Origin: a virus
Direction: 5' to 3' (one strand)
Virus record (IMG/VR): IMGVR_UViG_3300028844_005117
Location: 1 to 64,000 of that record
DNA: 64,000 nucleotides
Shown here: one piece after another, positions 1 to 64,000 of the stretch
Layout: each line of letters starts with the position of its first letter
Position numbering within the stretch: the first letter of the stretch is position 1
Program-made: the position numbers and the translations under genes
Notes under the pieces: generated by a model
Told to the model about the DNA's origin: nothing
Databases searched by the model: none
The model's input: only the letters and a program-made list of their open reading frames with translations

Positions 1-123
1 ATACGCCTTATCTTTTATGGTTTTAATTTCTTCTTTGGTTAAATCATTGTTAACCTCAAGTTCGTTGACCACACATAGATTTGCGTATGCTTGTTTAAGC
101 GAATCTAATGTATTATTAATCAT
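1..123 (-). CDS. Hypothetical protein, N-terminal part only (runs off left end)
   Basis: The reading frame opens with ATG at 123-121 and stays open to base 1, giving 41 visible residues. They are mostly helical and charged, with a single Cys near residue 18. The start overlaps the stop of the upstream lipoprotein gene as TAATG, which indicates translational coupling within one transcript. The family is not recognised from this fragment, and the rest of the gene lies outside the window. Confidence 0.6.
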   Translation of the reverse strand, partial: MINNTLDSLKQAYANLCVVNELEVNNDLTKEEIKTIKDKAY

Positions 124-359
124 TATTTATATATTACCTCAGTTGATAGTGTGGTGATGTGTGTAACACCGTCCATCGAATACCACTTAGTTACTGTTCC
201 AGAAAAATATTGTACATCAGAGATGTCTGTGGTTATTATTGTATCTGGATAGAACACCGTTATTGCTCCTATGACTTCATCTTCTGTGTGAGTTTTTTCC
301 TCGTCCATGATACAACTTGTCATGAATAACCCTAAACTTAATATTAATATCTTTTTCAT
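123..359 (-). CDS. Small predicted lipoprotein
   Basis: This 78-aa protein begins with a classical lipoprotein signal: a lysine pair, a hydrophobic stretch (residues 4-12) and a lipobox ending in Thr-Ser-Cys (Cys16). The mature part would be about 60 residues, acidic just after the cysteine (Met-Asp-Glu-Glu) and otherwise beta-rich. Lipidation should anchor it in the host envelope. Phage lipoproteins of this size often block superinfection at the cell surface; that role here is inference. A host-type promoter lies directly upstream (374-404), consistent with early expression by host polymerase. Confidence 0.75.
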   Translation of the reverse strand: MKKILILSLGLFMTSCIMDEEKTHTEDEVIGAITVFYPDTIITTDISDVQYFSGTVTKWYSMDGVTHITTLSTEVIYK

Positions 360-373
360 TTTATTATTTTTTA

Positions 374-404
374 TAAAGGTACAAATAATAATTCAATTAT
401 CCAA
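374..404 (-). promoter_or_regulatory. Host-type promoter (TTG-N20-TACCTTTA)
   Basis: On the minus strand TTG (404-402) is followed after exactly 20 bases by TACCTTTA (381-374), close to the Bacteroidota -33/-7 consensus TTG...TAnnTTTG. It lies 14 bases before the lipoprotein ATG and overlaps the end of the small upstream gene. Confidence 0.55.
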
Positions 405-557
405 ATTATCTTTATCTTTTTTTATTTCCTTTAAAAGTGATGGTAGTGCTTTTACCATCTTATATAGACCAGCATGTTTTTCTTCTTTTGAAATATGACA
501 TTCACAATTCTCAATTGTTTGTGGACATGTTGGACATTCTTCTACTTCTTTTTTCAT
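393..557 (-). CDS. Small Cys-rich protein (CxxC ... CxCH)
   Basis: A 54-aa reading frame starts at ATG 557-555, overlapping the stop of the YopX-like gene as ATGA. It carries CPTC at residues 8-11 and CECH at 18-21, spaced like a small zinc-binding knuckle, then a lysine-rich helical tail. The overlap and the placement of all its cysteines in the likely metal site argue that it is real. The function is unknown. Confidence 0.6.
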   Translation of the reverse strand: MKKEVEECPTCPQTIENCECHISKEEKHAGLYKMVKALPSLLKEIKKDKDNLDN

Positions 558-1021
558 GATATTACTTTTGTTTTATATTCATCCCATTTCTCTTCAAATG
601 TATGTCCAATTACTTCACTATCGGTATGTCCAATAAATTTGAATCCCCTACCATCGCTATGTAAATTAAGTCCAAGTTGAACAGCTTGGAATCCACCATG
701 AAGCCAAATAACTTCATAATATTTAACTGTTGGGTTTCTGACAACAAGACCATTCTCATCCCATTCACCACCGAAGGTAATAATATCACCCTCGTATATA
801 TCTTTATTATCCTTAGATTGTAATCCAGTCCATTGTTGAAGTATTCCATTCAAATCATCAGTCTCTCCCCAATAGACAACTTTAGTATCCAGCCATTCTT
901 GACCACTACAGAAGTCCCATTTACCATTACCGTATAGATATATCTTAGTATTCTCATTTTCGTAGAAGTGTTTTTTACTTGGTTTATCCCACGCTCTGTA
1001 TTTATGTTCTCTAGTTTCCAT
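554..1021 (-). CDS. YopX family protein
   Basis: This 155-aa protein has the YopX family layout: an N-terminal 'KYRAWDK' motif (residues 7-13), a central 'QWTGLQSKDNKDIYEGD' segment (about 63-79), and a C-terminal beta-rich part ending in a short acidic helix. YopX-like proteins are common in phages and prophages of low-GC hosts, but their biochemical role is not established. The gene sits in a run of overlapping minus-strand genes; its stop overlaps the next start (ATGA). Confidence 0.85.
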   Translation of the reverse strand: METREHKYRAWDKPSKKHFYENENTKIYLYGNGKWDFCSGQEWLDTKVVYWGETDDLNGILQQWTGLQSKDNKDIYEGDIITFGGEWDENGLVVRNPTVKYYEVIWLHGGFQAVQLGLNLHSDGRGFKFIGHTDSEVIGHTFEEKWDEYKTKVIS

Positions 1022-1023
1022 TG

Positions 1024-1359
1024 TTAATGTATTAAAATACTCTCTTTGGTATCGTGATATTTATCAAATCGCTCAACATCGTATTTAACACCGCCATTCC
1101 ACCCGTCTAACGCTTTGTAAGTACCAGCGTTAGGTCCACGCTCATATGTTGTCTGAATTACTGGTGTGTATATCCCACTAGCCTTAGTTGGGAATTGTAG
1201 ACCTCTAATTTCTGCTTCCTCGTCATAGTAGATTTGTTTCTTGGTACCTAATTCGATTTTTCTAATCATAATAGGTTGAACTGAACTATCTCTGAATGTC
1301 ATTACCTCTTGGTCTTGGTCATATTCTGACAATATCTTTATTAAATCTTTAACTTTCAT
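1024..1359 (-). CDS. Hypothetical phage protein
   Basis: This 111-aa protein starts with a short amphipathic helix ('MKVKDLIKILSEYDQDQEV') seen in many small phage proteins of unknown function. The rest is beta-rich with several aromatics. It overlaps the preceding gene by 11 bases and is separated from the YopX-like gene by 2 bases, so it belongs to the same transcript. No catalytic motif is visible. Confidence 0.65.
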   Translation of the reverse strand: MKVKDLIKILSEYDQDQEVMTFRDSSVQPIMIRKIELGTKKQIYYDEEAEIRGLQFPTKASGIYTPVIQTTYERGPNAGTYKALDGWNGGVKYDVERFDKYHDTKESILIH

Positions 1360-1915
1360 AATTATATTTTTCTTTACAAAATTTCTTGAATTTGAATATT
1401 CTATCCCAAAGTGTCATCTTTTTAAAGTCAGTTATTATATAGTTATCAATACTATACATCCCTTTTACAATCTCTTCATTGTGACTCATTTCTTTCTTTG
1501 TTTCACTAAGTTTATGATTAAGGTCTAATATGTCTTTACAGAGTCTTAGACTATGTCCCTTAAAATCTTTTCTAAGTCCAACAATCTCACGACCATGTTC
1601 ACGTGATAATTCGAGATATCGATGGCGTTCGGTCTGTAATTTATCCTCATATTCTTCACAACTTCTCATGTAAGCATAGTTGTCGATTAGGACTGGCATT
1701 CTATCACCACCCATAAGCATCTTATTAGGTTGCTTAAGTGATATTGGAATCCCATTCTTATTTCCAACTTCTTTAAGTAATTGTCTAGCTTGATTCATAT
1801 TCCCACCAACAACAAAGAAGGGTTTATTATAATGTCTAGCACCCTCTTTTAATAGTGTGGTGTGACCAGCACCTCTAGAGGTCTTTAGATATGTGTATAC
1901 GTGTTCTTTTTTCAT
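1349..1915 (-). CDS. Hypothetical protein with P-loop-like N-terminus
   Basis: The protein is 188 aa. Near the N-terminus 'SRGAGHTTLL' (residues 13-22) looks like a degenerate Walker A (R-G-A-G-x-T-T, lacking the usual Lys), followed by 'FFVVGG' and later 'MPVLIDNYAY', which could be a weak Walker B strand. The middle (about 85-150) is a long charged helix likely to form a coiled coil. I infer a small phage NTPase-like fold, but the missing lysine makes ATP hydrolysis doubtful. It overlaps both neighbours. Confidence 0.6.
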   Translation of the reverse strand: MKKEHVYTYLKTSRGAGHTTLLKEGARHYNKPFFVVGGNMNQARQLLKEVGNKNGIPISLKQPNKMLMGGDRMPVLIDNYAYMRSCEEYEDKLQTERHRYLELSREHGREIVGLRKDFKGHSLRLCKDILDLNHKLSETKKEMSHNEEIVKGMYSIDNYIITDFKKMTLWDRIFKFKKFCKEKYNYES

Positions 1916-2076
1916 AATAATTTATTATAATCATCTGCTAAGATAGCAACATAGGTATCACCCCACCATCCAAATGCACATTCATCAAATACCTTCTCCA
2001 TCTTAAATTCCTTAGAGTTGAAGTTATTAATTTTAATGTATGTTGATTCATTAGGGAATCTTACGTGTATCTCCAT
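1912..2076 (-). CDS. Small hypothetical protein
   Basis: A 54-aa frame runs from ATG 2076-2074, overlapping the upstream stop as TAATG, to TGA at 1914-1912, overlapping the next ATG as ATGA. Perfect coupling on both sides supports it as a real gene. The protein is mixed alpha/beta, with 'FGWWGD' near residue 35 and no recognised family. Confidence 0.65.
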   Translation of the reverse strand: MEIHVRFPNESTYIKINNFNSKEFKMEKVFDECAFGWWGDTYVAILADDYNKLL

Positions 2077-2603
2077 TATCTTCCAATTAAAAGTCTTCTA
2101 CGATTAGTCTTGATACCAATTATTTTAGTTAGTTCCGATAATACTTCCTTATCAATCCCATCAGCAAATTGCTCTGATAACATAGCCGTTAATTCAGCCT
2201 CAGCATCTGTATTAGATACTGTCCAACCATTACGACCAGTACTATTTTCACTGACTTTACGAATGGACCCATCAACACTCGTTAATTTCTTTACATAATC
2301 AGTAACAACTAACATATGACTATGACCAGCGTTACCAACAATCTTTATAATATTCTTATTTGATTCAGTGAATATTACTTTATACCTACTACCAAAAGAA
2401 CCGTTATTATAGTGTTCCAAGGATTCTATAATCTTTTTTATATTTGATGAAATATATAAAAGATTACCACCACCACTATTATATTTCCTATGGATAATAG
2501 CGGATAGTTCATTGATTTTAGTCATCAATGTTTGATTCCATGCAGATTGTGATGGAAAATTACCATTAGGGGGGTTATATGACCAAGTTAAATTACTACG
2601 CAT
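2076..2603 (-). CDS. Capsid-protein-like fragment with swapped segment order
   Basis: This 175-aa protein contains two segments closely similar to the major capsid protein encoded at 36761-38530, in reversed order. Residues about 22-67 ('WNQTLMTKINELSAIIH' and the following Gly-Gly/Ser-Ser strand to 'LEHY') match the capsid segment that follows the 'WDYNGW' region. Residues about 133-160 ('DAEAELTAMLSEQ' through 'EVLSELTKI') match the segment that comes just before it in the capsid protein. It is too short to form a capsomer alone. It ends in a basic tail 'IKTNRRRLLIGR' resembling that of the gene two upstream. Possible roles are an assembly modulator or a decoy for capsid-sensing host defences; neither is shown. 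Confidence 0.8.
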   Translation of the reverse strand: MRSNLTWSYNPPNGNFPSQSAWNQTLMTKINELSAIIHRKYNSGGGNLLYISSNIKKIIESLEHYNNGSFGSRYKVIFTESNKNIIKIVGNAGHSHMLVVTDYVKKLTSVDGSIRKVSENSTGRNGWTVSNTDAEAELTAMLSEQFADGIDKEVLSELTKIIGIKTNRRRLLIGR

Positions 2604-2769
2604 CTCTTAGTTTGTTTAGTAATATATAATTATCGTAAGTAAGTGTCACTTCAACATCCTTAGGTGTACGTCTTGAATGGTGCCACTTGATATCTATTTC
2701 ATCACCATAATATAGAATGTCTTTTAATTTATCCATACATTCACGTTTCACATATATTGTTATCTTCAT
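2596..2769 (-). CDS. Small hypothetical protein
   Basis: A 57-aa frame starts at ATG 2769-2767 (ATGA overlap with the upstream stop) and ends with TAG at 2598-2596, overlapping the next gene by 8 bases. It is rich in Lys, Asp and Tyr with a beta-hairpin-like pattern. The tight packing supports it as real. The function is unknown. Confidence 0.65.
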   Translation of the reverse strand: MKITIYVKRECMDKLKDILYYGDEIDIKWHHSRRTPKDVEVTLTYDNYILLNKLRDA

Positions 2770-3149
2770 AATCCTATTAATAAAAGTTTTCGGTTTGTTT
2801 TAATTTCATCCTTAATTTCATCTTTAGTCATTATAGAATTGTACATGAACTCACTAAGTGGAATTGCCCTACCTCTAAAGCTTCTGATGGGGTTAAAATG
2901 TGTTGGGTCGTAGGTTGTTGGTCCGAAGTATAAGGAATCACCTTGTGGGTAAATAACTATCTTACTAAATGGGTTTCCTTCAATGAATTCCCTAATAGAT
3001 TTTCTATAGGTAAGCATCGGATACGTTTTATTGCTTACTTTTCCATTTTCATCACAATCAATATGTGTATATGTTGGCATGTCTACGACCTCAACCAACG
3101 GCATTTGTTCTAATTGTTCACGTGTATAATCTTCCGTTATTTGACTCAT
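2766..3149 (-). CDS. Hypothetical protein
   Basis: This 127-aa protein is first in the run of overlapping minus-strand genes going down to position 1024, behind a strong host-type promoter at 3168-3198. It is beta-rich and aromatic in the middle. Its last residues, 'EIKTNRKLLLIGL', closely match the tail of the capsid-like fragment two genes downstream although the rest of the two proteins is unrelated. The family is not recognised. Confidence 0.65.
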   Translation of the reverse strand: MSQITEDYTREQLEQMPLVEVVDMPTYTHIDCDENGKVSNKTYPMLTYRKSIREFIEGNPFSKIVIYPQGDSLYFGPTTYDPTHFNPIRSFRGRAIPLSEFMYNSIMTKDEIKDEIKTNRKLLLIGL

Positions 3150-3167
3150 AATTTCTAAATATTAACA

Positions 3168-3198
3168 CAAATATATTATAAAAAACACTACCATGCAA
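3168..3198 (-). promoter_or_regulatory. Host-type promoter (TTG-N20-TATATTTG)
   Basis: Minus strand: TTG at 3198-3196, a 20-base spacer, and TATATTTG at 3175-3168, a full match to the Bacteroidota housekeeping consensus. It lies 18 bases before the ATG at 3149 and should drive the overlapping minus-strand gene run. Confidence 0.75.
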
Positions 3199-3215
3199 TA
3201 ATTTCTCAAAATAGA

Positions 3216-3246
3216 TTGTATATATGAAAAGAATTTACTATATTTG
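3216..3246 (+). promoter_or_regulatory. Host-type promoter (TTG-N20-TATATTTG), divergent
   Basis: Plus strand: TTG at 3216-3218, a 20-base spacer, and TATATTTG at 3239-3246. It overlaps the first ATG of the downstream reading frame (3224), so that ATG is probably not used; see the gene starting at 3251. Confidence 0.7.
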
Positions 3247-3250
3247 CACT

Positions 3251-3700
3251 GTGAAAATACTGACTAGATTATTTAGGAAAAAGAAAAATCATTATGATTT
3301 CAAATTTATGGAATTCGATGATGGGGATGCTTGTGCTAGTTTCACAACTAAACATGGGTTTGTTTATTTAGTTGAGTTGGATTGGGGTGATGGTGTTTTT
3401 GATGTGGAATTTGGTTTAATTAACGCTAAGATATACAATACAACTAACGCTCACGACCAATACAAGATTTTAAATACAATTAGTGAAGTGGTTAAGGTTT
3501 CGATTAAGCATGCTAAAAAAATGACTGGTGAAGAATTCCATAGTCTTGAATTCAAGAGTAGTAAGATTAGAAATGGTAATGAGGATAATAGTGATAAAAT
3601 CAGAAATAGATTTTTCATTAGATTTATTACCAGAGAATACCCAGATGCAAAGATAAGTCATCGAAAAGATGGGTCTGTCTTAATTAGACTTATTGGTTAA
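3251..3700 (+). CDS. Hypothetical alpha/beta protein
   Basis: The open frame reaches back to ATG 3224, but that codon lies inside a full-consensus promoter (3216-3246). The in-frame GTG at 3251 falls about where transcription should begin and would give a leaderless 149-aa product; ATG 3308 is the other choice but would cut into the first predicted strand. The protein has a basic start, paired strands rich in Asp and aromatics ('VYLVELDWGDG'), then a helix and a C-terminal 'KDGSVLIRLIG' strand. No family is assigned. It ends convergently, overlapping the next minus-strand gene by 21 bases. Confidence 0.65.
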   Translation: MKILTRLFRKKKNHYDFKFMEFDDGDACASFTTKHGFVYLVELDWGDGVFDVEFGLINAKIYNTTNAHDQYKILNTISEVVKVSIKHAKKMTGEEFHSLEFKSSKIRNGNEDNSDKIRNRFFIRFITREYPDAKISHRKDGSVLIRLIG

Positions 3701-4072
3701 CCTATCCAAGGCTTCAATTTCCCTTTCAGTTAAGTAATCAAGACCACCACGTTCACTTATTAGGTCTAGACCTTCATTGATTGTCTTAGGCACTCTAGTT
3801 AGATTTAAAAACCTTCTAAAGTTCTTTTGTTCTTCTTCAATAAATTTAGTGTTGAGTAATTTGTTTGTGAATGTTTCTGTTAACTCTATGCAAGCTATCT
3901 CTGTTTCATCACCAACACGCTTTCTTATATCGGCTGTTGTTAATTTAGTTTCTATACATACAATAACATCAGTAATCGATACAATAAGACTACACTCTGA
4001 TTCTAGTGTTTCCATTACAATATCCGAATCATTAATATTACCTGTCCATATAATATACCTAATAATCTCCAT
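3680..4072 (-). CDS. Hypothetical protein
   Basis: A 130-aa protein with an N-terminal alternating beta/alpha half, including a hydrophobic 'SLIVSITDVIVCIE' strand, and a helical C-terminal half ending in 'LTEREIEALDRLTN'. It follows the 4078-4920 gene by 5 bases on the same strand and is presumably co-transcribed with it. No recognisable motif. The plus-strand frame opposite it was judged a shadow. Confidence 0.6.
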   Translation of the reverse strand: MEIIRYIIWTGNINDSDIVMETLESECSLIVSITDVIVCIETKLTTADIRKRVGDETEIACIELTETFTNKLLNTKFIEEEQKNFRRFLNLTRVPKTINEGLDLISERGGLDYLTEREIEALDRLTNKSN

Positions 4073-4077
4073 ATTAA

Positions 4078-4920
4078 TTATGGTCTATTTAAAAAATATA
4101 ATTTATCGTATAGGTCTTCTCTATTCATAGCTTTGATTTCAGCATGTATCTTATCTGGATTACTTCTGAATAGATTCTTAAGTCTTTTGATTATTTTAGC
4201 TTCTTCTCTATATTTCTTATCAGCACCCTTAAGTTTAGCCGCTCCCTCTCTATCACCACCTTTAATCATGTCTATTCTTTGGATTGCAATATCTCTTAAT
4301 TTAGAGTCAATCTCAGTTTCATAATCATTAGTATCATGTGTTATCGGAGCACCTAGTTTATCAGCCTTTGCCTTTTTAGCCTCAGCCTTAGCAATTTCTT
4401 CTGGTGTATTTTTATTCTTTTGTATTTCTTCACCTTTGTTATCATCGTAACCAGCATTGTCTTCCATAAAATCTAGTATTGCACTACCCATGAAGAACAT
4501 TATTTTAGTCTTAGCATCTTCTGCTGGGGATTTCCCGATAGTTTTAAAGTTCTTTTCTGGACTATCATATTCTGGGTGTGCCATTCCTCTATTAGCTCTA
4601 ACATAAAATAATCTGACACGACCATTCTTTGTATCTTCATAATCACCAATCTTATTTTGGTAACCAATTCCAGTCTCACCAACTCTAAAGGTTCCATTAT
4701 CGCTAAGTCTACCAACATAAACACCTTCACCATCGTCAGTACCACCGTATGCATTTGGGTTTTGTTCGTAATCTTTTCTAGCTTGTATGATTTGTGCCCT
4801 CATGGTGTTAATCATACCTTGAGTAATATTCTTCTTATAGTTTTTATCCATAACTGGATTACTAGGGGTGTGACTAGCTTCTAATAAGACTCTTAATTTA
4901 TTTATTATGAATGACCTCAT
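4078..4920 (-). CDS. Hypothetical protein, candidate internal head protein
   Basis: This 280-aa protein begins with 'MRSFIINKLRVLLE' followed by Ala-Ser. That looks like a T4 capsid-targeting peptide with a prohead-protease site (Leu-Leu-Glu14, then Ala15). A beta-rich block follows ('GVYVGRLSDNGTFRVGETG', residues about 65-83) with weak resemblance to GIY-YIG/T5orf172 nuclease cores, then a lysine/glutamate-rich helical C-terminal half. A late-type promoter element sits just upstream. I infer co-packaging in the head; nuclease activity is only a possibility. Confidence 0.6.
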   Translation of the reverse strand: MRSFIINKLRVLLEASHTPSNPVMDKNYKKNITQGMINTMRAQIIQARKDYEQNPNAYGGTDDGEGVYVGRLSDNGTFRVGETGIGYQNKIGDYEDTKNGRVRLFYVRANRGMAHPEYDSPEKNFKTIGKSPAEDAKTKIMFFMGSAILDFMEDNAGYDDNKGEEIQKNKNTPEEIAKAEAKKAKADKLGAPITHDTNDYETEIDSKLRDIAIQRIDMIKGGDREGAAKLKGADKKYREEAKIIKRLKNLFRSNPDKIHAEIKAMNREDLYDKLYFLNRP

Positions 4921-4927
4921 GGTATCT

Positions 4928-4942
4928 TTTTTATATAAATAT
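4928..4942 (-). promoter_or_regulatory. Putative late promoter element
   Basis: Minus strand reads TATTTATATAAAA starting 21 bases before the ATG at 4920. The same core recurs upstream of most head genes in the window. Confidence 0.5.
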
Positions 4943-5003
4943 TTGCTAATATCAAATAAATTGCGTATTATTGCATTAATTAATTAATTTAAATAAATTC
5001 AAT

Positions 5004-5180
5004 ATGAAAAAATTTAGTATAATAGTATTAATAATTATAGGACTTATCTTAGCCTTATATGTTGGTGGGTTCCTTGTAGGGATTACTATGATGTTGTTTA
5101 AGATAATGATTGGAGTTCTTGGACTTGGTTTATTCATTGGTGGATTCTACGTTGGTAGATGGACCAAAAAACAACAATAA
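5004..5180 (+). CDS. Small two-helix membrane protein
   Basis: A 58-aa frame from ATG 5004 to TAA 5180 encodes two hydrophobic, glycine-rich segments (residues about 5-27 and 33-50) and a basic C-terminus ending 'GRWTKKQQ'. The next gene starts one base after its stop. Small double-spanning phage proteins can be holins or membrane modifiers; there is no lysis neighbour here, so the role is open. Confidence 0.6.
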   Translation: MKKFSIIVLIIIGLILALYVGGFLVGITMMLFKIMIGVLGLGLFIGGFYVGRWTKKQQ

Positions 5181-5181
5181 T

Positions 5182-6042
5182 ATGAAAGTAGAAAACTTTA
5201 AATATAATAGTGATAATATTAAAGAAGGTGATTGTTGTCCAGAGTGTAATGCACTTTGGGATGGTGGTGATATCTATGAACATTTTTTAGAAGCCAAGTT
5301 TAATCCCAATCACGAACAACATAATTATTATAAAGATAGAACTATCGATGAGATAAAAGAAACTGCTGGTGGTTATGGTTGGACTGAGGAAACCAAAGTT
5401 AGGTTCGGTAAGGTAATTGGTATGGATTGTTCAATGGACCCCTTAGATGAAAGTGAAGACGGAAAGTATGATGGTGTTTCTTATTGGCAATGTCCAAAGT
5501 GTCAAATAGCTTGGCATAGATTCAAGGGTACTAGAACTGATAGGTTCGTTAAGTCAGCGCAAGCTTCCGTCATTAAGAAACTTAATGAGTTAGAGGAAGA
5601 AAATGATAAGGAATCAAAGATAATCATCTACAATGCAATGCAAACACCAGATGGTACTATCATTGAATCTACGCACAGACATGATTATACAACTCATATA
5701 GATAAAAATGGTGAGACTTATATGGTTGACGGTGGGAATGAATACCTTAAGAGAAGTGTGAATGAGGTTCCAGCTAAGGACTTAACTATGTATCTTGAGG
5801 ATTGGACACCAGAATTCCATGAAAAGGCTAGGAAGGTAGTCAAACGAGGTGGTAGAGGTAAGAGTGGTGACCAACCACTTACTTGGGTTCCAATTTGTGA
5901 AATGAATGATGGTTGGGTAGCCGCAACTATCGATTATAATACTGACCGTGGAGCGGAAAGTCATTGGTTTACCTATTTATTAGTAAAGGAGGTTGAATAC
6001 CGAGAGAAAAATTCTATAACAATTGAAGAACAAGAAGTATAA
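5182..6042 (+). CDS. Zinc-ribbon hypothetical protein
   Basis: The start is ATG 5182, one base after the previous stop; the longer frame from 5110 would overlap the membrane-protein gene. The 286-aa protein has 'CPEC' near residue 19 and 'CPKC' near residue 101, which together could bind one zinc. The C-terminal half contains 'RGGRGKSGDQPLTWVPI', a pattern I associate with a domain common in T4-like phage unknowns. I have no function to offer beyond probable metal binding. Confidence 0.65.
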   Translation: MKVENFKYNSDNIKEGDCCPECNALWDGGDIYEHFLEAKFNPNHEQHNYYKDRTIDEIKETAGGYGWTEETKVRFGKVIGMDCSMDPLDESEDGKYDGVSYWQCPKCQIAWHRFKGTRTDRFVKSAQASVIKKLNELEEENDKESKIIIYNAMQTPDGTIIESTHRHDYTTHIDKNGETYMVDGGNEYLKRSVNEVPAKDLTMYLEDWTPEFHEKARKVVKRGGRGKSGDQPLTWVPICEMNDGWVAATIDYNTDRGAESHWFTYLLVKEVEYREKNSITIEEQEV

Positions 6043-6111
6043 AGATTTTAATTTTATTTTTTTAATAATATTGATTTGCCTATTAGGTACGTTGATGCAA
6101 TATTTTATTTT

Positions 6112-6354
6112 ATGAGTTTAAGAAATTCTGCAAGATATATGTATGGATTCATTATTGGAATGTGTTTTGAATATATTATAAGGGTTGAGCTATTAATATA
6201 TCCGATAGTGATAATACTATGTATGTTAACTATTATGGTTGTTGATTTAGTTTCAGAACATAGAACTAATACACAATATAACAAATACTATAAGGCTAGG
6301 AATAAACGGTTAAGTGATTATGAAAATTTTCTTAAGTCAGAAAAAGAAGGTTAA
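6112..6354 (+). CDS. Small membrane protein
   Basis: An 80-aa protein starting at ATG 6112 (an in-frame TTG at 6076 would add 12 residues). Two hydrophobic segments at about residues 11-25 and 28-47 are followed by a charged Tyr/Lys-rich tail predicted to be cytoplasmic. It ends 4 bases into the convergent HNH gene. The function is unknown. Confidence 0.55.
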   Translation: MSLRNSARYMYGFIIGMCFEYIIRVELLIYPIVIILCMLTIMVVDLVSEHRTNTQYNKYYKARNKRLSDYENFLKSEKEG

Positions 6355-6884
6355 CGTTTTTTACGTCTTTTCTTTTTCCATGGATGGTCGGTAACTCTAG
6401 GTTTATTTTGAGCCTCAGTTATTAACTTCTCTTCCGTTTCATAGTGTTCTGTAAGAACTGTTAGGTCTATGGTCCACTCATGTTTAGAACGTTCCTTATA
6501 TACATCAAATTCCTTAGCAACGTGAGTCACAACTTGTTTATGTGACCAACCATTAACCTTTTCAAGGTGTTCAAATGCGATTGCTTGGTTACCCATAGCA
6601 TTAGCCCTACCAATGTGTTTCACAATATGACACTTAGGACACAACGATACAAGCCCATCTAATTTCTGGATATGTGTTTTTTCATTATAATTCCATATCT
6701 CATGACATTCAAGGGCATGTTTATAACCTTGGTCTAGACCACTTTCCTTACAAATCTCACACACATAGTTAGCGTGTTCGTAAGATATCTTTCTAAGTCT
6801 ATCCCATTCCTTTTTTGGTAGAAGACTTCTAACATTGGAGTACCAACAAGTAGACGGAACCAACTCAACACCTAATCTAGCCAT
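6351..6884 (-). CDS. HNH-type endonuclease-like protein
   Basis: The 177-aa protein has the zinc-supported HNH layout: 'CEIC' (about residues 42-45), 'LECHEIWNYN' (58-67) carrying the catalytic-type His, and 'CPKCHIVKH' (82-90). The C-terminus is strongly basic. HNH proteins nick or cut DNA and occur in phages as homing nucleases, packaging factors or recombination enzymes. It overlaps the PD-(D/E)XK-like gene upstream by 13 bases, and both should be transcribed from the promoter at 7349-7379. It is not inserted in another gene, so a free-standing homing endonuclease is possible but unproven. Confidence 0.8.
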   Translation of the reverse strand: MARLGVELVPSTCWYSNVRSLLPKKEWDRLRKISYEHANYVCEICKESGLDQGYKHALECHEIWNYNEKTHIQKLDGLVSLCPKCHIVKHIGRANAMGNQAIAFEHLEKVNGWSHKQVVTHVAKEFDVYKERSKHEWTIDLTVLTEHYETEEKLITEAQNKPRVTDHPWKKKRRKKR

Positions 6885-7345
6885 GATTTAGGGATTAATC
6901 TTACTTTGAAGTACTTCTTGAATTGGTATCTAGGGATAAGTACCCCAGAAGTGTTGCTACCTTCATCACCAGCTTGTTCAGTTATTTTAAAATCATTATC
7001 TCTAATTAATTTCTTTAGGTCACTTGTTGATATGTACCATAGTTCATCAAAGTATTTATAATACATTACAAACCAATCCGCTTCTGTTACATGTATTCCA
7101 GATGGTCCATTTCTAGATTCAATTTCGATAAACATATTTGTTGTGTCAGCATATGGTTTACACGTTACATCAGTCTTTACTTCATATTTGACACCATCTT
7201 TCTTAGGGAAATCAAACGTTAGGTCATGTGTTTTGGTTTTATTATCTTTTAGGAATTTACCACCCATTGATTCCAAATCTTTGATAACAATCTTCTCACC
7301 ATCTTCACCAATAATGATATCCTCTTTAAAGTTATAATTTGCCAT
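6872..7345 (-). CDS. PD-(D/E)XK-like nuclease
   Basis: The 157-aa protein starts with a short acidic helix. It then shows 'HDLTFDF' (about 40-46), 'YEVKTDV' (53-59) and 'FIEIESRNGPSGI' (72-84), which match the Asp, (Glu)-x-Lys and following strand of restriction-endonuclease-fold enzymes. 'EADWFVMYY' then resembles the strand that often follows the core. I infer a phage DNA-processing nuclease, for example resolvase- or restriction-like. It is translationally coupled to the HNH gene. Confidence 0.7.
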   Translation of the reverse strand: MANYNFKEDIIIGEDGEKIVIKDLESMGGKFLKDNKTKTHDLTFDFPKKDGVKYEVKTDVTCKPYADTTNMFIEIESRNGPSGIHVTEADWFVMYYKYFDELWYISTSDLKKLIRDNDFKITEQAGDEGSNTSGVLIPRYQFKKYFKVRLIPKSWLD

Positions 7346-7348
7346 AGT

Positions 7349-7379
7349 TAAATATACTACTAAATAAACTAAAAATCAA
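7349..7379 (-). promoter_or_regulatory. Host-type promoter (TTG-N20-TATATTTA)
   Basis: Minus strand: TTG at 7379-7377, a 20-base spacer, and TATATTTA at 7356-7349, only 3 bases before the ATG at 7345. The transcript would be nearly leaderless. Confidence 0.6.
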
Positions 7380-7381
7380 CC

Positions 7382-7396
7382 ATATTTATATAAAAA
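7382..7396 (+). promoter_or_regulatory. Putative late promoter element
   Basis: Plus strand ATATTTATATAAAAA ends 8 bases before the ATG at 7404. It shares the intergenic gap with the host-type promoter pointing the other way, so early and late transcripts diverge here. Confidence 0.5.
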
Positions 7397-7403
7397 GAAC
7401 TAG

Positions 7404-7874
7404 ATGCGAATTAGACTAACTGAAAGTCAGTATGACTTAATTAAAATAATCAAAGAGAACTCAGATATATCTGAGAGGATTACTGATGGTATTGATGAGG
7501 TTAAGAAAAAGGCTGATGGTTTATATAGTATTATTACCTTCACAACCATTGCAGAAATTAGAGATGGTGAGACTGACATAAGCGTTATTGAGAAGAGAGT
7601 TGAGACCTTGGCTGATATATTCAGTAAACTAAGTGATAAGGTTTATGTATTCGAACAAAGAAACATGGATGCCGCTGGTAATTGGTTTAATCCTAGGGTA
7701 GAACAAATATGGCACGACATGGATATGGCGTTGTATCGTTTAAGACCCAAGGTTGACGCATTGGAAAATATGGTTAGTATTTTAAAGCCAATATCAAGAG
7801 TTGATGAGTACGGTGAAGGTAGAGAAAAAGACATTCACGGACCATTCGACAATATCACCCCAACAGAAATATAA
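7404..7874 (+). CDS. Helical hypothetical protein with 'LTESQ' N-terminus
   Basis: The 156-aa protein begins 'MRIRLTESQYDLIKIIKE', an N-terminal pattern I associate with structural and unknown proteins of large marine T4-like phages; it is similar in style to the start of the gene at 10758. The rest is almost entirely helical with heptad-like spacing. Its late-type promoter suggests a virion or assembly role, possibly with N-terminal removal after Glu18. No enzyme motif is seen. Confidence 0.6.
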   Translation: MRIRLTESQYDLIKIIKENSDISERITDGIDEVKKKADGLYSIITFTTIAEIRDGETDISVIEKRVETLADIFSKLSDKVYVFEQRNMDAAGNWFNPRVEQIWHDMDMALYRLRPKVDALENMVSILKPISRVDEYGEGREKDIHGPFDNITPTEI

Positions 7875-7893
7875 AAGAAAATTCACTTTTTAT

Positions 7894-7924
7894 TTGTTTT
7901 ATCGGAATTAAATGCTTATATTTG
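7894..7924 (+). promoter_or_regulatory. Host-type promoter (TTG-N20-TATATTTG)
   Basis: TTG at 7894-7896, 20 bases, TATATTTG at 7917-7924: full consensus, 23 bases before the lipoprotein ATG. Confidence 0.75.
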
Positions 7925-7947
7925 TATTAACCAATTAAATAAACAAC

Positions 7948-8502
7948 ATGAAAAAGTTATTATTTGTATTAGCATTAGCACTTACCTTCACTTCTTGTCA
8001 GAAAGAAGATATCCAACCAAACGTAGAGATTGTTGAGGTTGAAGAAACTGGAATTGACTTATATGGTGAATGGAGATTGTTAGACGGTCAAATGTTTATT
8101 GAAAACATGGATACTGGTGTTAACTCTGTATACGACCACTTTAGTCCAACCAAGCCAACATCAAGTCTTAGATATGAAGGAGCACAATTCGAATTCGAAA
8201 CAATCGAAGCTGGTGTTACTACATGGGAGTTTATTGCAGCACCTAATTTAGGTGCCTATGGTGAATTCATCTTAAATGGTGATACAAACGAACCTTACGG
8301 ATTAAATATCACCAATAGTCATTGGACAGTTATGGAACACGCTACTGGCGCATCACAATTAGGTGGGTCATCTAGACCAATATCAGCTGAGGTTGAGAGT
8401 TATGATGATAATATTGTTGTATTCTTAGTACAAGAAGGTAGCACATCGATTGGTGGTTATAACTGTATGTATTATTCAAAATTAAGGTTTCAAAAACAAT
8501 AA
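7948..8502 (+). CDS. Lipocalin-like surface lipoprotein
   Basis: The 184-aa protein has a lipoprotein signal peptide with the lipobox Phe-Thr-Ser-Cys (Cys17). Cys is followed by Gln-Lys-Glu-Asp, which fits the Lys-(Asp/Glu)2 surface-export signal described for Bacteroidota lipoproteins. The mature part opens with 'LYGEWRLLDGQ', a beta-strand start typical of lipocalin-like domains, and continues as alternating strands. It is expected on the outside of the host cell. Together with its host-type promoter this suggests expression during infection to change the host surface, for example superinfection exclusion (inference). Confidence 0.8.
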   Translation: MKKLLFVLALALTFTSCQKEDIQPNVEIVEVEETGIDLYGEWRLLDGQMFIENMDTGVNSVYDHFSPTKPTSSLRYEGAQFEFETIEAGVTTWEFIAAPNLGAYGEFILNGDTNEPYGLNITNSHWTVMEHATGASQLGGSSRPISAEVESYDDNIVVFLVQEGSTSIGGYNCMYYSKLRFQKQ

Positions 8503-8504
8503 GT

Positions 8505-8672
8505 ATGAAATACACTAAAGAACAAAAAGAAAAGGCTGCTTTGAAGGCTGTTGAGATTATGGAAAATGTCAGTATAACATCAACCAAAAGTTCGAGTAGA
8601 CTTCAAAGTAGACTTATTAACGAGTTGTGTCTTCTGTATAAGGAAATTGAATTCCTTAAAGGTATGTTATAA
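8505..8672 (+). CDS. Small helical hypothetical protein
   Basis: A 55-aa frame from ATG 8505, two bases after the lipoprotein stop, to TAA 8672. It is a charged helix, a Ser/Thr-rich turn and a second helix ending 'YKEIEFLKGML', consistent with a small coiled-coil dimer. It is likely co-transcribed with the lipoprotein gene. Confidence 0.55.
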   Translation: MKYTKEQKEKAALKAVEIMENVSITSTKSSSRLQSRLINELCLLYKEIEFLKGML

Positions 8673-8684
8673 AATTTAAATAAT

Positions 8685-8768
8685 ATGAAAGATTTTTGGA
8701 AACCAATAGGAATGTACATAAGTAAATTTGTAAGAAAACCTAAGTACTTAAGAACACCTAAAAAATAG
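8685..8768 (+). CDS. Possible tiny basic peptide
   Basis: A 27-aa frame between two better-supported small genes, with little spacing on either side. It is strongly basic and aromatic. Length alone cannot prove it; collinear packing is the only support. Confidence 0.3.
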   Translation: MKDFWKPIGMYISKFVRKPKYLRTPKK

Positions 8769-8772
8769 AAAT

Positions 8773-8928
8773 ATGAATTTATATAAAATAACATACAACG
8801 GAAATACTCAATACATAGTAGCTAAATCTTATCAAGGTGTTCACGATACATGGCATCTAGTAAAAGACAGATACCAAATAACTAATATTGAATTAGTAGA
8901 AGAAAATATAAAAATTGAGACCACTTAA
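8773..8928 (+). CDS. Small hypothetical protein
   Basis: A 51-aa frame from ATG 8773 to TAA 8928, beginning 'MNLYKITYNGNTQYIVAKS', a beta-hairpin-like pattern common in small phage proteins. It follows the preceding short frames on the same strand. Confidence 0.5.
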   Translation: MNLYKITYNGNTQYIVAKSYQGVHDTWHLVKDRYQITNIELVEENIKIETT

Positions 8929-8944
8929 ATTATTTCTACATTTA

Positions 8945-9067
8945 ATGATAATACTTCATTTAATTATGTCGTATCTATCAGTAGTAAACAACGGGAAGCA
9001 TCTATGGCTTTATCTATTCTTTGCTGGGTATTTTATCCTTAGATTACGAAATGTAGAAACTAAGTGA
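8945..9067 (+). CDS. Possible small membrane peptide
   Basis: A 40-aa frame (an internal ATG at 8966 would give 33 aa) with one hydrophobic segment ('HLWLYLFFAGYFIL'). It ends convergently inside the minus-strand gene by 8 bases. Weak support; the stretch holds nothing else. Confidence 0.3.
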   Translation: MIILHLIMSYLSVVNNGKHLWLYLFFAGYFILRLRNVETK

Positions 9068-9323
9068 TGTGAAGGTGTTTCTTTATAAATGGTAGTACAG
9101 CCTCAGTTTTTAAATAAAAGACACGACAGAGTATCAGAGATAGGGAATACATCGCACTATATCGTTCATTTGGGTTGGATAGTTTATATACCTTCCCATC
9201 TTCCTCAATTTTAATTACTCGTTTAAAATTGCCAGTTGTTGATGGGTATCCATTCTCGTTGACACGCATCCTTATTATTGGAAAACCCTCTTTTAAAAAT
9301 CTAAGTATAATTTCATCATTCAT
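9060..9323 (-). CDS. Hypothetical protein
   Basis: An 87-aa protein with a basic/aromatic beta-rich N-terminal half and a hydrophobic 'SLSLILCRVFYL' segment near residue 60. It overlaps the next upstream gene by 8 bases. No family recognised. Confidence 0.55.
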   Translation of the reverse strand: MNDEIILRFLKEGFPIIRMRVNENGYPSTTGNFKRVIKIEEDGKVYKLSNPNERYSAMYSLSLILCRVFYLKTEAVLPFIKKHLHIT

Positions 9324-9627
9324 TTACAATAATATATTCAAAGTCAATATCCTCAGTTAAGGTTTGTTCGTAATCACCACCAATTGATATATTATCCACA
9401 AATTGACGGTACCAATTCTTTTTAATTAATGGAGCGTTATTATCTAACAACCAATTAAAGGTTATTGCGTAAGAATAATCTTCCTCTAAATCAAATGTCC
9501 TTCTAATGAAATCCTCTAAATTTGAATAACCGATTTCAATCGAATCATTATCAATACTATATACACAACCACCCTCTATAGAACAATAGAAATTTTTATT
9601 TAAGAATTTTATTATCATATTTTTCAT
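9316..9627 (-). CDS. Hypothetical acidic protein
   Basis: The start is taken as ATG 9627 (a TTG at 9633 would add two residues). The 103-aa protein is acidic and aromatic, with 'GGCVYSIDNDSIEIGY' and a C-terminal acidic strand. It is coupled to the downstream 87-aa gene by overlap. The function is unknown. Confidence 0.55.
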   Translation of the reverse strand: MKNMIIKFLNKNFYCSIEGGCVYSIDNDSIEIGYSNLEDFIRRTFDLEEDYSYAITFNWLLDNNAPLIKKNWYRQFVDNISIGGDYEQTLTEDIDFEYIIVNE

Positions 9628-9663
9628 ATACAATAATAGGATTTTTATTTGTAAAGGTAAAGA

Positions 9664-9735
9664 TTAAAATGAGGTAATCATATGGTCACCAAACTCTTCC
9701 CAATCATCAATTTCATCTTCTGGTTCTTTTAACAT
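9664..9735 (-). CDS. Possible acidic micropeptide
   Basis: A 23-aa highly acidic frame from ATG 9735. A TATTTATT element lies just upstream on this strand. Coding is unproven; the segment could instead be leader sequence for 9627. Confidence 0.2.
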   Translation of the reverse strand: MLKEPEDEIDDWEEFGDHMITSF

Positions 9736-9756
9736 AATAACTTTAAAAATAAATAC

Positions 9757-9787
9757 TTGAAACTTTACTAAAAATAACGTATATTTG
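9757..9787 (+). promoter_or_regulatory. Host-type promoter (TTG-N20-TATATTTG)
   Basis: TTG 9757-9759, 20 bases, TATATTTG 9780-9787. The ATG of the next gene is only 4 bases after the -7 box, so the message should be leaderless or nearly so. Confidence 0.75.
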
Positions 9788-9791
9788 GGTA

Positions 9792-10115
9792 ATGGATAGT
9801 GAAGATAAATTAAGACGTTGGGTTGAGTATTCATTATGTGAATGGGCATTGGTAATATACCCAAGGTCTGGTTCTAAATCAACAACTTTCAATTCATTTT
9901 GTGAACGACTTAAAGAGTCAATAATAAATGATAATTTATCTAGTAGGGATAAAAATGTCTTAAGTTATATATCCTATAAGGCGAATAGAACGTTTTCTTT
10001 GAATGATAAAGATATTGGTGACATATGTTGTGGGTTCTTTATTAATGATAGATGGAATAGATACCAAAGGGCTATTAGATATATGAAAAAGGTTAACTGG
10101 GAATTAGTAGATTGA
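9792..10115 (+). CDS. Hypothetical protein, early
   Basis: A 107-aa helical, charged protein with two adjacent cysteines ('DICCGFF', about residue 77). The start is fixed by the promoter 4 bases upstream and there is no nearby alternative Met. It ends 12 bases into the convergent gene. No family recognised. Confidence 0.65.
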   Translation: MDSEDKLRRWVEYSLCEWALVIYPRSGSKSTTFNSFCERLKESIINDNLSSRDKNVLSYISYKANRTFSLNDKDIGDICCGFFINDRWNRYQRAIRYMKKVNWELVD

Positions 10116-10355
10116 TTTAATTTTAATTCTACCAGCCTTGTATTCATATTCCTTCATTTTCAAGTATTCTCTTGCAACACCCCTTACTTTAGATATTGGG
10201 AAGACACCAATAAATGGTTTATGTGCGACCTCAGTTACACGCATGACCGCACCATCACGACTTTTACTTTGACCTTTAACATATTGATAAACTGCTGGAT
10301 GTGAGTCCAGTATCATTATGTTCATAGCTTTCCATATTAATGTTGTATCCGTCAT
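10104..10355 (-). CDS. Hypothetical basic protein
   Basis: The start is ATG 10355; the longer frame to 10436 would run into the thioredoxin gene. The 83-aa product is basic in its C-terminal half ('GRIKIKSIY') with an Ala/Val-rich middle. It shares the palindromic promoter element at 10369-10380 with thioredoxin. Confidence 0.55.
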   Translation of the reverse strand: MTDTTLIWKAMNIMILDSHPAVYQYVKGQSKSRDGAVMRVTEVAHKPFIGVFPISKVRGVAREYLKMKEYEYKAGRIKIKSIY

Positions 10356-10368
10356 TGAATATTTAATG

Positions 10369-10380
10369 TATTTATAAATA
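10369..10380. promoter_or_regulatory. Palindromic bidirectional late promoter element
   Basis: TATTTATAAATA is a perfect palindrome and carries the late core TATTTATA on both strands. It is 12 bases from the thioredoxin ATG (10393) and 13 bases from the divergent ATG (10355), so it can serve both. Confidence 0.5.
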
Positions 10381-10392
10381 AACATAGAAATT

Positions 10393-10704
10393 ATGAAAAG
10401 TATAGTGGTGGACGACAAAACAATAAAAACATTCATTAATGAGGGTATCGTAGTATTAGACTTCTGGGCACCTTGGTGTGGTCCATGTAAAACCTTAGGA
10501 CCAATAATTGATTCATTAGCAAAAAATAATGAAGGTGTTAACGTTGGTAAAGTTAATGTTGATGATAGTGGAATTTCAGCGGCAGCTTATGGTATAAGAA
10601 CTATACCAACAATAATTTTCTTTAAAGATGGTGAGGAAAGTACAAGAATAAATGGTGTTCATTCGTTAAGTGCACTACAAAAAATTATTGATGAATTAGT
10701 CTAA
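10393..10704 (+). CDS. Thioredoxin
   Basis: This 103-aa protein is a compact thioredoxin of usual length, with the active site WCGPC at residues 28-32 after 'VLDFWAP' and the cis-proline segment 'TIPTIIFFKDG' near residue 75. It reduces protein disulphides in the cytoplasm; in phages thioredoxins can supply ribonucleotide reductase or act as polymerase partners. No reductase gene is in the window, so its partner is unknown. It is expressed from the palindromic late-type element. Confidence 0.93.
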   Translation: MKSIVVDDKTIKTFINEGIVVLDFWAPWCGPCKTLGPIIDSLAKNNEGVNVGKVNVDDSGISAAAYGIRTIPTIIFFKDGEESTRINGVHSLSALQKIIDELV

Positions 10705-10731
10705 CATTTTAGCTTTTTCAATGATTGGGAA

Positions 10732-10746
10732 ATATTTATTATTAAA
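10732..10746 (+). promoter_or_regulatory. Putative late promoter element
   Basis: TATTTATTATTAAA lies about 12 bases before the ATG at 10758, matching the late-type core. Confidence 0.4.
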
Positions 10747-10757
10747 CAATAAAGTTA

Positions 10758-11096
10758 ATGAAAATTAAAATAAACGATAGACAAGGCTTACTGTTAACTA
10801 AGTTTGTGATGAATGAATCAAATGATTATGAATTCATCATAAAGAACGTGGTTGATGACTTAAATCTTAACTATGAACCAACGGTTGGAATGTATCGTGA
10901 GGGTGGTGAATATTTTGAACAACCAATTGTCAAGATTAAAGCTGACAATGAAATGGTTTCACCAGAACATTTATTTTATTATTTAGAATACAAACATAAG
11001 GGTGCTGGGAAGTCATTATTAAAGCAGATTATTTTAGATTGGTTAAATGGTGATATAAAGAATTATAAATTAACGAAAAACGTTGGGCTGAGATAA
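10758..11096 (+). CDS. Hypothetical protein
   Basis: A 112-aa protein starting 'MKIKINDRQGLLLTKFVMNE' then Ser, similar in style to the 'LTESQ' N-terminus at 7404 and compatible with prohead-protease trimming. The rest is mixed alpha/beta with a basic C-terminus. A late-type element is upstream. No enzymatic motif. Confidence 0.6.
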   Translation: MKIKINDRQGLLLTKFVMNESNDYEFIIKNVVDDLNLNYEPTVGMYREGGEYFEQPIVKIKADNEMVSPEHLFYYLEYKHKGAGKSLLKQIILDWLNGDIKNYKLTKNVGLR

Positions 11097-11106
11097 TGGA
11101 TTGGGT

Positions 11107-11430
11107 ATGGGGTTGAAGAATAAAATAAGGAAAGCACTTAGAGAATCTTATGGAGAATTCACGACCAATTTAGAACACGAATATTTAAACGAAGTTACAC
11201 AAGCATTAATAGTAGGTTCAACACATGACAAGGAAGAATGGGCTACTTATAATCAAGTCATTGTAGAGTTAAAACACAACATAAAGGATACTTTAAAAGT
11301 TAGAGAATTATTGTATAGATTAACAAATCGTGAAGACCCAAACAATGCATGCATAGAAGTTATCAAAGAAATTAATGGTAGAACTGATGAACTTGAAAGG
11401 TTATATAATAAGATAAATAATTTTTCATAA
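11107..11430 (+). CDS. Hypothetical protein, paralogue of next gene
   Basis: The start is ATG 11107; the TTG at 11101 is less likely. The 107-aa protein begins 'MGLKNKIRKALRE' then Ser, a good capsid-targeting/protease-site look-alike (Leu-Arg-Glu13). The body from about residue 35 ('ALIVGSTHDKEEWATYNQVI') aligns with the next gene product, pointing to a tandem duplication. Helical; no known family. Confidence 0.6.
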   Translation: MGLKNKIRKALRESYGEFTTNLEHEYLNEVTQALIVGSTHDKEEWATYNQVIVELKHNIKDTLKVRELLYRLTNREDPNNACIEVIKEINGRTDELERLYNKINNFS

Positions 11431-11548
11431 TTATTTTCTGGGCATACATTAAGGAATCAAAGATAACCAAAAATTTAACACATTTTCTAGTCGAAACGGG
11501 TATCTCAATGCTATTTATTGTTATAAAATAAAAGTAAAAAATTGGCAC

Positions 11549-11887
11549 ATGAAAGATACTAATTTTAAAACACAAGCAAGTTTCAGTAATAATAATTCAC
11601 TAGAGAAAATGTATGGGAGATTACTTAGAACCACATTAATTAATATTGATGATGATAATGGGTACAGAGATGAAACATATAGAATAATAATATTTGAATT
11701 ACAAAAAGAACATGACTATAATACCTACGATGAAATCAAATATAGGATAACCGATGGTGAAGATGTTAATGAGGTTTTTTATGACATAATACAACGAGGG
11801 GATTATTCCAGTAGTGTAATATGGCTTATGAAAGAACAAATAGAATGTTATATTGACGAAGATAAATATAAAAGATTTTATCAATAA
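11549..11887 (+). CDS. Hypothetical protein, paralogue of previous gene
   Basis: A 112-aa protein whose middle ('TYRIIIFELQKEHDYNTYDE', then 'YRITDGEDVNEVFYDII') parallels 'NQVIVELKHNIKDTLKVREL' and 'YRLTNREDPNNACIEVI' in the gene before it. It lacks that gene's amphipathic N-terminus. The 118-base gap in front holds a TATTTATTGTTATAAAA late-like element near 11512. It is followed by a terminator. Confidence 0.6.
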   Translation: MKDTNFKTQASFSNNNSLEKMYGRLLRTTLINIDDDNGYRDETYRIIIFELQKEHDYNTYDEIKYRITDGEDVNEVFYDIIQRGDYSSSVIWLMKEQIECYIDEDKYKRFYQ

Positions 11888-11889
11888 GG

Positions 11890-11918
11890 AAATGTGGCTT
11901 CGGTCACATTTTTTTTTT
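11890..11918 (+). terminator. Rho-independent terminator
   Basis: Stem AATGTG (11891-11896) pairs with CACATT (11905-11910) around a CTTCGG loop and runs into nine or more T. It closes the unit ending at 11887. Confidence 0.8.
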
Positions 11919-11927
11919 GAAATAATA

Positions 11928-11958
11928 TTGCTTATATCATTTAGTTTTAGTACCTTTG
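11928..11958 (+). promoter_or_regulatory. Host-type promoter (TTG-N20-TACCTTTG)
   Basis: TTG 11928-11930, 20 bases, TACCTTTG 11951-11958: full TAnnTTTG match, 16 bases before the LRR gene ATG and right after a terminator. Confidence 0.75.
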
Positions 11959-11974
11959 TGGTAAATTAATAGTA

Positions 11975-13402
11975 ATGAGTAAATTAGACGTAACCGAAAG
12001 GTTAGCATTTTTAGCGGAAAAGTTTGATGTGTTTGAAACAGATTCAGATGGTAACGCTAATGATAAACGTAATAGTTTACATGAGGAAGGGTGGGAAAAA
12101 ATAAAAATATATGGTGGTCGTGAAAATCACTTGGTGATTGCTGTAGTATCATCAAAACCAAATAAAAGGGGGTTCCCTATTATTAAAGTTAGTGTAGCAT
12201 ATAATGTATTTACGGCTATGGTTGGTGCTGACCCGACACCGAACAAAATTTGTTTACAATGGATGCTTAATACATTCTGTAGAGATTTAAAGGAGGGGTA
12301 TGATGCTGAGGCAAGACGATTTGTTGAAGAGGACTTACCACAAGCTAATGAATACTTAACACTATTCGAGGCGAATAAAAGAAAGAAGAAGTTTAGGGAG
12401 ATGGCTGAATATAGTCTTAAGGGGTTTAAGGACATCACCAACATAAATGAATATAGAAGTTTAAGTCAATTATTTGATGCGGTAGACCCGTTCATTATAA
12501 GAGACCCAAGCGAGATTGAAAGTATAATGAATAGATATGTAAATATGGGACAAGCAACAATACCGTTTAAAGATAGACGATACACGGTATTTGTTCCTAA
12601 AACATTGGATGCTAATGTTATCTTTGATAGGTTTTCAAGTTGGTGTACAGCTAAGGCTGGTAATGGCATGTTTAAAAATTATACTGAGAATTATAGAAAA
12701 CCCAATGGTGATAAAGCAGATATCTACATTGTCATTGATAATGGGTTCTTTGAAGGGTTAAATGAGAATATTTATCAGTTACACTTTGAAACTAGACAGA
12801 TTAAGGATAGGAGTAATAGTATACATAAGAATACTGATTTATATGATGAAGTCTTAACAAGAAGTGTTGGGTTAACAAACTACTTAGGTAGTGAGTTGAT
12901 GGGGATGGCTAAGGATTTTAAAGACGGTGTTGATAGTAACTATTATATTGATATCTTGACTGAGTTTGGGTTTACTGAATCGTTGTTTGAATTCTTTGAT
13001 GAAGAGACACCGATTATAAAGATTGATTCTGGGACTTCAAATAAGAAGCGTAAGGTACCTAAATTACCAGATGTATCTAGATTTAAAGAATTAGAGATGA
13101 TGGTTATTATGGATTCATCATTATCAGTTTTACATCCATCGATTGGGTCATTGAAAAATTTGATGCTTCTTTCGTTGAATGGGAATAAAATAAAGGAATT
13201 ACCAAGTGAATTAGGGAAACTTAAAAACTTAGAGTTTCTTAACTTAGTTGGGAATCCCATTACGGTTATTCCAGAGTCAATTAAGATGTTAGATAAGTCT
13301 AGAGGTGGGAAACTATATAGACTAGCGATAAATAAAAAAGATATTAGTGAGAACAATTATCAAAAATTAGTGGAACTATTACCAAGTGTAAAGTTTAACT
13401 AA
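11975..13402 (+). CDS. Leucine-rich-repeat protein with N-terminal 'WCTA' domain
   Basis: The 475-aa protein has two parts. Residues about 150-300 contain 'FSSWCTAKAGNGMF', a Tyr-rich segment, 'IYIVIDNG' and 'YQLHFETRQIKDR', a set of motifs I associate with a poorly described domain of large phages. Residues about 375-455 form two to three leucine-rich repeats ('LMLLSLNGNKIKELPSELG', 'LEFLNLVGNPITVIPES'). LRRs normally bind proteins, so a role in binding or modifying a host target is plausible. Its host-type promoter and flanking terminators make it a single-gene early unit. No signal peptide, so it should act in the cytoplasm. Confidence 0.75.
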   Translation: MSKLDVTERLAFLAEKFDVFETDSDGNANDKRNSLHEEGWEKIKIYGGRENHLVIAVVSSKPNKRGFPIIKVSVAYNVFTAMVGADPTPNKICLQWMLNTFCRDLKEGYDAEARRFVEEDLPQANEYLTLFEANKRKKKFREMAEYSLKGFKDITNINEYRSLSQLFDAVDPFIIRDPSEIESIMNRYVNMGQATIPFKDRRYTVFVPKTLDANVIFDRFSSWCTAKAGNGMFKNYTENYRKPNGDKADIYIVIDNGFFEGLNENIYQLHFETRQIKDRSNSIHKNTDLYDEVLTRSVGLTNYLGSELMGMAKDFKDGVDSNYYIDILTEFGFTESLFEFFDEETPIIKIDSGTSNKKRKVPKLPDVSRFKELEMMVIMDSSLSVLHPSIGSLKNLMLLSLNGNKIKELPSELGKLKNLEFLNLVGNPITVIPESIKMLDKSRGGKLYRLAINKKDISENNYQKLVELLPSVKFN

Positions 13403-13420
13403 TAATAATAAAAGATAATT

Positions 13421-13448
13421 AAAGCCTCACAATTGTGGGGCTTTTTTT
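13421..13448 (+). terminator. Rho-independent terminator
   Basis: AAAGCCTCAC (13421-13430) and GTGGGGCTTT pair around AATT, followed by a T run. It ends the LRR gene unit. Confidence 0.85.
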
Positions 13449-13496
13449 GTTAATAGACTTCTATTTATGAATAGAGGTTATTAAAAATGTAAAATT

Positions 13497-14066
13497 ATGA
13501 GTGTTATGAAATGGAAAAGAGAAGGTAAAGGTGATTATGCTGGTCCAATTGGTAAGCCAATTGTTGAGTACTTAGAAAAGTTATTTGATGAAGAATTAGA
13601 AAAAGGATTCAGATTAAAGGTAGCTGTTGGTACCGATTCTCAAAAGAAGGGTGGTGGATATAAATTCGCTACAGTAATCCTAATCTCAACAGAAAGAAGT
13701 CTTGGGTTAGATAAGGATGGTACTGAAATTATGAAAGGTGGTGGTGCTATGATTATCGGTGCAACATTCTGGGAAGAAATGAAGGCTAGTACTAGGGCTA
13801 AGAAGCATAGGGAACTTGAGGTTCTTAACCAAAGAATGGTATTAGAAGTAAGTAAGTCTATTGAAGTGGCGTATGAAATTGCACCATTGTTAGATTTGTA
13901 TGGAATCAAGTTAGAGATTCACGCTGACATCAACCCAGACCCAGATAGAGGTGCATCTAACAGTGCTTTAAATGAGGCGGTTGGTTACATCTTAGGTATG
14001 GGTTATGAGTATAAGGTTAAACCAGAAGCATGGGCAGCTTCAAAAGCAGCTGATAATCTTTGCTAA
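13497..14066 (+). CDS. YkuK-like RNase H-fold protein
   Basis: The 189-aa protein has 'VAVGTDSQKKGGGYKFATVI' (residues about 42-61), the Asp-containing first strand and following hairpin of the YkuK/DUF458 family, an RNase H-like fold. Further conserved acids are near 'EIHADINPDPDRGASN' (137-152), and a C-terminal 'KPEAWAASKAADNLC' helix follows. The family's substrate is not firmly established; nucleic-acid binding is expected. Length is close to bacterial members. It has its own weak upstream TATTTATG element. Confidence 0.8.
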   Translation: MSVMKWKREGKGDYAGPIGKPIVEYLEKLFDEELEKGFRLKVAVGTDSQKKGGGYKFATVILISTERSLGLDKDGTEIMKGGGAMIIGATFWEEMKASTRAKKHRELEVLNQRMVLEVSKSIEVAYEIAPLLDLYGIKLEIHADINPDPDRGASNSALNEAVGYILGMGYEYKVKPEAWAASKAADNLC

Positions 14067-14106
14067 CTATTGATTTTTACCCCGTCCTTAGTATATTTAT
14101 TGATGT

Positions 14107-14265
14107 ATGCATAAATTTCAATTAAAGACTAAGGACGGTGAGGTAATTAACAAGGTATATGCAACCTCTATTAATGAGGCACGTAGTATCTTTGCTAAGA
14201 TAAAACACTTACCAATAAGTGATTTAGTTAGACTCTTTAATGTTGTTATTGAGTCCAATACTTAG
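14107..14265 (+). CDS. Small hypothetical protein
   Basis: A 52-aa frame from ATG 14107, with a late-like TATATTTAT just upstream (14092-14100). It begins 'MHKFQLKTKDGEVINKVYA', a two-stranded sheet plus helix arrangement common in small T4-like phage proteins. The function is unknown. Confidence 0.6.
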   Translation: MHKFQLKTKDGEVINKVYATSINEARSIFAKIKHLPISDLVRLFNVVIESNT

Positions 14266-14326
14266 ATTAGTTAATATTAAAATATAATTTATTTTGTATT
14301 ACTAAGATTTTTGTGGTATTTCAATA

Positions 14327-14340
14327 TATTTATTATTAAA
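14327..14340 (+). promoter_or_regulatory. Putative late promoter element
   Basis: TATTTATTATTAAA, 27 bases before the ATG at 14368. Confidence 0.45.
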
Positions 14341-14367
14341 GATAATATTTTTTTAAACTTAATAGGT

Positions 14368-14586
14368 ATGTCAAAAAACACAAAACAAAAAACTGTCTTC
14401 ATTGAAGAAAACAACTTAGTTGATTTAATCGATAACATTATCACTGAGGCTGTTGCTTCTGAAAAGAAAGTATGGATTGCTGAAAACGAAAAGAAATCAG
14501 CACATAAAAACTCTCTTTTAGAATCAAGAGTTGCGAAACTAGAGAAGATGCTTTTGAATGCGAAAGTAACTAAAACAGTTAAGTAA
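14368..14586 (+). CDS. Small coiled-coil protein
   Basis: The start is ATG 14368 rather than the upstream non-ATG extension, because the promoter-like element lies in between. The 72-aa product is helical, with a heptad-like C-terminal half ('LLESRVAKLEKMLLNAKV'). A 12-base-pair terminator follows. The late-type promoter suggests a structural or assembly role. Confidence 0.6.
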   Translation: MSKNTKQKTVFIEENNLVDLIDNIITEAVASEKKVWIAENEKKSAHKNSLLESRVAKLEKMLLNAKVTKTVK

Positions 14587-14610
14587 AAAACTTAAAAAAT
14601 TAAATAAATC

Positions 14611-14646
14611 ATAGCTGGTAACTTAATTGTTACTGGCTATTTTTAT
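14611..14646 (+). terminator. Rho-independent terminator
   Basis: A 12-base stem (14611-14622 with 14629-14640, two G-T pairs) around a TTAATT loop, followed by a short T run. Confidence 0.75.
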
Positions 14647-14696
14647 TCCCTAAACTTTAGCGTTTACATTGAGATGTACTATAGTATATTTAATCT

Positions 14697-15371
14697 ATGA
14701 TAAAGTTAATTAGAAGTACAACCCCTTTGTCGGTAGATATTTACCACGATGAGTTTATTGCTGCGGCTGAGAAAGCCTTCGACTGTACATCTAACGGAAA
14801 GTCAGAAACATATCCTTGGATGAAACCAGAGATACCTAATGAATTTGGTATTGGAGTCATTGTGGGTTCTAGTGGTTCTGGAAAATCAACATTATTAAAA
14901 GACTTTGGAGAAGAAGAAGAGCCTATTTGGTTCAATAGTAGGGCAATCGTATCACACTTCGAAACACCAGATGACGCAATGAATCGATTAATGGCTGTTG
15001 GTCTCAATACAATACCAGCATGGTACAGACCATTTCAATTCTTATCCAACGGTGAACAATTTAGAGCCGATTTAGCAAGGAAGATAAAGGATGGGGCGGT
15101 AATAGATGAATTTAGTTCAGTGGTTGATAGGAATGTTGCTAAGGCTGCTTCTGTTGCATTGTCACGTTATGTAAAGAAAAATAATATTAAGAATGTGGTC
15201 CTATCCACATGTCATCGAGATATACTTGAATGGATTGAACCAGATTGGGTTATAGATACAGATGTTGGTGAGTTCACTGACGGTTTTTTTTTACCCGACC
15301 AGAAATCAAAATCGACGTACACAGAATTGACAAGTCCCTATGGGGAATGTTTAAAGACCATCATTATTTAA
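14697..15371 (+). CDS. ABC-type ATPase, N-terminal part of an ATPase-GNAT protein
   Basis: The 224-aa frame holds a complete ABC-type ATPase core: Walker A 'GSSGSGKST' (57-65), an ABC signature-like 'LSNGEQFRADLA' (about 116-127), Walker B 'AVIDEFSS' (about 134-141) and a switch His in 'LSTCHRD'. After a run of nine T at 15284-15292 the frame continues for about 26 unlikely residues and stops. The -1 frame from that point reads 'TRPEIKIDVHRIDKSLWG' and runs straight into the GNAT frame, so the two ORFs appear to be one protein of about 358 aa joined by frameshifting, or split by a sequence error. Confidence 0.8.
   Translation: MIKLIRSTTPLSVDIYHDEFIAAAEKAFDCTSNGKSETYPWMKPEIPNEFGIGVIVGSSGSGKSTLLKDFGEEEEPIWFNSRAIVSHFETPDDAMNRLMAVGLNTIPAWYRPFQFLSNGEQFRADLARKIKDGAVIDEFSSVVDRNVAKAASVALSRYVKKNNIKNVVLSTCHRDILEWIEPDWVIDTDVGEFTDGFFLPDQKSKSTYTELTSPYGECLKTIII
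15287..15293 (+). other. Candidate -1 frameshift site (T TTT TTA)
   Basis: In the frame of the ATPase gene the codons read GGT TTT TTT TTA, so 15287-15293 is a canonical X-XXY-YYZ slippery heptamer. A -1 slip continues as ACC at 15293 into the GNAT frame. The T9 run could also support transcriptional slippage, or be a homopolymer sequencing error. Confidence 0.55.
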
Positions 15372-15772
15372 CTGGTGACCTATCTAATGCATCAAGATGT
15401 TATGCTGGGTATTGGGATGGACAATTAGTTGCATTCGGTGCCTCTATGACAATGCCTAATGGTTACATCAAGAATGCTTGGCGTGGTCATAGAACTGTAA
15501 TACTCCCAGATTATCAAGGTATGGGTATTGGTGTAAGGTTTTCAGATGCCATTGCAGAGATTCACCTTAACCAAGGTCATCGATATTTTTCAAGGACTGC
15601 ACACCCCCGCATGGGCTTCTATCGTGAGACCTCACCCTTATGGAAACCAACCTCTAAAAATAGAAAGCTTAGAAAGGATGTTACCCACGAGAATCTCTTT
15701 AATAATCACTATGCAGACAACAAACGAATATGTTTCAGTCACGAATATATAGGAAAAGATTTGCATAAGTGA
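15347..15772 (+). CDS. GNAT acetyltransferase domain, C-terminal part of the ATPase-GNAT protein
   Basis: The 141-aa frame contains 'FKDHHYLTG' and the GNAT acetyl-CoA loop 'VILPDYQGMGIG' followed by a helix, then 'RYFSRTAHPRMGFYRE' where the last GNAT strands would be. The frame is open 18 codons further upstream to 15293 without an ATG, so its own ATG at 15347 is probably not the start; it is better read as the continuation of the ABC-type ATPase. What it acetylates is unknown. It is followed by a weak host-type promoter inside its end. Confidence 0.75.
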   Translation: MFKDHHYLTGDLSNASRCYAGYWDGQLVAFGASMTMPNGYIKNAWRGHRTVILPDYQGMGIGVRFSDAIAEIHLNQGHRYFSRTAHPRMGFYRETSPLWKPTSKNRKLRKDVTHENLFNNHYADNKRICFSHEYIGKDLHK

Positions 15773-15791
15773 TTTATATTTAGTAACTTGC
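15761..15791 (+). promoter_or_regulatory. Weak host-type promoter (TTG-N20-TAACTTGC)
   Basis: TTG 15761-15763, 20 bases, TAACTTGC 15784-15791: correct spacing, imperfect -7 box, 18 bases before the transglycosylase ATG. Confidence 0.45.
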
Positions 15792-15809
15792 ACCCTTAAA
15801 CTAGAAATT

Positions 15810-16619
15810 ATGAAATACTTAAGTACAATAATGATAATTATGTTAATATTTTCAACCTTTATGATAGGTAAAATATTATATACAAATACTGATATGGATA
15901 AGGATTTGGGTAACAACCTAAATCCAACTAAGAGGTTGGACATTGATAAGTGTGTTGATTCCATTCCAGTACCATTAGGTAGTGTTAATGTTAAACAACG
16001 CATTGATAATAAATTAATTGAAAAGTTTGATGGTACTAATTTTGATTATGTTCATCCGAAGTTTAAAGCATTTAACCCTAATATTGATACTACAACGACA
16101 AGGTTTTTCGTAGGGGTTATGAGTGCGTATAAATTAGATGTAACAGATTATCATAGGCAAATGTATACTGGACAAATATTATTAGAATCTGGCGCAAAAC
16201 AATACTATGATGATGGTAGGTTGGTTGTTAGTTCTGGTGGGGCAATTGGTTTCACACAGATAATCCCATCAACATGTCAATGGATGTTAAAAACATATGC
16301 TGATTCTAACGATATTAATTTAATAAAAACACTAGGTGCAACAGACTTTACATTTGTGTTTGATACAGAACAATCAACATCTACTAAGGTTGCTAAGTGT
16401 AAAGAATGGTTATCTAACCCAGTTAATAATATTATAATGTGGGGATTCCTTACAAGTAAGAGTCTTGAAAAGAAAGGTGATGTTGATACTCAGTTAGTAT
16501 CATATAATATGGGTGATGGTGGATGTAGAATTTATATCCGTGATGGTGGTGTAGTTTGTAATCACCACTATATTACAGGTATTATGAGAAAATTAAATTA
16601 TGCGAAGTCACATTCTTAG
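15810..16619 (+). CDS. Membrane-anchored lytic transglycosylase (SLT-like)
   Basis: The 269-aa protein starts with one hydrophobic segment (residues about 5-24) acting as a signal anchor. The catalytic domain shows 'GQILLESGAKQ' (catalytic-type Glu), 'GGAIGFTQIIPSTC' (the G-x-G-x-x-Q-x-x-P-x-T motif) and 'QLVSYNMGDGG' (the Tyr-Asn-x-Gly motif) of soluble-lytic-transglycosylase-like muramidases. It should cleave peptidoglycan from the periplasmic side, either as the endolysin or as an entry/lysis helper. No holin or spanin pair is adjacent. Two cysteines near the C-terminus could form a disulphide. Confidence 0.85.
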   Translation: MKYLSTIMIIMLIFSTFMIGKILYTNTDMDKDLGNNLNPTKRLDIDKCVDSIPVPLGSVNVKQRIDNKLIEKFDGTNFDYVHPKFKAFNPNIDTTTTRFFVGVMSAYKLDVTDYHRQMYTGQILLESGAKQYYDDGRLVVSSGGAIGFTQIIPSTCQWMLKTYADSNDINLIKTLGATDFTFVFDTEQSTSTKVAKCKEWLSNPVNNIIMWGFLTSKSLEKKGDVDTQLVSYNMGDGGCRIYIRDGGVVCNHHYITGIMRKLNYAKSHS

Positions 16620-17227
16620 TGACTTCGTTGAATCATCATAAATGAGTCGTTAAGCCTCTTAGCTCCCATCTTAGCCCAGAACGCTCTACTTTCTGGTGTA
16701 GGAGTCACAAGAATTGTTTGAGACGATTCAAACTCTTTAAATATAGCGTGAATAGCTTCTTTGATTATAGTCATATAAAATGTATTATAATCTGGGTGTA
16801 ATTCAACAAATACTAATTCTAATGCTTGATTCATGGAATCATTTACAGCTACAGCTAGTTGTCCAGCATCTCTATCGTTGTATAATAACTTAAACGTAGT
16901 AGTATCTGTAGTTTCGTCAGTTACCCCAAGCTCAACATGTTCTCTGAATAGTCTCTTGATGTTTAATTTAGTAGATTCCTTGATGTGCCATTTTTTCTTA
17001 CCATCTTTTTCCATCTTCTTTAGACGTGTATAATAATCTGGAATCTCAACAAGATGGTCCATAGCAATTTCTTTAGCTAAATTTTTACTATTAACATGCT
17101 CCATTTCAATCTTGGTACCCATATCAAGTTCTTTGGTAACCTTCTGAATAGACACTTTAAATTTGTCTGCGATGTCCTTCTTGGTCATCTTATCAGCCTT
17201 ACCACCCTTTAATTTATCTTTATTCAT
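16616..17227 (-). CDS. DUF5661-like domain fused to a GNAT-like domain
   Basis: The 203-aa protein has an N-terminal segment 'ELDMGTKIEMEH', 'AKEIAMDHLVEIPDYYTRL' (residues 34-69) that matches the DUF5661 pattern of a conserved Glu/His-containing helical motif. Residues about 100-200 have an acetyltransferase-like arrangement ending 'FWAKMGAKRLNDSFMMIQR', the usual C-terminal GNAT strand. Function unknown; the two-domain combination is the main clue. Its start abuts the upstream gene's stop and it ends convergently with the transglycosylase. Confidence 0.65.
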   Translation of the reverse strand: MNKDKLKGGKADKMTKKDIADKFKVSIQKVTKELDMGTKIEMEHVNSKNLAKEIAMDHLVEIPDYYTRLKKMEKDGKKKWHIKESTKLNIKRLFREHVELGVTDETTDTTTFKLLYNDRDAGQLAVAVNDSMNQALELVFVELHPDYNTFYMTIIKEAIHAIFKEFESSQTILVTPTPESRAFWAKMGAKRLNDSFMMIQRSH

Positions 17228-18048
17228 TACACTTTCTTTTTTCGTATTTTCTTAGGTGTATCCCTAGCTATCATTTTGTTCCACTTATTAACCTTAGTAG
17301 CAACAGGTGTGAAAACATCAGAAATCATCGCTATTGATAATCCTATACCAGTTAACCACCCAACTAGTGGTTTTATAGAGGATAAGTTTTTCATCATATC
17401 CCTTAAACCATTAAAAAAATCCAAAGAACTTATTAATGATGTTGCGAATCCACTTGTAAGAGTTTCAATACTATTTTCTATTGGTTTGATTAACTTTATG
17501 GAGATATAATTAATTAACAATAATAAACCAGCCTTTAATAAGAACCCCCTCCAACCATCTTGACTTAGTAGTTTTTTAATTATATCAGTTACTTTTTTAA
17601 GGACACCTAAGATTTTATCTGCAACCTTAGCAGCCTTACCCTTAATCTTATCTACAATTACCTCAATGGTTGTTGTGAATTTTTGTAATCCAGTCTCAAG
17701 ATTTGTACCCATCAACGAATTACTCACTATCATTGTATTTCTACTTTGGACCATGTCTTTTAATAATACCATTATATCTGGTATTGATTTTACAACCTCA
17801 ACAGTTTTATCATACTTATCTTTTACATAGCTTTTTATTGATGATAACATATCTTCAAAAAGTAATTGTTCTTCAATAATTCTTTTTCTAATTGATAGGT
17901 CTAAGTGTTCATTAAGACTTGTATTAATACCTAATATATGATTAACATGTTCCCAATCATTAATTAATCTTAATGATTCTTCCGACAATAATCGTTTCTT
18001 TTCATTTAAAATTAACTCTTCCCTTAGTAGTGTTTTTACAATAACCAT
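17227..18048 (-). CDS. Helical protein with capsid-targeting-like N-terminus and hydrophobic segments
   Basis: The 273-aa protein starts 'MVIVKTLLRE', again a short amphipathic helix ending Leu-Arg-Glu. It continues as long amphipathic helices, with hydrophobic stretches at about residues 160-180 ('FLLKAGLLLLINYISI') and 225-245, and a very basic C-terminus ('TPKKIRKKKV'). A TATTTATAATTA element directly abuts the ATG. It could be an internal virion protein delivered to the membrane; this is inference. It does not resemble a tape measure in length. Confidence 0.6.
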   Translation of the reverse strand: MVIVKTLLREELILNEKKRLLSEESLRLINDWEHVNHILGINTSLNEHLDLSIRKRIIEEQLLFEDMLSSIKSYVKDKYDKTVEVVKSIPDIMVLLKDMVQSRNTMIVSNSLMGTNLETGLQKFTTTIEVIVDKIKGKAAKVADKILGVLKKVTDIIKKLLSQDGWRGFLLKAGLLLLINYISIKLIKPIENSIETLTSGFATSLISSLDFFNGLRDMMKNLSSIKPLVGWLTGIGLSIAMISDVFTPVATKVNKWNKMIARDTPKKIRKKKV

Positions 18049-18062
18049 AATTATAAATACAT

Positions 18063-18088
18063 AAAAAAAGGCGCAAATTGCGCCTTTT
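18063..18088 (-). terminator. Terminator (usable on both strands)
   Basis: AAAAGGCGCAA (18066-18076) pairs with TTGCGCCTTTT (18078-18088). On the minus strand it ends the clpC-like gene 3 bases after its stop; flanking A and T runs allow use in either direction. Confidence 0.85.
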
Positions 18089-18090
18089 CT

Positions 18091-20523
18091 TTATTTTGTT
18101 TTTGGTTTCTTCTTTTTGATAACCTTTATCACTATCTTCTCGGACTTTTCATCATAATCAATCCTTAGTGTATCACCTTCTGATGCGTTACCAGATAAGA
18201 CTTCATCAGCAATTGGGTCTTCAACATATCGTTGGATTGTTCTAGCTAATGGTCTTGCACCGTACTCTGGGTCATATCCTTTATCTGCTAAGTACTTTAT
18301 AGCATTCTTACCCAATTTAAGTTCAAACCCCATTTCATTTATCCTTCCTTCTAGGTTTTCTAATTCATTATAAATGATTTTGTGAATATCTTCTGAACTA
18401 AGTCCGTTAAATATAACTGTATCATCAATTCTATTAAGGAATTCTGGTTTGAATTTCTTCTTGAGTGCTTTTTCGATAATATTTCTTGCTCGTTCTTCCT
18501 CATTTGCAATCTCTGCACCAGTATTGAACCCTAATCCTGTTCCGAATTGAGATAATTCTTTGACACCAATGTTAGATGTCATGATGATAAGTGTATTTCT
18601 AAAGTTTACCTTCCTACCAAGTCCATCAGTCAAGTGACCTTCATCTAGTAGTTGTAAAAGTAGATTGAATACATCGTCATGTGCTTTCTCAATCTCATCA
18701 AATAAGATAACTGAGTGTGGTTTTCTACGAACCTTTTCAGTCAATTGACCACCTTCTTCGTAACCAACGTAACCTGGCGGTGGACCAATAAGTCTAGACA
18801 CTGAGAACTTCTCCATATATTCAGACATATCCATTCTAAGAAGATTATCTTCATCACCGAATACATGCTCTGCTAGTAATTTAGCTAGGTATGTCTTACC
18901 AACACCTGTAGGTCCAAGGAAAATGAATGAACCAATTGGTTTCTTACGGTCTTTAATTCCGATACGACTTCTCTTGATTGCCTTAACAACTTTATTTACT
19001 GCATCATCTTGTCCAATAACTTTACCAGTTAAGTCTGTATCCAATTCAAGTAACTTCTTACTTTCTTGTGTAGATATCTTAGATAATGGAATACCAGTCA
19101 TCATTGATACAACCTCACTAATCAAGTCCACATCAACAACAGTTTGTTCTTTAGACATACTCTCAATCCAAATATCCTTAGCTTTAGTCAACTCATCGTT
19201 TATTTTACGTTCCTCATCTCTAAGTGCCGCAGCCTTCTCGTATTTCTGTTTAGTAACAACTAACATTTTTTCCTCCTTGATAACATCTATCTTAAGTTCT
19301 AGTTCCTTTATTTCCTCTGGAGTCTCAACATTTACATTTGTTGATGAACCAGCCTCATCCATGATGTCAATTGCCTTGTCTGGCATTGCTCTATCAGAAA
19401 TATATCTATCAGCCATTTTAACACATTCCTCAATAGCTTCATCAGTATAGGTAACCTTGTGGTGTGCCTCGTATCTATCACGAATATTTTTAAGTATTGT
19501 AATTGTTTCCTCTAAACTTGGCTCTTCAATTAATACTTGTTGGAATCTTCTTGTAAGTGCACCATTGTTTGATGCATCTAAAGAACCAGAAGCATTACCA
19601 GCCCCAACAATTGTATGGATTTCATCAATAAATAAAACAACATCTGGGTTCTTCTTTAATTCTTCAAGGATAGCTTTCATTCTTTCCTCAAATTGACCTC
19701 TATATTTTGTACCAGCAACAATAGATGCTAAATCCAATGAATATAATTTCTTATCTAAAAGTGTTATTGGTGCCTTACCATCTTTGATTAGTTGGGCTAA
19801 CCCTTCAACGATGGAAGTTTTACCAACACCTGGCTCACCGATAAGAATCGGATTATTCTTCTTTCTTCTAGATAGTATTTGTGAAACTCTCTTGATTTCT
19901 TTCTCACGTCCAATAACATGGTCAATCTTCCCTTCATCAACAGCCTTGCTGATATCACGACAAAAGTTATCTAAGACTGGTGTTTTAGTAGCACTAATTT
20001 TCCCCTTAGATTTTTTACCACCAGTTCCACCTTCGTTACCAAAATCATATTCATCTTCATTTGTGGAATTATTAATATCTTCTCTCATTTGTTTAATCAT
20101 TTGTTTAAAACTCTTATAATTCACACCCATATTTAATATAATCTTCTTAGTTTGTGTATTATTCTTTAGGATTGCTAACATTAAATGTGTGGTGTCAATC
20201 ATAGTATCATCAACTCCTTCACACTCTTCATCAACAGAATTAAAGATAAGTTTGGTTATTTTACAGAATGGTCTCTTTAACTTCTTAGCATTAACTAATC
20301 TAGGTGTTAAGTCTGATTTGTTTAAGTGGTCATAGACTAAGTCATAGAGTATATTGATATCTACACCTAGGGCTTCTAAAATATCAATACATTTATTGTT
20401 ATTATTTTTTATTATCGAAAGTGTGATGTGTTCTGGTCTAACATTTACATCATCCATATCTTTCGCTATAACCATCGAGTCATTGATGATTCTTTTTACT
20501 TTTGGTATTATTTCTCTCTTCAT
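18091..20523 (-). CDS. clpC: ClpC-like AAA+ unfoldase with shortened first ATPase domain
   Basis: The start is ATG 20523, 6 bases after a host promoter. The 810-aa protein has a Clp N-domain (two repeats, about 1-150), D1 with Walker A 'GEPGVGKT' (229-236) and Walker B 'LFIDE' (297-301), a short middle domain with 'KYEKAAALRDEERK', and D2 with 'GPTGVGKT' (537-544) and 'ILFDE' (606-610). 'GLGF' at 663-666 sits where ClpC carries its ClpP-binding loop, so it may work with host ClpP. D1 lacks about 28-30 residues after 'SLDASN' (around 319), the stretch that normally holds 'LKPAL' to sensor 1 'GATT' and 'DEYR'; the reading frame is kept. D1 may be catalytically weak while D2 looks intact. Confidence 0.9.
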   Translation of the reverse strand: MKREIIPKVKRIINDSMVIAKDMDDVNVRPEHITLSIIKNNNNKCIDILEALGVDINILYDLVYDHLNKSDLTPRLVNAKKLKRPFCKITKLIFNSVDEECEGVDDTMIDTTHLMLAILKNNTQTKKIILNMGVNYKSFKQMIKQMREDINNSTNEDEYDFGNEGGTGGKKSKGKISATKTPVLDNFCRDISKAVDEGKIDHVIGREKEIKRVSQILSRRKKNNPILIGEPGVGKTSIVEGLAQLIKDGKAPITLLDKKLYSLDLASIVAGTKYRGQFEERMKAILEELKKNPDVVLFIDEIHTIVGAGNASGSLDASNNGALTRRFQQVLIEEPSLEETITILKNIRDRYEAHHKVTYTDEAIEECVKMADRYISDRAMPDKAIDIMDEAGSSTNVNVETPEEIKELELKIDVIKEEKMLVVTKQKYEKAAALRDEERKINDELTKAKDIWIESMSKEQTVVDVDLISEVVSMMTGIPLSKISTQESKKLLELDTDLTGKVIGQDDAVNKVVKAIKRSRIGIKDRKKPIGSFIFLGPTGVGKTYLAKLLAEHVFGDEDNLLRMDMSEYMEKFSVSRLIGPPPGYVGYEEGGQLTEKVRRKPHSVILFDEIEKAHDDVFNLLLQLLDEGHLTDGLGRKVNFRNTLIIMTSNIGVKELSQFGTGLGFNTGAEIANEEERARNIIEKALKKKFKPEFLNRIDDTVIFNGLSSEDIHKIIYNELENLEGRINEMGFELKLGKNAIKYLADKGYDPEYGARPLARTIQRYVEDPIADEVLSGNASEGDTLRIDYDEKSEKIVIKVIKKKKPKTK

Positions 20524-20529
20524 ATCTTC

Positions 20530-20560
20530 CAAATATACTACAAATTTATTATTAAAACAA
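20530..20560 (-). promoter_or_regulatory. Host-type promoter (TTG-N20-TATATTTG)
   Basis: Minus strand TTG 20560-20558, 20 bases, TATATTTG 20537-20530; 6 bases before the ClpC ATG. It is arranged back-to-back with the plus-strand promoter at 20563. Confidence 0.8.
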
Positions 20561-20562
20561 CC

Positions 20563-20593
20563 TTGATTTTTAATAATAAATAGCGTATATTTG
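20563..20593 (+). promoter_or_regulatory. Host-type promoter (TTG-N20-TATATTTG)
   Basis: Plus strand TTG 20563-20565, 20 bases, TATATTTG 20586-20593. It drives the KTSC and thymidylate synthase genes. The -33 elements of the two divergent promoters are 2 bases apart, so polymerases would compete. Confidence 0.8.
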
Positions 20594-20633
20594 GAGTATA
20601 ACGAAAATAACAAAAAAGTAAATCTTAAAACAC

Positions 20634-21086
20634 ATGTTAGTAAAAAGAACAGAAAAAGACGGAGTAGTAAATGCACTCTATGATTCAAGCAATATTCTAG
20701 GCTCAAAATGGAATGGAAAAAATTTAACCGTACTCTTTAAGCACGGTGCATCATACACGTATAACGATGTATCTAAAACAGACTATATGAGATTCGAGAC
20801 TGCTGACAGTCAAGGTGTGGTATTAAACGCTAAGATTAAAGCATATAGCTTTACTAAGAATGATGCTGTTGATGGTCAAGAATTAATCAACGAAGTAAAC
20901 CAAGCTAAAGCTGATACCCTTACTAAATTTGAGGAAGGTCTTGTTGATGAGATGAGACTTATTGTTTCTGCTTATGAAACTAGTCCAATATTAACTAAAC
21001 AATCAATCGAAAGACTTGGGGAGATGCTTGTAAAGCATGGTGAGTTAGGTGGAGCCGCATCATTAAAGCTTTGTGCTTGTGATTAA
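20634..21086 (+). CDS. KTSC domain protein
   Basis: The 150-aa protein carries a KTSC domain at residues about 15-70: 'YDSSNILGSKW', 'LTVLFKHGASYTYNDVSK' and 'FETADSQGVVLNAKI', a small beta-rich domain common in phages and thought to bind nucleic acid or act next to lysyl-tRNA synthetase-like proteins; its function is not settled. The C-terminal half is helical. It overlaps thymidylate synthase by 14 bases. Confidence 0.85.
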   Translation: MLVKRTEKDGVVNALYDSSNILGSKWNGKNLTVLFKHGASYTYNDVSKTDYMRFETADSQGVVLNAKIKAYSFTKNDAVDGQELINEVNQAKADTLTKFEEGLVDEMRLIVSAYETSPILTKQSIERLGEMLVKHGELGGAASLKLCACD

Positions 21087-22095
21087 TGTTGATAAGGGTT
21101 ATACCGACCTTTTGTATAAGATAATTGATAATGGTGTGATTAAAGAAAATAGAACTGGTACTCCTACTATTTCTATTTTCTCACACACACTTGAGATTGA
21201 TATGTCTGATGGTTTTCCTCTTCTTACAACTAAGAAGATGTTTTCAAAGGGTATTATCCATGAACTACTTTGGTTCTTAAACGGTGACACCAACGTAAAA
21301 TACCTTGTTGATAATGGAGTTAATATTTGGACACCAGATGCATATAAAAAATTCGAGCGGTTAGATTGGTATGATACTGGCTTCGATGAGATGTCAAAGG
21401 ATAAGTATTCAGAAAAGATTAAGTCAGATAAAGACTTTGCCGATAAATGGGGTGAGTTAGGTCCTATTTATGGTCACCAATGGAGAAAGTGGAATGGTAA
21501 TGTAGACCAAATTAAAGATGTAATTGATAAGCTGAGGTTTAATCCAGACTCTCGTAGAATTATGGTTAGTGCTTGGAACGTTAGTGATTTAGATAAAATG
21601 ACACTACCACCTTGTCATTGGTCCTTCGAGTTATATACTGAGGAATTGACTGATGAAGAAAGGATAGAATGGCTTAATACTCATAACGTATTTGTTTCTA
21701 AAAGTCAAAGTAACGAAGATGGTACCCTAACAGAAAGTGGTAAGAAACAACTAGATAAAATAATCCCAAAGCGTAAACTTTCACTTAAGTGGCACCAACG
21801 TTCGGTGGATACATTCTTAGGACTTCCATTTAACATAGCTAGTTATGCATTGTTGTTAGAGATGTTTGCACAACAATGTAATATGGTTCCAGATAAGTTA
21901 ATCGGTGACCTCACCAACGTACATATCTATACGAATCATCTAGAACAATCTTTAGAACAAATTGGTCGAATACCAATGAAGTTATGTAAACTTAAATTGA
22001 AAAAAGCTGATGATATCTTTTCGTATACGTTTGATGATGTTCAGTTTCTTGATTATGAGTCACATCCACCCATAAAGGGTAAGATATCCGTTTAA
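21073..22095 (+). CDS. thyA: Thymidylate synthase
   Basis: The 340-aa protein is a ThyA-type enzyme that methylates dUMP to dTMP with methylenetetrahydrofolate. Visible landmarks are 'ENRTGTPT', 'FPLLTTKK', 'GPIYGHQWRKW', the nucleophile in 'LPPCHW' (Cys181), 'RRIMVSAWN' and 'HIYTNHLEQ'. It is longer than the bacterial enzyme (about 264 aa) because of insertions around residues 95-125 and 190-235. No ATG is available; GTG at 21073 or 21079 is the likely start, inside the end of the KTSC gene. It supplies dTMP for phage DNA synthesis. Confidence 0.95.
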   Translation: MLVINVDKGYTDLLYKIIDNGVIKENRTGTPTISIFSHTLEIDMSDGFPLLTTKKMFSKGIIHELLWFLNGDTNVKYLVDNGVNIWTPDAYKKFERLDWYDTGFDEMSKDKYSEKIKSDKDFADKWGELGPIYGHQWRKWNGNVDQIKDVIDKLRFNPDSRRIMVSAWNVSDLDKMTLPPCHWSFELYTEELTDEERIEWLNTHNVFVSKSQSNEDGTLTESGKKQLDKIIPKRKLSLKWHQRSVDTFLGLPFNIASYALLLEMFAQQCNMVPDKLIGDLTNVHIYTNHLEQSLEQIGRIPMKLCKLKLKKADDIFSYTFDDVQFLDYESHPPIKGKISV

Positions 22096-22104
22096 AATGT
22101 AACT

Positions 22105-22128
22105 AAAGTACCCATGTGGTGCTTTTTT
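22105..22128 (+). terminator. Rho-independent terminator
   Basis: AAGTACC (22106-22112) pairs with GGTGCTT (22118-22124, one G-T pair), followed by seven T. It ends the thyA unit and separates it from the head genes. Confidence 0.7.
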
Positions 22129-22147
22129 TATTATCTAGAGATATTTA

Positions 22148-22160
22148 TATTTATAAAGTA
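22148..22160 (+). promoter_or_regulatory. Putative late promoter element
   Basis: TATTTATAAAGTA, 20 bases before the ATG at 22180. It marks the start of the plus-strand head module. Confidence 0.55.
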
Positions 22161-22179
22161 GAATTTTAATAAAATAGAT

Positions 22180-22431
22180 ATGCCATTACACAACGGAATT
22201 AATTCAATTATCCATTTATCATCAAGTGCAGATACTAGCGGTTACACATATACACAAGTTTATGCTGGTGCTGGTGCATCTCCCGTAATTAACGGGGTAA
22301 CAGTGGTTATGGCTGCTGGGTCAACAATAGATGTGGTAGTAAATACAATAAGTTCAACTGCCAATGTATATGTTATTGGTGATGCTGCTAGTACTACGGA
22401 CCCAGGTGGAACTGCTGGTATAATTTTATAA
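22180..22431 (+). CDS. Small beta-rich virion-like protein
   Basis: An 83-aa protein rich in Gly, Ala, Ser, Thr and Val ('VYAGAGASPVINGVTVVMAA', 'TANVYVIGDAAST'), consistent with a small beta-sandwich. A late-type promoter precedes it and head genes follow, so it is probably a structural or decoration protein. No signal peptide. The exact role is unknown. Confidence 0.6.
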   Translation: MPLHNGINSIIHLSSSADTSGYTYTQVYAGAGASPVINGVTVVMAAGSTIDVVVNTISSTANVYVIGDAASTTDPGGTAGIIL

Positions 22432-22449
22432 CTTTACAGAAATCACTAA

Positions 22450-22463
22450 TATTTATATAAAAA
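22450..22463 (+). promoter_or_regulatory. Putative late promoter element
   Basis: TATTTATATAAAAA, 11 bases before the ATG at 22475. Confidence 0.55.
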
Positions 22464-22474
22464 GATTAATAAAC

Positions 22475-23260
22475 ATGAAAAACTCAAATATAAGACCAGT
22501 TGGATTAAAAGGACAGGAGAACATCAGTAGAATGAAAGACTTGATGGATATAACACCAATCAAAGAAAGTGTAAATAGGTCTGTTGTAGAAATATCCAAA
22601 ATGGGACCAGATGGTAAAGCTTACGCTATCGTTAAAGAAAACAGTGAGTATTACATCAAGGTTAGTGATAAGACTGAAAACTTAGTAACTGAGGATTTCA
22701 ATTACATGGGTGGTCTTATGAACAAAAAGAGTGAGGCTTATCCTTCATATGCTAAGGCAACTAAACATTTAAACCTTAAATTCATGTCATTGGCTGAATC
22801 ATTAGGTACTGAGAAAGTATTCAACATACTTAGAAATGATAACCTATTAAACGAGGGAACAGACATCAACGGTGGTGACGCTAAGGTTGATAAAAAGACT
22901 TCTGGTGATAACCTTGCAACTGGTGATAACATCGGAGAAGATGATTTCGAGAAAGCTAAGGCTGATGGAACAAAAGATGGTAACACTGGTACACACGCTG
23001 AAAAGCATGTAATGGAAGAAGTTGAATTAACAGAGGACGAAACATACATCGATGAGATGATTGACCCAAGTAAAGTAGTAGAGGAAGAAGAAATTACTGA
23101 ATCTAAAACAAACAAAGGTATTAGTATTGCTGAATCAATGGAAAAAATTGATGGTATTATTGATTCCGTTACACCAAGTGATAAGGTTAATGAAATCCTT
23201 GAAGGACTTACTGAAAGTGAGACTCTTAGATTAGCAGAACTTTTAAAAAAAAAAGCATAA
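22475..23260 (+). CDS. Acidic virion-associated protein, N-terminal part
   Basis: The 261-aa protein has a basic start, a compact domain around residues 38-100 ('DGKAYAIVKENSEYYIKVS', 'DFNYMGGLMNKKSEAY'), then a long Glu/Asp-rich region and a terminal helix ending in Lys3-Ala. It stops just after a run of ten A. In the -1 frame the sequence is open for 47 codons up to the ATG of the next gene, and the encoded segment looks like real protein. This gene and the next may form one polypeptide of about 802 aa. Likely an internal core or head protein; the family is not named. Confidence 0.65.
   Translation: MKNSNIRPVGLKGQENISRMKDLMDITPIKESVNRSVVEISKMGPDGKAYAIVKENSEYYIKVSDKTENLVTEDFNYMGGLMNKKSEAYPSYAKATKHLNLKFMSLAESLGTEKVFNILRNDNLLNEGTDINGGDAKVDKKTSGDNLATGDNIGEDDFEKAKADGTKDGNTGTHAEKHVMEEVELTEDETYIDEMIDPSKVVEEEEITESKTNKGISIAESMEKIDGIIDSVTPSDKVNEILEGLTESETLRLAELLKKKA
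23245..23254 (+). other. A10 homopolymer, candidate -1 frameshift site
   Basis: In frame the codons are TTA AAA AAA AAA GCA TAA. An A-AAA-AAA slip by -1 (23248-23254) reads AGC ATA AGT onward in the frame of the 23395 gene, bypassing the TAA at 23258. It may be programmed slippage or a miscounted homopolymer. Confidence 0.5.
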
Positions 23261-23394
23261 GTGAAAATTCTATAGAACTAAAAACTTTAGGTGAATCAGA
23301 AGAAGCATGGAAATCTGGTGATGGAGTTGAATTTCTAGATAATTTAGTATTTGTTCGAGTTGTTACTGATAATAAAGTTGTTGGTAAGGAAAGA

Positions 23395-24882
23395 ATGTTG
23401 ACACCTAACCCAGATTTGGGAAATTTTAATTTTGAGTTAATTAAAAAATTAAATGGTGGTAAGTCTTGGTTAATGACTGATTCTTATGGTAACAAATATG
23501 TAATCTCAACAAACGAATTAAATAAAAGAGGTGGTAGTCTAGGTAATAAATGGAATGATTCTGGGATTTCATCAATTGGTGAAGCATCACAAAAAAACAT
23601 AACTGAGGCTAATACTATTGTTTGGTCTAAAAGTGAATTAACAAAAATGGTTTACCAAGATGGTAAGCCATATTTCAGTAAACCTAAGGTGTTCGCTTCA
23701 ATTGAAGATTTAACAACTGATATAAACCATTATAAAAATAATGATATTTATAAGGATTATAAATTAATCATAAATGAGACTCATTCTGATGGGATGTCTA
23801 CTGGTCTATTTGCAGACGAGGAAGATGGTTATAACATAGATACAAAAAATTTAGAGGAAACAAAATACGTGTTGAAGGGCAGTGCCCCTTCAACCGATTC
23901 TTCTATGGAAGATGAAATGCCTTTACCAGATGATGCAGAAATGGAAGACCCGTTAGCTGGATTAGATGATATGGATGCTGAGGGTGGTGATAAACCATTT
24001 GATGATGAACCATTCGATGCTGAGGTTGAGGCTGATGAAGATACAGACCCAGAAAAATACATACAACAACTTTCTGGAAAATTAGGACAATCACTAAGAC
24101 AATATACCGAAGATGAAGGTCAACCAGACTTTGACCTTGAGAAATTTGCAGTTAATTCTGTATTATCCGCTACACATACAGGTGAGATGGACAAAGAAGA
24201 CCAACGAGATATTATTAACAAGGTTAAAGATTCTGGGAATGAGGACCCAGAAGACATGCCTGTAGATGGTGAAGAAGATATTGAAGAACCAATAGATAAT
24301 GAGGTAGAGAATGAAGACAACTTCGACTTTGGTGAGGAACCAGTAGAAGAAGCAGACTCTAGATTTGGTAAAGATGAACGTTGGGGTTCTGGTGATAAAC
24401 GTTGGGGAGATGATGACCGTTGGGGTGCTGGTTTGCAAGAGTCAGAAAAAAATCGTACCTTTGTAGATAAAGACAAAATTATGGAAGCTGCTGAACCATT
24501 GGTGGAACCTGTTACTAAACCAACAGTAAAACCAGAGAGAAAAAGAGAAATTGATAGACCATTCTTACCAAAGAGAAAAGATAAGGTTAAAGTACCACCT
24601 AAGGCTGGAGAAATGATGCATGAAGAAGGTGATTCAGAAGGAATCGAATTCAACGGGAGTGTGGTTGATGTTAATACTATTAACATTGAAGGTGTTAAGG
24701 TTAATGATTATCCAGACTTTGTAGATGCATTTATAGCTTCTGCATCATATGTAAATGGTAAACCTTTAACTGATGATGAGTTAGTTAACTTTCAAGGTGA
24801 AAATGATATGTTAGTAAATGATATAATTTTTGACAAACAGCTTTATGCGTCTTATGATGAAGACGGAGGTAAATACGAATAA
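23395..24882 (+). CDS. Acidic virion-associated protein with RWG repeats
   Basis: Counting from ATG 23395 it is 495 aa; the frame is open upstream to 23254, and the true product may be the C-terminal part of the previous protein. The first 150 residues form a folded-looking domain ('SWLMTDSYGNKYVISTNEL'). Residues 170-320 are extremely acidic with Pro and Met, like scaffold or core proteins. At about 322-345 there are tandem 'RWG' units (RFGKDE, RWGSGDK, RWGDDD, RWGAG). A Pro/Lys-rich linker and an acidic C-terminal domain follow. Position and composition suggest a head core component. Confidence 0.65.
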   Translation: MLTPNPDLGNFNFELIKKLNGGKSWLMTDSYGNKYVISTNELNKRGGSLGNKWNDSGISSIGEASQKNITEANTIVWSKSELTKMVYQDGKPYFSKPKVFASIEDLTTDINHYKNNDIYKDYKLIINETHSDGMSTGLFADEEDGYNIDTKNLEETKYVLKGSAPSTDSSMEDEMPLPDDAEMEDPLAGLDDMDAEGGDKPFDDEPFDAEVEADEDTDPEKYIQQLSGKLGQSLRQYTEDEGQPDFDLEKFAVNSVLSATHTGEMDKEDQRDIINKVKDSGNEDPEDMPVDGEEDIEEPIDNEVENEDNFDFGEEPVEEADSRFGKDERWGSGDKRWGDDDRWGAGLQESEKNRTFVDKDKIMEAAEPLVEPVTKPTVKPERKREIDRPFLPKRKDKVKVPPKAGEMMHEEGDSEGIEFNGSVVDVNTINIEGVKVNDYPDFVDAFIASASYVNGKPLTDDELVNFQGENDMLVNDIIFDKQLYASYDEDGGKYE

Positions 24883-24884
24883 TA

Positions 24885-25313
24885 ATGGAAGAATTATACT
24901 TGATATATATTCATGTGATTGGGAGTGATAGAAAGGGTGTTGCACTCTATGAGTTTATCTTTTCAGATACAAAAGAAAATGTTGATGGTGATGGTTGGGA
25001 TTCAATCCCAGCTGGTGGTAATCCAAACCCTCCATTTGAAGAATTGGTAAAGAAAGTTGGTGTATTGGTATCACCAGATAAACAATTTAATGTCATACAA
25101 GATAATGATTCATTTTCAGTATGGGATGCAGTAGATGGGGTAATTGGATTAGCTTGGGAGAATATGGATGGTTATGAAGTATACCCAGAATCAAGATTAC
25201 ACTTTCACTTCGGTGAAGAAATAAAAGATGTAGAGTCAAAGCTTTACGAACATGACCTAATATTAGATTACAAGAAAGAATTGAGCAATGGACAGAAAGA
25301 AGAAGATAACTAA
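24885..25313 (+). CDS. Hypothetical acidic protein
   Basis: The 142-aa protein starts 2 bases after the previous stop. It is mostly beta with many Trp and acidic residues ('DGDGWDSIPAGGNPNPPFEE', 'VWDAVDGVIGLAWENMDGYE'). It overlaps the next gene by 26 bases. Its place in the head module suggests an assembly role, but nothing specific is visible. Confidence 0.6.
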   Translation: MEELYLIYIHVIGSDRKGVALYEFIFSDTKENVDGDGWDSIPAGGNPNPPFEELVKKVGVLVSPDKQFNVIQDNDSFSVWDAVDGVIGLAWENMDGYEVYPESRLHFHFGEEIKDVESKLYEHDLILDYKKELSNGQKEEDN

Positions 25314-25881
25314 AGGGTTAAAGACCATAAATGAAGGAGGACCTATTGATGCTAAGGAATTAGAAGCAAATATCGATAATTTAGTTGATATCGCTGGGAA
25401 TAGTTTAGGTATTGACGAGCCAGAAGCTAAAAGTTTTGTTGCTGGTATTGTTGGTGAGGGTGATGGTGTTGTAAGTAGAGGTATTGAACACGGAATGAAC
25501 CCAGAGGTTCAAGCTGATGAATACGAAGATTATAGAGCTCTTATGAACCAATTAGCATCTGATGAAGGTGAAACACCAATAGATGAGGGTAATGACCCAG
25601 TAAAACTTAAGAACGATGTTGCTAGGGTTTTAGGAAAATTAGATATGTCGTCTATTCAACCATACTTAGTAAAGATAGATAATCCAACAGAACAAGCAGA
25701 AATGATTGGGCAATTTGCTGAAAAAATTGGGGTACCAAGAGCAAAACTTACAGCAATAATTGCACAACTTAAAATTACATCAAAAGCAGAACAAAATGGT
25801 GCACCTCAAAATACCGCAAATGAAAATATAAAGACTAATAAGAACGTTATAAGAACAGTTAAAGTAAAAGATATTAAGTAA
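25288..25881 (+). CDS. Hypothetical head-module protein
   Basis: The 197-aa protein begins 'MDRKKKITKGLKTINE' then Gly-Gly, another potential capsid-targeting peptide with an Ile-x-Glu/Gly cleavage site (Glu16). The body is helical and acidic, with a well-packed C-terminal helical domain (about 108-160) and a Lys-rich tail. It overlaps the next gene's ATG by one base. Confidence 0.6.
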   Translation: MDRKKKITKGLKTINEGGPIDAKELEANIDNLVDIAGNSLGIDEPEAKSFVAGIVGEGDGVVSRGIEHGMNPEVQADEYEDYRALMNQLASDEGETPIDEGNDPVKLKNDVARVLGKLDMSSIQPYLVKIDNPTEQAEMIGQFAEKIGVPRAKLTAIIAQLKITSKAEQNGAPQNTANENIKTNKNVIRTVKVKDIK

Positions 25882-27092
25882 TGGATTATAGAAAACTAGC
25901 AAAGAAGTCTTTAGATGAGGCAAGGAAACCTAAGCAACCAATGAATGAGAACATTAGGTATGCTGAGGGTCATAGTGAAAGAATGGACCCACAACTTGAA
26001 AGAGAGTTAAAGGAAAGAAAACATTCATTAGGTGACCACCCAATATTTCCAGAGAGTGATGAAATGACTTTCGAACAAAAGATTGTTGGTGAGAGATTCG
26101 AAGATGTAATGAAGAATTACAAAGAGAAATTTGAGGTTAGTGAAATAGATAACCAAGCAGTTATGCATGACCAATTACCAATGGTTAGTGATTGTGTTGA
26201 GATTGAGAGTAAGCATAAGAAAGAACTTGAAGACCTAGCTGTTCAAATGATTAGAGATGAATACAATATATCTGAGGATGTTTGTGAGATTACAGCTGAA
26301 TTGACTTCTACTATAGATATGGAAGGTACTAAGCGTGAGAAGTCACCAGTAGCTGTAGATTTAGAATTTGATAACCATGCTCAAATAAAAGAAGCTAACG
26401 CTGGGGTATATAAAAGAAGATTCCTTAATGCTATGACACAAGGGGCGGCTAAGAAGTCAAGTCACATGTTCCATATGGTTAAGAAAGAATTATTAGATAT
26501 AGACCCAACACTTAGCACTAAGTATGCTAAACTTATAGCAGCCGCTGATTACTGTTATTTTGTTATCCCAAATATGGACCAACAAGTTAATGGTGGTGTT
26601 GTTAGTGTTACCCTTCCAACAGAAGAAAACCCTAAGTGTCAAATACACGCACAAGGTATGGTATTCCCAGTACTTGTACATGAGTTGGTTAAGGGTGTTA
26701 TGGAAATCCTTTCAGCACATGGTTTACCAGAAGAGGAAAAGATGGCTGAATACGTAATTGGTAAGGCTGACTTCTTAGCAGCTGAACCATGGGATATGAG
26801 ATTAGGACCAGCATTGTGGGAACGATTTACAAAACTATTTGAAGGTGAAGATTTTAAATATAAACATAATGTTTATTCTGAATTAGCTTCATTACCAATT
26901 GAAGAGTTTAATCATAATATGAGAGAAATCATGGCTGGGACTAGTGAAGGTAAAGAAATCATTTCAAGATTAGTTGAAGAAACGAAGAGTAGAATTAAGG
27001 ATGATGAATACCGAGACGAGATTGGGGATGACGACTCCAACGGATTCTCACTAAATGACTTAGACGATATCGACATAAACGACTTATTGTAA
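25881..27092 (+). CDS. Conserved head-module protein of unknown function
   Basis: The 403-aa protein starts 'MDYRKLAKKSLDE' then Ala-Arg, an especially good match to a T4-style capsid-targeting sequence (Leu-Asp-Glu13, Ala14). The centre (about 150-330) is a folded alpha/beta domain containing 'YFVIPNMDQQVNGGVVSV' and 'VFPVLVHELVKGVMEI'. The 'HELVK' recalls a metalloprotease helix but lacks the second His, so no such activity is claimed. The C-terminus is acidic. A strong terminator follows. Confidence 0.65.
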   Translation: MDYRKLAKKSLDEARKPKQPMNENIRYAEGHSERMDPQLERELKERKHSLGDHPIFPESDEMTFEQKIVGERFEDVMKNYKEKFEVSEIDNQAVMHDQLPMVSDCVEIESKHKKELEDLAVQMIRDEYNISEDVCEITAELTSTIDMEGTKREKSPVAVDLEFDNHAQIKEANAGVYKRRFLNAMTQGAAKKSSHMFHMVKKELLDIDPTLSTKYAKLIAAADYCYFVIPNMDQQVNGGVVSVTLPTEENPKCQIHAQGMVFPVLVHELVKGVMEILSAHGLPEEEKMAEYVIGKADFLAAEPWDMRLGPALWERFTKLFEGEDFKYKHNVYSELASLPIEEFNHNMREIMAGTSEGKEIISRLVEETKSRIKDDEYRDEIGDDDSNGFSLNDLDDIDINDLL

Positions 27093-27095
27093 AAG

Positions 27096-27125
27096 AAAGC
27101 CTCACCTAGTGAGGCTTTTTTGTTT
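27096..27125 (+). terminator. Rho-independent terminator
   Basis: AAAGCCTCAC (27096-27105) pairs perfectly with GTGAGGCTTT (27109-27118) around CTA, then a T run. It separates the core-protein unit from the terminase genes. Confidence 0.9.
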
Positions 27126-27154
27126 TAGTATATATTTTTTTTATTTTCGTATTA

Positions 27155-27168
27155 TATTTATCAAAACT
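27155..27168 (+). promoter_or_regulatory. Putative late promoter element
   Basis: TATTTATCAAAACT, about 8 bases before the ATG at 27176. Confidence 0.45.
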
Positions 27169-27175
27169 AAAATAT

Positions 27176-28081
27176 ATGGTAAGTATTGATATTACAAAGG
27201 AATACATTAAATGTGTTAATAACCCTCAATATTCTATTGAGAATTATTTTAAGATTTGGAATAACGTGGTAGGTGATTATGTACCGTTTAAGTTGTTATC
27301 AAATCAAAAACTAGTTATAGACGGTTACGAAACAAATAAACTAAATATAGTTAAGAAATATAGACAAGCTGGTATATCATCTATAAGTGAGGCTTATTTG
27401 TCACATAAGGTGGCTTTCAGTGACCCAGACAACCCAGAATTGGTTATGGTGGTATCAAATAAGTTAGATTTGGGTAAACATATGTTAGCTAAGATGAAGA
27501 ACTTTTTATTAACTTTACCTAGATGGGTTTGGGGTTCAGAATACTATGGTTCAGAAGAAAATGAAAGTAAGTCAATTTTTATAGTAGACAATCAAGTAGA
27601 AGCTGTATTACCAAATGGTTCTATGATTAAGGTCACCTCATCCAGACCAGATGCATTCAGAGGGTGGGCACCAACATATATATTAATGGATGAGGCAGCA
27701 TTTATTGATAAGAACGATGAGTTATTTATGGCTACTTATGCTTCACTAGCTGTTGGTTGTAGGTTGATTATGGTTTCAACCCCTAATGGTATGGATGGAT
27801 TATTCCATAAAACTTTCATGGGTGTTGTTTGCGGTCAAAATAATTTCAATTTAATTGAATTGAACTGGTGGGATGATGAACGATTCAATAAAGACCTTAA
27901 ATGGGTTATTGAAATAGATGGTAAAATAATCGACACCTTAATTGGGGTTTTACCAGAATATTATGATAAAGTAATACTTGCTGGTTATAAACCAACAAAT
28001 GAATGGTATGAAAAAATGCGAATAATGCTTAATTATAACGAAAAACAACTCCAACAAGAGATGGGTGGGTTTGTGATTTAG
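27176..28081 (+). CDS. Terminase large-subunit paralogue, ATPase domain only
   Basis: The 301-aa protein aligns along its whole length with the first ~305 residues of the full TerL that follows: 'YVPFKL', a Walker-A-like 'KYRQAGISS' (60-68), 'SNKLDLGKHML', 'LPRWVWGSEYYGSEEN', Walker B 'YILMDEAAF' and 'STPNGMDGLF'. It stops where the nuclease domain would begin. The motifs are conserved rather than decayed, so it may be a working ATPase or a regulator of the packaging motor. It has its own late-type promoter and sits 40 bases before terL. Confidence 0.85.
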   Translation: MVSIDITKEYIKCVNNPQYSIENYFKIWNNVVGDYVPFKLLSNQKLVIDGYETNKLNIVKKYRQAGISSISEAYLSHKVAFSDPDNPELVMVVSNKLDLGKHMLAKMKNFLLTLPRWVWGSEYYGSEENESKSIFIVDNQVEAVLPNGSMIKVTSSRPDAFRGWAPTYILMDEAAFIDKNDELFMATYASLAVGCRLIMVSTPNGMDGLFHKTFMGVVCGQNNFNLIELNWWDDERFNKDLKWVIEIDGKIIDTLIGVLPEYYDKVILAGYKPTNEWYEKMRIMLNYNEKQLQQEMGGFVI

Positions 28082-28102
28082 AGCTATTTGGGCTTGTTAA
28101 CA

Positions 28103-28117
28103 TATTTATAATAAAAA
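28103..28117 (+). promoter_or_regulatory. Putative late promoter element
   Basis: TATTTATAATAAAAA, 4 bases before the TerL ATG. It is the clearest example of the late-type core. Confidence 0.6.
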
Positions 28118-28121
28118 GAAT

Positions 28122-29936
28122 ATGTTAACAAGAGCCGAAATATATAGTGAGTATGCCAATTGTTTGAAGGACCCAATCTATGCTATCGAAAACTTTTTAG
28201 AAACTTTCGATAAGACACAGGAAGGGTATGTACCATTCAAATTATTCCCAAGGCAAAGGCAGATTGTTAACGCTTATGAGAAACATAGATATAATTTAGT
28301 TACCAAGCCAAGGCAAGCTGGTATATCTACCACTACACAAGCTTATATGGCGGTTAAAGCTGGTTTTGCTGATAAGGATAACCCAGAGGTTATACTTGTA
28401 ATTGCAAATAAGCTTAAATTATCACAAAAATTTTTAAAGGGTATTAAGGATTATCTAAAGCAATTACCAAGATGGATATGGGGTTCTGATTATTATGGTA
28501 CTGAAGAAAACGAAAGAAAATCAATCTTCGTTGTTGATTCTAAGATAGAAATCGAATTACCTAATGGTTCACAAGTTATTGCCGTTGCGACATCGGAAGA
28601 TGCACTTCGTGGATATACACCAACATATCTTGTATTTGATGAGGCAGCCTTCATTGATAATGGTGACGCTGTATATGCAGCTGCCATGTCATCAATATCT
28701 ACTGGTGGTAATGTGATTCTAATTTCCACACCAAACGGTATGGACCCACTTTACTATAAAACATACGAACAATCTAAATCTGGTGATAATAATTACCATA
28801 TTGTTGAAATGCGTTGGTTTGAAGACCCACGATACAATAAAGACCTTAGATGGTACAAGAAAGTTGAGGGTGATGATAATGATGATATTGTAGAGAAGGA
28901 AGTTGAGTTTAATCTTGAATCTTATCTTAAGAGAATTGAAGATGATTGGAAACCAACATCAACATGGTATGAGAACATGTGTATGGCACTTAATAATAAT
29001 TCTAGAAAGATTGCACAGGAGTTAGATGTATCATTCTTAGGTTCTGGTGGTAACGTTATTGAAGATGAGACCATTGAAATGCACGATAAGAAAAATGTTC
29101 GTGACCCTAAATTCGTTGAGGGTGTTGAACAAGAGTTTTGGATATGGGAAGAACCTATAGTGGACCATAAATATATTATGGGTGTCGATGTATCAAGAGG
29201 TGATGGTGAAGATAGTTCAACAATAGTTATCATTGATTTTACAACCATGGAACAAGTAATGGAGTATCAAGGTAAAGTACAACCAGATATACTAGCTCAA
29301 TATGTATATGATTACGGTAATATGTACAACGCATACACTGTTGTCGATATTACAGGTGGTATGGGTGTCTCAACGGTACTTAAGTTGATTGAATTGGATT
29401 ATAGTAAGAAACTATTACATCATGATAAACAAGCAATGGGTAAGGTTTTAGCTAACCAATCTAGATTAGGTTTGGTTAAGGAGAATGAAAAGGTGCCAGG
29501 TTTCAACGCCAATGGAGTTCGTCTTCCAATGATTTCAAACATGGAAAAGGTATTAAGAGAGAACTTCGTTAAGATTAGGTCAAGAAGAATGGTTTCAGAA
29601 ATGAAAACATTTATATATAAGAATGGTAGACCAGACCACATGGATGGTTACCACGATGACCTTCTTATGTCATTGGGTATGGCTATGTGGGTTCTTGAAT
29701 ATTCATTTAAAAACCTTAAGAAAGCTACGGCTCAAAATAAAGCGATACTTAACAGTTGGACCACTGGTGGTCAGAATGTTGAGGAAATCAATAATAAAAG
29801 TTACGATGGTGGATTTGTATCTAAGGATAACAAGGGTAAGAAAACTGCTCCTAGACCAAGATTTAATCCTAACGTATCAAACAACATGCAAGACCCTAAC
29901 GGGGACTACATGTGGTTATTTAGTGGAACAAAATAA
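28122..29936 (+). CDS. terL: Terminase large subunit (gp17-like)
   Basis: The 604-aa DNA-packaging motor has an N-terminal ATPase with a variant Walker A 'KPRQAGIST' (62-70, Ile in place of Lys) and Walker B 'LVFDEAA' (170-176), then 'STPNGMDPLYYK'. The C-terminal RNase H-like nuclease has Asp356 in 'GVDVSRGDGEDSS', Asp409 in 'TVVDITGGMG' and late acids in 'MDGYHDDLLMSLGMA'. The length matches T4 gp17 (about 610 aa). It translocates DNA into the prohead and cuts concatemers. The short paralogue lies upstream and the portal gene follows after one small gene. No small terminase was recognised. Confidence 0.95.
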   Translation: MLTRAEIYSEYANCLKDPIYAIENFLETFDKTQEGYVPFKLFPRQRQIVNAYEKHRYNLVTKPRQAGISTTTQAYMAVKAGFADKDNPEVILVIANKLKLSQKFLKGIKDYLKQLPRWIWGSDYYGTEENERKSIFVVDSKIEIELPNGSQVIAVATSEDALRGYTPTYLVFDEAAFIDNGDAVYAAAMSSISTGGNVILISTPNGMDPLYYKTYEQSKSGDNNYHIVEMRWFEDPRYNKDLRWYKKVEGDDNDDIVEKEVEFNLESYLKRIEDDWKPTSTWYENMCMALNNNSRKIAQELDVSFLGSGGNVIEDETIEMHDKKNVRDPKFVEGVEQEFWIWEEPIVDHKYIMGVDVSRGDGEDSSTIVIIDFTTMEQVMEYQGKVQPDILAQYVYDYGNMYNAYTVVDITGGMGVSTVLKLIELDYSKKLLHHDKQAMGKVLANQSRLGLVKENEKVPGFNANGVRLPMISNMEKVLRENFVKIRSRRMVSEMKTFIYKNGRPDHMDGYHDDLLMSLGMAMWVLEYSFKNLKKATAQNKAILNSWTTGGQNVEEINNKSYDGGFVSKDNKGKKTAPRPRFNPNVSNNMQDPNGDYMWLFSGTK

Positions 29937-29938
29937 TT

Positions 29939-30184
29939 ATGGCTTTATTTAAGAAAAAGGTATTTACTAGAAGGAATGGGAATCAAAAAGGTGGTGAGCT
30001 TTATAAATGGTCACCTATCCCAACAACTAAAATAGCAAAGGGTGGTAATGCGAACGCATTCTTTTGTACAGCAACACCTCGTTCACAAGGTGAGGATTGG
30101 AAGGTTACATATGTTTACCAAGTTGTACTTGATGATGGTATTGAACATAGAATTGCATATGTCGAATGTGATTATGTGATATAA
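29939..30184 (+). CDS. Small hypothetical protein
   Basis: The 81-aa protein starts 2 bases after terL. Its N-terminus is basic ('MALFKKKVFTRRNGNQKGG') and the C-terminal half is three strands ('DWKVTYVYQVVLDDG', 'IAYVECDYVI'). The location between terminase and portal suggests an assembly or connector role; no family recognised. Confidence 0.6.
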   Translation: MALFKKKVFTRRNGNQKGGELYKWSPIPTTKIAKGGNANAFFCTATPRSQGEDWKVTYVYQVVLDDGIEHRIAYVECDYVI

Positions 30185-30189
30185 GTATT

Positions 30190-30205
30190 TATTTATAATA
30201 AAAAT
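30190..30205 (+). promoter_or_regulatory. Putative late promoter element
   Basis: TATTTATAATAAAAAT, 25 bases before the portal ATG. Confidence 0.6.
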
Positions 30206-30230
30206 ACAGTATAATTAATAAAAAAGTAAT

Positions 30231-32276
30231 ATGGCTAAGAAGAATTTGACGGTCTTTCAGAGAATGAATAATATGTTTGGACCAGATGGTGTAAATGTAC
30301 CTAAGGAAAAAACAAACAGATATTCAATTGGTAACGGTGAGTTGTTAAAAACTACTGATAAAGCTGAATATGAAACTCAGAAATTACAAGCACAACAAAA
30401 TAAATATGTTGGTGGGTTATGGAAAAAGGTTGATGGTGAATTATTCCAACAATCAATTCATTATGAAACAACACGTATTGGTTCATATTCCGATTTCGAG
30501 AATATGGAGTTCTATCCAGAAATTGCAGCTGCTCTAGATATCATGATGGAAGAGGCAACTACAGTTAATGATAAAGGTGAGGTACTTAATATTTATTCTG
30601 ATTCAAAGAGAGTTAAGAAGATACTTAAAGACCTATTCAACAATAGACTTGATTTACATACAACGCTTCCTATGTGGACTAGAAACACATGTAAGTATGG
30701 TGATGACTTTGTATATCTTAATATAGATGATAAGGCTGGAATTATTGGGGTGAGACAAATGCCTAACTTCGAAATGGAAAGAAGAGAGGGGAATATGTAT
30801 GATGCTATTTCAAGAAGTACGGATGATAGTGATGATGGTAAAGTGAAGTTCTTTTGGAAGGGTAGAGATATTGAATTCTCATCATGGCAAATGGCACACT
30901 TCCGTTTATTAGGAGATGATAGAAGATTACCTTATGGTACATCGGTACTTGAAAAGGCTAGAAGAATTTGGAAACAACTTCTTTTATCTGAGGATGCTAT
31001 GCTTATCTATAGAGTAACAAGAGCACCAGAGAGAAGAGTATATAAGATTTATGTTGGTAACATCGATGATGAAGATGTAGGACCATACGTAGATGAGATT
31101 GCAAATAGATTTAAACGTATGCCAGTTATTGACCCACAAACAGGTCAAATTGATTTAAAATATAATCAAATGGCGAATGACCAAGATTTCTTTATTCCTG
31201 TTAGGGATGAGAGCGCACCTAATCCAATTGATACACTTGCGGGTGCACAGAACTTAGACCAAATTGCAGATATTGAATATCTTCAAAGAAAATTGTTTAC
31301 AGCACTTAGAGTACCTAAATCATTCTTAGGATTTGAAGATGCTGTTGGTGAAGGAAAGAACCTTGCCTTGCAAGATATTAGATTCTCAAGAACAATCAAC
31401 AGAATTCAACAAGCGATGATTCAAGAGTTAAATAAGATAGCAATTGTTCACTTATATATTCTAGGATTTGAGGAAGAGTTAGATAACTTTACACTTACAC
31501 TTAATAACCCATCAGTACAAGCTGAGATGCTTAAGGTTGAACACTTACAATCTAAGATGACACTTTACAAGGATGCAGTTAATGATGCTGGTAATGGGTT
31601 CGGTGCTATGAGTATGACTAAAGCTAAGAGAGAAATTCTTGGATGGTCAGATGATGAAATCAAACAAGACCTTCTTGAACAAAGAATGGAGAAAGCGGCT
31701 GCTGCTGAACTTGAGAACACTTCTAACGTAATCAAGAACACTGGTATGTTTGATAAGGTAGATAGAATTTATGGTGATATCGAACTTGCTAAACAAGGTG
31801 GTGCACCAGAAGGTGAAGAAGGTGGTGACGCAGAAGGTGGTGGTCCAGCTGGTGGAGGTGGAGGCTTCGGAGGTGGAGGCTTCGGAGAAGAAGACTTAGG
31901 ATTAGACGCAGAAGGTGGTGAAGACTTTGGTGGTGAAGATGCTGGTGGTGAAATTGATTTTGGTGAAGAAGATGCTGGTGCGGATGCTGGTGGTGAAGAC
32001 ATGGGTGCTGAGACTACTGAGGAATCAATCAAGCAAGCTGAAAATTTACTTACAGAGCAAAAAGCTTTACTTAAAGGTAAGAGTATACTTAGAACAAATA
32101 AACATAATAAAACTTATTTAGATAGGTTAAGTGAATCAATTAAGAAGGATGATTCCCCAAATATTATTAGAGAAAAGATATACGATAAGAACTTGAAAAT
32201 AAATGAAGATGTTGACAATATGATTGGTGATATCAATAAAATGATTGATGAGTTGGATGACACTATAGGAGAATAA
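30231..32276 (+). CDS. Portal vertex protein (gp20-like)
   Basis: The 681-aa protein matches T4-type portals. The core spans residues about 60-480, with 'YPEIAAALDIMMEEAT', 'RNTCKYGDDFVYLNID', 'LPYGTSVLEKARRIWKQLLL', 'RAPERRVYKIYVGN', 'LRVPKSFLGFED' and 'LALQDIRFSRTINRIQQAM'. Residues about 520-610 are a Gly/Glu/Asp-rich low-complexity stretch, followed by a basic and then acidic helical tail; this extension is longer than in T4 (gp20 is about 524 aa). It forms the dodecameric DNA channel at one capsid vertex and nucleates head assembly. Confidence 0.95.
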   Translation: MAKKNLTVFQRMNNMFGPDGVNVPKEKTNRYSIGNGELLKTTDKAEYETQKLQAQQNKYVGGLWKKVDGELFQQSIHYETTRIGSYSDFENMEFYPEIAAALDIMMEEATTVNDKGEVLNIYSDSKRVKKILKDLFNNRLDLHTTLPMWTRNTCKYGDDFVYLNIDDKAGIIGVRQMPNFEMERREGNMYDAISRSTDDSDDGKVKFFWKGRDIEFSSWQMAHFRLLGDDRRLPYGTSVLEKARRIWKQLLLSEDAMLIYRVTRAPERRVYKIYVGNIDDEDVGPYVDEIANRFKRMPVIDPQTGQIDLKYNQMANDQDFFIPVRDESAPNPIDTLAGAQNLDQIADIEYLQRKLFTALRVPKSFLGFEDAVGEGKNLALQDIRFSRTINRIQQAMIQELNKIAIVHLYILGFEEELDNFTLTLNNPSVQAEMLKVEHLQSKMTLYKDAVNDAGNGFGAMSMTKAKREILGWSDDEIKQDLLEQRMEKAAAAELENTSNVIKNTGMFDKVDRIYGDIELAKQGGAPEGEEGGDAEGGGPAGGGGGFGGGGFGEEDLGLDAEGGEDFGGEDAGGEIDFGEEDAGADAGGEDMGAETTEESIKQAENLLTEQKALLKGKSILRTNKHNKTYLDRLSESIKKDDSPNIIREKIYDKNLKINEDVDNMIGDINKMIDELDDTIGE

Positions 32277-32299
32277 CGGTTTTTCTGTCACCAAACACA

Positions 32300-32314
32300 T
32301 ATTTATAATTAAAA
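32300..32314 (+). promoter_or_regulatory. Putative late promoter element
   Basis: TATTTATAATTAAAA, 8 bases before the ATG at 32323. Confidence 0.55.
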
Positions 32315-32322
32315 TACAACAC

Positions 32323-33099
32323 ATGCAAAACTTCGGTAAAATAAAAAATGCATTTAATGAAATCTTAGCTGAATTCATAGTGGATAAGAATGCAGAAAAG
32401 AAATCAATCGTTAAAAGATTTATTAAGGGTATGAGTGAGAGTAAAATACTCAAGACTCAATTTTTAATTTATAATAATATCGAAAATAGAGTTGATGAGA
32501 ATGAGTTCTCTGCTAATCTATTTATAACTGAGAATATCAATATATTAAATGAATTCTCAAAAGAAGAGATTGACGCAGAAAATACCAAGTTGATTAATAT
32601 GTCTCAAATGGTATCTGAAAGATTAGATTCAGAATATCCAAACAACGATTTACACGAAGCTATCTCAAAATTAATATTCACTGAACCAACACCATCTACT
32701 GTTAAAGAAATAACTAGTAGTAGATTATCTATTGTTAAGTATATCAATGAAAATGAAGAGAAGGTAATTGTAGAATCCGCTGAGGTAATCCCTAATAGTC
32801 TTTTAGTTAATTTATCAGTTGATAAGTTCAATGAAAAATATGCTGACTTAACCGAAGGTGAGCATAAGGTATTGAATGTTATCTTAGATAACAATAATGA
32901 TGAAGCTAGGAAAGAAGTTTATACTGAAACATTGAAGGGTTGTATTTCATTAATTAATGAGAAATTAAAAGTATCTACAGATAAAGAAAAATTATTAGAT
33001 GTGAAAGATAAATTACTTAATGGTTCATTTGTGTCTGAAACGTTTGTTGATGATATTAGTAAGCTTTTAGATTTAAATAGAGCGTTAGGAGAAAACTAA
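32323..33099 (+). CDS. Helical head-module protein
   Basis: The 258-aa protein begins 'MQNFGKIKNAFNEILAE', a short amphipathic helix in the style of the capsid-targeting peptides here. The rest is helical and acidic with regular hydrophobic spacing. Between portal and protease, T4 encodes small core and internal proteins, so a prohead core role is reasonable but unproven. Confidence 0.6.
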   Translation: MQNFGKIKNAFNEILAEFIVDKNAEKKSIVKRFIKGMSESKILKTQFLIYNNIENRVDENEFSANLFITENINILNEFSKEEIDAENTKLINMSQMVSERLDSEYPNNDLHEAISKLIFTEPTPSTVKEITSSRLSIVKYINENEEKVIVESAEVIPNSLLVNLSVDKFNEKYADLTEGEHKVLNVILDNNNDEARKEVYTETLKGCISLINEKLKVSTDKEKLLDVKDKLLNGSFVSETFVDDISKLLDLNRALGEN

Positions 33100-33108
33100 T
33101 ATAATATT

Positions 33109-33408
33109 ATGGAATTAGAATCATTAGTCCAAATATTTGGAGGGGCTGGGGCAACATTCTATGTTATGTGGTTATGGCTTAAAAGTATTCAAGATGAAAA
33201 AAAGGTATTAGCTGAAAAGTTGGAAGAAGAACAACTGGCAAGAGTAAATGAATTGAGGGAGATGTTACCATTATTATCGGATGCATCCAAGGGTTTACAA
33301 AAAGTACTCAAATCAAAGTCAGAAGATAATAACCAATTTATTAGTGTAATAAAGTCTCACATAGATGATAAAGTAATTGAAATAACAGAAAAATGCAAAA
33401 GGAAATAA
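33109..33408 (+). CDS. Membrane-anchored coiled-coil protein
   Basis: The 99-aa protein has one hydrophobic N-terminal segment (about 5-24, 'LVQIFGGAGATFYVMWLWL') followed by a charged coiled coil to the C-terminus. It overlaps the PAS gene by 16 bases. The layout resembles i-spanins or small assembly anchors; there is no outer-membrane partner nearby. Translational coupling to the PAS protein hints that the two work together. Confidence 0.6.
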   Translation: MELESLVQIFGGAGATFYVMWLWLKSIQDEKKVLAEKLEEEQLARVNELREMLPLLSDASKGLQKVLKSKSEDNNQFISVIKSHIDDKVIEITEKCKRK

Positions 33409-33797
33409 CCAACAATCTACAACTTACCATTGCTAAATTGGAATTGAAACAATTGGAATTCATTGATAAGGTTTCAAAGAAACACAATGATTATGTTATA
33501 CGTTGTATAACGGACCCAATTAAAAAGACATTTATAGCTGTTAATGGTGATTGGAAAAAAGTCACTGGTTATGGTGAGGATTTTTGTGTTGGTAAGGAGT
33601 GGAGTGAATTCATTCCAGATGAACATGCTGAGGTTGTAATTTCAGAAGCTAGTAGTATTTTAGATGAAGAAGGTGGTTTTGATTCTTTTGTGTGTGATAT
33701 TGTCAGTGTAACTGGTGAATTAATCAGTGTAGATTGGAAGGCTAAGTTCTATCCAGAAATCAATTCAGTTGTATCTATTGGTAGGGTTAAAAAATAA
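33393..33797 (+). CDS. PAS domain protein
   Basis: The 134-aa protein has a helical N-terminus (1-40) and a PAS fold. Visible signs are 'FIAVNGDWKKVTGYGEDFCV' with the Asn/Trp/Thr-Gly-Tyr pattern, 'GKEWSEFIPDEHAEVVIS', a middle strand 'FDSFVCDIVSVTGELISVDW' and the closing 'VVSIGRVKK'. PAS domains bind small ligands or mediate dimers in signalling. None of the usual output domains is attached. A lone PAS inside a head-gene cluster is unusual; its start lies within the membrane/coiled-coil gene. Confidence 0.8.
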   Translation: MQKEITNNLQLTIAKLELKQLEFIDKVSKKHNDYVIRCITDPIKKTFIAVNGDWKKVTGYGEDFCVGKEWSEFIPDEHAEVVISEASSILDEEGGFDSFVCDIVSVTGELISVDWKAKFYPEINSVVSIGRVKK

Positions 33798-33846
33798 ATT
33801 TGACTTATCCAAATATTTTCCTTATACTTAAGAGAAAATACCAGGT

Positions 33847-34290
33847 ATGATAAAAAAAGGAAAAGAAATTAAAATGGGAAAGACTTATAAAGATTATAAA
33901 GTTGTTTCGGGAACAGTAGATTCCAAAAACCCAACAAGTGTTTACATTAACATCTCAGCATGGGGTGAACCAATCAACGAAGAAACAGAACATTATGTAA
34001 GTGTTATTAGTGGATTGAAGAAAAGAGTCAAGCAATATGTTTATGATTCAATACCAATGACGTATAACCCACATAGAACTATTATAGATTTAGATATGCG
34101 TGAATCTGGAGTTGGTTACGGTAAAAGAAGTTACATGAGTTGTGAGGTTACATTATATCAAAACGTAAGGAATGGGAAGATATTAATGTCAAATGACCTT
34201 AAGAGGTCCATGACTCAATTGACCGATAATCTAATAGAAGATGTATTTGATAAAGACGAACACTTTAAATTTTATAAGAAGAAGAACTAA
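33847..34290 (+). CDS. Hypothetical beta-rich protein
   Basis: The 147-aa protein could also start at the internal ATG 33877 ('MGKTYKDYKVVSGTV'). The pattern is beta-strands early ('PTSVYINISAWGEP'), then a basic helix and 'IIDLDMRESGVGYGKRSYMSCEVTLYQ' strands. It is followed by a strong terminator. Unknown; probably an assembly or structural protein from its position. Confidence 0.6.
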   Translation: MIKKGKEIKMGKTYKDYKVVSGTVDSKNPTSVYINISAWGEPINEETEHYVSVISGLKKRVKQYVYDSIPMTYNPHRTIIDLDMRESGVGYGKRSYMSCEVTLYQNVRNGKILMSNDLKRSMTQLTDNLIEDVFDKDEHFKFYKKKN

Positions 34291-34299
34291 ATAATAAGA

Positions 34300-34328
34300 A
34301 ACCGAATCCACTAAGATTCGGTTTTTTT
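34300..34328 (+). terminator. Rho-independent terminator
   Basis: AACCGAATC (34300-34308) pairs with GATTCGGTT (34315-34323) around CACTAA, then a T run. Confidence 0.9.
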
Positions 34329-34341
34329 ATTTCCCTTGATG

Positions 34342-34356
34342 TATTTATAATTAAAA
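34342..34356 (+). promoter_or_regulatory. Putative late promoter element
   Basis: TATTTATAATTAAAA, 10 bases before the protease ATG. Confidence 0.55.
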
Positions 34357-34366
34357 TCTATAGATT

Positions 34367-35080
34367 ATGTCAAACAGGTTAAATGAAGATATTAAATTAC
34401 TAAAGGCTGGTGATGTCGGGTTTGGGTTCATGATTGAACACGATGCTGGATTCATCGACCCTAACGATTCACGAAATGAAAAGTTCGTAAATGAGGTTAA
34501 GAAATTAGCTTCTGGGGAGATTGCAATGATAGAGCCATTAGTAGTTACTGTAGTATTACAGAAATGGGGTGTTAAGAATAGGAATGGTAGAATATACCCA
34601 GAGAGAATACTTAAGGCTCAAGCTGAGGCATACAATGAATTAATCAAGAACAAATCTGCATTAGGTGAATTAGACCACCCAGAGTCATCCATTATAGCTG
34701 GTGACAGAGTATCTCACAACATAACTAGAATATGGTGGGAAGGAAGAACTCTAATGGGAGAGATGCAAATCAATACAACATTAGGATTTATCAATATGGG
34801 TATCTGCTCTACCAAGGGTGATGAGGTTGCTAACATGCTTAGACATGGTTGGAGAATCGGAGTATCATCTAGAGGTGTAGGTACACTTGAAGAAGATTAT
34901 GAAGGAAATGCAATCGTTCAAGATGATTTTGAATTGATTGGTTGGGATGTTGTTACAGCACCATCAACTCCAGGTTCATGGATATTTGGAAACAAAAAAG
35001 ATGCGGCTCCTTTCATGGAATCAAAAATAAGGGAAGACAAGTCTTTAGATGATGACTTAGATAAATTCTTATTGGGTTAA
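34367..35080 (+). CDS. Prohead core protease (gp21-like)
   Basis: The 237-aa protein has the T4 gp21-type serine protease signature: 'NRNGRIYPERIL' (71-82), 'GELDHPESS' with the catalytic His at 104, and 'GVSSRGVG' (165-172) with the nucleophile Ser at 167 or 168. The C-terminal tail is acidic. In T4 this enzyme matures the prohead by cutting scaffold, capsid and internal proteins after (Leu/Ile)-x-Glu. The same motif is visible in the capsid protein here (Glu62) and at the N-termini of several unknown proteins. It lies directly before the scaffold and capsid genes, as in T4. Confidence 0.93.
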   Translation: MSNRLNEDIKLLKAGDVGFGFMIEHDAGFIDPNDSRNEKFVNEVKKLASGEIAMIEPLVVTVVLQKWGVKNRNGRIYPERILKAQAEAYNELIKNKSALGELDHPESSIIAGDRVSHNITRIWWEGRTLMGEMQINTTLGFINMGICSTKGDEVANMLRHGWRIGVSSRGVGTLEEDYEGNAIVQDDFELIGWDVVTAPSTPGSWIFGNKKDAAPFMESKIREDKSLDDDLDKFLLG

Positions 35081-35130
35081 AAAAAATCACATTATTTTAC
35101 TGTAAACTTGGTTTTATGGAAAATAGAATA

Positions 35131-35144
35131 TATTTATTATCAAA
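35131..35144 (+). promoter_or_regulatory. Putative late promoter element
   Basis: TATTTATTATCAAA in the 123-base gap before the scaffold gene; the ATG is 59 bases away, so a longer leader is expected here. Confidence 0.4.
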
Positions 35145-35203
35145 TGCCCTTTATTGGGTATAACTAAAAAAGAATAAAACTTTTAAAATAAAACAAAAAC
35201 AAA

Positions 35204-36733
35204 ATGGCTAAAAAGAATAAATCAATTATTGATGAAGCGGTACTGGATGCGAAAAGAATCCAAGAAACTTTAAATGCCAACACAAAAGAAATACTTCGTT
35301 CGATTGCGAAAGAAGAAATTGATGACCTAGTGAAAGAATCTCTTAACGAGTTTGATGAAGAAGATGTTGAAGAACCAATAGATGCAGATGCTGTAGATGG
35401 TGGAGAAGTAGACGTAGATGCTGAGGCACCTATGGATGTTGATTCAGTTGATGTAGATGGAGCTGATATTGAAGGTGAATTAGAAATTGGAGAACCCGAA
35501 GAAGGTGACTTAGAAATAGGTGACGAAGAATTAGGAATGGACGCTGAGGTGTCGATGGGTGACGAGATGGATATGACAGCCGCATCAGATGATGACGTTA
35601 TCGCAGTTTACAAGAAGTTGACTGGTGATGATGAAATCCAAATCGTAAGTAATGAAGCTGGAGATATCGAGTTAACTGTTAATGAACCAGGTGAGTTTGT
35701 AATTAAAACTGGTGAAGATAACGGTGGTGTTGAAGCGGAACCAGAAATGGGACTAGAACCAGAAATGGAATTAGAACCAGAAATGGATGCAGAACCAGAA
35801 ATGGGAATGGACGCAGAAGTGGGTGCAGAACCAGAAATGGATGCAGAACCAGAAGCTGACTCAGAATATGAACTTACCGCTGGTGAGGATTCAGAAGAAG
35901 AGGAAGAAGAGGAAACTTACGAAGAAAGTTACGATGTGAATGAATCACAAGTTGTATACGAAATAGCAATAGATGAAATGGAAAACATAGAAAGTGTTAG
36001 CGCACCTGTCGGAAATGAAAATGAAGACAATTGGGCTGGTGATAATCTTGAAGGTGGTTTTGACGATAATGGTCAAAACGGAACTGGTGATGCTCACGGA
36101 GAACACATAATGGAAGATGAAAACGTAAATGAAGATGAAACTGTAACGGAAGAAGAAACTGTAACAGAAGAAACTATCGAAGAAGCTATCCCTAAGGGAC
36201 AAGGTGAAGCACATAGAGTGCCAGCTAAAGCTGACATCGGACAACCAGTAGCACCAGGTGCGAAGGGAGTTACAGGTGTAAAAGGTGGTGCAAATGAATC
36301 TAAATTCGTTTCTAAAGAAGATTACGATAAACTACTTAAGGAAGCTAAAGCACTTAAAGGTAGAGCTACACAAATGGCTGAAACTTTACAAGAGCAAAGA
36401 AGAATGTTAGGACAAGTTGTTGTATTCAATACTAATCTTACAAATGTAACTAGATTATTTACTGAGCATTCTACAACTAAAGATGAAAAGAGAAACATTA
36501 TCGAAAGATTCGATGAAGAAGTATCAAGCATTCAAGAGTCAAAAAGACTATTCAAGTCTATTGAAAAGGAATTAGGTAATAAACAACCAATGAACGAATC
36601 AATAGAAGGGAAAATTTCCAAGGAAGCATCAAGTAGTACTTCAAAATTAAATGAAAGTACTGCATATGTAGACAAGGACACTAAAAGAATAATGGACCTT
36701 ATTTCTCGTGTAGAGAACAAGGACAAATATTAA
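35204..36733 (+). CDS. Acidic scaffold/prohead core protein (gp22-like position)
   Basis: The 509-aa protein has a short helical N-terminus and then an extremely acidic, repetitive middle. Units of the form 'EPEMD/EPEMG' recur at about 180-225, and long Asp/Glu runs precede and follow them. The C-terminal third (about 365-509) is a Lys/Glu-rich coiled coil. Placement between protease and capsid genes is that of T4 scaffold gp22, and acidic helical composition is usual for scaffolds. Sequence identity to gp22 cannot be judged by eye. Confidence 0.8.
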   Translation: MAKKNKSIIDEAVLDAKRIQETLNANTKEILRSIAKEEIDDLVKESLNEFDEEDVEEPIDADAVDGGEVDVDAEAPMDVDSVDVDGADIEGELEIGEPEEGDLEIGDEELGMDAEVSMGDEMDMTAASDDDVIAVYKKLTGDDEIQIVSNEAGDIELTVNEPGEFVIKTGEDNGGVEAEPEMGLEPEMELEPEMDAEPEMGMDAEVGAEPEMDAEPEADSEYELTAGEDSEEEEEEETYEESYDVNESQVVYEIAIDEMENIESVSAPVGNENEDNWAGDNLEGGFDDNGQNGTGDAHGEHIMEDENVNEDETVTEEETVTEETIEEAIPKGQGEAHRVPAKADIGQPVAPGAKGVTGVKGGANESKFVSKEDYDKLLKEAKALKGRATQMAETLQEQRRMLGQVVVFNTNLTNVTRLFTEHSTTKDEKRNIIERFDEEVSSIQESKRLFKSIEKELGNKQPMNESIEGKISKEASSSTSKLNESTAYVDKDTKRIMDLISRVENKDKY

Positions 36734-36760
36734 AAATAAAATAAACAAAAATAAAATAAA

Positions 36761-38530
36761 ATGTCAAATTCACAATTATTAAATTCTGGGCAAATTGGAA
36801 ACATCGGATTAAACCACATGAAGGCTATCCGTCAACAAACCCAACAAAAGTGGAACTCTTTAGGATTCTTAGAAGGTCTTAAAGGTCATGTTAAGGAGAA
36901 CATCGCTCAGTTATATGAGAACGAAGCTTCTTACCTATTAAACGAAGCTACTTCTGCGGCTGATTCATCTGGTTCTTTCGAGACAGTTGTATTCCCAATC
37001 GTAAGAAGAGTATTCTCTAAGTTGTTAGCAAACGATATCGTTTCTGTACAAGCAATGAACATGCCTATCGGTAAATTGTTCTTCTTCGTACCTCAAACGT
37101 CTTCAAGAGTTGATTCAACTGGTGCGGCTGGTAACGTACATTCTGATGCAGTATTCTCTGCACATACAGGAATGGGTGACCAACTTCCAGATTGCGTTAA
37201 CGCTTTATGTACTGTAACTCAGTATGAAGCTAAGAACTTATACGATATCTATTATAATGATGGATTATTCGATAACTCTAAAGGAACTGCTACTATTACT
37301 ATAATGGATGCTATTCCTGTAGCAATGGACTCAAACGGAGAATTCTCTGAAAACGGTTCACCAGCTGCATCTACTGATGGTTCATACAGAAATGTTATGT
37401 TAAGAATCTCTGGATTCTCTTCAACTAATAAAGGTAGATTAACTGGACCAGATGGTAATGAAATGGACACGGAAGGATTCCTTGCGTCTCTTAAAGTTAC
37501 TTCTGCATTGCCACTTACTGACCCAGATGGTAACGTTATCGTTCCAGCTGCTGGTGAGGTACCATTTAGATTAGTTACTCAAAAGTATGGTAAAGGAATC
37601 GTTACTTATGACGATATCTGTGACGCTGCTGGTGAGTTATATATAGAATTAGATATGAGTCACCCAGTTGCACAAGGTGGTACTGCTACATTCGACGGTT
37701 ACGTTGGGTCTACAGCATCTACTTATGCTTCTACAGCGTTTGACGCTTCATGGGCAACTTATGCTAGTCTTGAATTAGAAACAGAAATGGGAGAGGTATC
37801 TTTCAAACTTGATGAAGTTGTTGTTTCAGTTGAAGAAAGAAAATTAAGAGCTACATGGTCTCCAGAATTAGCGCAAGATGTTAGTGCATTCCACAACATT
37901 GATGCTGAGGCTGAATTAACGGCTATGTTATCAGAGCAAGTTGCTGCTGAGATTGATAGAGAAATCTTGAGAGACCTTAGAAAAGCTGCTGCTTGGACTC
38001 TTAGATGGGATTATAATGGATGGAGAAAGACTTCTCAAGCGTCTAACGCTTACACACAGAAGGATTGGAACCAAACTTTAATCACTAAAGTTAACCAATT
38101 ATCAGCGCAAATTCACAAAGCGACATTAAGAGGTGGTGCAAACTACATCGTTGTTTCTTCTGAAATCTCTGCTGTATTCAATGATTTGGAGTACTTCCAC
38201 GTAAGTGATGCTTCTCCAGAGCAAGACCAATATAACATGGGTATCGAAAGAATCGGTTCTCTTGGTGGTAGATTCCAAGTATACGCTGACCCGTATTCTC
38301 CATGGTACTCTATGATTATCGGTCATAAAGGAAAGTCACTTCTTGACACAGGGTATATCTATGCTCCATATGTGCCATTACAATTGACACCTACAATGTA
38401 TAACCCGTTCAACTTCGCTCCAGTGAAGGGTATTATGACTCGTTATGCTAAGAAAGTGGTAAACAACAGATTCTACGGACACGTAAGATGTGATGGTGTT
38501 CCTCACTTTAACATTGATGAATTAAGATAG
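36761..38530 (+). CDS. Major capsid protein (gp23-like)
   Basis: The 589-aa protein matches the T4 gp23 type. It has a scaffold-like N-terminus with a likely gp21 cut site at 'LLNE' (Glu62) before Ala63, close to T4's Glu65. 'VVFPIVRRVFSKLLANDIVS' and 'AMNMPIGKLFFF' (about 76-110) begin the HK97-like core. 'DAEAELTAMLSEQ' (about 383-395) and 'DWNQTLITKVNQLSAQIHK' (about 427-445) are the helical spine and following segment copied in the gene at 2076-2603. 'YAPYVPLQLTPTMYNPFNF' lies near the C-terminus. Many copies form the hexamers of the head. It is followed by a terminator. Confidence 0.97.
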   Translation: MSNSQLLNSGQIGNIGLNHMKAIRQQTQQKWNSLGFLEGLKGHVKENIAQLYENEASYLLNEATSAADSSGSFETVVFPIVRRVFSKLLANDIVSVQAMNMPIGKLFFFVPQTSSRVDSTGAAGNVHSDAVFSAHTGMGDQLPDCVNALCTVTQYEAKNLYDIYYNDGLFDNSKGTATITIMDAIPVAMDSNGEFSENGSPAASTDGSYRNVMLRISGFSSTNKGRLTGPDGNEMDTEGFLASLKVTSALPLTDPDGNVIVPAAGEVPFRLVTQKYGKGIVTYDDICDAAGELYIELDMSHPVAQGGTATFDGYVGSTASTYASTAFDASWATYASLELETEMGEVSFKLDEVVVSVEERKLRATWSPELAQDVSAFHNIDAEAELTAMLSEQVAAEIDREILRDLRKAAAWTLRWDYNGWRKTSQASNAYTQKDWNQTLITKVNQLSAQIHKATLRGGANYIVVSSEISAVFNDLEYFHVSDASPEQDQYNMGIERIGSLGGRFQVYADPYSPWYSMIIGHKGKSLLDTGYIYAPYVPLQLTPTMYNPFNFAPVKGIMTRYAKKVVNNRFYGHVRCDGVPHFNIDELR

Positions 38531-38556
38531 TAGTATCTTATATAAAATATAACACT

Positions 38557-38586
38557 AAAGCCTTAACGAAAGTTAGGGCTTTTTTG
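38557..38586 (+). terminator. Rho-independent terminator
   Basis: AAAGCCTTAAC (38557-38567) pairs with GTTAGGGCTTT (38572-38582, one G-T) around GAAA, then T. It ends the head-gene transcript. Confidence 0.9.
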
Positions 38587-38592
38587 TGTTTA

Positions 38593-38886
38593 TTACATTC
38601 CTACATCACTAGGTGATATATAAGGGTGTCTTAGAGGCATTTCATAGTTCTCACCAGCTTGAACACATAGTCCAGCAATCTTTCTAAGGTATTCCATTGC
38701 ACCCTCATGTGGTTCAGAACCGTGATACCAAGCCTTTCTAGCTAAGTCAAGGTTATATTGAATAGCAGATAATGTATCTCCAACATGGAGTTCCTTAATC
38801 ATATCTGGACGGTCATCTCTTAAAGTCATTTCGTTCTGAAAATCTCTTTCAGTATCGATTACTTCATATACTTCACTTCTATCCAT
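38593..38886 (-). CDS. MazG/DUF550-like hypothetical protein
   Basis: The 97-aa helical protein has 'ERDFQNEM' (13-20), 'VGDTLSAIQYNLDLARKAWY' (35-54) and 'AMEYLRKIAGLCVQAGENY' (63-81). This arrangement of acidic and aromatic helices resembles small MazG/DUF550-like phage proteins, some of which hydrolyse nucleotides. The metal-binding acids cannot be confirmed by eye. Its start abuts the HTH gene stop (one-base overlap). Confidence 0.55.
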   Translation of the reverse strand: MDRSEVYEVIDTERDFQNEMTLRDDRPDMIKELHVGDTLSAIQYNLDLARKAWYHGSEPHEGAMEYLRKIAGLCVQAGENYEMPLRHPYISPSDVGM

Positions 38887-39110
38887 TATGCTTGTTTAAC
38901 TAATTTGTATTTAGCGTAATGAATCTTATCACCAAATTTATTTACTCCTTCTACAACCTCAGTAGTAATCTCATGTCCATCTTTCTTCAATGAGAAGATG
39001 GTTGCAGCCAATCTAGTATTACCTAATTCATTGATTGCATACCATGGAGAAATTGTTCTTCCATTCTGCATTGAATCTAATACTCTTTGCTTGTGTGTTA
39101 CTTTTGCCAT
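38886..39110 (-). CDS. Small helix-turn-helix DNA-binding protein
   Basis: The 74-aa protein has 'KQRVLDSMQNGRTISPWYAI', then 'NELGNTRLAATIFSLKKDGHEI', a winged-helix pattern like the HTH_39 family found in phages. It is expected to bind DNA and could regulate early or late genes. It is preceded by a full-consensus host promoter and is followed by the MazG-like gene. Confidence 0.8.
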   Translation of the reverse strand: MAKVTHKQRVLDSMQNGRTISPWYAINELGNTRLAATIFSLKKDGHEITTEVVEGVNKFGDKIHYAKYKLVKQA

Positions 39111-39141
39111 AATTTTAATTGTTAATTAATTATTTAGATTA

Positions 39142-39172
39142 CAAATATACGAAATACTTTTTAATAAAACAA
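39142..39172 (-). promoter_or_regulatory. Host-type promoter (TTG-N20-TATATTTG)
   Basis: Minus strand TTG 39172-39170, 20 bases, TATATTTG 39149-39142; 31 bases before the HTH gene ATG. Confidence 0.8.
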
Positions 39173-39176
39173 ATAA

Positions 39177-39311
39177 TTATTTATCTTTTTTTAATGAATT
39201 TATAAATGCTCTAATTTCTGCACCTAATGACATATCGTTAGGGTTTTTATCAGCTAAGGCTTTGATTGCTGAAATACATTCGTTAACAATAAATGATTCT
39301 TTAGTTTTCAT
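39177..39311 (-). CDS. Small hypothetical protein
   Basis: A 44-aa helical frame from ATG 39311 ('MKTKESFIVNECISAIKAL...') to TAA 39177. A late-like element is 9 bases upstream. It fills an otherwise empty 290-base stretch and has no overlap problem. Function unknown. Confidence 0.5.
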   Translation of the reverse strand: MKTKESFIVNECISAIKALADKNPNDMSLGAEIRAFINSLKKDK

Positions 39312-39320
39312 AATATTCAA

Positions 39321-39333
39321 TTTTATATAAATA
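39321..39333 (-). promoter_or_regulatory. Putative late promoter element
   Basis: Minus strand TATTTATATAAAA, 9 bases before the ATG at 39311. Confidence 0.45.
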
Positions 39334-39340
39334 TACAAAT

Positions 39341-39372
39341 AAAAAACGGGAAATGCAATGCAAATCCCGTTT
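39341..39372 (-). terminator. Rho-independent terminator
   Basis: Minus strand: AAACGGGA and TCCCGTTT (39372-39365 with 39351-39344) form the outer stem with a partly paired interior, followed by a T run. It ends the 39404-40399 gene. Confidence 0.8.
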
Positions 39373-39403
39373 AATTATAGTTAACTCTTTAGTTTAGTTT
39401 TTA

Positions 39404-40399
39404 TTAAGCTCTAGTTCCACAAGATGGACAGAACTTAAAATTTGGTTTTTGTTTATTACCGCACTTGGTACAGTATCTTTTGACTTGTACGTCATTAACC
39501 GTATTAACCTTTTGTGATAGTGGTAACATCTTATACTTAATGGTATGGAACGGAGAACTTTCCCAGTTCATATATACCGTTTCAAGTGTTTGGTCAGAAC
39601 TAGAACCCATCTCAACTCTACCAGTCTCAATTGACTTCTTAGACCTTTTAGATTTTAAACGTTTCTTAAGTTGTGAACGACCACTTTCTTTTTGGTCTCT
39701 AGTAGAAGTCTTAACTTCCCTAAGTGGACTATTAAGTATTTCTCTACTATATTCTTGGTCCATCCAATCCAAAGTAACTTCACCGTTGGTGGTTGTTGTA
39801 TTAGAGATTGAAGTTAAACCAAGTGTACCATCATTAATAGCACCCATTAATGGTACATCAGTAGCGTGATAATTTGTGTTGATGTTGTCAGCACTTAAAT
39901 TGAATGTACTACGCTTAGTACCAGTATTTTCTCTTATATTCGGACCACCAAATGTATTGGTAAGAGTATGTGGATAATTATACCAAGTAGTAGTATTACC
40001 ACCACCTAAAAAGGTTGATGTGTGGGTGATACTAAGTTCTTTATAGAACTCCACATTAAAATCTCCATTGTCTTCAATTGCTTTTCTCGTCTCAGACGTG
40101 TTTGCAACCTCGTACGTGTCGAATTTAAACTTTCTTGCTACATCGATGTATCTATCAAGAAAAACTCGCTGTGCTGGCTTTAAAACAAGCCCACCTTGTG
40201 CGATTGGTTTTCCGTTTAGGGAAATCTTTGCTAAGATTGTGTCTTTAGTTGGATTAAATAGTTCGATTTGGAACTCTTGCCCTTTTGTTAGATAGTAAGT
40301 TGGGACTTCTGAATTCTTACCATAAACTTTCATCCTACTTTTGTTGATAGCTAGATTAGCTGTGGGCGTAGGTATCCCTTGTTTTGTTTGTTTGTACAT
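39404..40399 (-). CDS. Virion-like protein with C-terminal zinc ribbon
   Basis: The 331-aa protein has an N-terminal beta-rich domain ('GQEFQIELFNPTKDTILAKI', 'GGLVLKPAQRVFLDRYIDVA', residues about 43-95), a long Asn/Thr-rich middle and a basic Lys/Arg/Ser segment. A terminal zinc ribbon follows: 'YCTKCGNKQKPNFKFCPSCG' (about 309-328). The beta domain pattern recurs in structural proteins of giant phages as far as I recall. A zinc ribbon on a virion-type protein suggests nucleic-acid or protein contact. It stands alone between a terminator and a promoter-like gap of about 160 bases. Confidence 0.7.
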   Translation of the reverse strand: MYKQTKQGIPTPTANLAINKSRMKVYGKNSEVPTYYLTKGQEFQIELFNPTKDTILAKISLNGKPIAQGGLVLKPAQRVFLDRYIDVARKFKFDTYEVANTSETRKAIEDNGDFNVEFYKELSITHTSTFLGGGNTTTWYNYPHTLTNTFGGPNIRENTGTKRSTFNLSADNINTNYHATDVPLMGAINDGTLGLTSISNTTTTNGEVTLDWMDQEYSREILNSPLREVKTSTRDQKESGRSQLKKRLKSKRSKKSIETGRVEMGSSSDQTLETVYMNWESSPFHTIKYKMLPLSQKVNTVNDVQVKRYCTKCGNKQKPNFKFCPSCGTRA

Positions 40400-40560
40400 A
40401 ATTTACTTTTTAATATATGTTATTATCGTACCAATCTTTTTACTTCCTAAAAAGTTCTAAAGCCAAATGAATGACTCAAGACTAATACTAGAGTTAACTT
40501 GCACTAATATACTACAACACTTAAATAAGTCAAGTAAAAAATTAAATTATTTTTGGGTGA

Positions 40561-40803
40561 TTACATGTAAGCCCCGTCTGGTGTGTTATTCGGACCATCA
40601 AGATTTCTACCTTTTTTTCTTAGACCATCTTGAAAGACTTTAATTAATTGTGGTGGCATTTCTTCTTTACCACCTAAGTCGTAATCGATTAAGTCACATA
40701 ACATACCTAATACCTCATGTTCAGTAAATGTAACTGGTGATGGAAGACTCTCATTTAGGAGTCTTTTATTTGCTACTTCTATTAATCTTTTTTTTGTGCT
40801 CAT
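40561..40803 (-). CDS. Small hypothetical protein
   Basis: The 80-aa protein begins 'MSTKKRLIEVANKRLLNE' then Ser, again ending in Leu-x-Glu. The rest is helical and ends in a Gly/Pro-rich tail. It lies one base after the structural gene upstream. The 160-base gap after it (40400-40560) holds only a weak TTG-N19-TATATTAG promoter-like match on the minus strand. Confidence 0.55.
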   Translation of the reverse strand: MSTKKRLIEVANKRLLNESLPSPVTFTEHEVLGMLCDLIDYDLGGKEEMPPQLIKVFQDGLRKKGRNLDGPNNTPDGAYM

Positions 40804-40804
40804 A

Positions 40805-42205
40805 TTATTGTGAAATTCTTAAATTACTTTCACTTACAATGTCGAATGAAATAGTATCCTTAATGGTTGTTACTTCATTGTTTGATGATACCTTAACGTC
40901 TAAGTAATATGTGTTAGGGATAAGACTCTCAGTGTGTAGTAAGAAGTAATTAGCATTGTTTGACATCTCCACATCTTGGAAGTCAATTACTGTTAATTCA
41001 TTTCTACCTTCTTTAACATAAAGTCTGTATTGCATACCGTTTACCAATTCTGTTTGGTTGGTTGTGTATGGGATTCTAGCTGATACATTTACACGTCTAA
41101 TATCACCCCTTTTGATTCTCTCATCTCTTCTGATACCAGATACGTTGAAAGCGTACTTCTTAGGTGAATTATTGTTATCACCAATATTGTAATATTCATT
41201 ACCATCAACCAAAGGAATATCTAGTATAATATCTGGTCTAGTAACACCATTGATGGTGATATTACTCCATACGTCAGTGAATATACCACAGTCAGTAGTA
41301 GCACTAGATGAAGGGATGATTGCATCAATACAATAAACACCCTTTGTTACATGTGTTACATTGGTAATACTTGAATATACAACATCATTATCATCCTTAA
41401 TCTGTACAGTTGGTAGAGAATCAAGGTTAGTTGGTTCACCTCCTATATTCACATATAAATAAAGTTTATTATTCTTATCTAAATAAAAGTTTGACCTATC
41501 ATCATTAATATGACAATCGTATACAGTTTCTACATATGGTTCATAGAATGTTTGCGTGTGTCTTGTAAAGAACCCAACATATTGTGGGTTTACAGTATCA
41601 GTAACCTCGAATGGTCTAGAATATGCAATACCTAATCCGTAATTTGTATCACCCGTTAAGTATCCGTTTACGATATCAGAAATATCTAAACTAATATTTT
41701 CATTACCCTTATCAAAGTGTATTGTTGCTAATGCTGTTGTACTACCAGTATATGTACCATTACCACCAGACCAAGGTACTAATGATTGTGCCTCAGTCCA
41801 ATTAGATGGTGCTGAACTAGTAGATGAACCACCACCTATGAAGTTACAGTCACCATAATCATAACCACATCCTTCATCCCAAGTTTGGTCCATTGAGAAT
41901 AAAATAAGGTCAAATGAACAACTTCTATCTTTACCATCACATGTTGTACTACCTAAAAGTTCTAAGTCAAAGGCACCAGTGTTGGTTAAATTAAGTGTGT
42001 GTTTAAGTTTTGTGATGTCAGCGTATGTACCACCAGTATATAAAGTTTTTAGGGTAGTTTCATCGAAATAGAATAAAAATCTACTGTACTGATTAGCAGC
42101 ACCAGTCCCACCGTAAAATAATTCAGTTACAGGGTTTAGTCCAGTATTAGTTAAACTGTTATATACTATTGTATTGTTTTTATCAAAATAAGTGCGTACT
42201 ACCAT
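40805..42205 (-). CDS. Tail/baseplate-type structural protein
   Basis: The 466-aa protein is almost all beta, rich in Asn, Thr, Gly and Tyr. The first half resembles DNRLRE-like carbohydrate-surface domains ('SRFLFYFDETTLKTL', 'ISLDISDIVNGYLTG', 'YVGFFTRHTQTFYEPYVE'). The second half looks like repeated immunoglobulin-like sandwiches. It follows a clear late-type promoter. I infer an exposed tail, baseplate or fibre-associated protein; the exact position is unknown. Confidence 0.7.
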   Translation of the reverse strand: MVVRTYFDKNNTIVYNSLTNTGLNPVTELFYGGTGAANQYSRFLFYFDETTLKTLYTGGTYADITKLKHTLNLTNTGAFDLELLGSTTCDGKDRSCSFDLILFSMDQTWDEGCGYDYGDCNFIGGGSSTSSAPSNWTEAQSLVPWSGGNGTYTGSTTALATIHFDKGNENISLDISDIVNGYLTGDTNYGLGIAYSRPFEVTDTVNPQYVGFFTRHTQTFYEPYVETVYDCHINDDRSNFYLDKNNKLYLYVNIGGEPTNLDSLPTVQIKDDNDVVYSSITNVTHVTKGVYCIDAIIPSSSATTDCGIFTDVWSNITINGVTRPDIILDIPLVDGNEYYNIGDNNNSPKKYAFNVSGIRRDERIKRGDIRRVNVSARIPYTTNQTELVNGMQYRLYVKEGRNELTVIDFQDVEMSNNANYFLLHTESLIPNTYYLDVKVSSNNEVTTIKDTISFDIVSESNLRISQ

Positions 42206-42212
42206 CTTCTTC

Positions 42213-42226
42213 TTTTATTATAAATA
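42213..42226 (-). promoter_or_regulatory. Putative late promoter element
   Basis: Minus strand TATTTATAATAAAA, 7 bases before the ATG at 42205: an exact copy of the late-type core. Confidence 0.6.
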
Positions 42227-42236
42227 CCTATAAATG

Positions 42237-43232
42237 TTAGTTAATACGTATGTTTTTAGATAATATTTGAGCTAAATCATACTCATTCATATTTTGAATT
42301 GCAACAGCAGCGTCAGATTGACCTTCGGAGTGTGCTGGTAGACCTGGGTACTTATGGTTATGATTACCAACAGCAACTTTAACCAATTCAAGAAATTCAA
42401 GAAGTTTATCACCGAATACCAATGGGTGTGCTTCCTCTAAAATCCTTTGCATTTCTTTATCACTAATCAAGTTATCTTGGTTGGTTAAATTGAATCTAGG
42501 TTCACCCTCTTTATGTGTTAATAAGTTTATCTTGTTTGATACTACATTAGTTATCGTACCAAATTCTTTAGAGTCATTTTCATCCTCTGGAACATTTATT
42601 TGAGCATTATATTTAACTTGGATAAATCCTTGAGTTCTTGAATTAAACTTATAATTTAATTTATTATCAAATTCATCATCACTACGACTATTATTAGCGT
42701 TATCTTCTGGGAATACAAATTTACCAGCCCTAATAAGAACTTCATCATCTTTAAGGATTAAATCTGAATTCTTTCTTCCTTGAATAGCTATGTCTGCCTT
42801 ATCTGGATAACCACCCTTAATTTTTCTCCTTTGTGTTGGTGCTGGTCCTAATTTCCTTGAACCGAATGAAAAGGCATTCCAAGCTTCTAATTGATGGTCT
42901 GCATCATACAAGTCTTGTGGTTGACTCACAATTGGTCCCATATACATAGTGTCTATGGTTTTATCATCACTATTAAAACTAAATAATAGAACTGCTTCTT
43001 CAAGTTTTGGTACGATATTAAGGTGTTTAGGTAACATTGGAAAAGCAATAATAGTTTTGTTAGTATTGTCATCATTATCATCCTTATCGGTTCCTTGAAT
43101 CCTAACTTGTATTCTACCAGCATCATCTTTATCCACTATAGAGGTTACAATACCCCTTCTAATTAGAGGTATCCCATTTGGACCTTGGTAAGCATTACCA
43201 CCACTACGTGTATATTTTCCGTTAAAATACAT
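42237..43232 (-). CDS. Baseplate hub/spike protein (gp5-like OB fold)
   Basis: The 331-aa protein contains an N-terminal OB-fold typical of gp5/VgrG-type hub proteins: 'RRGIVTSIVDKDDAGRIQVR' (25-44), 'IAFPMLPKHLNIVPKLEEAV' and 'LFSFNSDDKTIDTMYMGPI'. There is no lysozyme domain or long beta-helix as in T4 gp5. The C-terminal part contains 'VGNHNHKYPGLPAHSEG', a His-rich loop resembling metal-binding spike tips. It is likely part of the membrane-puncturing device. Its start overlaps the stop of the coiled-coil gene. Confidence 0.8.
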   Translation of the reverse strand: MYFNGKYTRSGGNAYQGPNGIPLIRRGIVTSIVDKDDAGRIQVRIQGTDKDDNDDNTNKTIIAFPMLPKHLNIVPKLEEAVLLFSFNSDDKTIDTMYMGPIVSQPQDLYDADHQLEAWNAFSFGSRKLGPAPTQRRKIKGGYPDKADIAIQGRKNSDLILKDDEVLIRAGKFVFPEDNANNSRSDDEFDNKLNYKFNSRTQGFIQVKYNAQINVPEDENDSKEFGTITNVVSNKINLLTHKEGEPRFNLTNQDNLISDKEMQRILEEAHPLVFGDKLLEFLELVKVAVGNHNHKYPGLPAHSEGQSDAAVAIQNMNEYDLAQILSKNIRIN

Positions 43233-43453
43233 TATACCTCACCTTTTAATCTCTTAACAATTATTGCATTATCCTCATTGAATCTAGATTCAATATCTTC
43301 CAACTTAGCAAAATCTTTCTTCATCTTAACTTTAAGTGCTTCAATTGTATCATAATCCTTAACTAAACTTAGTTTAAGATTTTCATGTTCTACCTGTAAT
43401 TGTTTAATTTCAAGTAATATTTCGTTGTTTGACTTTTCTTCTAATCTACTCAT
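43232..43453 (-). CDS. Small coiled-coil protein
   Basis: A 73-aa highly charged helix with heptad pattern throughout ('NEILLEIKQLQVEHENLKLS', then 'LEDIESRFNEDNAIIVKRL'). It lies between two baseplate-type genes, its stop overlapping the hub ATG. Probably an assembly factor or chaperone. Confidence 0.65.
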   Translation of the reverse strand: MSRLEEKSNNEILLEIKQLQVEHENLKLSLVKDYDTIEALKVKMKKDFAKLEDIESRFNEDNAIIVKRLKGEV

Positions 43454-43457
43454 AACA

Positions 43458-43904
43458 TTATCTAATTATTCCGTTCGCCTCTTTATAGTTGGTTGTATAA
43501 CCTTGTATTATTACTGGGGCACCGTAGTTACCAGCACCAACACCAGTTAATGAAATACCAGGTGGTACCACAATATCAACCTTAGCCTCAGTTTGTATCG
43601 AACTAACCATTTCCTCACACATAATAGTAATTAAACCTTCCATTGGGTTCTCACCATCACCCCAAATATCACCACTCGGTGCTCCAGCCTCTGATTGTCT
43701 AGATATAACCCTAGAAGCAATCTGTTTAGAGCTCATACCAGTTCTCATACTCCCACCAATCATAATCAATGGTGGTGGTAATGGAGTTACTGGTTCTTGC
43801 GGCATAGTAAATGCTGCAAGTATTATCTGAATAATACTATTAATAGACCCCATGTCAACCGATGATTTTGGTCCAGCTTTCTGTGTACTTTTTTTATTAC
43901 TCAT
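43458..43904 (-). CDS. Conserved baseplate-module protein
   Basis: The 148-aa protein has a Lys-rich start, a short hydrophobic helix, 'PPPLIMIGGSMRTGMSSKQI' and 'SRQSEAGAPSGDIW' in the middle, and 'PPGISLTGVGAGNYGAPVII' near the end. I recall this pattern from large marine T4-like phages within baseplate gene clusters. It overlaps its upstream neighbour by one base. Confidence 0.65.
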   Translation of the reverse strand: MSNKKSTQKAGPKSSVDMGSINSIIQIILAAFTMPQEPVTPLPPPLIMIGGSMRTGMSSKQIASRVISRQSEAGAPSGDIWGDGENPMEGLITIMCEEMVSSIQTEAKVDIVVPPGISLTGVGAGNYGAPVIIQGYTTNYKEANGIIR

Positions 43905-45334
43905 TATAATCCTTGTATCATTCTTATCACTTCTTGTGGAACACCCACAAGACTTAGTATTTGAGCCACTTTAGCCTTCCCCTTTTCTTTTTGTATTTCA
44001 CCTTGTGAAACCCCAACTAAAATCGTTATTTCTTTTAAAGCTTTGGTTAATAATATCTCAACAATTTCATTTCTAATTGTATCTGCAACTACCTTAATAA
44101 GATTTTTATTTTGCTTCATGAAATCAATAGCATTTGTATAGGTTTCATTTGGACCATAAACTATCTTATAATTTATTAAAAATATACTAATAATTTTAGG
44201 TGAAAGAATGAAGCTAACAATACTAGTTATTAGGTTCTCGATTAGATTCTCAATAAAATTTAATTCAAGTGTATGGGTATCTTTACTACTACTTGCTTGA
44301 CCACCTATCTCACTAGATGCATTACTGATAGCATTATCAATAGCTACCTTTTGTTCTTGACTTGTTGTTGCACCACTAATTTCATTATTTATATTAACAA
44401 TCGTATTTGGTGATATGCTAACGGGTAATCTACCACATGATTCAATAACCTTAATACCCTTCTGCCTAAGAGTTGCAGACTCTTCTTGTGTTGCAATCTC
44501 TTCGTTAGTAAAGGTAAAGAAAGAGTCATCAATCACATCATCGTCATCAGCATTTATAATAGACTTGATAATGTCTTTGATTTGTTCTTCTTTAGTTAAT
44601 TGTTTTGTAGTCTTATTAAGTTGGACTGATATACTACCAAATATAGCATCTAAAATACCATTTAATAAATTCTTAGCATCAAATAAATCAATAGAATCAA
44701 TGAAAGTATTGTTAAACTCAGTTAACTTCTTATTATCAAAATCACTATTGGCGTTAAATGTAAGTGTATTGTTGGGTGTTGGGTCCACATTTACCGAATC
44801 AAATCTTATATCAAAGATGGATGGTGAATTTCCCCAAGTTTCTGGAACACCTTCATTTTGTATTGTACCATATAAAAATGTATTATAATCGGTACTATTT
44901 GTTAATGGGTTTGCTGTTGTATCTGTGTATATAAAGGCACCCTCAGTTGTAGTTGGATTGGTTTTTAGTACATCAAAAAAATCAATTTTATTAACCTCAG
45001 TGACAATACCTACACCACTAGATTTTATATACGCTGGGATAGATGGGTCAACACCACAATTAACCAATTCCTTAAGGGATTGTTTCATTACGGTTTTAAT
45101 TTTTTCCTCCATCTCATCTAGATTAAAGGATAGGGTATCAACAATAACTTCACGCAAGTCTTCAAGACCAATTAATGACTTTAATAGGTCAACTAAGAAT
45201 GCAACGCTATCCCCATCATTATTTATTGATGGGAAAGATGATGTAAGTGAATTTAAATCTGGTAACCCTTCACTCAATACTCTTGCAGCGGCAATGTTAC
45301 CAAATACATCACTTTTTTGGTCAATTATCCCCAT
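43904..45334 (-). CDS. Large baseplate/tail-module protein
   Basis: The 476-aa protein has helical ends and a beta-rich centre. The N-terminal helices contain 'FLVDLLKSLIGLEDLREVIV'; the C-terminal 150 residues include long hydrophobic helices ('LIENLITSIVSFILSPKIIS') that need not be transmembrane. Adjacent to the hub and other baseplate genes and overlapping the next by one base, it is probably a baseplate wedge or tail-associated protein. I cannot assign a T4 equivalent. Confidence 0.65.
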   Translation of the reverse strand: MGIIDQKSDVFGNIAAARVLSEGLPDLNSLTSSFPSINNDGDSVAFLVDLLKSLIGLEDLREVIVDTLSFNLDEMEEKIKTVMKQSLKELVNCGVDPSIPAYIKSSGVGIVTEVNKIDFFDVLKTNPTTTEGAFIYTDTTANPLTNSTDYNTFLYGTIQNEGVPETWGNSPSIFDIRFDSVNVDPTPNNTLTFNANSDFDNKKLTEFNNTFIDSIDLFDAKNLLNGILDAIFGSISVQLNKTTKQLTKEEQIKDIIKSIINADDDDVIDDSFFTFTNEEIATQEESATLRQKGIKVIESCGRLPVSISPNTIVNINNEISGATTSQEQKVAIDNAISNASSEIGGQASSSKDTHTLELNFIENLIENLITSIVSFILSPKIISIFLINYKIVYGPNETYTNAIDFMKQNKNLIKVVADTIRNEIVEILLTKALKEITILVGVSQGEIQKEKGKAKVAQILSLVGVPQEVIRMIQGL

Positions 45335-45339
45335 AAGTA

Positions 45340-45735
45340 TTAGTTTTTATCTTGCTCGTTATTATCTTGTATATCTTGGTCTTTATTAAGCATTTCTCTA
45401 ATACTCTTGAAGTCTTCTAAATTAGCTTTACCTTCCGACCTTTCGTCAACAGCCTTGTCTACATTACCACTATGCTTAATGATATCACTTTGAAGTTTAG
45501 CAACCTCTAGTTTAATCTTGATAGCAGAATCTTTAACCTTCTGTGCATCAGTTTTACTCTTAGCTATCTTTGAAGCGTCTTCTACGTCCTCTGGGGTAGT
45601 AGATGCATCGATAACATTAATAGTCTTCTGTGCGTCAGTTATTTGTGAACACGCATCATTATATACCTCTTGCATTAGACCTTCTAATGAAGTGGAGTTG
45701 TTAACTTTAACTTGTTGTTTCTTTTTTCTTGGCAA
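45340..45735 (-). CDS. Hypothetical coiled-coil protein, probable TTG start
   Basis: The frame is closed by a stop just upstream and has no ATG before residue 22, so TTG at 45735-45733 is the likely start of the 131-aa protein ('PRKKKQQVK' after the initiator). It is Lys/Asp/Glu-rich and helical. It lies 5 bases before the baseplate gene start. A late-type element at 45797-45810 precedes it. Confidence 0.6.
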   Translation of the reverse strand: MPRKKKQQVKVNNSTSLEGLMQEVYNDACSQITDAQKTINVIDASTTPEDVEDASKIAKSKTDAQKVKDSAIKIKLEVAKLQSDIIKHSGNVDKAVDERSEGKANLEDFKSIREMLNKDQDIQDNNEQDKN

Positions 45736-45796
45736 AATTTATAGTTTTTAATAATTATTAGTTTTATTGAGGTTTCCCTCATAGACATAATATTCC

Positions 45797-45810
45797 TTTA
45801 TTAATAAATA
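45797..45810 (-). promoter_or_regulatory. Putative late promoter element
   Basis: Minus strand TATTTATTAATAAA directly after the sigma-factor stop, in front of the 45340-45735 gene. Confidence 0.45.
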
Positions 45811-46596
45811 TCAACCATATGGGTTTTCCTCAAACCCGTCTTCAAGACCATCAAATTTTAATATATCATAGAGTATTCTATATCTTTTCATAGACACTCT
45901 AATATCCTTAGTTGATAGTCTAGAACAGTTCCTCATGGTTTCGAGCCATTGGTTTTTATTGTATTTAGCACCACCCTTCATATCATCGAAAACGGTTTCC
46001 CATTGTTCTAAGATATCAATTAGACAATAACCGACCTTTATCTCATTGTCAGTTAATTTTTTCTTGTCTGGATTAGTGTCCAACATTTCGGCTTCAACCT
46101 CAATGATGATTTTATTAATAAAATCCTTCATATTAAGACCGTTACCGTCTAGTGAATAACTTAAATTACCATTTGATTCTAACCTTTCGTAGTTCTCATC
46201 GAAGGACGCAAATTGTTTTAAATTTCTATCGTCTTTCTGGAGTATTCCTATCAAATAATTTTTAACTATAGTACCGTAGTACGAGTAAGCTTTCTTTCCC
46301 TTTGACGGCTCAAATTTAGCCGCCTTGGTTATTAGAAATGAAATTGTATCAGTATGTGATTCCTCAAAGCTGATACCCTTTCTATGTAAACCATAAGTTC
46401 TGATAATCGACTCAACCATTTTATTGATTGGATGATACAGAAACTTATTATAAATCATGTTTCTCTCTATTTGGTCGTCAGATTCTAAAAATCTAACTAC
46501 CGCTTCTTCTTGCTCTGGACCGAAATACAAATCATTTTTCCTTTTCCTACCCCTTTTTTTAGGTTCAGAATTGGGTTTGTTTTCAGCTTTTCCCAT
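45811..46596 (-). CDS. Late-transcription sigma factor (gp55-like)
   Basis: The 261-aa protein has a basic N-terminus and a region-2-like core: 'DTISFLITKAAKFEPSKGKK' followed by 'AYSYYGTIVKNYLIGIL' (about 80-120). This is the Phe-x-Pro ... Tyr-(Tyr/Phe)-x-x-x-(Val/Ile) pattern of T4 gp55 and related sigma-70-family phage sigmas. Helices follow to an acidic C-terminus. In T4, gp55 directs host polymerase to TATAAATA-type late promoters together with the sliding clamp. Here it could recognise the TATTTATA cores found upstream of head and tail genes. Confidence 0.8.
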   Translation of the reverse strand: MGKAENKPNSEPKKRGRKRKNDLYFGPEQEEAVVRFLESDDQIERNMIYNKFLYHPINKMVESIIRTYGLHRKGISFEESHTDTISFLITKAAKFEPSKGKKAYSYYGTIVKNYLIGILQKDDRNLKQFASFDENYERLESNGNLSYSLDGNGLNMKDFINKIIIEVEAEMLDTNPDKKKLTDNEIKVGYCLIDILEQWETVFDDMKGGAKYNKNQWLETMRNCSRLSTKDIRVSMKRYRILYDILKFDGLEDGFEENPYG

Positions 46597-47493
46597 TTAG
46601 TTAGTTTCTTCGTAATCTACAACTCTATCTTGTTCAAAATAGTATTCTTTCTTAGCTTGTGATAACCACCACTTACTTTCTACTGGGTCTAACTCAGCTT
46701 TGTAAGAATGGAATAAGGAACCAACTCTTTGATTAAGGTGTTTATATCCAAATTTAGGAATAACAAATATCTTATTATCTTTGAATGTCATTCTAAGTAA
46801 GAACTCATAAATGAATGTAAGTTTTATATTTGATTTAAGACCACCGAAGTCTTCGAATAATGATTTTTTAATTACTGAACCATCAATGTTGAAGTTCTGA
46901 TATGTAAGTAATGCTCCATTATCAAGGATACCCATTTCTTCTGAGAAACTTTGAGCCCATACAGCCTCGTTGGTAAGTCCAATGAATTGAGTTTGCTCAT
47001 TTACATCCACAATTAATGGTAAGAACATATCCACATCTGAATGTGCTGCTCTATATTCCACAACATTCTTAAACCAAATTTTAGCGTATTCATCATCTAA
47101 TTCTAAGATGGATACCCACTCAGTTTTAGCAACTTCAACCCCTAAGTTAATTTGAGATGAGAAATCAGTCTTACCATCGTTTTCAACAATAGTAACAATA
47201 CTCTTAATCGCACCAAAATCATACTTACTTAACTCTTTAAATACATCACTACCTTTAGGTACAATGATTAAAACTGCATCTGGTTTAGTCATTTGGTCTT
47301 CAATACTCTTTACTGCGTTAGCAAATAAAGTTCTCGTATCATCAGTTAATTCGTGAACTGGTAATAATACTGAAATATCTGTTTTGACTGTTTTCTTTTT
47401 AACTGCTACTTTTTTGGTTGCTGTCTTCTTGGTTGTAGTCTTCTTAGCTGTAGCCTTCTTAGCTGTAGCCTTTTTGTTTGTTTTCTTTTCCAT
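46597..47493 (-). CDS. GT2-type glycosyltransferase with histone-like N-terminal tail
   Basis: The 298-aa protein starts with about 38 residues made almost only of Lys, Ala, Thr and Val in KKATAKK/KKTTTKK repeats, like histone H1 tails. A GT-A domain follows: 'ISVLLPVHEL', 'ANAVKSIEDQ', and 'SILELDDEYA' with the Asp-Asp metal-binding motif, then an accepting-substrate half. It should transfer sugar from a nucleotide donor. The basic tail may bind DNA, an acidic protein or membrane. It adjoins the sigma-factor gene and a GT4 gene. Confidence 0.75.
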   Translation of the reverse strand: MEKKTNKKATAKKATAKKTTTKKTATKKVAVKKKTVKTDISVLLPVHELTDDTRTLFANAVKSIEDQMTKPDAVLIIVPKGSDVFKELSKYDFGAIKSIVTIVENDGKTDFSSQINLGVEVAKTEWVSILELDDEYAKIWFKNVVEYRAAHSDVDMFLPLIVDVNEQTQFIGLTNEAVWAQSFSEEMGILDNGALLTYQNFNIDGSVIKKSLFEDFGGLKSNIKLTFIYEFLLRMTFKDNKIFVIPKFGYKHLNQRVGSLFHSYKAELDPVESKWWLSQAKKEYYFEQDRVVDYEETN

Positions 47494-47495
47494 AA

Positions 47496-48620
47496 TTATG
47501 CTTTTGTTTCTACGTTAGTTTCTTTAGGTACCATAGCAACCACTTCTTCTCTTCTTGAAGCAACAATGTTTCCATAAGTTTCCTCAATAGCTTTTCTTTG
47601 CTTTTCTAATGTGTAAGTCCCTCTAGTTTCTGCCATACCATCTAATAAACCTTGTGGTACTGAATCTTCAAACCAAACCTTCATATATGTTCCAATTAAT
47701 TCTGGAATATTAAGTGTTGTGTTTGTCCAAACACCATTATTTTTAAGTGTAGTTTCACCCTTATCTGATGTTTCTTCCATCCATTCTGGAATCATGTTAG
47801 GAATCTTACCAATTACTGGTGTGTTACACTCCATAGCCTCAATTGGGAATGTTCCGAACCCAGATGGGTCATCAATCCATACTGCTAAACAAGAGTTGGT
47901 TAATTCGTTTGCAAATGCTTCTTTTGGAAGACCTCTAAGTTCCTTGAATGTTACAAACTTGTAAATTGGATATTGAAGGTAGAATGATTTTGCTATTTTT
48001 TGTGCATCACCGTGATTTCTTGTTAAGATTGTCACGATAGGTTCTTTTGGTTTATCATTCATTTTGAACGAGTCAGAAATCCCAACAGGTACAATATGTG
48101 ATTTCATACCAGGAAACAGGCTATTAATATAATCAGCTTGTTTATGTGATGTTGTAATTACATCACTAAAACCATAATCCATATGCCATCTCTTTCCAAT
48201 TGGTAATAACTCTAACAAGTAATCATATGATTGTGAAAAAACAATCTTCTTACATGGGAAAGCCTTAACTTGGTCCATTACATTAGAGAATACCTCTGGG
48301 ATTATAATATAATCTGTTGGTGATACGTTTAGTTGTTGTGCCTCAATTGAAACGTGAGGTAGATTTGCATATTCCTCACCTAACCAATCTGAGATACCCA
48401 TACCTTCTTCGTTTCCACGTACTCGATAATTATTTTTCTCATGCATGATATATGCCTTATAACCTAATTCATTTAACACTTTAACGTGCTCATAAATGTT
48501 AGCAACACTAGCTACTGGGTTACCCAATGTATCTAATGTAAAAAAGTAAAATGAGAAATCTTTGCTATCTATTTTTGCAAGGAGTTCTGCTACTTGTGTT
48601 TCTGGTGTTTTATTTTCCAT
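47496..48620 (-). CDS. GT4-type glycosyltransferase
   Basis: The 374-aa protein has a GT-B fold pattern: an N-terminal Rossmann half with 'IYEHVKVLNELGYKAYIMHE', and a C-terminal donor-binding half with 'VTILTRNHGDAQK' and 'GFGTFPIEAMECNTPVIG' (about 255-272), the Glu-x-x-(x)-E/P loop that holds the nucleotide sugar. It is paired with the GT2 gene 2 bases downstream. Possible targets are virion proteins or host surface glycans. Confidence 0.85.
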   Translation of the reverse strand: MENKTPETQVAELLAKIDSKDFSFYFFTLDTLGNPVASVANIYEHVKVLNELGYKAYIMHEKNNYRVRGNEEGMGISDWLGEEYANLPHVSIEAQQLNVSPTDYIIIPEVFSNVMDQVKAFPCKKIVFSQSYDYLLELLPIGKRWHMDYGFSDVITTSHKQADYINSLFPGMKSHIVPVGISDSFKMNDKPKEPIVTILTRNHGDAQKIAKSFYLQYPIYKFVTFKELRGLPKEAFANELTNSCLAVWIDDPSGFGTFPIEAMECNTPVIGKIPNMIPEWMEETSDKGETTLKNNGVWTNTTLNIPELIGTYMKVWFEDSVPQGLLDGMAETRGTYTLEKQRKAIEETYGNIVASRREEVVAMVPKETNVETKA

Positions 48621-48638
48621 TTTTTTTATTTTTTATTT

Positions 48639-49025
48639 TTATTCTTCATCAATTTCTGTTAATACCCCAAATCCAAGTAACGTATTAAACGCTATTTTAA
48701 ATGGAATTGTGGTACTCGCTAATGCTCTTTCAAAACCTAACGTCTCATCAATTTCTTCATTATATGTTAGTAAAACCTCTAAACACATTCTTAGGACATC
48801 ATACTTTGGTCCATCAATAACTTGTGTTTTTTCATATTCTCTAGTCATCACACTTGTTGAAGTTGATTTCTGACCACCAGCATCATTAGTGGTAATTTTT
48901 TCAGTTTCCGTTTCAGTAGCCATATCGTTATCACTACCGTTGGATACTATATTGGTGTATTTTTCTAAATCGATGATATAATTCTTATCACCTAAACTTA
49001 TCATACCCTCATTATAACTCTTCAT
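48639..49025 (-). CDS. Hypothetical protein
   Basis: The start is ATG 49025, overlapping the preceding gene by 14 bases; the longer frame to 49073 would overlap more. The 128-aa protein has a short N-terminal domain, a Thr/Ser-rich linker and a helical C-terminal domain ('LRMCLEVLLTYNEEIDETLG', 'FKIAFNTLLGFGVLTEID'). It is placed among tail/baseplate genes. Function unknown. Confidence 0.6.
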   Translation of the reverse strand: MKSYNEGMISLGDKNYIIDLEKYTNIVSNGSDNDMATETETEKITTNDAGGQKSTSTSVMTREYEKTQVIDGPKYDVLRMCLEVLLTYNEEIDETLGFERALASTTIPFKIAFNTLLGFGVLTEIDEE

Positions 49026-49650
49026 AGTCAGCTGTTTTGGTTCCGAAGATAGTCTCTCTAAGTTTCTCATCATTCATGAATTCCATAAGGTCATCAATTT
49101 CAAAGTCTGCTTTAACATCTTTATTATATGGTGAGTTAACCTTAACCGATATCTTACCAGAAGGTTTCGCTTCAAGAGCTACTGGACATGCAGTGATTAA
49201 TACATCAAGACCATCCCATTTGTCAGCATAAGCTGTTACAAATCTAAAATTACTCGCTTTACAATGAGTCTTAGATAAGAAAAAGAATGTTGCTGGGATA
49301 CTACCAGCCGCTTCACGACTAACAATCTCAAACTCATGCTCTTCTTCATCCTTCATCTCCATAAGGAATTGATTAAGGTGGGTCATCATGTTAGGGTGTT
49401 GTTGGTCGCCTTGACCAAAGACCTCTAGAGGTGCCTCTAAATAAAGAAACTTTTTTAGTTCACGCTCATCTTCGAAATTAACCAATTCGTGATTCATAAG
49501 ATTAAAATCTGTGATTGGGTATTTCGTAAGGTCAAATTCTATTGGTTTACCTTCTTCGTCACGTCCTGTATCATGATACTTTTCGTACGTATAGGCAAAT
49601 TGTCCAATATAGTCCCTTAGGACTTCGTTAAGTGTTATTCCAATTTTCAT
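49012..49650 (-). CDS. Conserved phage protein, possibly HAD-like fold
   Basis: The 212-aa protein opens 'MKIGITLNEVLRDYIGQFAY', where HAD phosphatases have Asp-x-Asp, and later has 'FFFLSKTHCKASNFRF' and 'DVLITACPVALEAKPSGKIS', reminiscent of HAD motifs II and III. The first catalytic Asp is absent, so enzymatic activity is unlikely. It resembles conserved proteins next to phoH in T4-like marine phages as far as I recall. Confidence 0.55.
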   Translation of the reverse strand: MKIGITLNEVLRDYIGQFAYTYEKYHDTGRDEEGKPIEFDLTKYPITDFNLMNHELVNFEDERELKKFLYLEAPLEVFGQGDQQHPNMMTHLNQFLMEMKDEEEHEFEIVSREAAGSIPATFFFLSKTHCKASNFRFVTAYADKWDGLDVLITACPVALEAKPSGKISVKVNSPYNKDVKADFEIDDLMEFMNDEKLRETIFGTKTADYEEL

Positions 49651-49686
49651 ATGTTAATTATATTAATAATAGTCTGTAAGTAAACC

Positions 49687-50492
49687 TTACCATCTAAAAT
49701 TCTTTCTAAACCAGATAGTGAGTTTTCTAAGGAATTTAGGTTTTTTCTTTTTATTCTTTTTTATTGTGGTTGCAATGTTTACTCTTTCTATAACCTTATC
49801 AAAGTCTACATTAGAATAGTCACGACCATTGAGACTTGTTGGTTTATAGTTGTTAAGTATTTTAGAAATCAATGGGTTTCTAACAATCTCATCTTCACTG
49901 AATTCAATATACCCAATTTGTTCTATATTTTTATGCTTCTTAATACCATCATATAAACCACTATCTTTATAATTCTTGTATCTATCAGATTGGTCAAGGT
50001 CACCAGATATGATGAACTTTGAATTGTAACCAATTCTAGTAAGGAGTGTTTTCATTTGATGTGGGGACATGTTTTGCGCTTCTTCCATTACAAGTATGGT
50101 ATTATCAATACTCTTACCTCTAATGAAACCCAAGGCACCAACAGATATAACACCGTCTTTTTCTAATCCAAGTCGATTCTTAATACCCATGATTTTATCT
50201 ACGATATCTAAAGAAGGACCAACGAATGGGTCTAACTTTTCACGAAGGTCACCAGGCATGAAACCATATTTTTCCTCAGCCTCAACAGCTGGGTTTCAAT
50301 TGCTCTAGCAATCGCAACATAACTCTTTCCAACACCAGCTGGTCCAATTGCAAATATAATTTCTTTTTCAGTGATTAACCTAGAGAAATCTTTTTGTTTA
50401 TGATTCTTACATTTAAGTCTGTGTCTTGTTGGGGTTTCCTTTGATACACTTTCCTCATTAGCTTGTTTTGTAGGCGTTTTCTTCTTCCTCAT
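49687..50492 (-). pseudogene. phoH: PhoH-like ATPase, interrupted
   Basis: The gene opens at ATG 50492 with a basic N-terminus and the Walker A 'IGPAGVGKSYVAIARAIE'. Near 50288-50300 the frame is lost: the original frame runs on to a stop at 50232, while the rest of PhoH continues in another frame ('PAVEAEEKYGFMPGDLREKL', Walker B 'ILVMEEAQNMS', 'FIISGDLDQSD'). About a dozen codons that normally precede 'TRPAVE' are missing, so the change is a deletion that is not a multiple of three, not just a single-base slip. Either a broken gene or an assembly error. PhoH-like ATPases are frequent in T4-like marine phages. Confidence 0.8.
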
Positions 50493-50493
50493 A

Positions 50494-51480
50494 TTATCTA
50501 CCCTTTTTTCTTTCTTTATTCTTGTATCGTTCATCAAGTTCATCTTCTCTGAATTGTTCAATAAGACTAACTCCATCCTTTAATACCTCACTCTTAAATT
50601 TGATAACATAATAACCATCAAATTCAATCAACTTATCAAATCCTGTAATCTTATATTCAAAATCATGTAAGTCCATAACACCTATCGTATTATATGAAAC
50701 AAAATCGACTGTTGAAATGTCTAAGAAATCAGCAACTCTAGGATTCTTCATCGCTTTCTTTACCTCAGATATAAAAAGTTTAGATTTTCTATCATCTGGG
50801 TTGGCGTATTTAGATACGTAAAACTCTAGTAATTTTTCAGTTTCAGAAATGGTTCTAACATTCATCTTTTTAGTAAACATTTCAAGTTCAAACTTAGCTC
50901 TAAATTCTCTAGTACAAGAAATCATTCTTTCTGTTTTATTACTTGATTCATAACCAGCACGACTTATCTCTCCTATAGTTGCTTGCCCCTCTTGTTTACC
51001 TGTATCTGGGTTTTCTGTTATTTGTATTGTCTTTTCAATTTCTTCACGTGAAAGTTCTTTAATATCAAAATCTAATGAGTCAGTCATAACCGAATCATTA
51101 TTAACAACTATTTCTAACTCGTAATCATCATATTCATCAATCTTTATCTTAGCCATCCCAGCTTTCTTTCGACTACCAACAGTTTCAACAATTGGGGTTC
51201 CATCATCTTCATATCCAATGACGTTGATTCTTTTCTCATTTTCAAATTTTTCAGTCTCATCTAAAACCTTATACATTCTCCATCTAAGGTCTCTAACTTC
51301 TTGGTTTATTTCACCTCTAGACAATGCATCGGCAAGTGTTCCTTGGTTATGTCTTCGTTCTTTAGAAGACCCACCACCAGACTCACTATCACCACCTTGT
51401 GATAACATGTTCTCTTCAACGTTACCTGTTGCTAATGCAACAGCAGTAAGTTGTTTCTTTATCCATTTACCCAATCCCAT
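50494..51480 (-). CDS. Conserved structural-module protein
   Basis: The start is ATG 51480 ('MGLGKWIKKQLTAVALATGN'); the longer frame to 51540 invades the epimerase gene. The 328-aa protein has a short amphipathic N-terminus, a Gly/Ser-rich linker ('GGDSESGGGSSKE'), a charged coiled coil and an alpha/beta C-terminal half ending in a Lys/Arg tail. Its position suggests a neck or tail assembly factor. No named family. Confidence 0.6.
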   Translation of the reverse strand: MGLGKWIKKQLTAVALATGNVEENMLSQGGDSESGGGSSKERRHNQGTLADALSRGEINQEVRDLRWRMYKVLDETEKFENEKRINVIGYEDDGTPIVETVGSRKKAGMAKIKIDEYDDYELEIVVNNDSVMTDSLDFDIKELSREEIEKTIQITENPDTGKQEGQATIGEISRAGYESSNKTERMISCTREFRAKFELEMFTKKMNVRTISETEKLLEFYVSKYANPDDRKSKLFISEVKKAMKNPRVADFLDISTVDFVSYNTIGVMDLHDFEYKITGFDKLIEFDGYYVIKFKSEVLKDGVSLIEQFREDELDERYKNKERKKGR

Positions 51481-52477
51481 ATCTCTCAAAAATTTTACAA
51501 ATTCGTTTAGATGACATACCGTCACCATAAGGTGATTCACTTGTTACGTCATAATTATTTATGTGTTTATCAAACAACCCTTTTAAGTCTTTTGGTTCCT
51601 CAACCATGAAACTAGTAAGACCAACTGATTCTGGTCGTTCGGTTACCTTTCGACAAACCAATGCCTTCTTATTAAAGAATGAACATTCTTCTTGGATACC
51701 ACCACTATCTGTAATAACCAATCTACACTTAACTAATGTTTTAATTAACTCATCGTGAGTCATTGGTTCAACAACCTTAACCCAACTACTTAATTTTTTC
51801 CTGTGTTTTTGAACATTAGGATTCGGATGTAATGGTAAAATAAACTCTAAGTGTGGGTGTACCGCAGCAATATCATTTAATTCGTTAAACCATTCACCCA
51901 TTTGCTTATGATTCTCCCTTCTATGCATTGTAATTAAGACCTTATTGGTGTATTCACAATCTTTTTTATATGGTAAAAGATTATCTAGTACCGTATTCCC
52001 AACAACTTGTATCTTAGAACCACTAATATTTTCGTTGCGTAGATTTTTAAGATTTAACTTAGTTGGGCAAAGATGTAAATCAGCAATTGTTGAAACAATC
52101 ATTCTATTATTCTCTTCTGGAAATGGGTTCTCGACATCACCAGTTCTAAGTCCAGCTTCTAAGTGAACTACCTTAATCTTTCTATGCATTGCAGCTATGG
52201 CTAAACCAACAACTGATGTGGTATCACCTTGTACTAGTATATGTGTAATACCCTCAAAACATTCATCTGGAATACTTAAACAATTTTTCATTACTGAATC
52301 TAATCGATTACCATCATAATCAACCATGGTCAAATTAAAGTCAGCATCCTTAGGTGCAATGTCTTTGTGTTGACCAGTGAACAGAGTTTTAAAGGTCATG
52401 TTTGACCTAGTCATCTCATCAATTAATGGTTTAACTTTAATATATTCTGGTCTAGTCCCGTATGTTATTAATATCAT
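51467..52477 (-). CDS. wecB: UDP-N-acetylglucosamine 2-epimerase (non-hydrolysing)
   Basis: The 336-aa enzyme interconverts UDP-GlcNAc and UDP-ManNAc. Family landmarks are 'TYGTRPEYIKVKPLI' at the start, 'VHLEAGLRTGDVENPFPEE', 'LITMHRRENHKQM', and 'ITDSGGIQEECSFFNKKALV', followed by 'RKVTERPE'. Length is slightly below bacterial WecB (about 375 aa). It is the first gene of the glycan cassette in its downstream direction and overlaps the structural gene by 14 bases. The product could feed ManNAc-derived sugars on virion or host glycans. Confidence 0.92.
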   Translation of the reverse strand: MILITYGTRPEYIKVKPLIDEMTRSNMTFKTLFTGQHKDIAPKDADFNLTMVDYDGNRLDSVMKNCLSIPDECFEGITHILVQGDTTSVVGLAIAAMHRKIKVVHLEAGLRTGDVENPFPEENNRMIVSTIADLHLCPTKLNLKNLRNENISGSKIQVVGNTVLDNLLPYKKDCEYTNKVLITMHRRENHKQMGEWFNELNDIAAVHPHLEFILPLHPNPNVQKHRKKLSSWVKVVEPMTHDELIKTLVKCRLVITDSGGIQEECSFFNKKALVCRKVTERPESVGLTSFMVEEPKDLKGLFDKHINNYDVTSESPYGDGMSSKRICKIFERYGIG

Positions 52478-53223
52478 ATAAAATCACCTATTTTATTTAC
52501 TCCCTTATGTTGTACAATTATAGTTGCACAATCGTTGGCAAATTCAATTGCTTTGGTTATATCACCACATTCTAAATACTTAACAACCAATGTAGCCATG
52601 AACGTATCCCCAGCACCAGTCATATCTTTGATATCAACCTTTTCTACTGGATAAATAATCCCTTCGTAATTACAACCTTTACTTCCGATGGTAACAATTA
52701 AATTGTGGTTAAATTTACTCATATCAACATGAGCTTTTACATTGTTATCATATTCTAATTTGTTAATCTTAATTATCTTTGCATTTAAGCAATAATCACC
52801 TAGAATTTTCTTGGTATCAATGAAGACGTTCTTATGATTATTACATAACCATTTAATTTCTTCAACCCCAATAAAACCCTTACAATAATCTGAAATTATT
52901 ATAACATCATAATCTTGAAGTCTTATAGACATTAAATCCTTAAGTTTATCAACACTTGATTTGTCTGAATCGACTCTAACTAACATCTGATTAGTCTTCT
53001 CATCAACATATCTAGTCTTGGTTATTAATTCTTTATTGGTGATGATGTCAACATTCTCATGAATTGACTTAACATTATCAAAAACATTCATAGCCATTCC
53101 ACCATTTTCAATTGTTTTTGTTGGGATTAGTACTGGTACTGGTGCATCTGGACACAGTCTATCACATCTACCATAAATGTAAATGTCACGACAACTATCA
53201 CCAATAATTAAAACCCTACCCAT
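52474..53223 (-). CDS. PfkB-family sugar kinase, HldE/HldA-like
   Basis: The start is ATG 53223 (TAATG overlap). The 249-aa protein has the ribokinase fold: 'VLIIGDSCRDIYIYGRCDRL' (as in heptose-7-phosphate kinases), 'ENGGMAMNVFDNVK', 'DVIIISDYCKGF', and the catalytic 'DMTGAGDTFMATLV'. It most resembles the kinase half of HldE, which phosphorylates D-glycero-D-manno-heptose 7-phosphate; the substrate here is inferred. No nucleotidyltransferase half is present. Confidence 0.85.
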   Translation of the reverse strand: MGRVLIIGDSCRDIYIYGRCDRLCPDAPVPVLIPTKTIENGGMAMNVFDNVKSIHENVDIITNKELITKTRYVDEKTNQMLVRVDSDKSSVDKLKDLMSIRLQDYDVIIISDYCKGFIGVEEIKWLCNNHKNVFIDTKKILGDYCLNAKIIKINKLEYDNNVKAHVDMSKFNHNLIVTIGSKGCNYEGIIYPVEKVDIKDMTGAGDTFMATLVVKYLECGDITKAIEFANDCATIIVQHKGVNKIGDFI

Positions 53224-53627
53224 TACCAACTAACTTCCCAATCTTTAAAATCAGCTGCAAGACAATCAATTTTATAATCTTTACGACCACCAGCTGCTTC
53301 TTGAATTTTATTCTTAGCGACATTACGAATACCGTTTAATCCGTGTGTTAATTCTAAGTCATTACCATCCTTTATACCCTTACGGTAGTTAGATTCATTA
53401 TGCCAGATGTGTAAGTTCATTTGAGATAGGACCACAATTGCTCTTATAATCTCAGCAGTCATCTTCCCTTCATTTTCATCTAAGTGAAGTTGAATATCAT
53501 GTACGATATCATTAATCTCATCTGCATATTCTTCTTTATGGTCTGTTATGAATACCTCTTTAAGTTGAGTTATTGATAATCTATCTACTAATTCAGATAG
53601 TGTTGGTAAATATTTTCTTTGTTTCAT
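53223..53627 (-). CDS. Conserved hypothetical, glycan-cassette associated
   Basis: The 134-aa helical protein has 'LSELVDRLSITQLKEVFITD', 'EINDIVHDIQLHLDENEG', 'LSQMNLHIWHNESNYRKG' and 'THGLNGIRNVAKNKIQEA'. I recall this pattern from small proteins next to sugar genes in phages and bacteria, but no activity is known to me. It is coupled to the kinase gene by overlap, so it may assist it. Confidence 0.65.
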   Translation of the reverse strand: MKQRKYLPTLSELVDRLSITQLKEVFITDHKEEYADEINDIVHDIQLHLDENEGKMTAEIIRAIVVLSQMNLHIWHNESNYRKGIKDGNDLELTHGLNGIRNVAKNKIQEAAGGRKDYKIDCLAADFKDWEVSW

Positions 53628-53628
53628 A

Positions 53629-54294
53629 TTAATTTACTTTATATATTAATTCGGAGCATGACGTTAGTCTACCACCCCAGTTTGCCTTATTTAAAATCTT
53701 AACATCCATCTTAGTTAAATTAAAGTTGGTTGTTAGGTATGTGTGCCACTCCGCACCAGTCTTAACGTTACAGTGGACATGTCGTTCCTCTGGTTTCGTA
53801 TATAACCAATTAGCCGCAGATGCAATTATACATGTATCTGACTTAGAGTGTTTAATTAGATTACTCATGAATACATCAAAACTACTAGGTTCAATGTGTT
53901 CAAAGTGTTCAAATGAACAGATTAAATCGAATATAATTCTCTCACCATTCTCATCAACCAATTCATAATCAACATCCGTTCTTAATATGAAGTGATTATC
54001 TAAGTCGAGGAATGGACTATTAACAGTTTCCTTATTCCCATCTAGTGTTACAATAACCAAATCTGGATTTAGTTTTAATAACCAATGTCTTAAATGACCA
54101 GCCCCCGAACCAACATCTAGAACATACTTCACATCTTTGAAGTTGTCTAATATATCCTTAGACAAATTTTCAAACATATTATGTAATGCGTCACAAGTTG
54201 GACCTTCGAAATGAAGACCGTCATGGTGTTGGTAACCAGCTACAGTTTCTGAGGCATCAATCCCAACGTTTTCAGTATTTGTTTGTTTAATCAT
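53629..54294 (-). CDS. SAM-dependent methyltransferase
   Basis: The 221-aa class I methyltransferase shows motif I 'VLDVGSGAGHLRHWLL' (about 60-75), an acidic residue ending strand 2 ('VTLDGNK'), and 'FDLICSFEHFEHIE' (motif IV region). It probably methylates a sugar or sugar intermediate. It overlaps the epimerase gene by 8 bases. Confidence 0.85.
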   Translation of the reverse strand: MIKQTNTENVGIDASETVAGYQHHDGLHFEGPTCDALHNMFENLSKDILDNFKDVKYVLDVGSGAGHLRHWLLKLNPDLVIVTLDGNKETVNSPFLDLDNHFILRTDVDYELVDENGERIIFDLICSFEHFEHIEPSSFDVFMSNLIKHSKSDTCIIASAANWLYTKPEERHVHCNVKTGAEWHTYLTTNFNLTKMDVKILNKANWGGRLTSCSELIYKVN

Positions 54295-55192
54295 TTTCTA
54301 CTCTATCTTTATAATAATTTATTGTTGTTGATAACGCTTCATCCATTGGTGTGAACTTAAAGTCTGGTAATAAATTAAACATCTCTGTCGTATCTAATCG
54401 TTTAGACCTCACCCCAACATATTTACTGGTATCGTAAAAAATATCATCTGAATTATAGTCAACTGCGTTACAAATGCTTTGAGCGTATTCCCTTATGGTA
54501 TATTCAACCCCAGTACCTAAATTTAAGATTTTATTCTCTAAGTGTAAAGTGTAAAACATAATATTTATCGCATCGTTAACGTAAACCAACTCACGCTTTT
54601 GATAACCATCACCCCAAAGTTCAACATCGGTTCCATGATTCTTACCAGAATAAATCTTCTTGATTAAATCAAATATGAAGTGGGAATCATCTAACTCAAA
54701 GTCAGTACCGTATAGTGTTGATGGAACGTAATACATATACTTCAATCCATATTGTTCAGCATACGACTTAAGACCAACTAAAAGCATTCTCTTGGTCATC
54801 GCATACGTATAAAGTCCAGTATCTGGCTCACCCTTCAAATAATTTTCCTCACTCATGAGGGTATCTGGTGAGTATGAACAACTAGTTCCCATAGCAATCA
54901 TCTTTGCTTGTGGTTGATGGTCACTCCAATACTTAAGGATGTTAGCGTTTATCCTCTCATTAACTTCATATTGCTCCGCTTTATGGTATAAACACCAATC
55001 ACCAGCCTTAGTATGTGCCGCTAAATGGAAGATATAATCAAATTTGACATCATTATAAACATGTAAGTTCTTATCATCCATAAGGTTCGCCACCTTGGTG
55101 TTAGATATTAATACTTCCCAACCTAACTCATCTAATTTCTTCTTTAGGTGTCTACCTAGAAACCCACTTATACCTGTTACTAATACTTTCAT
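54287..55192 (-). CDS. NAD(P)-dependent sugar epimerase/reductase (GDP-fucose-synthase-like)
   Basis: The 301-aa SDR-fold enzyme has the dinucleotide loop 'VTGISGFLGRHL', 'HLAAHTKAGDW', and catalytic Tyr/Lys in 'YTYAMTKRMLL'. 'GTDVELWGDGYQKRELVYVN' resembles GDP-L-fucose synthase (Fcl). It would convert a 4-keto-6-deoxy sugar intermediate. The donor dehydratase is not in the window. Confidence 0.85.
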   Translation of the reverse strand: MKVLVTGISGFLGRHLKKKLDELGWEVLISNTKVANLMDDKNLHVYNDVKFDYIFHLAAHTKAGDWCLYHKAEQYEVNERINANILKYWSDHQPQAKMIAMGTSCSYSPDTLMSEENYLKGEPDTGLYTYAMTKRMLLVGLKSYAEQYGLKYMYYVPSTLYGTDFELDDSHFIFDLIKKIYSGKNHGTDVELWGDGYQKRELVYVNDAINIMFYTLHLENKILNLGTGVEYTIREYAQSICNAVDYNSDDIFYDTSKYVGVRSKRLDTTEMFNLLPDFKFTPMDEALSTTINYYKDRVEND

Positions 55193-56130
55193 TATAGATT
55201 AGTAAAGTTTCTGTTGTTATACTTAATAATCATCTTATAAGCCTTAATAAGCTCCACTACACCACTATCTATTGTATGTGTAGGTCTCCACCCATAATTC
55301 TCTAATTTATCATTAGAGACGATGTAATTCCTATTATCAAAGTCTGATGAAAAGTCATTTTCCACAATAACTAGACTTGGTATGTGTTCTTTAATCTTCT
55401 CACCTAATTCCATCTTAGATAGGTTAGCGGTTGAAAGACCTACGTTGAAGACATCATTATTTAATCTTTGATAATTCTCAATCCCGAAAAGGAATGTCTT
55501 AGCGATATCCTTAACATGGATATAGTTTCTCTTGAAATGAGATTGGAATAGAACTAGATAACCATCAACAACTGATTTGTAAACAAAGTCATTAACAAGA
55601 AGGTCAGTTCTCATTCTAGGTGATGCACCGAATACAGTTGCCAATCTAAAGCAGATACCATTACCACTATTCATGATGTAGTCCTCAGCATCACATTTAG
55701 TCTTAGCATAGTGTGAAAGTGGGTTGAATGGGCTATCCTCTGTGATAATATCTTCCGAACTACCATACTGACTATTCGTGTTAGGCATTAGTAGTTTTTG
55801 AGTTTCACTCATATTATCAACAATTACCTTAACGTGACCAAAATTTAACTTTGTTGCCAATTCCTTATTAGCATCACATGCTGGTGCACCAACAATTGCC
55901 GCCAATGGAATTATGATATCATAATTGGGAACAATACTAGTTAGATATTCAAAATCTGTTGCATCCTTGAGGATGAAATCAAAATTTTCATTTGAACAAA
56001 GATGTAGTAATGATGTTTGTCTGAGTGTTAGGTTATCTAAAACGTCTACCGCATAACCCTTATTTAATAATAATTCTGTTAATGTGGAACCTAAATATCC
56101 AGCCCCACCCGTGATTAAAACTTTTTTCAT
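55192..56130 (-). CDS. NAD-dependent sugar epimerase/dehydratase
   Basis: The 312-aa SDR enzyme shows 'ITGGAGYLGSTLTELLL' (6-22), 'IIPLAAIVGAPACD' and the Tyr-x-x-x-Lys in 'HYAKTKCDAE'. 'RLATVFGASPRMRTDLLVND' is typical of UDP-glucose 4-epimerase relatives. The exact sugar is unknown. One-base overlap with the preceding epimerase suggests they act in the same path. Confidence 0.87.
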   Translation of the reverse strand: MKKVLITGGAGYLGSTLTELLLNKGYAVDVLDNLTLRQTSLLHLCSNENFDFILKDATDFEYLTSIVPNYDIIIPLAAIVGAPACDANKELATKLNFGHVKVIVDNMSETQKLLMPNTNSQYGSSEDIITEDSPFNPLSHYAKTKCDAEDYIMNSGNGICFRLATVFGASPRMRTDLLVNDFVYKSVVDGYLVLFQSHFKRNYIHVKDIAKTFLFGIENYQRLNNDVFNVGLSTANLSKMELGEKIKEHIPSLVIVENDFSSDFDNRNYIVSNDKLENYGWRPTHTIDSGVVELIKAYKMIIKYNNRNFTNL

Positions 56131-56136
56131 TTGTAA

Positions 56137-56832
56137 TTATTTTATTTTCTTTAGAATGAACCCAATATCATTGGTATCTAATGGGTTATATGTGTGTCTA
56201 GGTGATGCGTTAAAGTCGAATCCGATATCTTCAAGACCACATTCTTTAAAGGTCTTTAACCACCATTCATTAGACTTAATACATTGATGGTTCTTACCTT
56301 CAACCAAATTAATCAGACAGATAAAGACACCATCATCATTAAGATGTTTCTTAATGTTATTCAAAACACTAGGTATATCTTCTGGTTTCGGGTGCTCTAA
56401 AACATCCCAAGCGGTGATAACATCAAACGTTTGTTCACCAGTATCGTTAAACATTTGGAATGGTTTTGTGATGTCTGCTTTAAAGAGACACTTATCCTTA
56501 AGATTCAACCAATTATCATGAATGTCCTCAGTAAGTTTACTGGTATCACCAATATACCTAGGTTGTGGTTTTATTCTATTTTTCGATATTTGTATCATCT
56601 TAGATAAATCACTACCTTCAACCCCAACAGCAACATTACCCATATTATAGACATCAACTACTGATTGACCACCAGCACAACCTAAATCCATATAGGAAAA
56701 GTCTTCTTTGTTGGTGATTCGTTTTAGTTCCTCTAAGTATACTGGGTTAGAGTGATTATTTTGTGCAGCCCCTTGTATTGGATTTTCAAAGTCTGGTCCA
56801 ACAGCATTCGGGTGATTAGTTTCTATTCTCAT
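56137..56832 (-). CDS. SAM-dependent methyltransferase
   Basis: The 231-aa class I methyltransferase has motif I 'YMDLGCAGGQSVVDV' (about 47-61), 'VGVEGSDLSKM' and 'FDVITAWDVLEHPKPED' (motif IV with Asp). It resembles FkbM/methyltransf_23-type sugar methylases. The middle of three methyltransferases in the cassette. Confidence 0.85.
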   Translation of the reverse strand: MRIETNHPNAVGPDFENPIQGAAQNNHSNPVYLEELKRITNKEDFSYMDLGCAGGQSVVDVYNMGNVAVGVEGSDLSKMIQISKNRIKPQPRYIGDTSKLTEDIHDNWLNLKDKCLFKADITKPFQMFNDTGEQTFDVITAWDVLEHPKPEDIPSVLNNIKKHLNDDGVFICLINLVEGKNHQCIKSNEWWLKTFKECGLEDIGFDFNASPRHTYNPLDTNDIGFILKKIK

Positions 56833-58061
56833 GCATCAACATTTTCAACTATCTCGACTTCTGGAAATGGTATAATGAATTTAACACCACCTTCAATCAG
56901 TTCCTTATTTCTTTCTATAATCTCATCAACAAAGTTGTGTGCCAATAAAAGATAATAGTCTGGTACATCATCAGCACTCTCACGAACTATAGGTATGTGA
57001 GTGTTTGGTAGATAAAGCCCAATCTTAAGGTCATTAACCTCAACACACTTATCAATGAGTGTATTATCAATATTGAAGTAATTTAAAAGCGTATTACCCT
57101 TTGCTGGTGCCCCGTATGCATATATCTTAGCATCTGGGTTCTCTTCTTTGATTTTAACTAACATGTCTCGCAAGTCATTTCGCTTATCCTCAACAGTCTT
57201 CGCAAAATCTAAGAACACATCCTTAGTGTATTTCATATCCAACTTTTTAAGGTCAGTATACCTTTGATATTTCTTAGTATAGATAAATGGTGCCTTAGCA
57301 TGTGATACCTTCGCAATAACGCTACCACTATGGATTTCACTATAGTAAGCATCGAATATTTCAAGACCATATGGTTCTAAAAGTTTCCCTAGACTCCTAA
57401 GTGTGTAATAACACAAGTGCTCATGGTAAATACCATCAAAGTTTAACTTTTCAACCATCGTACCAGCATACATAAATTGAACAACAAATACACCGTCATC
57501 CATAAGAGCTTTCTTGATTCCTCTAATAACACTATGTAATTCCTCTAAATGAAAGAATACACCAGATGCATTGATTAATTTAACCTTACCCTCAAGTTCA
57601 TGTTTGGTGATTACTTCTTCATTGAAAAAATCGTTGATTGTTGAGATACCAGCATCCTTCGATAACTGTGCAATGTTGTCAGCTGATTCTACATTTAAAA
57701 CATTATACATACCAGCCCTAGTATATTCTACTAATTGGGTTCCATCATTCCCACCAATATCTAAGATAAGGTCTTTAGGACCCAAATTAAATTGGTCTCG
57801 ATTCTCAACTGCCAACTCAAAGAAGTGTTTCTTAAGAGTTTTGGTTGTTGACGATACGTACGTATGATTTTTAAACATTACTTCTTTAGGTACGGTGTAG
57901 TTTAATTGTAGTAATTCACAATTATTACAATGTACTAAGTGTAATGGGTATTTTTCTTCTTTTCCTAATCTATCTTCGGTTAGAAAATCATTACACCAAG
58001 GATGTTCTCCTAGGTCTAATATGCTACTATAATTTTCACTTTTACAAGATTTACATTTCAT
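56829..58061 (-). CDS. Sugar C-methyltransferase (zinc-binding, TylC3/NovU-like)
   Basis: The 410-aa protein has an N-terminal zinc site ('CKSCKSE' 3-9 and 'HCNNCELLQL' about 44-53), a SAM-binding core 'ILDIGGNDGTQLVEY' (about 97-111) and 'ASGVFFHLEELHSVI'. A C-terminal domain with 'IYAYGAPAKGNTLLNYF' completes the three-part arrangement of NDP-hexose C-methyltransferases. It adds a branching methyl group to a nucleotide-linked sugar. Confidence 0.88.
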   Translation of the reverse strand: MKCKSCKSENYSSILDLGEHPWCNDFLTEDRLGKEEKYPLHLVHCNNCELLQLNYTVPKEVMFKNHTYVSSTTKTLKKHFFELAVENRDQFNLGPKDLILDIGGNDGTQLVEYTRAGMYNVLNVESADNIAQLSKDAGISTINDFFNEEVITKHELEGKVKLINASGVFFHLEELHSVIRGIKKALMDDGVFVVQFMYAGTMVEKLNFDGIYHEHLCYYTLRSLGKLLEPYGLEIFDAYYSEIHSGSVIAKVSHAKAPFIYTKKYQRYTDLKKLDMKYTKDVFLDFAKTVEDKRNDLRDMLVKIKEENPDAKIYAYGAPAKGNTLLNYFNIDNTLIDKCVEVNDLKIGLYLPNTHIPIVRESADDVPDYYLLLAHNFVDEIIERNKELIEGGVKFIIPFPEVEIVENVDA

Positions 58062-58070
58062 GGTTTAAAG

Positions 58071-59009
58071 TTAACCATTTTTTATAATATTGTAAAGGTT
58101 TTGTGTTGAGTAATTTAAAGATTTTTTATAAGCTGATTCAATGATTGGTGTGTAGTCATCCCAATTGTTTAAGATATCTTTTATTTTACCTTCTAACTCA
58201 GTATTAGAATCGAAATATATAAAGTCCTCACCAGCGGTGTAGTATTCCTCTACTAGGTTCCATGGGTCTCTTTGAATTAGATTAAGTGTTCTAGACATTG
58301 CAGCTTCATTGAATCTAGATTTAAATTGAGGTGCTATCCCTAAATCATCAATGTGTTTAAAGGCTTCATTCTTAGACCAATCTTTTCGACTTTTAATATT
58401 ATTAATATCTTTGGTACCTCTAATTGGGAATGTATTGTAACATATGGAAATCTTACACTCAGAAATCAAATTTAATTTTTCCTCGTTGGTTAGATTTAGA
58501 TTTGTCGCATATTTACCTATTGTTTGTTTAGTTAATGGATTAATTCCAGTCGTCATCGACATGTATCTATAATTAAATTTAGATAGGGTTTCAAGGCATT
58601 GTATATATGTTGGACCATGTATCCCACCGTGATAACATACATCATACTTTTTCTCGGTATTTTTAGGTATATCAATTTCATTAAATGGATAACAGATAGT
58701 TTTATATTTATGAACACCTTTAACCTCATTCAACCATCTATTAGTATATGGACAAATACCATAAATTTCATCAAATTTATTATCTAAATCCATATTCTGT
58801 TTACTACAAAATTCAGTTGGCATTGTTACATTTAGATATACTTTTCTTTTGTAGTCTTTAATTTGATTAAAAGTATTATTATTAATTAAATTATTATAAC
58901 CATATAATAAAACATTTTCCCCATCATCCTCATCAGATAATTCATCCAATCTAAAGAAATGGGTATTAGTCCCGTTAATTTCAAGTGATAAATCCTTTAA
59001 GACTCTCAT
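58071..59009 (-). CDS. Glycosyltransferase, GT-B-like
   Basis: The 312-aa protein has an N-terminal half without clear motifs. The C-terminal half matches a GT1/GT4 donor domain: 'YDVCYHGGIHGPTYIQCLE', 'QFKSRFNEAAMSRTLNLIQR', 'PWNLVEEYYTAGEDFIYFD'. Its start overlaps the next glycosyltransferase by 4 bases. Acceptor unknown. Confidence 0.75.
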   Translation of the reverse strand: MRVLKDLSLEINGTNTHFFRLDELSDEDDGENVLLYGYNNLINNNTFNQIKDYKRKVYLNVTMPTEFCSKQNMDLDNKFDEIYGICPYTNRWLNEVKGVHKYKTICYPFNEIDIPKNTEKKYDVCYHGGIHGPTYIQCLETLSKFNYRYMSMTTGINPLTKQTIGKYATNLNLTNEEKLNLISECKISICYNTFPIRGTKDINNIKSRKDWSKNEAFKHIDDLGIAPQFKSRFNEAAMSRTLNLIQRDPWNLVEEYYTAGEDFIYFDSNTELEGKIKDILNNWDDYTPIIESAYKKSLNYSTQNLYNIIKNG

Positions 59010-59743
59010 ATATACCCTCTTTTTTTTATGTCGATATTATATTCATCTAATAATGGTAGTAATTCTTTAGGGTATTCTGATTTATTCCATTTACCTTTAA
59101 TTATTGCGGTTGCAATGTATGGAAATACATCAGTATCATAATGATACATCCCACGCTTTGCTTCACCACTATAGTATGATAAACCAATCATATTTAATTC
59201 TCTACACAAATCATTTCCAGCCACTTCAAAATGACCGTGTTGTGCACCACCAGCCCCTATGTGTAAGTCTGGTCCAATCTCATGTATTTTTTTAATACTA
59301 TCAGTCCTCCAAATTGCTGCTGTTTGACTATAAAAATGGGGTTGTTTATGAGTTAGGAAGTATAATTCATTATTAAATTTATCGTTGGTGAAGTTTGGTC
59401 CTCTAGCTAATCTAATAAATGAGAATTCTGGGTTCTCTTCCAGTATTGATAAATAATCATTTATCTTGTCAACATTAACATTATCGTATAGTATATAATC
59501 TTCATTCAAATATAATATAAACTTCTCTGAAACTTCTTCAATACATTGTAAGTATTGTGTTCTGAACATATCATTACTATTATATATAATAGGTGTGTAT
59601 TTAGAATCTAAACCATCACTATTATCAGTGAATATATATAGTTTATTGTTTGGGTAATATTTTTCTAACTGAATTAGAAATAAATCTAAAACATCTCTAG
59701 ACGATGAGTGTGTGTTAACAACAATTGCGTAATTAGTATTCAT
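59006..59743 (-). CDS. Glycosyltransferase-like protein, GT-A type
   Basis: The 245-aa protein starts 'YAIVVNTHSSSRDVLDLFL', with 'KLYIFTDNSDG' and 'KFILYLNEDYILYD' (about 72-85), the acidic motif expected to hold the metal and nucleotide, then 'GGAQHGHFEVAGNDLCREL'. Its overlap with the sulfotransferase gene by 11 bases places it in the same transcript. Confidence 0.65.
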   Translation of the reverse strand: MNTNYAIVVNTHSSSRDVLDLFLIQLEKYYPNNKLYIFTDNSDGLDSKYTPIIYNSNDMFRTQYLQCIEEVSEKFILYLNEDYILYDNVNVDKINDYLSILEENPEFSFIRLARGPNFTNDKFNNELYFLTHKQPHFYSQTAAIWRTDSIKKIHEIGPDLHIGAGGAQHGHFEVAGNDLCRELNMIGLSYYSGEAKRGMYHYDTDVFPYIATAIIKGKWNKSEYPKELLPLLDEYNIDIKKRGYI

Positions 59744-60299
59744 AATTAAAGTATTCTATATCTTCTTTGAAGATGTTTCTAACCAATTCAATGGTCTCCT
59801 TATCGTAATATTCTTTATAATCCCCTCTATCACTCTTTTTATGGTGTGGTATATTATTAATCTGTATTCCGACTTTATTACCAATTGTTTTAACCTCAGT
59901 GTTATAATCCTCAAATCTAGCAATATAGTCAACTAATAATTCTCCATTATCGTCAGTAATCCAAGATTTCTGTGATTTAATTAATATATCATACCATTGA
60001 TTATCCCTATTACAAAAACCAACCACGAATTCTTTAAATGAATTTGGAATCGTTTTCTTAAGGTGTTGATTCTCTGATTCTGAACCAAATTTATAATAAT
60101 GATAAATCGAAACCAACCTATCCCATGGATTTCTAACAAAGGTAAACTTTAAATAATCATCCCAAACGTCTGAATAACTTTCCTTGGCAACAACTCCATT
60201 TAAATGTTGAACTCCCTTCATCCCTAATACGGTTTCAATTGAACTACCACCAGTCTTAGGTATGTGAATTATTATTGTTTTTAGTTTATGAGAAATCAT
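59733..60299 (-). CDS. Sulfotransferase family protein
   Basis: The 188-aa protein has the sulfotransferase 5'-phosphosulphate-binding loop 'IIIHIPKTGGSSIE' (9-22) and the 3'-phosphate motif 'FTFVRNPWDRLVSIYHYY' (53-70). It should move sulphate from PAPS to a hydroxyl, most likely on a sugar given its neighbours. Phage-encoded sulfotransferases are uncommon. No PAPS synthesis gene is in the window, so it would use the host supply. Confidence 0.88.
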   Translation of the reverse strand: MISHKLKTIIIHIPKTGGSSIETVLGMKGVQHLNGVVAKESYSDVWDDYLKFTFVRNPWDRLVSIYHYYKFGSESENQHLKKTIPNSFKEFVVGFCNRDNQWYDILIKSQKSWITDDNGELLVDYIARFEDYNTEVKTIGNKVGIQINNIPHHKKSDRGDYKEYYDKETIELVRNIFKEDIEYFNYEY

Positions 60300-60946
60300 A
60301 TTTTATCATATTTTTTAAATACAGTAAACTCAGTTAAGTCTCTATAACCGTTATCTTCACCTAAATCTGGAACATGCTCTGGATAGTTCTGCATTAGGGA
60401 TAGACCGTGAGCAGCTTCTTGTGGTGTCATGTACATATTCCACCCAAGCATTTTAATATCATCTTCATGGTATAATTTCTCACTTCTACCTTCATATCTA
60501 GCAGTCTTAAACCACTCAACAGCATCAGCATCATTAGTTAAGATTACCCCACCCTTCCCAATCTTGAGGTGTTTCTTGATATGAAATGATAAACACATGA
60601 AAGTGTCTTTAATATACATGTCACTAGTGAAGCGTTTAGCCGCATCATAAATTGGATACGGAGCTAATTGATAAATCCCCCTCCAATTATTGGTTTTGAA
60701 TGATGTATCAAATACTAAATTATGTCCAGAGTGAATCACCGATTGTGGAACCGATAAATATGTCTTACTAGGTATGATAACATCTTTGTTATTACCTAAG
60801 TGTTTTTGATACATTAAACACAAGAATAATGCATTGGTACAGCTATCAACAGATACTGCATATTTAGCTCCTGTGTATTCAGCAACTGATTCTTCAAACA
60901 TCTTTACGATATTATAAGGGTTGTGTTTCTTTCTATCAAATCCCAT
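60296..60946 (-). CDS. DegT/DnrJ-family PLP aminotransferase, short form
   Basis: The 216-aa protein shows 'EYTGAKYAVSVDSCTNALFL' (23-42), 'DVIIPSKTYLSVPQSVIHSG' and the PLP lysine region 'SFHIKKHLKIGKGGVILTND' (about 124-143). Full-length family members are about 370 aa; the C-terminal subdomain is missing here, so it may be a compact form or rely on another subunit. The family makes amino-sugars from keto-sugars. Its stop overlaps the sulfotransferase start. Confidence 0.82.
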   Translation of the reverse strand: MGFDRKKHNPYNIVKMFEESVAEYTGAKYAVSVDSCTNALFLCLMYQKHLGNNKDVIIPSKTYLSVPQSVIHSGHNLVFDTSFKTNNWRGIYQLAPYPIYDAAKRFTSDMYIKDTFMCLSFHIKKHLKIGKGGVILTNDADAVEWFKTARYEGRSEKLYHEDDIKMLGWNMYMTPQEAAHGLSLMQNYPEHVPDLGEDNGYRDLTEFTVFKKYDKI

Positions 60947-61727
60947 GTGGTGTAAATTTAGCTTTTGTTGGAAGTAAGAATTTCATAAATTCCACCTCAT
61001 CTTTAGTTCTTTTTTTGGTATATGTTCTAGTGTCTACATCAAAGTAAGATAATTCATCATCTAGATTAAATTTGTCAACACTATCAACAATTTTAATGGT
61101 TGAGTGTGCATCGAAGTCAAATAAGTGTTCAACCATCTTATCCATTTTCTCATCTATTGTTACATGATTGAACTGAGGTCCTACTTTATCAGTTATATCC
61201 TTTGCTGGTGTCCCAGCATATACATGATTATATTCCATATCTTTAGTTATAACAGAACCAACCAATGCCATTGCTTTATCAGCAATAGTAACTGGTGAAA
61301 CAATGCAGTGCCCAACCAACCAAACATCGTTGCCGATATTTAATTCATCATTGGACATGAATCGATTACCTTCAAGCATATCACCATAAAGGATGTGTGA
61401 CCATAATTGAGAATTAGCTCCAATACCAACATTATTACCTATTGTTGTACCACCAATACAATCCATTATTGTAAATTGACCAACCCAGCAGTTATGACCC
61501 ATCTTAAATGGTTTGTAACCGTGTATATTACAATGATGGTGTATCTTACTATAATCACCTATTTCTACATCATCACAGATGATTTCAACGTTATGACCAA
61601 TGTAAACATTATCCCCAAGAACTACTCTCTTAGCAGCACCATCAATACCCCTAATCTTCGCTGATGGGTCAATAAATGTACCCTCACCAATAATTAATTC
61701 CTCAACATGAATGTTTCCATTATTCAT
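60936..61727 (-). CDS. Hexapeptide-repeat acyltransferase
   Basis: The start is ATG 61727 (TAATG overlap). The 263-aa protein has left-handed beta-helix repeats from about residue 25 to 175 ('IGHNVEIICDDVEIGDYSKI', 'GHNCWVGQFTIMDC', 'IGNNVGIGANSQL', 'IGNDVWLVGHCIVSPV', 'HVYAGTPAKDI'). A C-terminal acidic/basic extension follows. It likely acetylates an amino-sugar, fitting the aminotransferase next to it. Confidence 0.87.
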   Translation of the reverse strand: MNNGNIHVEELIIGEGTFIDPSAKIRGIDGAAKRVVLGDNVYIGHNVEIICDDVEIGDYSKIHHHCNIHGYKPFKMGHNCWVGQFTIMDCIGGTTIGNNVGIGANSQLWSHILYGDMLEGNRFMSNDELNIGNDVWLVGHCIVSPVTIADKAMALVGSVITKDMEYNHVYAGTPAKDITDKVGPQFNHVTIDEKMDKMVEHLFDFDAHSTIKIVDSVDKFNLDDELSYFDVDTRTYTKKRTKDEVEFMKFLLPTKAKFTPHGI

Positions 61728-62518
61728 TACCATATACAATTCTTATTTAAGTAATTTCTACCTTGTTTTAACCAATATTCAGATAGGTAAGCTCTACTAC
61801 CTTTCCAACCTTCCATCTTCATTAATGGATTTAATGTACTTCCAATGTCTATATATGTGTTTGTATCGTTCGCCTCATATAGTTGGTGAATGATGACGTT
61901 ACTAAGACTACCACAAGATACTAGAAATACATGATTCTCAATACCTTCCTTTTCAATATAATCCTTTAATACATCCACTAAAAAGTAATCGTTTATAAAA
62001 CAATTGGACCCGACTCTAAAACTCTTCTTAACGTCGAATGGTAATTCATTTAATTTTGCAATTTCATTAACAACCATTATAATTTCTTTATCCTTGAATA
62101 ACGGTACAATTTCATCCATGAATTTCTCATAGTTACCATTATTCCATAGATTTGCCCATGTAAGACTTTCATCCGTATTATCAGTACCATGCAAATCTAA
62201 CTGCCAATTAAAATCTGTATCACCAACACAGCATCTACAGCTAATACCCTTGTAGTAATTATCCTTTTTAAATTGTAGGGAATCTATTAATTTTTGTCTG
62301 TTGAATTGGTGTTCCTCTGGGATGAATTTTTTTTGTTCTTCTTTATTATACCATCCACTACGTTGGACACCATCTAATGACCAAAAGTTTTCAGCTAATT
62401 CAACTGGTCTGTTTTGTAATGTATGTAATTCACCATCAGAAAATCTAGCAAAGGCAAAATTCTCACCCTTAACTAATTTATCTTTTAATTTATTAAAATC
62501 CTCTTTAAAATCTTTCAT
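61727..62518 (-). CDS. GT-D-like glycosyltransferase (DUF1792-type)
   Basis: The 263-aa protein starts 'FAFARFSDGELHTL' (about 22-35), the Arg-Phe-x-Asp-Gly-Glu motif of GT-D glycosyltransferases. It later has 'HVFLVSCGSLSNVIIHQLYE' and 'NTYIDIGSTLNPLM', typical of the Rossmann-like part of that family. Acceptor unknown; coupled to both neighbours. Confidence 0.78.
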   Translation of the reverse strand: MKDFKEDFNKLKDKLVKGENFAFARFSDGELHTLQNRPVELAENFWSLDGVQRSGWYNKEEQKKFIPEEHQFNRQKLIDSLQFKKDNYYKGISCRCCVGDTDFNWQLDLHGTDNTDESLTWANLWNNGNYEKFMDEIVPLFKDKEIIMVVNEIAKLNELPFDVKKSFRVGSNCFINDYFLVDVLKDYIEKEGIENHVFLVSCGSLSNVIIHQLYEANDTNTYIDIGSTLNPLMKMEGWKGSRAYLSEYWLKQGRNYLNKNCIW

Positions 62519-63234
62519 TACTTTGCATTTATTATCTTAAATCCATTTCCAATTAAATGTTTATAATATTTATTCATCAACTCAATATTAGCTGGAATCA
62601 ATGATAAACCATTTTTCTCAGTTCCCATTTCCCAACCCTTAAGGCTACTCCACATCTCCTTTGCATGTTCTGGGTGTGGTGGGACATATGTGTTAATACC
62701 TAAGTATTTTTGAAGCATATAAGAAAAATGCATATCTTCCCCAACAACATTAAAACCTTCTGGTGGTAATTCTCTAAACATAGTTGAGAGCCATTCTCGT
62801 TTGAAAAACCAAGCGTGTCCAACTATATCAACTTGGACTGGTTTGTTGTTGGGGTTAGCCCATCCAAATCTAGTGTTTGGTAAATAACCATTTTCAGAGT
62901 TATAAACTAACCCAATACCACCTAATAAACCTTCATGACTTTTCATCGTATTGAGGCAGTTTTCAAACCACATAGGACCTGGTATTGTATCATCATCAAA
63001 TACACAAATATACTCAGTTTTAGCATTTAAAGCATATGCGAATCTAGCCCATACACCAAAGTTTTTATTTGATGAAGCTGTAGTCAATTTCGATGTTAAT
63101 TCTGGGTCAAATCCCTCAGAACTATTTTGCCAAAGCATTATCTCAGCTGGCTCCACCGTTTGATTTTGAATCGCCTCTACTTGTTCTTTAAGAAATTGTG
63201 GTCTTTTATAACCATTTAAAATTGCTGTAATCAT
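62518..63234 (-). CDS. GT2-type glycosyltransferase
   Basis: The 238-aa protein has 'MITAILNGYKRPQFLKEQVE' (Rossmann start), 'IMLWQNSSEG', the metal site 'YICVFDDDTIPGPMWFENCL' (about 72-91) with Asp-Asp-Asp, and 'EDMHFSYMLQKYLG' where the catalytic base usually lies. It should transfer a sugar from a nucleotide donor with inversion. Confidence 0.87.
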   Translation of the reverse strand: MITAILNGYKRPQFLKEQVEAIQNQTVEPAEIMLWQNSSEGFDPELTSKLTTASSNKNFGVWARFAYALNAKTEYICVFDDDTIPGPMWFENCLNTMKSHEGLLGGIGLVYNSENGYLPNTRFGWANPNNKPVQVDIVGHAWFFKREWLSTMFRELPPEGFNVVGEDMHFSYMLQKYLGINTYVPPHPEHAKEMWSSLKGWEMGTEKNGLSLIPANIELMNKYYKHLIGNGFKIINAK

Positions 63235-64000
63235 TGTACGATTTCTTTATACTCTTCTATTATTTCTTGAGCAACATTATCTGCTCTAAATTTATCAATA
63301 TCATCTGGTACTTGATGTAATTCCTTACCTTTGATGTGTCCAGAAGAATCTACATCATAAATCCACCCAGCTTTACCACATAACCAACCTTCGATAGTTG
63401 TTCTACCTAATAGAATTCCAGCAGTTTCATCACACTTCTGTACAAATTTTTCTACAGACCCACTTGGTCCATGATAAGTAACATGGTCATTATCACCAAT
63501 TAAATCAGAAGCTAACACACCATTTTCCTTCCCAACAATCCAAAGTTCTTTTCCGTCAGCCTTAGTTGTTGATATTAAATCTCTAAGAGTTTCTTCACGT
63601 AAGTAATCTAAGGTTCCAACAAATAAAACAATTGGTTTCTCATTCTTACTTTCAACAACTTTAAAACGCTTATAGTCAATTGGGTTGTAAACCACATCAA
63701 TCATATCCTCAGCAATCTCGAAGCGTTCCATTAAAAAGTCTTTAATTTCTGGTCTAATTGCTATGTATTTTTTAATTTGCGGGTTAATAATTGGATGTTC
63801 AAGGTCAATAACCTCAGAATGTATTGAACAAATAGTATCTGTGTCTGGGTATAACTTTAATAAATGTTCAGTAATTGGTTTATGATTTAAATGTAATACA
63901 TCAAATTGAACATCTTGAATCTTGTATAGGTGATTCTTTACTGATTTAACTTGACCGTTAGGTGTGTTAAGTACCCATTCACCATCACCTAATTTGTAGC
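63231..64000 (-). CDS. GT4-type glycosyltransferase, C-terminal part (runs off right end)
   Basis: The frame is open from the stop at 63231 to the window edge, about 256 codons; the internal ATG at 63731 is not the real start because the upstream 89 codons are clearly protein-like ('FDVLHLNHKPITEHLLKLYP', 'TICSIHSEVIDLEHPII'). The donor domain shows 'NEKPIVLFVGTLDYLREETL', 'LWIVGKENGVLAS', and 'AGILLGRTTIEGWLCGKAG' with the family's Glu. The N-terminus lies outside the window. Confidence 0.8.
   Translation of the reverse strand, partial: YKLGDGEWVLNTPNGQVKSVKNHLYKIQDVQFDVLHLNHKPITEHLLKLYPDTDTICSIHSEVIDLEHPIINPQIKKYIAIRPEIKDFLMERFEIAEDMIDVVYNPIDYKRFKVVESKNEKPIVLFVGTLDYLREETLRDLISTTKADGKELWIVGKENGVLASDLIGDNDHVTYHGPSGSVEKFVQKCDETAGILLGRTTIEGWLCGKAGWIYDVDSSGHIKGKELHQVPDDIDKFRADNVAQEIIEEYKEIVQ

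Follow-up and report, generated by a model that had tools for sequence, protein, structure and literature searches.

A small phage gene joining two capsid-protein segments in swapped order, possibly an early mimic of the major capsid protein

Phage capsid proteins are sensed by bacterial defences, bound by the proteins of satellites, and found with their fold elements reordered. The major capsid protein (MCP) is a direct trigger of both CapRel (PMC9712102) and Thoeris (PMC11312562), and satellites use capsid-binding proteins against phages (PLE of Vibrio, Rcm of SaPI; PMC10945586, PMC12409344). The MCP of Bordetella phage BPP-1 has a permuted and complete HK97 fold, in N-beta-alpha order, in which the spine is kept in the N-terminal element (PMC3863775). 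Bacterial immunity is set off directly by capsid protein time and again, and we did not find phage imitators of it described; searches of the open-licence literature gave no equivalent report of small proteins made from shuffled capsid segments, of capsid mimics or of decoys.

We analysed a small gene in a 64,000-nt stretch of viral DNA (positions 1 to 64,000 of IMG/VR record IMGVR_UViG_3300028844_005117; the window), in which a sequence-only reading had seen two capsid segments in the opposite order to that of the MCP. We confirmed that the gene has an intact frame with an ATG start (Table 1), and a segment-by-segment alignment bore out the swap: in two-sequence BLASTP, residues 5-104 of the small protein matched MCP residues 414-533, the A-domain (E 8e-14, 32% identity), and residues 131-160 matched MCP residues 379-408, part of the spine (E 1e-9, 70% identity), such that the A-domain precedes the spine, the reverse of the MCP order. 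These E-values rule out chance similarity, and the Pfam Gp23 model (PF07068) scored just above its cut-off (25.2 bits versus 24.4). Nor is the similarity confined to one short motif, which that reading had named as a possible objection, since the A-domain match spans the whole domain (about 100 residues) and extends beyond the 17-residue motif. Both segments are thus homologous to the T4 gp23 family (Pfam PF07068, PHROG 138). Unlike gp23, however, the small protein has no N-arm, E-loop, insertion domain or C-terminal strands, is swapped, and is encoded outside the head module; in place of the complete HK97 order (N-arm, E-loop, spine, A-domain, C-terminal strands) it consists of A-domain and spine only, and from what is known of the HK97 fold it would probably be unable to form a shell alone. 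It shares with the BPP-1 MCP a natural reordering of HK97-fold elements, but its topology differs, since its spine is C-terminal and it lacks the rest of the N-element along with most of the fold.

Table 1. Positions of the small gene, its segments, its operon and the MCP gene in the window.
Feature	Position	Strand	Details
Small gene, A-domain and spine segment in swapped order	2076..2603	-	175 aa; ORF list, BLASTP, Pfam
A-domain homologue (aa 5-104; MCP counterpart aa 414-533)	2292..2591	-	BLASTP, structure model
Spine-helix homologue (aa 131-160; MCP counterpart aa 379-408)	2124..2213	-	BLASTP
Basic C-terminal tail, aa 161-175	2079..2123	-	resembles tail of 2766-3149 gene (IKTNRKLLLIG)
Tract of 68 nt	2140..2207	-	90% identical to MCP gene 37901-37968; 2169-2207 identical over 39 nt
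Downstream neighbour	1912..2076	-	its start overlaps small-gene stop by 1 nt
Upstream neighbour	2596..2769	-	overlaps small-gene start by 8 nt
First operon gene	2766..3149	-	function unassigned
Bacteroidota-type promoter-like motif of the small-gene operon	3168..3198	-	TTG-N20-TATATTTG
Major capsid protein (MCP) gene	36761..38530	+	gp23 type, PF07068
MCP spine segment, aa 379-408	37895..37984	+	donor or partner of copied tract
MCP A-domain, aa 414-533	38000..38359	+	

Structure prediction of the small protein alone, which the sequence-only reading had suggested, agreed with the homology. The model is reliable for approximately residues 6-100 only (residues 102-175 are unreliable, with pLDDT <50), and in this A-domain part the order of strands and helices is that of the MCP A-domain. 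T4 gp23 was the best match of this part in both Foldseek and VIA-align, the latter aligning residues 1-103 with it at Z 11.6 (101 residues, 2.5 A). Two further proteins aligned with it. The T4 vertex protein gp24 (PDB 1yue) is also a phage protein of capsid fold and its A-domain aligned at Z 9.3, but gp24 is a full-length capsid fold with a structural role. The uncharacterised 94-residue protein PF0899 of Pyrococcus furiosus (PDB 2pk8) is likewise small and free-standing (Z 9.1, 80 of 94 residues), but it is archaeal, has 8% identity and no spine segment, and is similar in fold only. The spine of the MCP is modelled as a single long helix (residues 368-409), at low confidence over part of its length, and the second segment of the small protein corresponds to the middle of this helix.

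The two segments proved to differ in age. We compared codons at residues identical between the small gene and its own MCP gene, with the expected agreement derived from the phage's own codon usage. In the A-domain, 13 codons matched versus 13.2 expected; in the spine, 18 of 21 matched versus 10.3 expected (P 3e-4). Synonymous sites in the A-domain are thus saturated and yet its residues are retained, which argues for long-term selection on the protein. The spine, in contrast, contains the sole inverted repeat of at least 24 nt in the window, and the 39 nt of identity within it have a sharp 5' border; MCP genes of other phages have 27-33 of these 39 nt. Two peptide motifs fit the same division, in that the A-domain has WNQTLMTKIN, the version in most other phages' MCPs (the phage's own has WNQTLITKVN), while TAMLSEQ in the spine is peculiar to the phage's own MCP among the MCPs compared. 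We conclude from codon ages and motifs that an old A-domain carries a spine tract that the phage's own MCP gene has recently supplied or converted, and we infer that the copying ran from the MCP gene to the small gene. A simple circular permutation of the phage's own MCP is ruled out by this difference in age, and a single assembly misjoin at the 39-nt repeat is unlikely, because the sequences flanking the tract on either side differ from the MCP gene. The earlier statement that both segments are well kept therefore holds for the spine, at the protein and DNA levels alike, but not for the A-domain, with its 32% identity to the phage's own MCP. Similarly, the suggestion that recombination left a remnant is partly right for the spine, as a recent copy.

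We considered that the identity might matter at the level of DNA, with the 39-nt tract acting as a recombination partner or a nuclease decoy site for the MCP gene. Its length, its sharp 5' border and its uniqueness as an inverted repeat of that length in the window are what such an element would show. Nevertheless, we regard this as highly improbable, since the tract lies in frame and in the sense direction inside an MCP-homologous gene, and since the corresponding fragments of other phages are codon-saturated, such that DNA identity is not kept there.

A second alternative is that the gene is debris, that is, fragments of MCP genes acquired through illegitimate recombination, open by chance and functionless. 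The spine tract, as a recent short copy, is what one would expect of debris; however, this copy landed in frame in the sole gene that was already homologous to the MCP, and the saturated A-domain codons with their retained residues argue against a functionless origin. Occurrence in other phages bears on this alternative in both directions. No homologue with the A-domain-then-spine order emerged from our searches, and occurrence is patchy, as debris would be. On the other hand, A-domain genes occur in five phages, the window included, with intact frames. Thus, when we asked, as the sequence-only reading had, whether the permuted order is kept elsewhere, this order was not found, but other swapped or split MCP pieces and free A-domains were.

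The four other phages with the A-domain as a short separate gene are L004/L005 (161 aa), L045 (160 aa), L196 (149 aa) and L197 (124 aa). We define a free-standing A-domain gene here as an ORF of 124-175 aa outside the head module, mostly with a shortened loop before the GGR motif, and the small gene of the window is one. The window, L004, L045 and L197 genes have little of the MCP loop that precedes GGR, and the L196 gene keeps a longer one. The four genes outside the window lie in non-structural neighbourhoods; the L004/L005 gene, for example, is flanked by SSB-like and UvsX-like genes (as read from translations). The L045 gene is on a 187-kb contig without a recognisable MCP. The window, L004 and L045 genes grouped in a tree that did not include L196 and L197, with weak support (75/56). 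On the L197 contig a second MCP piece (MCP 71-112) lies 10 kb away. For dN/dS, no close relatives were found in viral_contigs or phages, and genome_contigs gave one distant match. Among isolate phages, some of whose records are unannotated, the A-domain and G035a queries matched capsid genes only, and nothing matched the G012 query. We also note that contig L042 (IMGVR_UViG_3300028829_004530), whose MCP is nearly the same as the window's, comes from an almost identical phage and ends short of the small-gene region; that L045 encodes at 8153-8944 a protein with many repeats of the VEDTLNCKVLST / VEETLNIKVDST type; and that L196 has at 405-2194, near its A-domain gene, an RNA-ligase-like gene apparently split by an intein-like insert.

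To survey MCP pieces more broadly, we ran a profile built from 33 MCPs over 36 further MCP-bearing phage contigs, which are incomplete and were selected for carrying an MCP. Small ORFs with MCP pieces were found in 5/36 of these incomplete contigs (G035, G012, G016, G004 and G002), with none seen in the other 31, and the matched parts held no internal stops. A 184-aa ORF of G035 joins MCP spine residues 354-422 to residues 73-116, making it a second swapped-order protein, and G035 also has an N-arm ORF of 57 aa. The 71-aa gene adjoining the 184-aa one (the two genes together at L332 3048-3814) contains a weak C-terminal piece. The pieces in G012, G016 and G004 are from the N-arm, with G004 additionally ending in a spine-like stretch, and the G002 piece is the MCP C-terminus. 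Most are at a considerable distance from the MCP gene, with the G012 piece approximately 7 kb off, on the other strand. Beyond their MCP-like parts, G012 and G016 are homologous (37% over 133 aa), as are G035a and G041n. Wherever a fragment could be set against the MCP of its own phage, it was codon-saturated, except for the window spine tract. In G023, a 67-aa spine-like ORF was suggestive only (14 of approximately 20,000 shuffles scored as high, and it reached 0.8 bits with the full MCP profile). A 317-aa ORF of the same contig (L188 16737-17693) has short stretches like the MCP C-terminus and, after them, a pre-spine motif (LLTWSPEMAQDVSG), again a swapped order but with a weak E-value (0.03), and this two-motif sequence match is only a lead.

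Control proteins yielded almost no such fragments. A portal profile, in this case a general Pfam model, gave none in 40 records apart from one weak match in a 680-aa frame, and a second structural protein gave none. For the terminase there was one case, in the window itself, where a 301-aa ORF (27176-28081, +) forms a tandem N-terminal copy. It shares 43% identity with residues 1-300 of the large subunit encoded just downstream (28122-29936). MCP fragments were thus found in 6/37 cases versus 1/100 for the pooled controls (Fisher p 0.0016). In the window, the only partial paralogues were the small gene and the MCP, the terminase copy, and a single weakly similar pair of genes of neighbouring type. 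The terminase copy is a point in favour of debris, but the controls and this paralogue survey disfavour general gene debris, and the MCP-piece matches are without internal stops and largely MCP-specific. Given intact recurring MCP pieces and controls near zero, we consider neutral debris unlikely.

The genomic setting distinguishes the small gene from the head genes. It lies 34 kb from the MCP gene on the opposite strand, outside the late head module, in a tight minus-strand operon in which it overlaps its neighbours by 8 nt and 1 nt; one YopX-like gene is the only neighbour recognised. As the sequence-only reading had it, this is a separate small gene behind a host-type promoter motif some 570 bases upstream: the TTG-N20-TATATTTG motif, which resembles Bacteroidota promoters and is of early type, sits 565 bp upstream. 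The late-type motif TATTTATA precedes the protease-scaffold-MCP block and is absent upstream of the small-gene operon. Followed by A-rich sequence, TATTTATA recurs just before gene starts (e.g. 30190, 32300, 34342 (+), 42226, 4941 (-)), and in this phage group it is likely a late promoter. Flavobacterium and Rhodothermus phages are among the cultured phages whose MCPs come nearest to these, and thus a Bacteroidota host is likely, as judged from sequence.

This setting bears on whether the product is a minor head component, one that its MCP-like parts would bring into the prohead, to act inside the head or as an injected protein. The N-arm pieces in G012, G016 and G004 could be head-targeting signals, and the C-terminal tail of the small protein is basic. 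However, the window protein has no N-arm and its gene is in an early-type position, and we think this role very unlikely.

Alternatively, the protein might modulate assembly or act as a dominant negative, with its A-domain and spine binding the MCP or scaffold to delay, cap or poison capsomer assembly, either in its own phage before the late genes are on or in a competing phage with a related capsid. The protein keeps both the spine and the A-domain, which in HK97-fold shells is located at the capsomer centre, and in WNQTLMTKIN it has the motif seen in other phages' MCPs, not the one in its own phage's MCP. If so, it would resemble PLE and SaPI Rcm in acting on phage capsid protein, although these are satellite-encoded and are not reported there as made of capsid-protein segments (PMC10945586, PMC12409344). 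Against such a role, the gene lies away from the head genes without a late-type motif, and its occurrence is patchy, with segments that vary between phages, unlike a conserved assembly factor. We consider assembly modulation, or the poisoning of rival phages, to be somewhat unlikely, although among the alternatives it ranks first, ahead of debris. Early-type position, patchiness and differing segments per phage fit competition for a variable partner better than a conserved assembly role.

We tentatively favour, at less than even confidence, the explanation that the small gene is a real, maintained phage gene encoding an early capsid mimic, which would compete with free MCP for a binding partner, most plausibly a host capsid sensor. 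An old free-standing A-domain would recently have gained its spine segment as a copy of the phage's own MCP gene, perhaps renewed through gene conversion. The protein would be made early, before the real MCP appears late, and would stand in for capsid protein, forming no shell and yet showing the surfaces of unassembled MCP. It could then compete for whatever binds free MCP, and a host defence sensor recognising capsid protein is the likeliest such partner. We put a decoy for a capsid sensor first because the MCP directly triggers CapRel and Thoeris, although a decoy that binds the sensor might activate it instead.

More broadly, the sequences hint that large gp23-type phages have a loosely defined class of small proteins composed of capsid segments, whose genes mostly lie apart from the head genes. 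It is possible, although we would not yet call it probable, that such phages, probably of Bacteroidota, carry a recurring, selected class of shuffled-MCP small proteins, mostly away from head genes and sometimes refreshed from the capsid gene, that serve as mimics against capsid-sensing defences or rival phages. If the class is real, its members would be candidate capsid decoys or assembly modulators open to direct testing, and parts of the HK97 fold would be able to exist in shuffled order as genes of their own. Such genes would probably be labelled by routine annotation as hypothetical or truncated capsid protein, and the pattern would be overlooked. Elsewhere in the window, we noted a 475-aa leucine-rich-repeat protein (11975-13402, +), encoded here in a phage genome.
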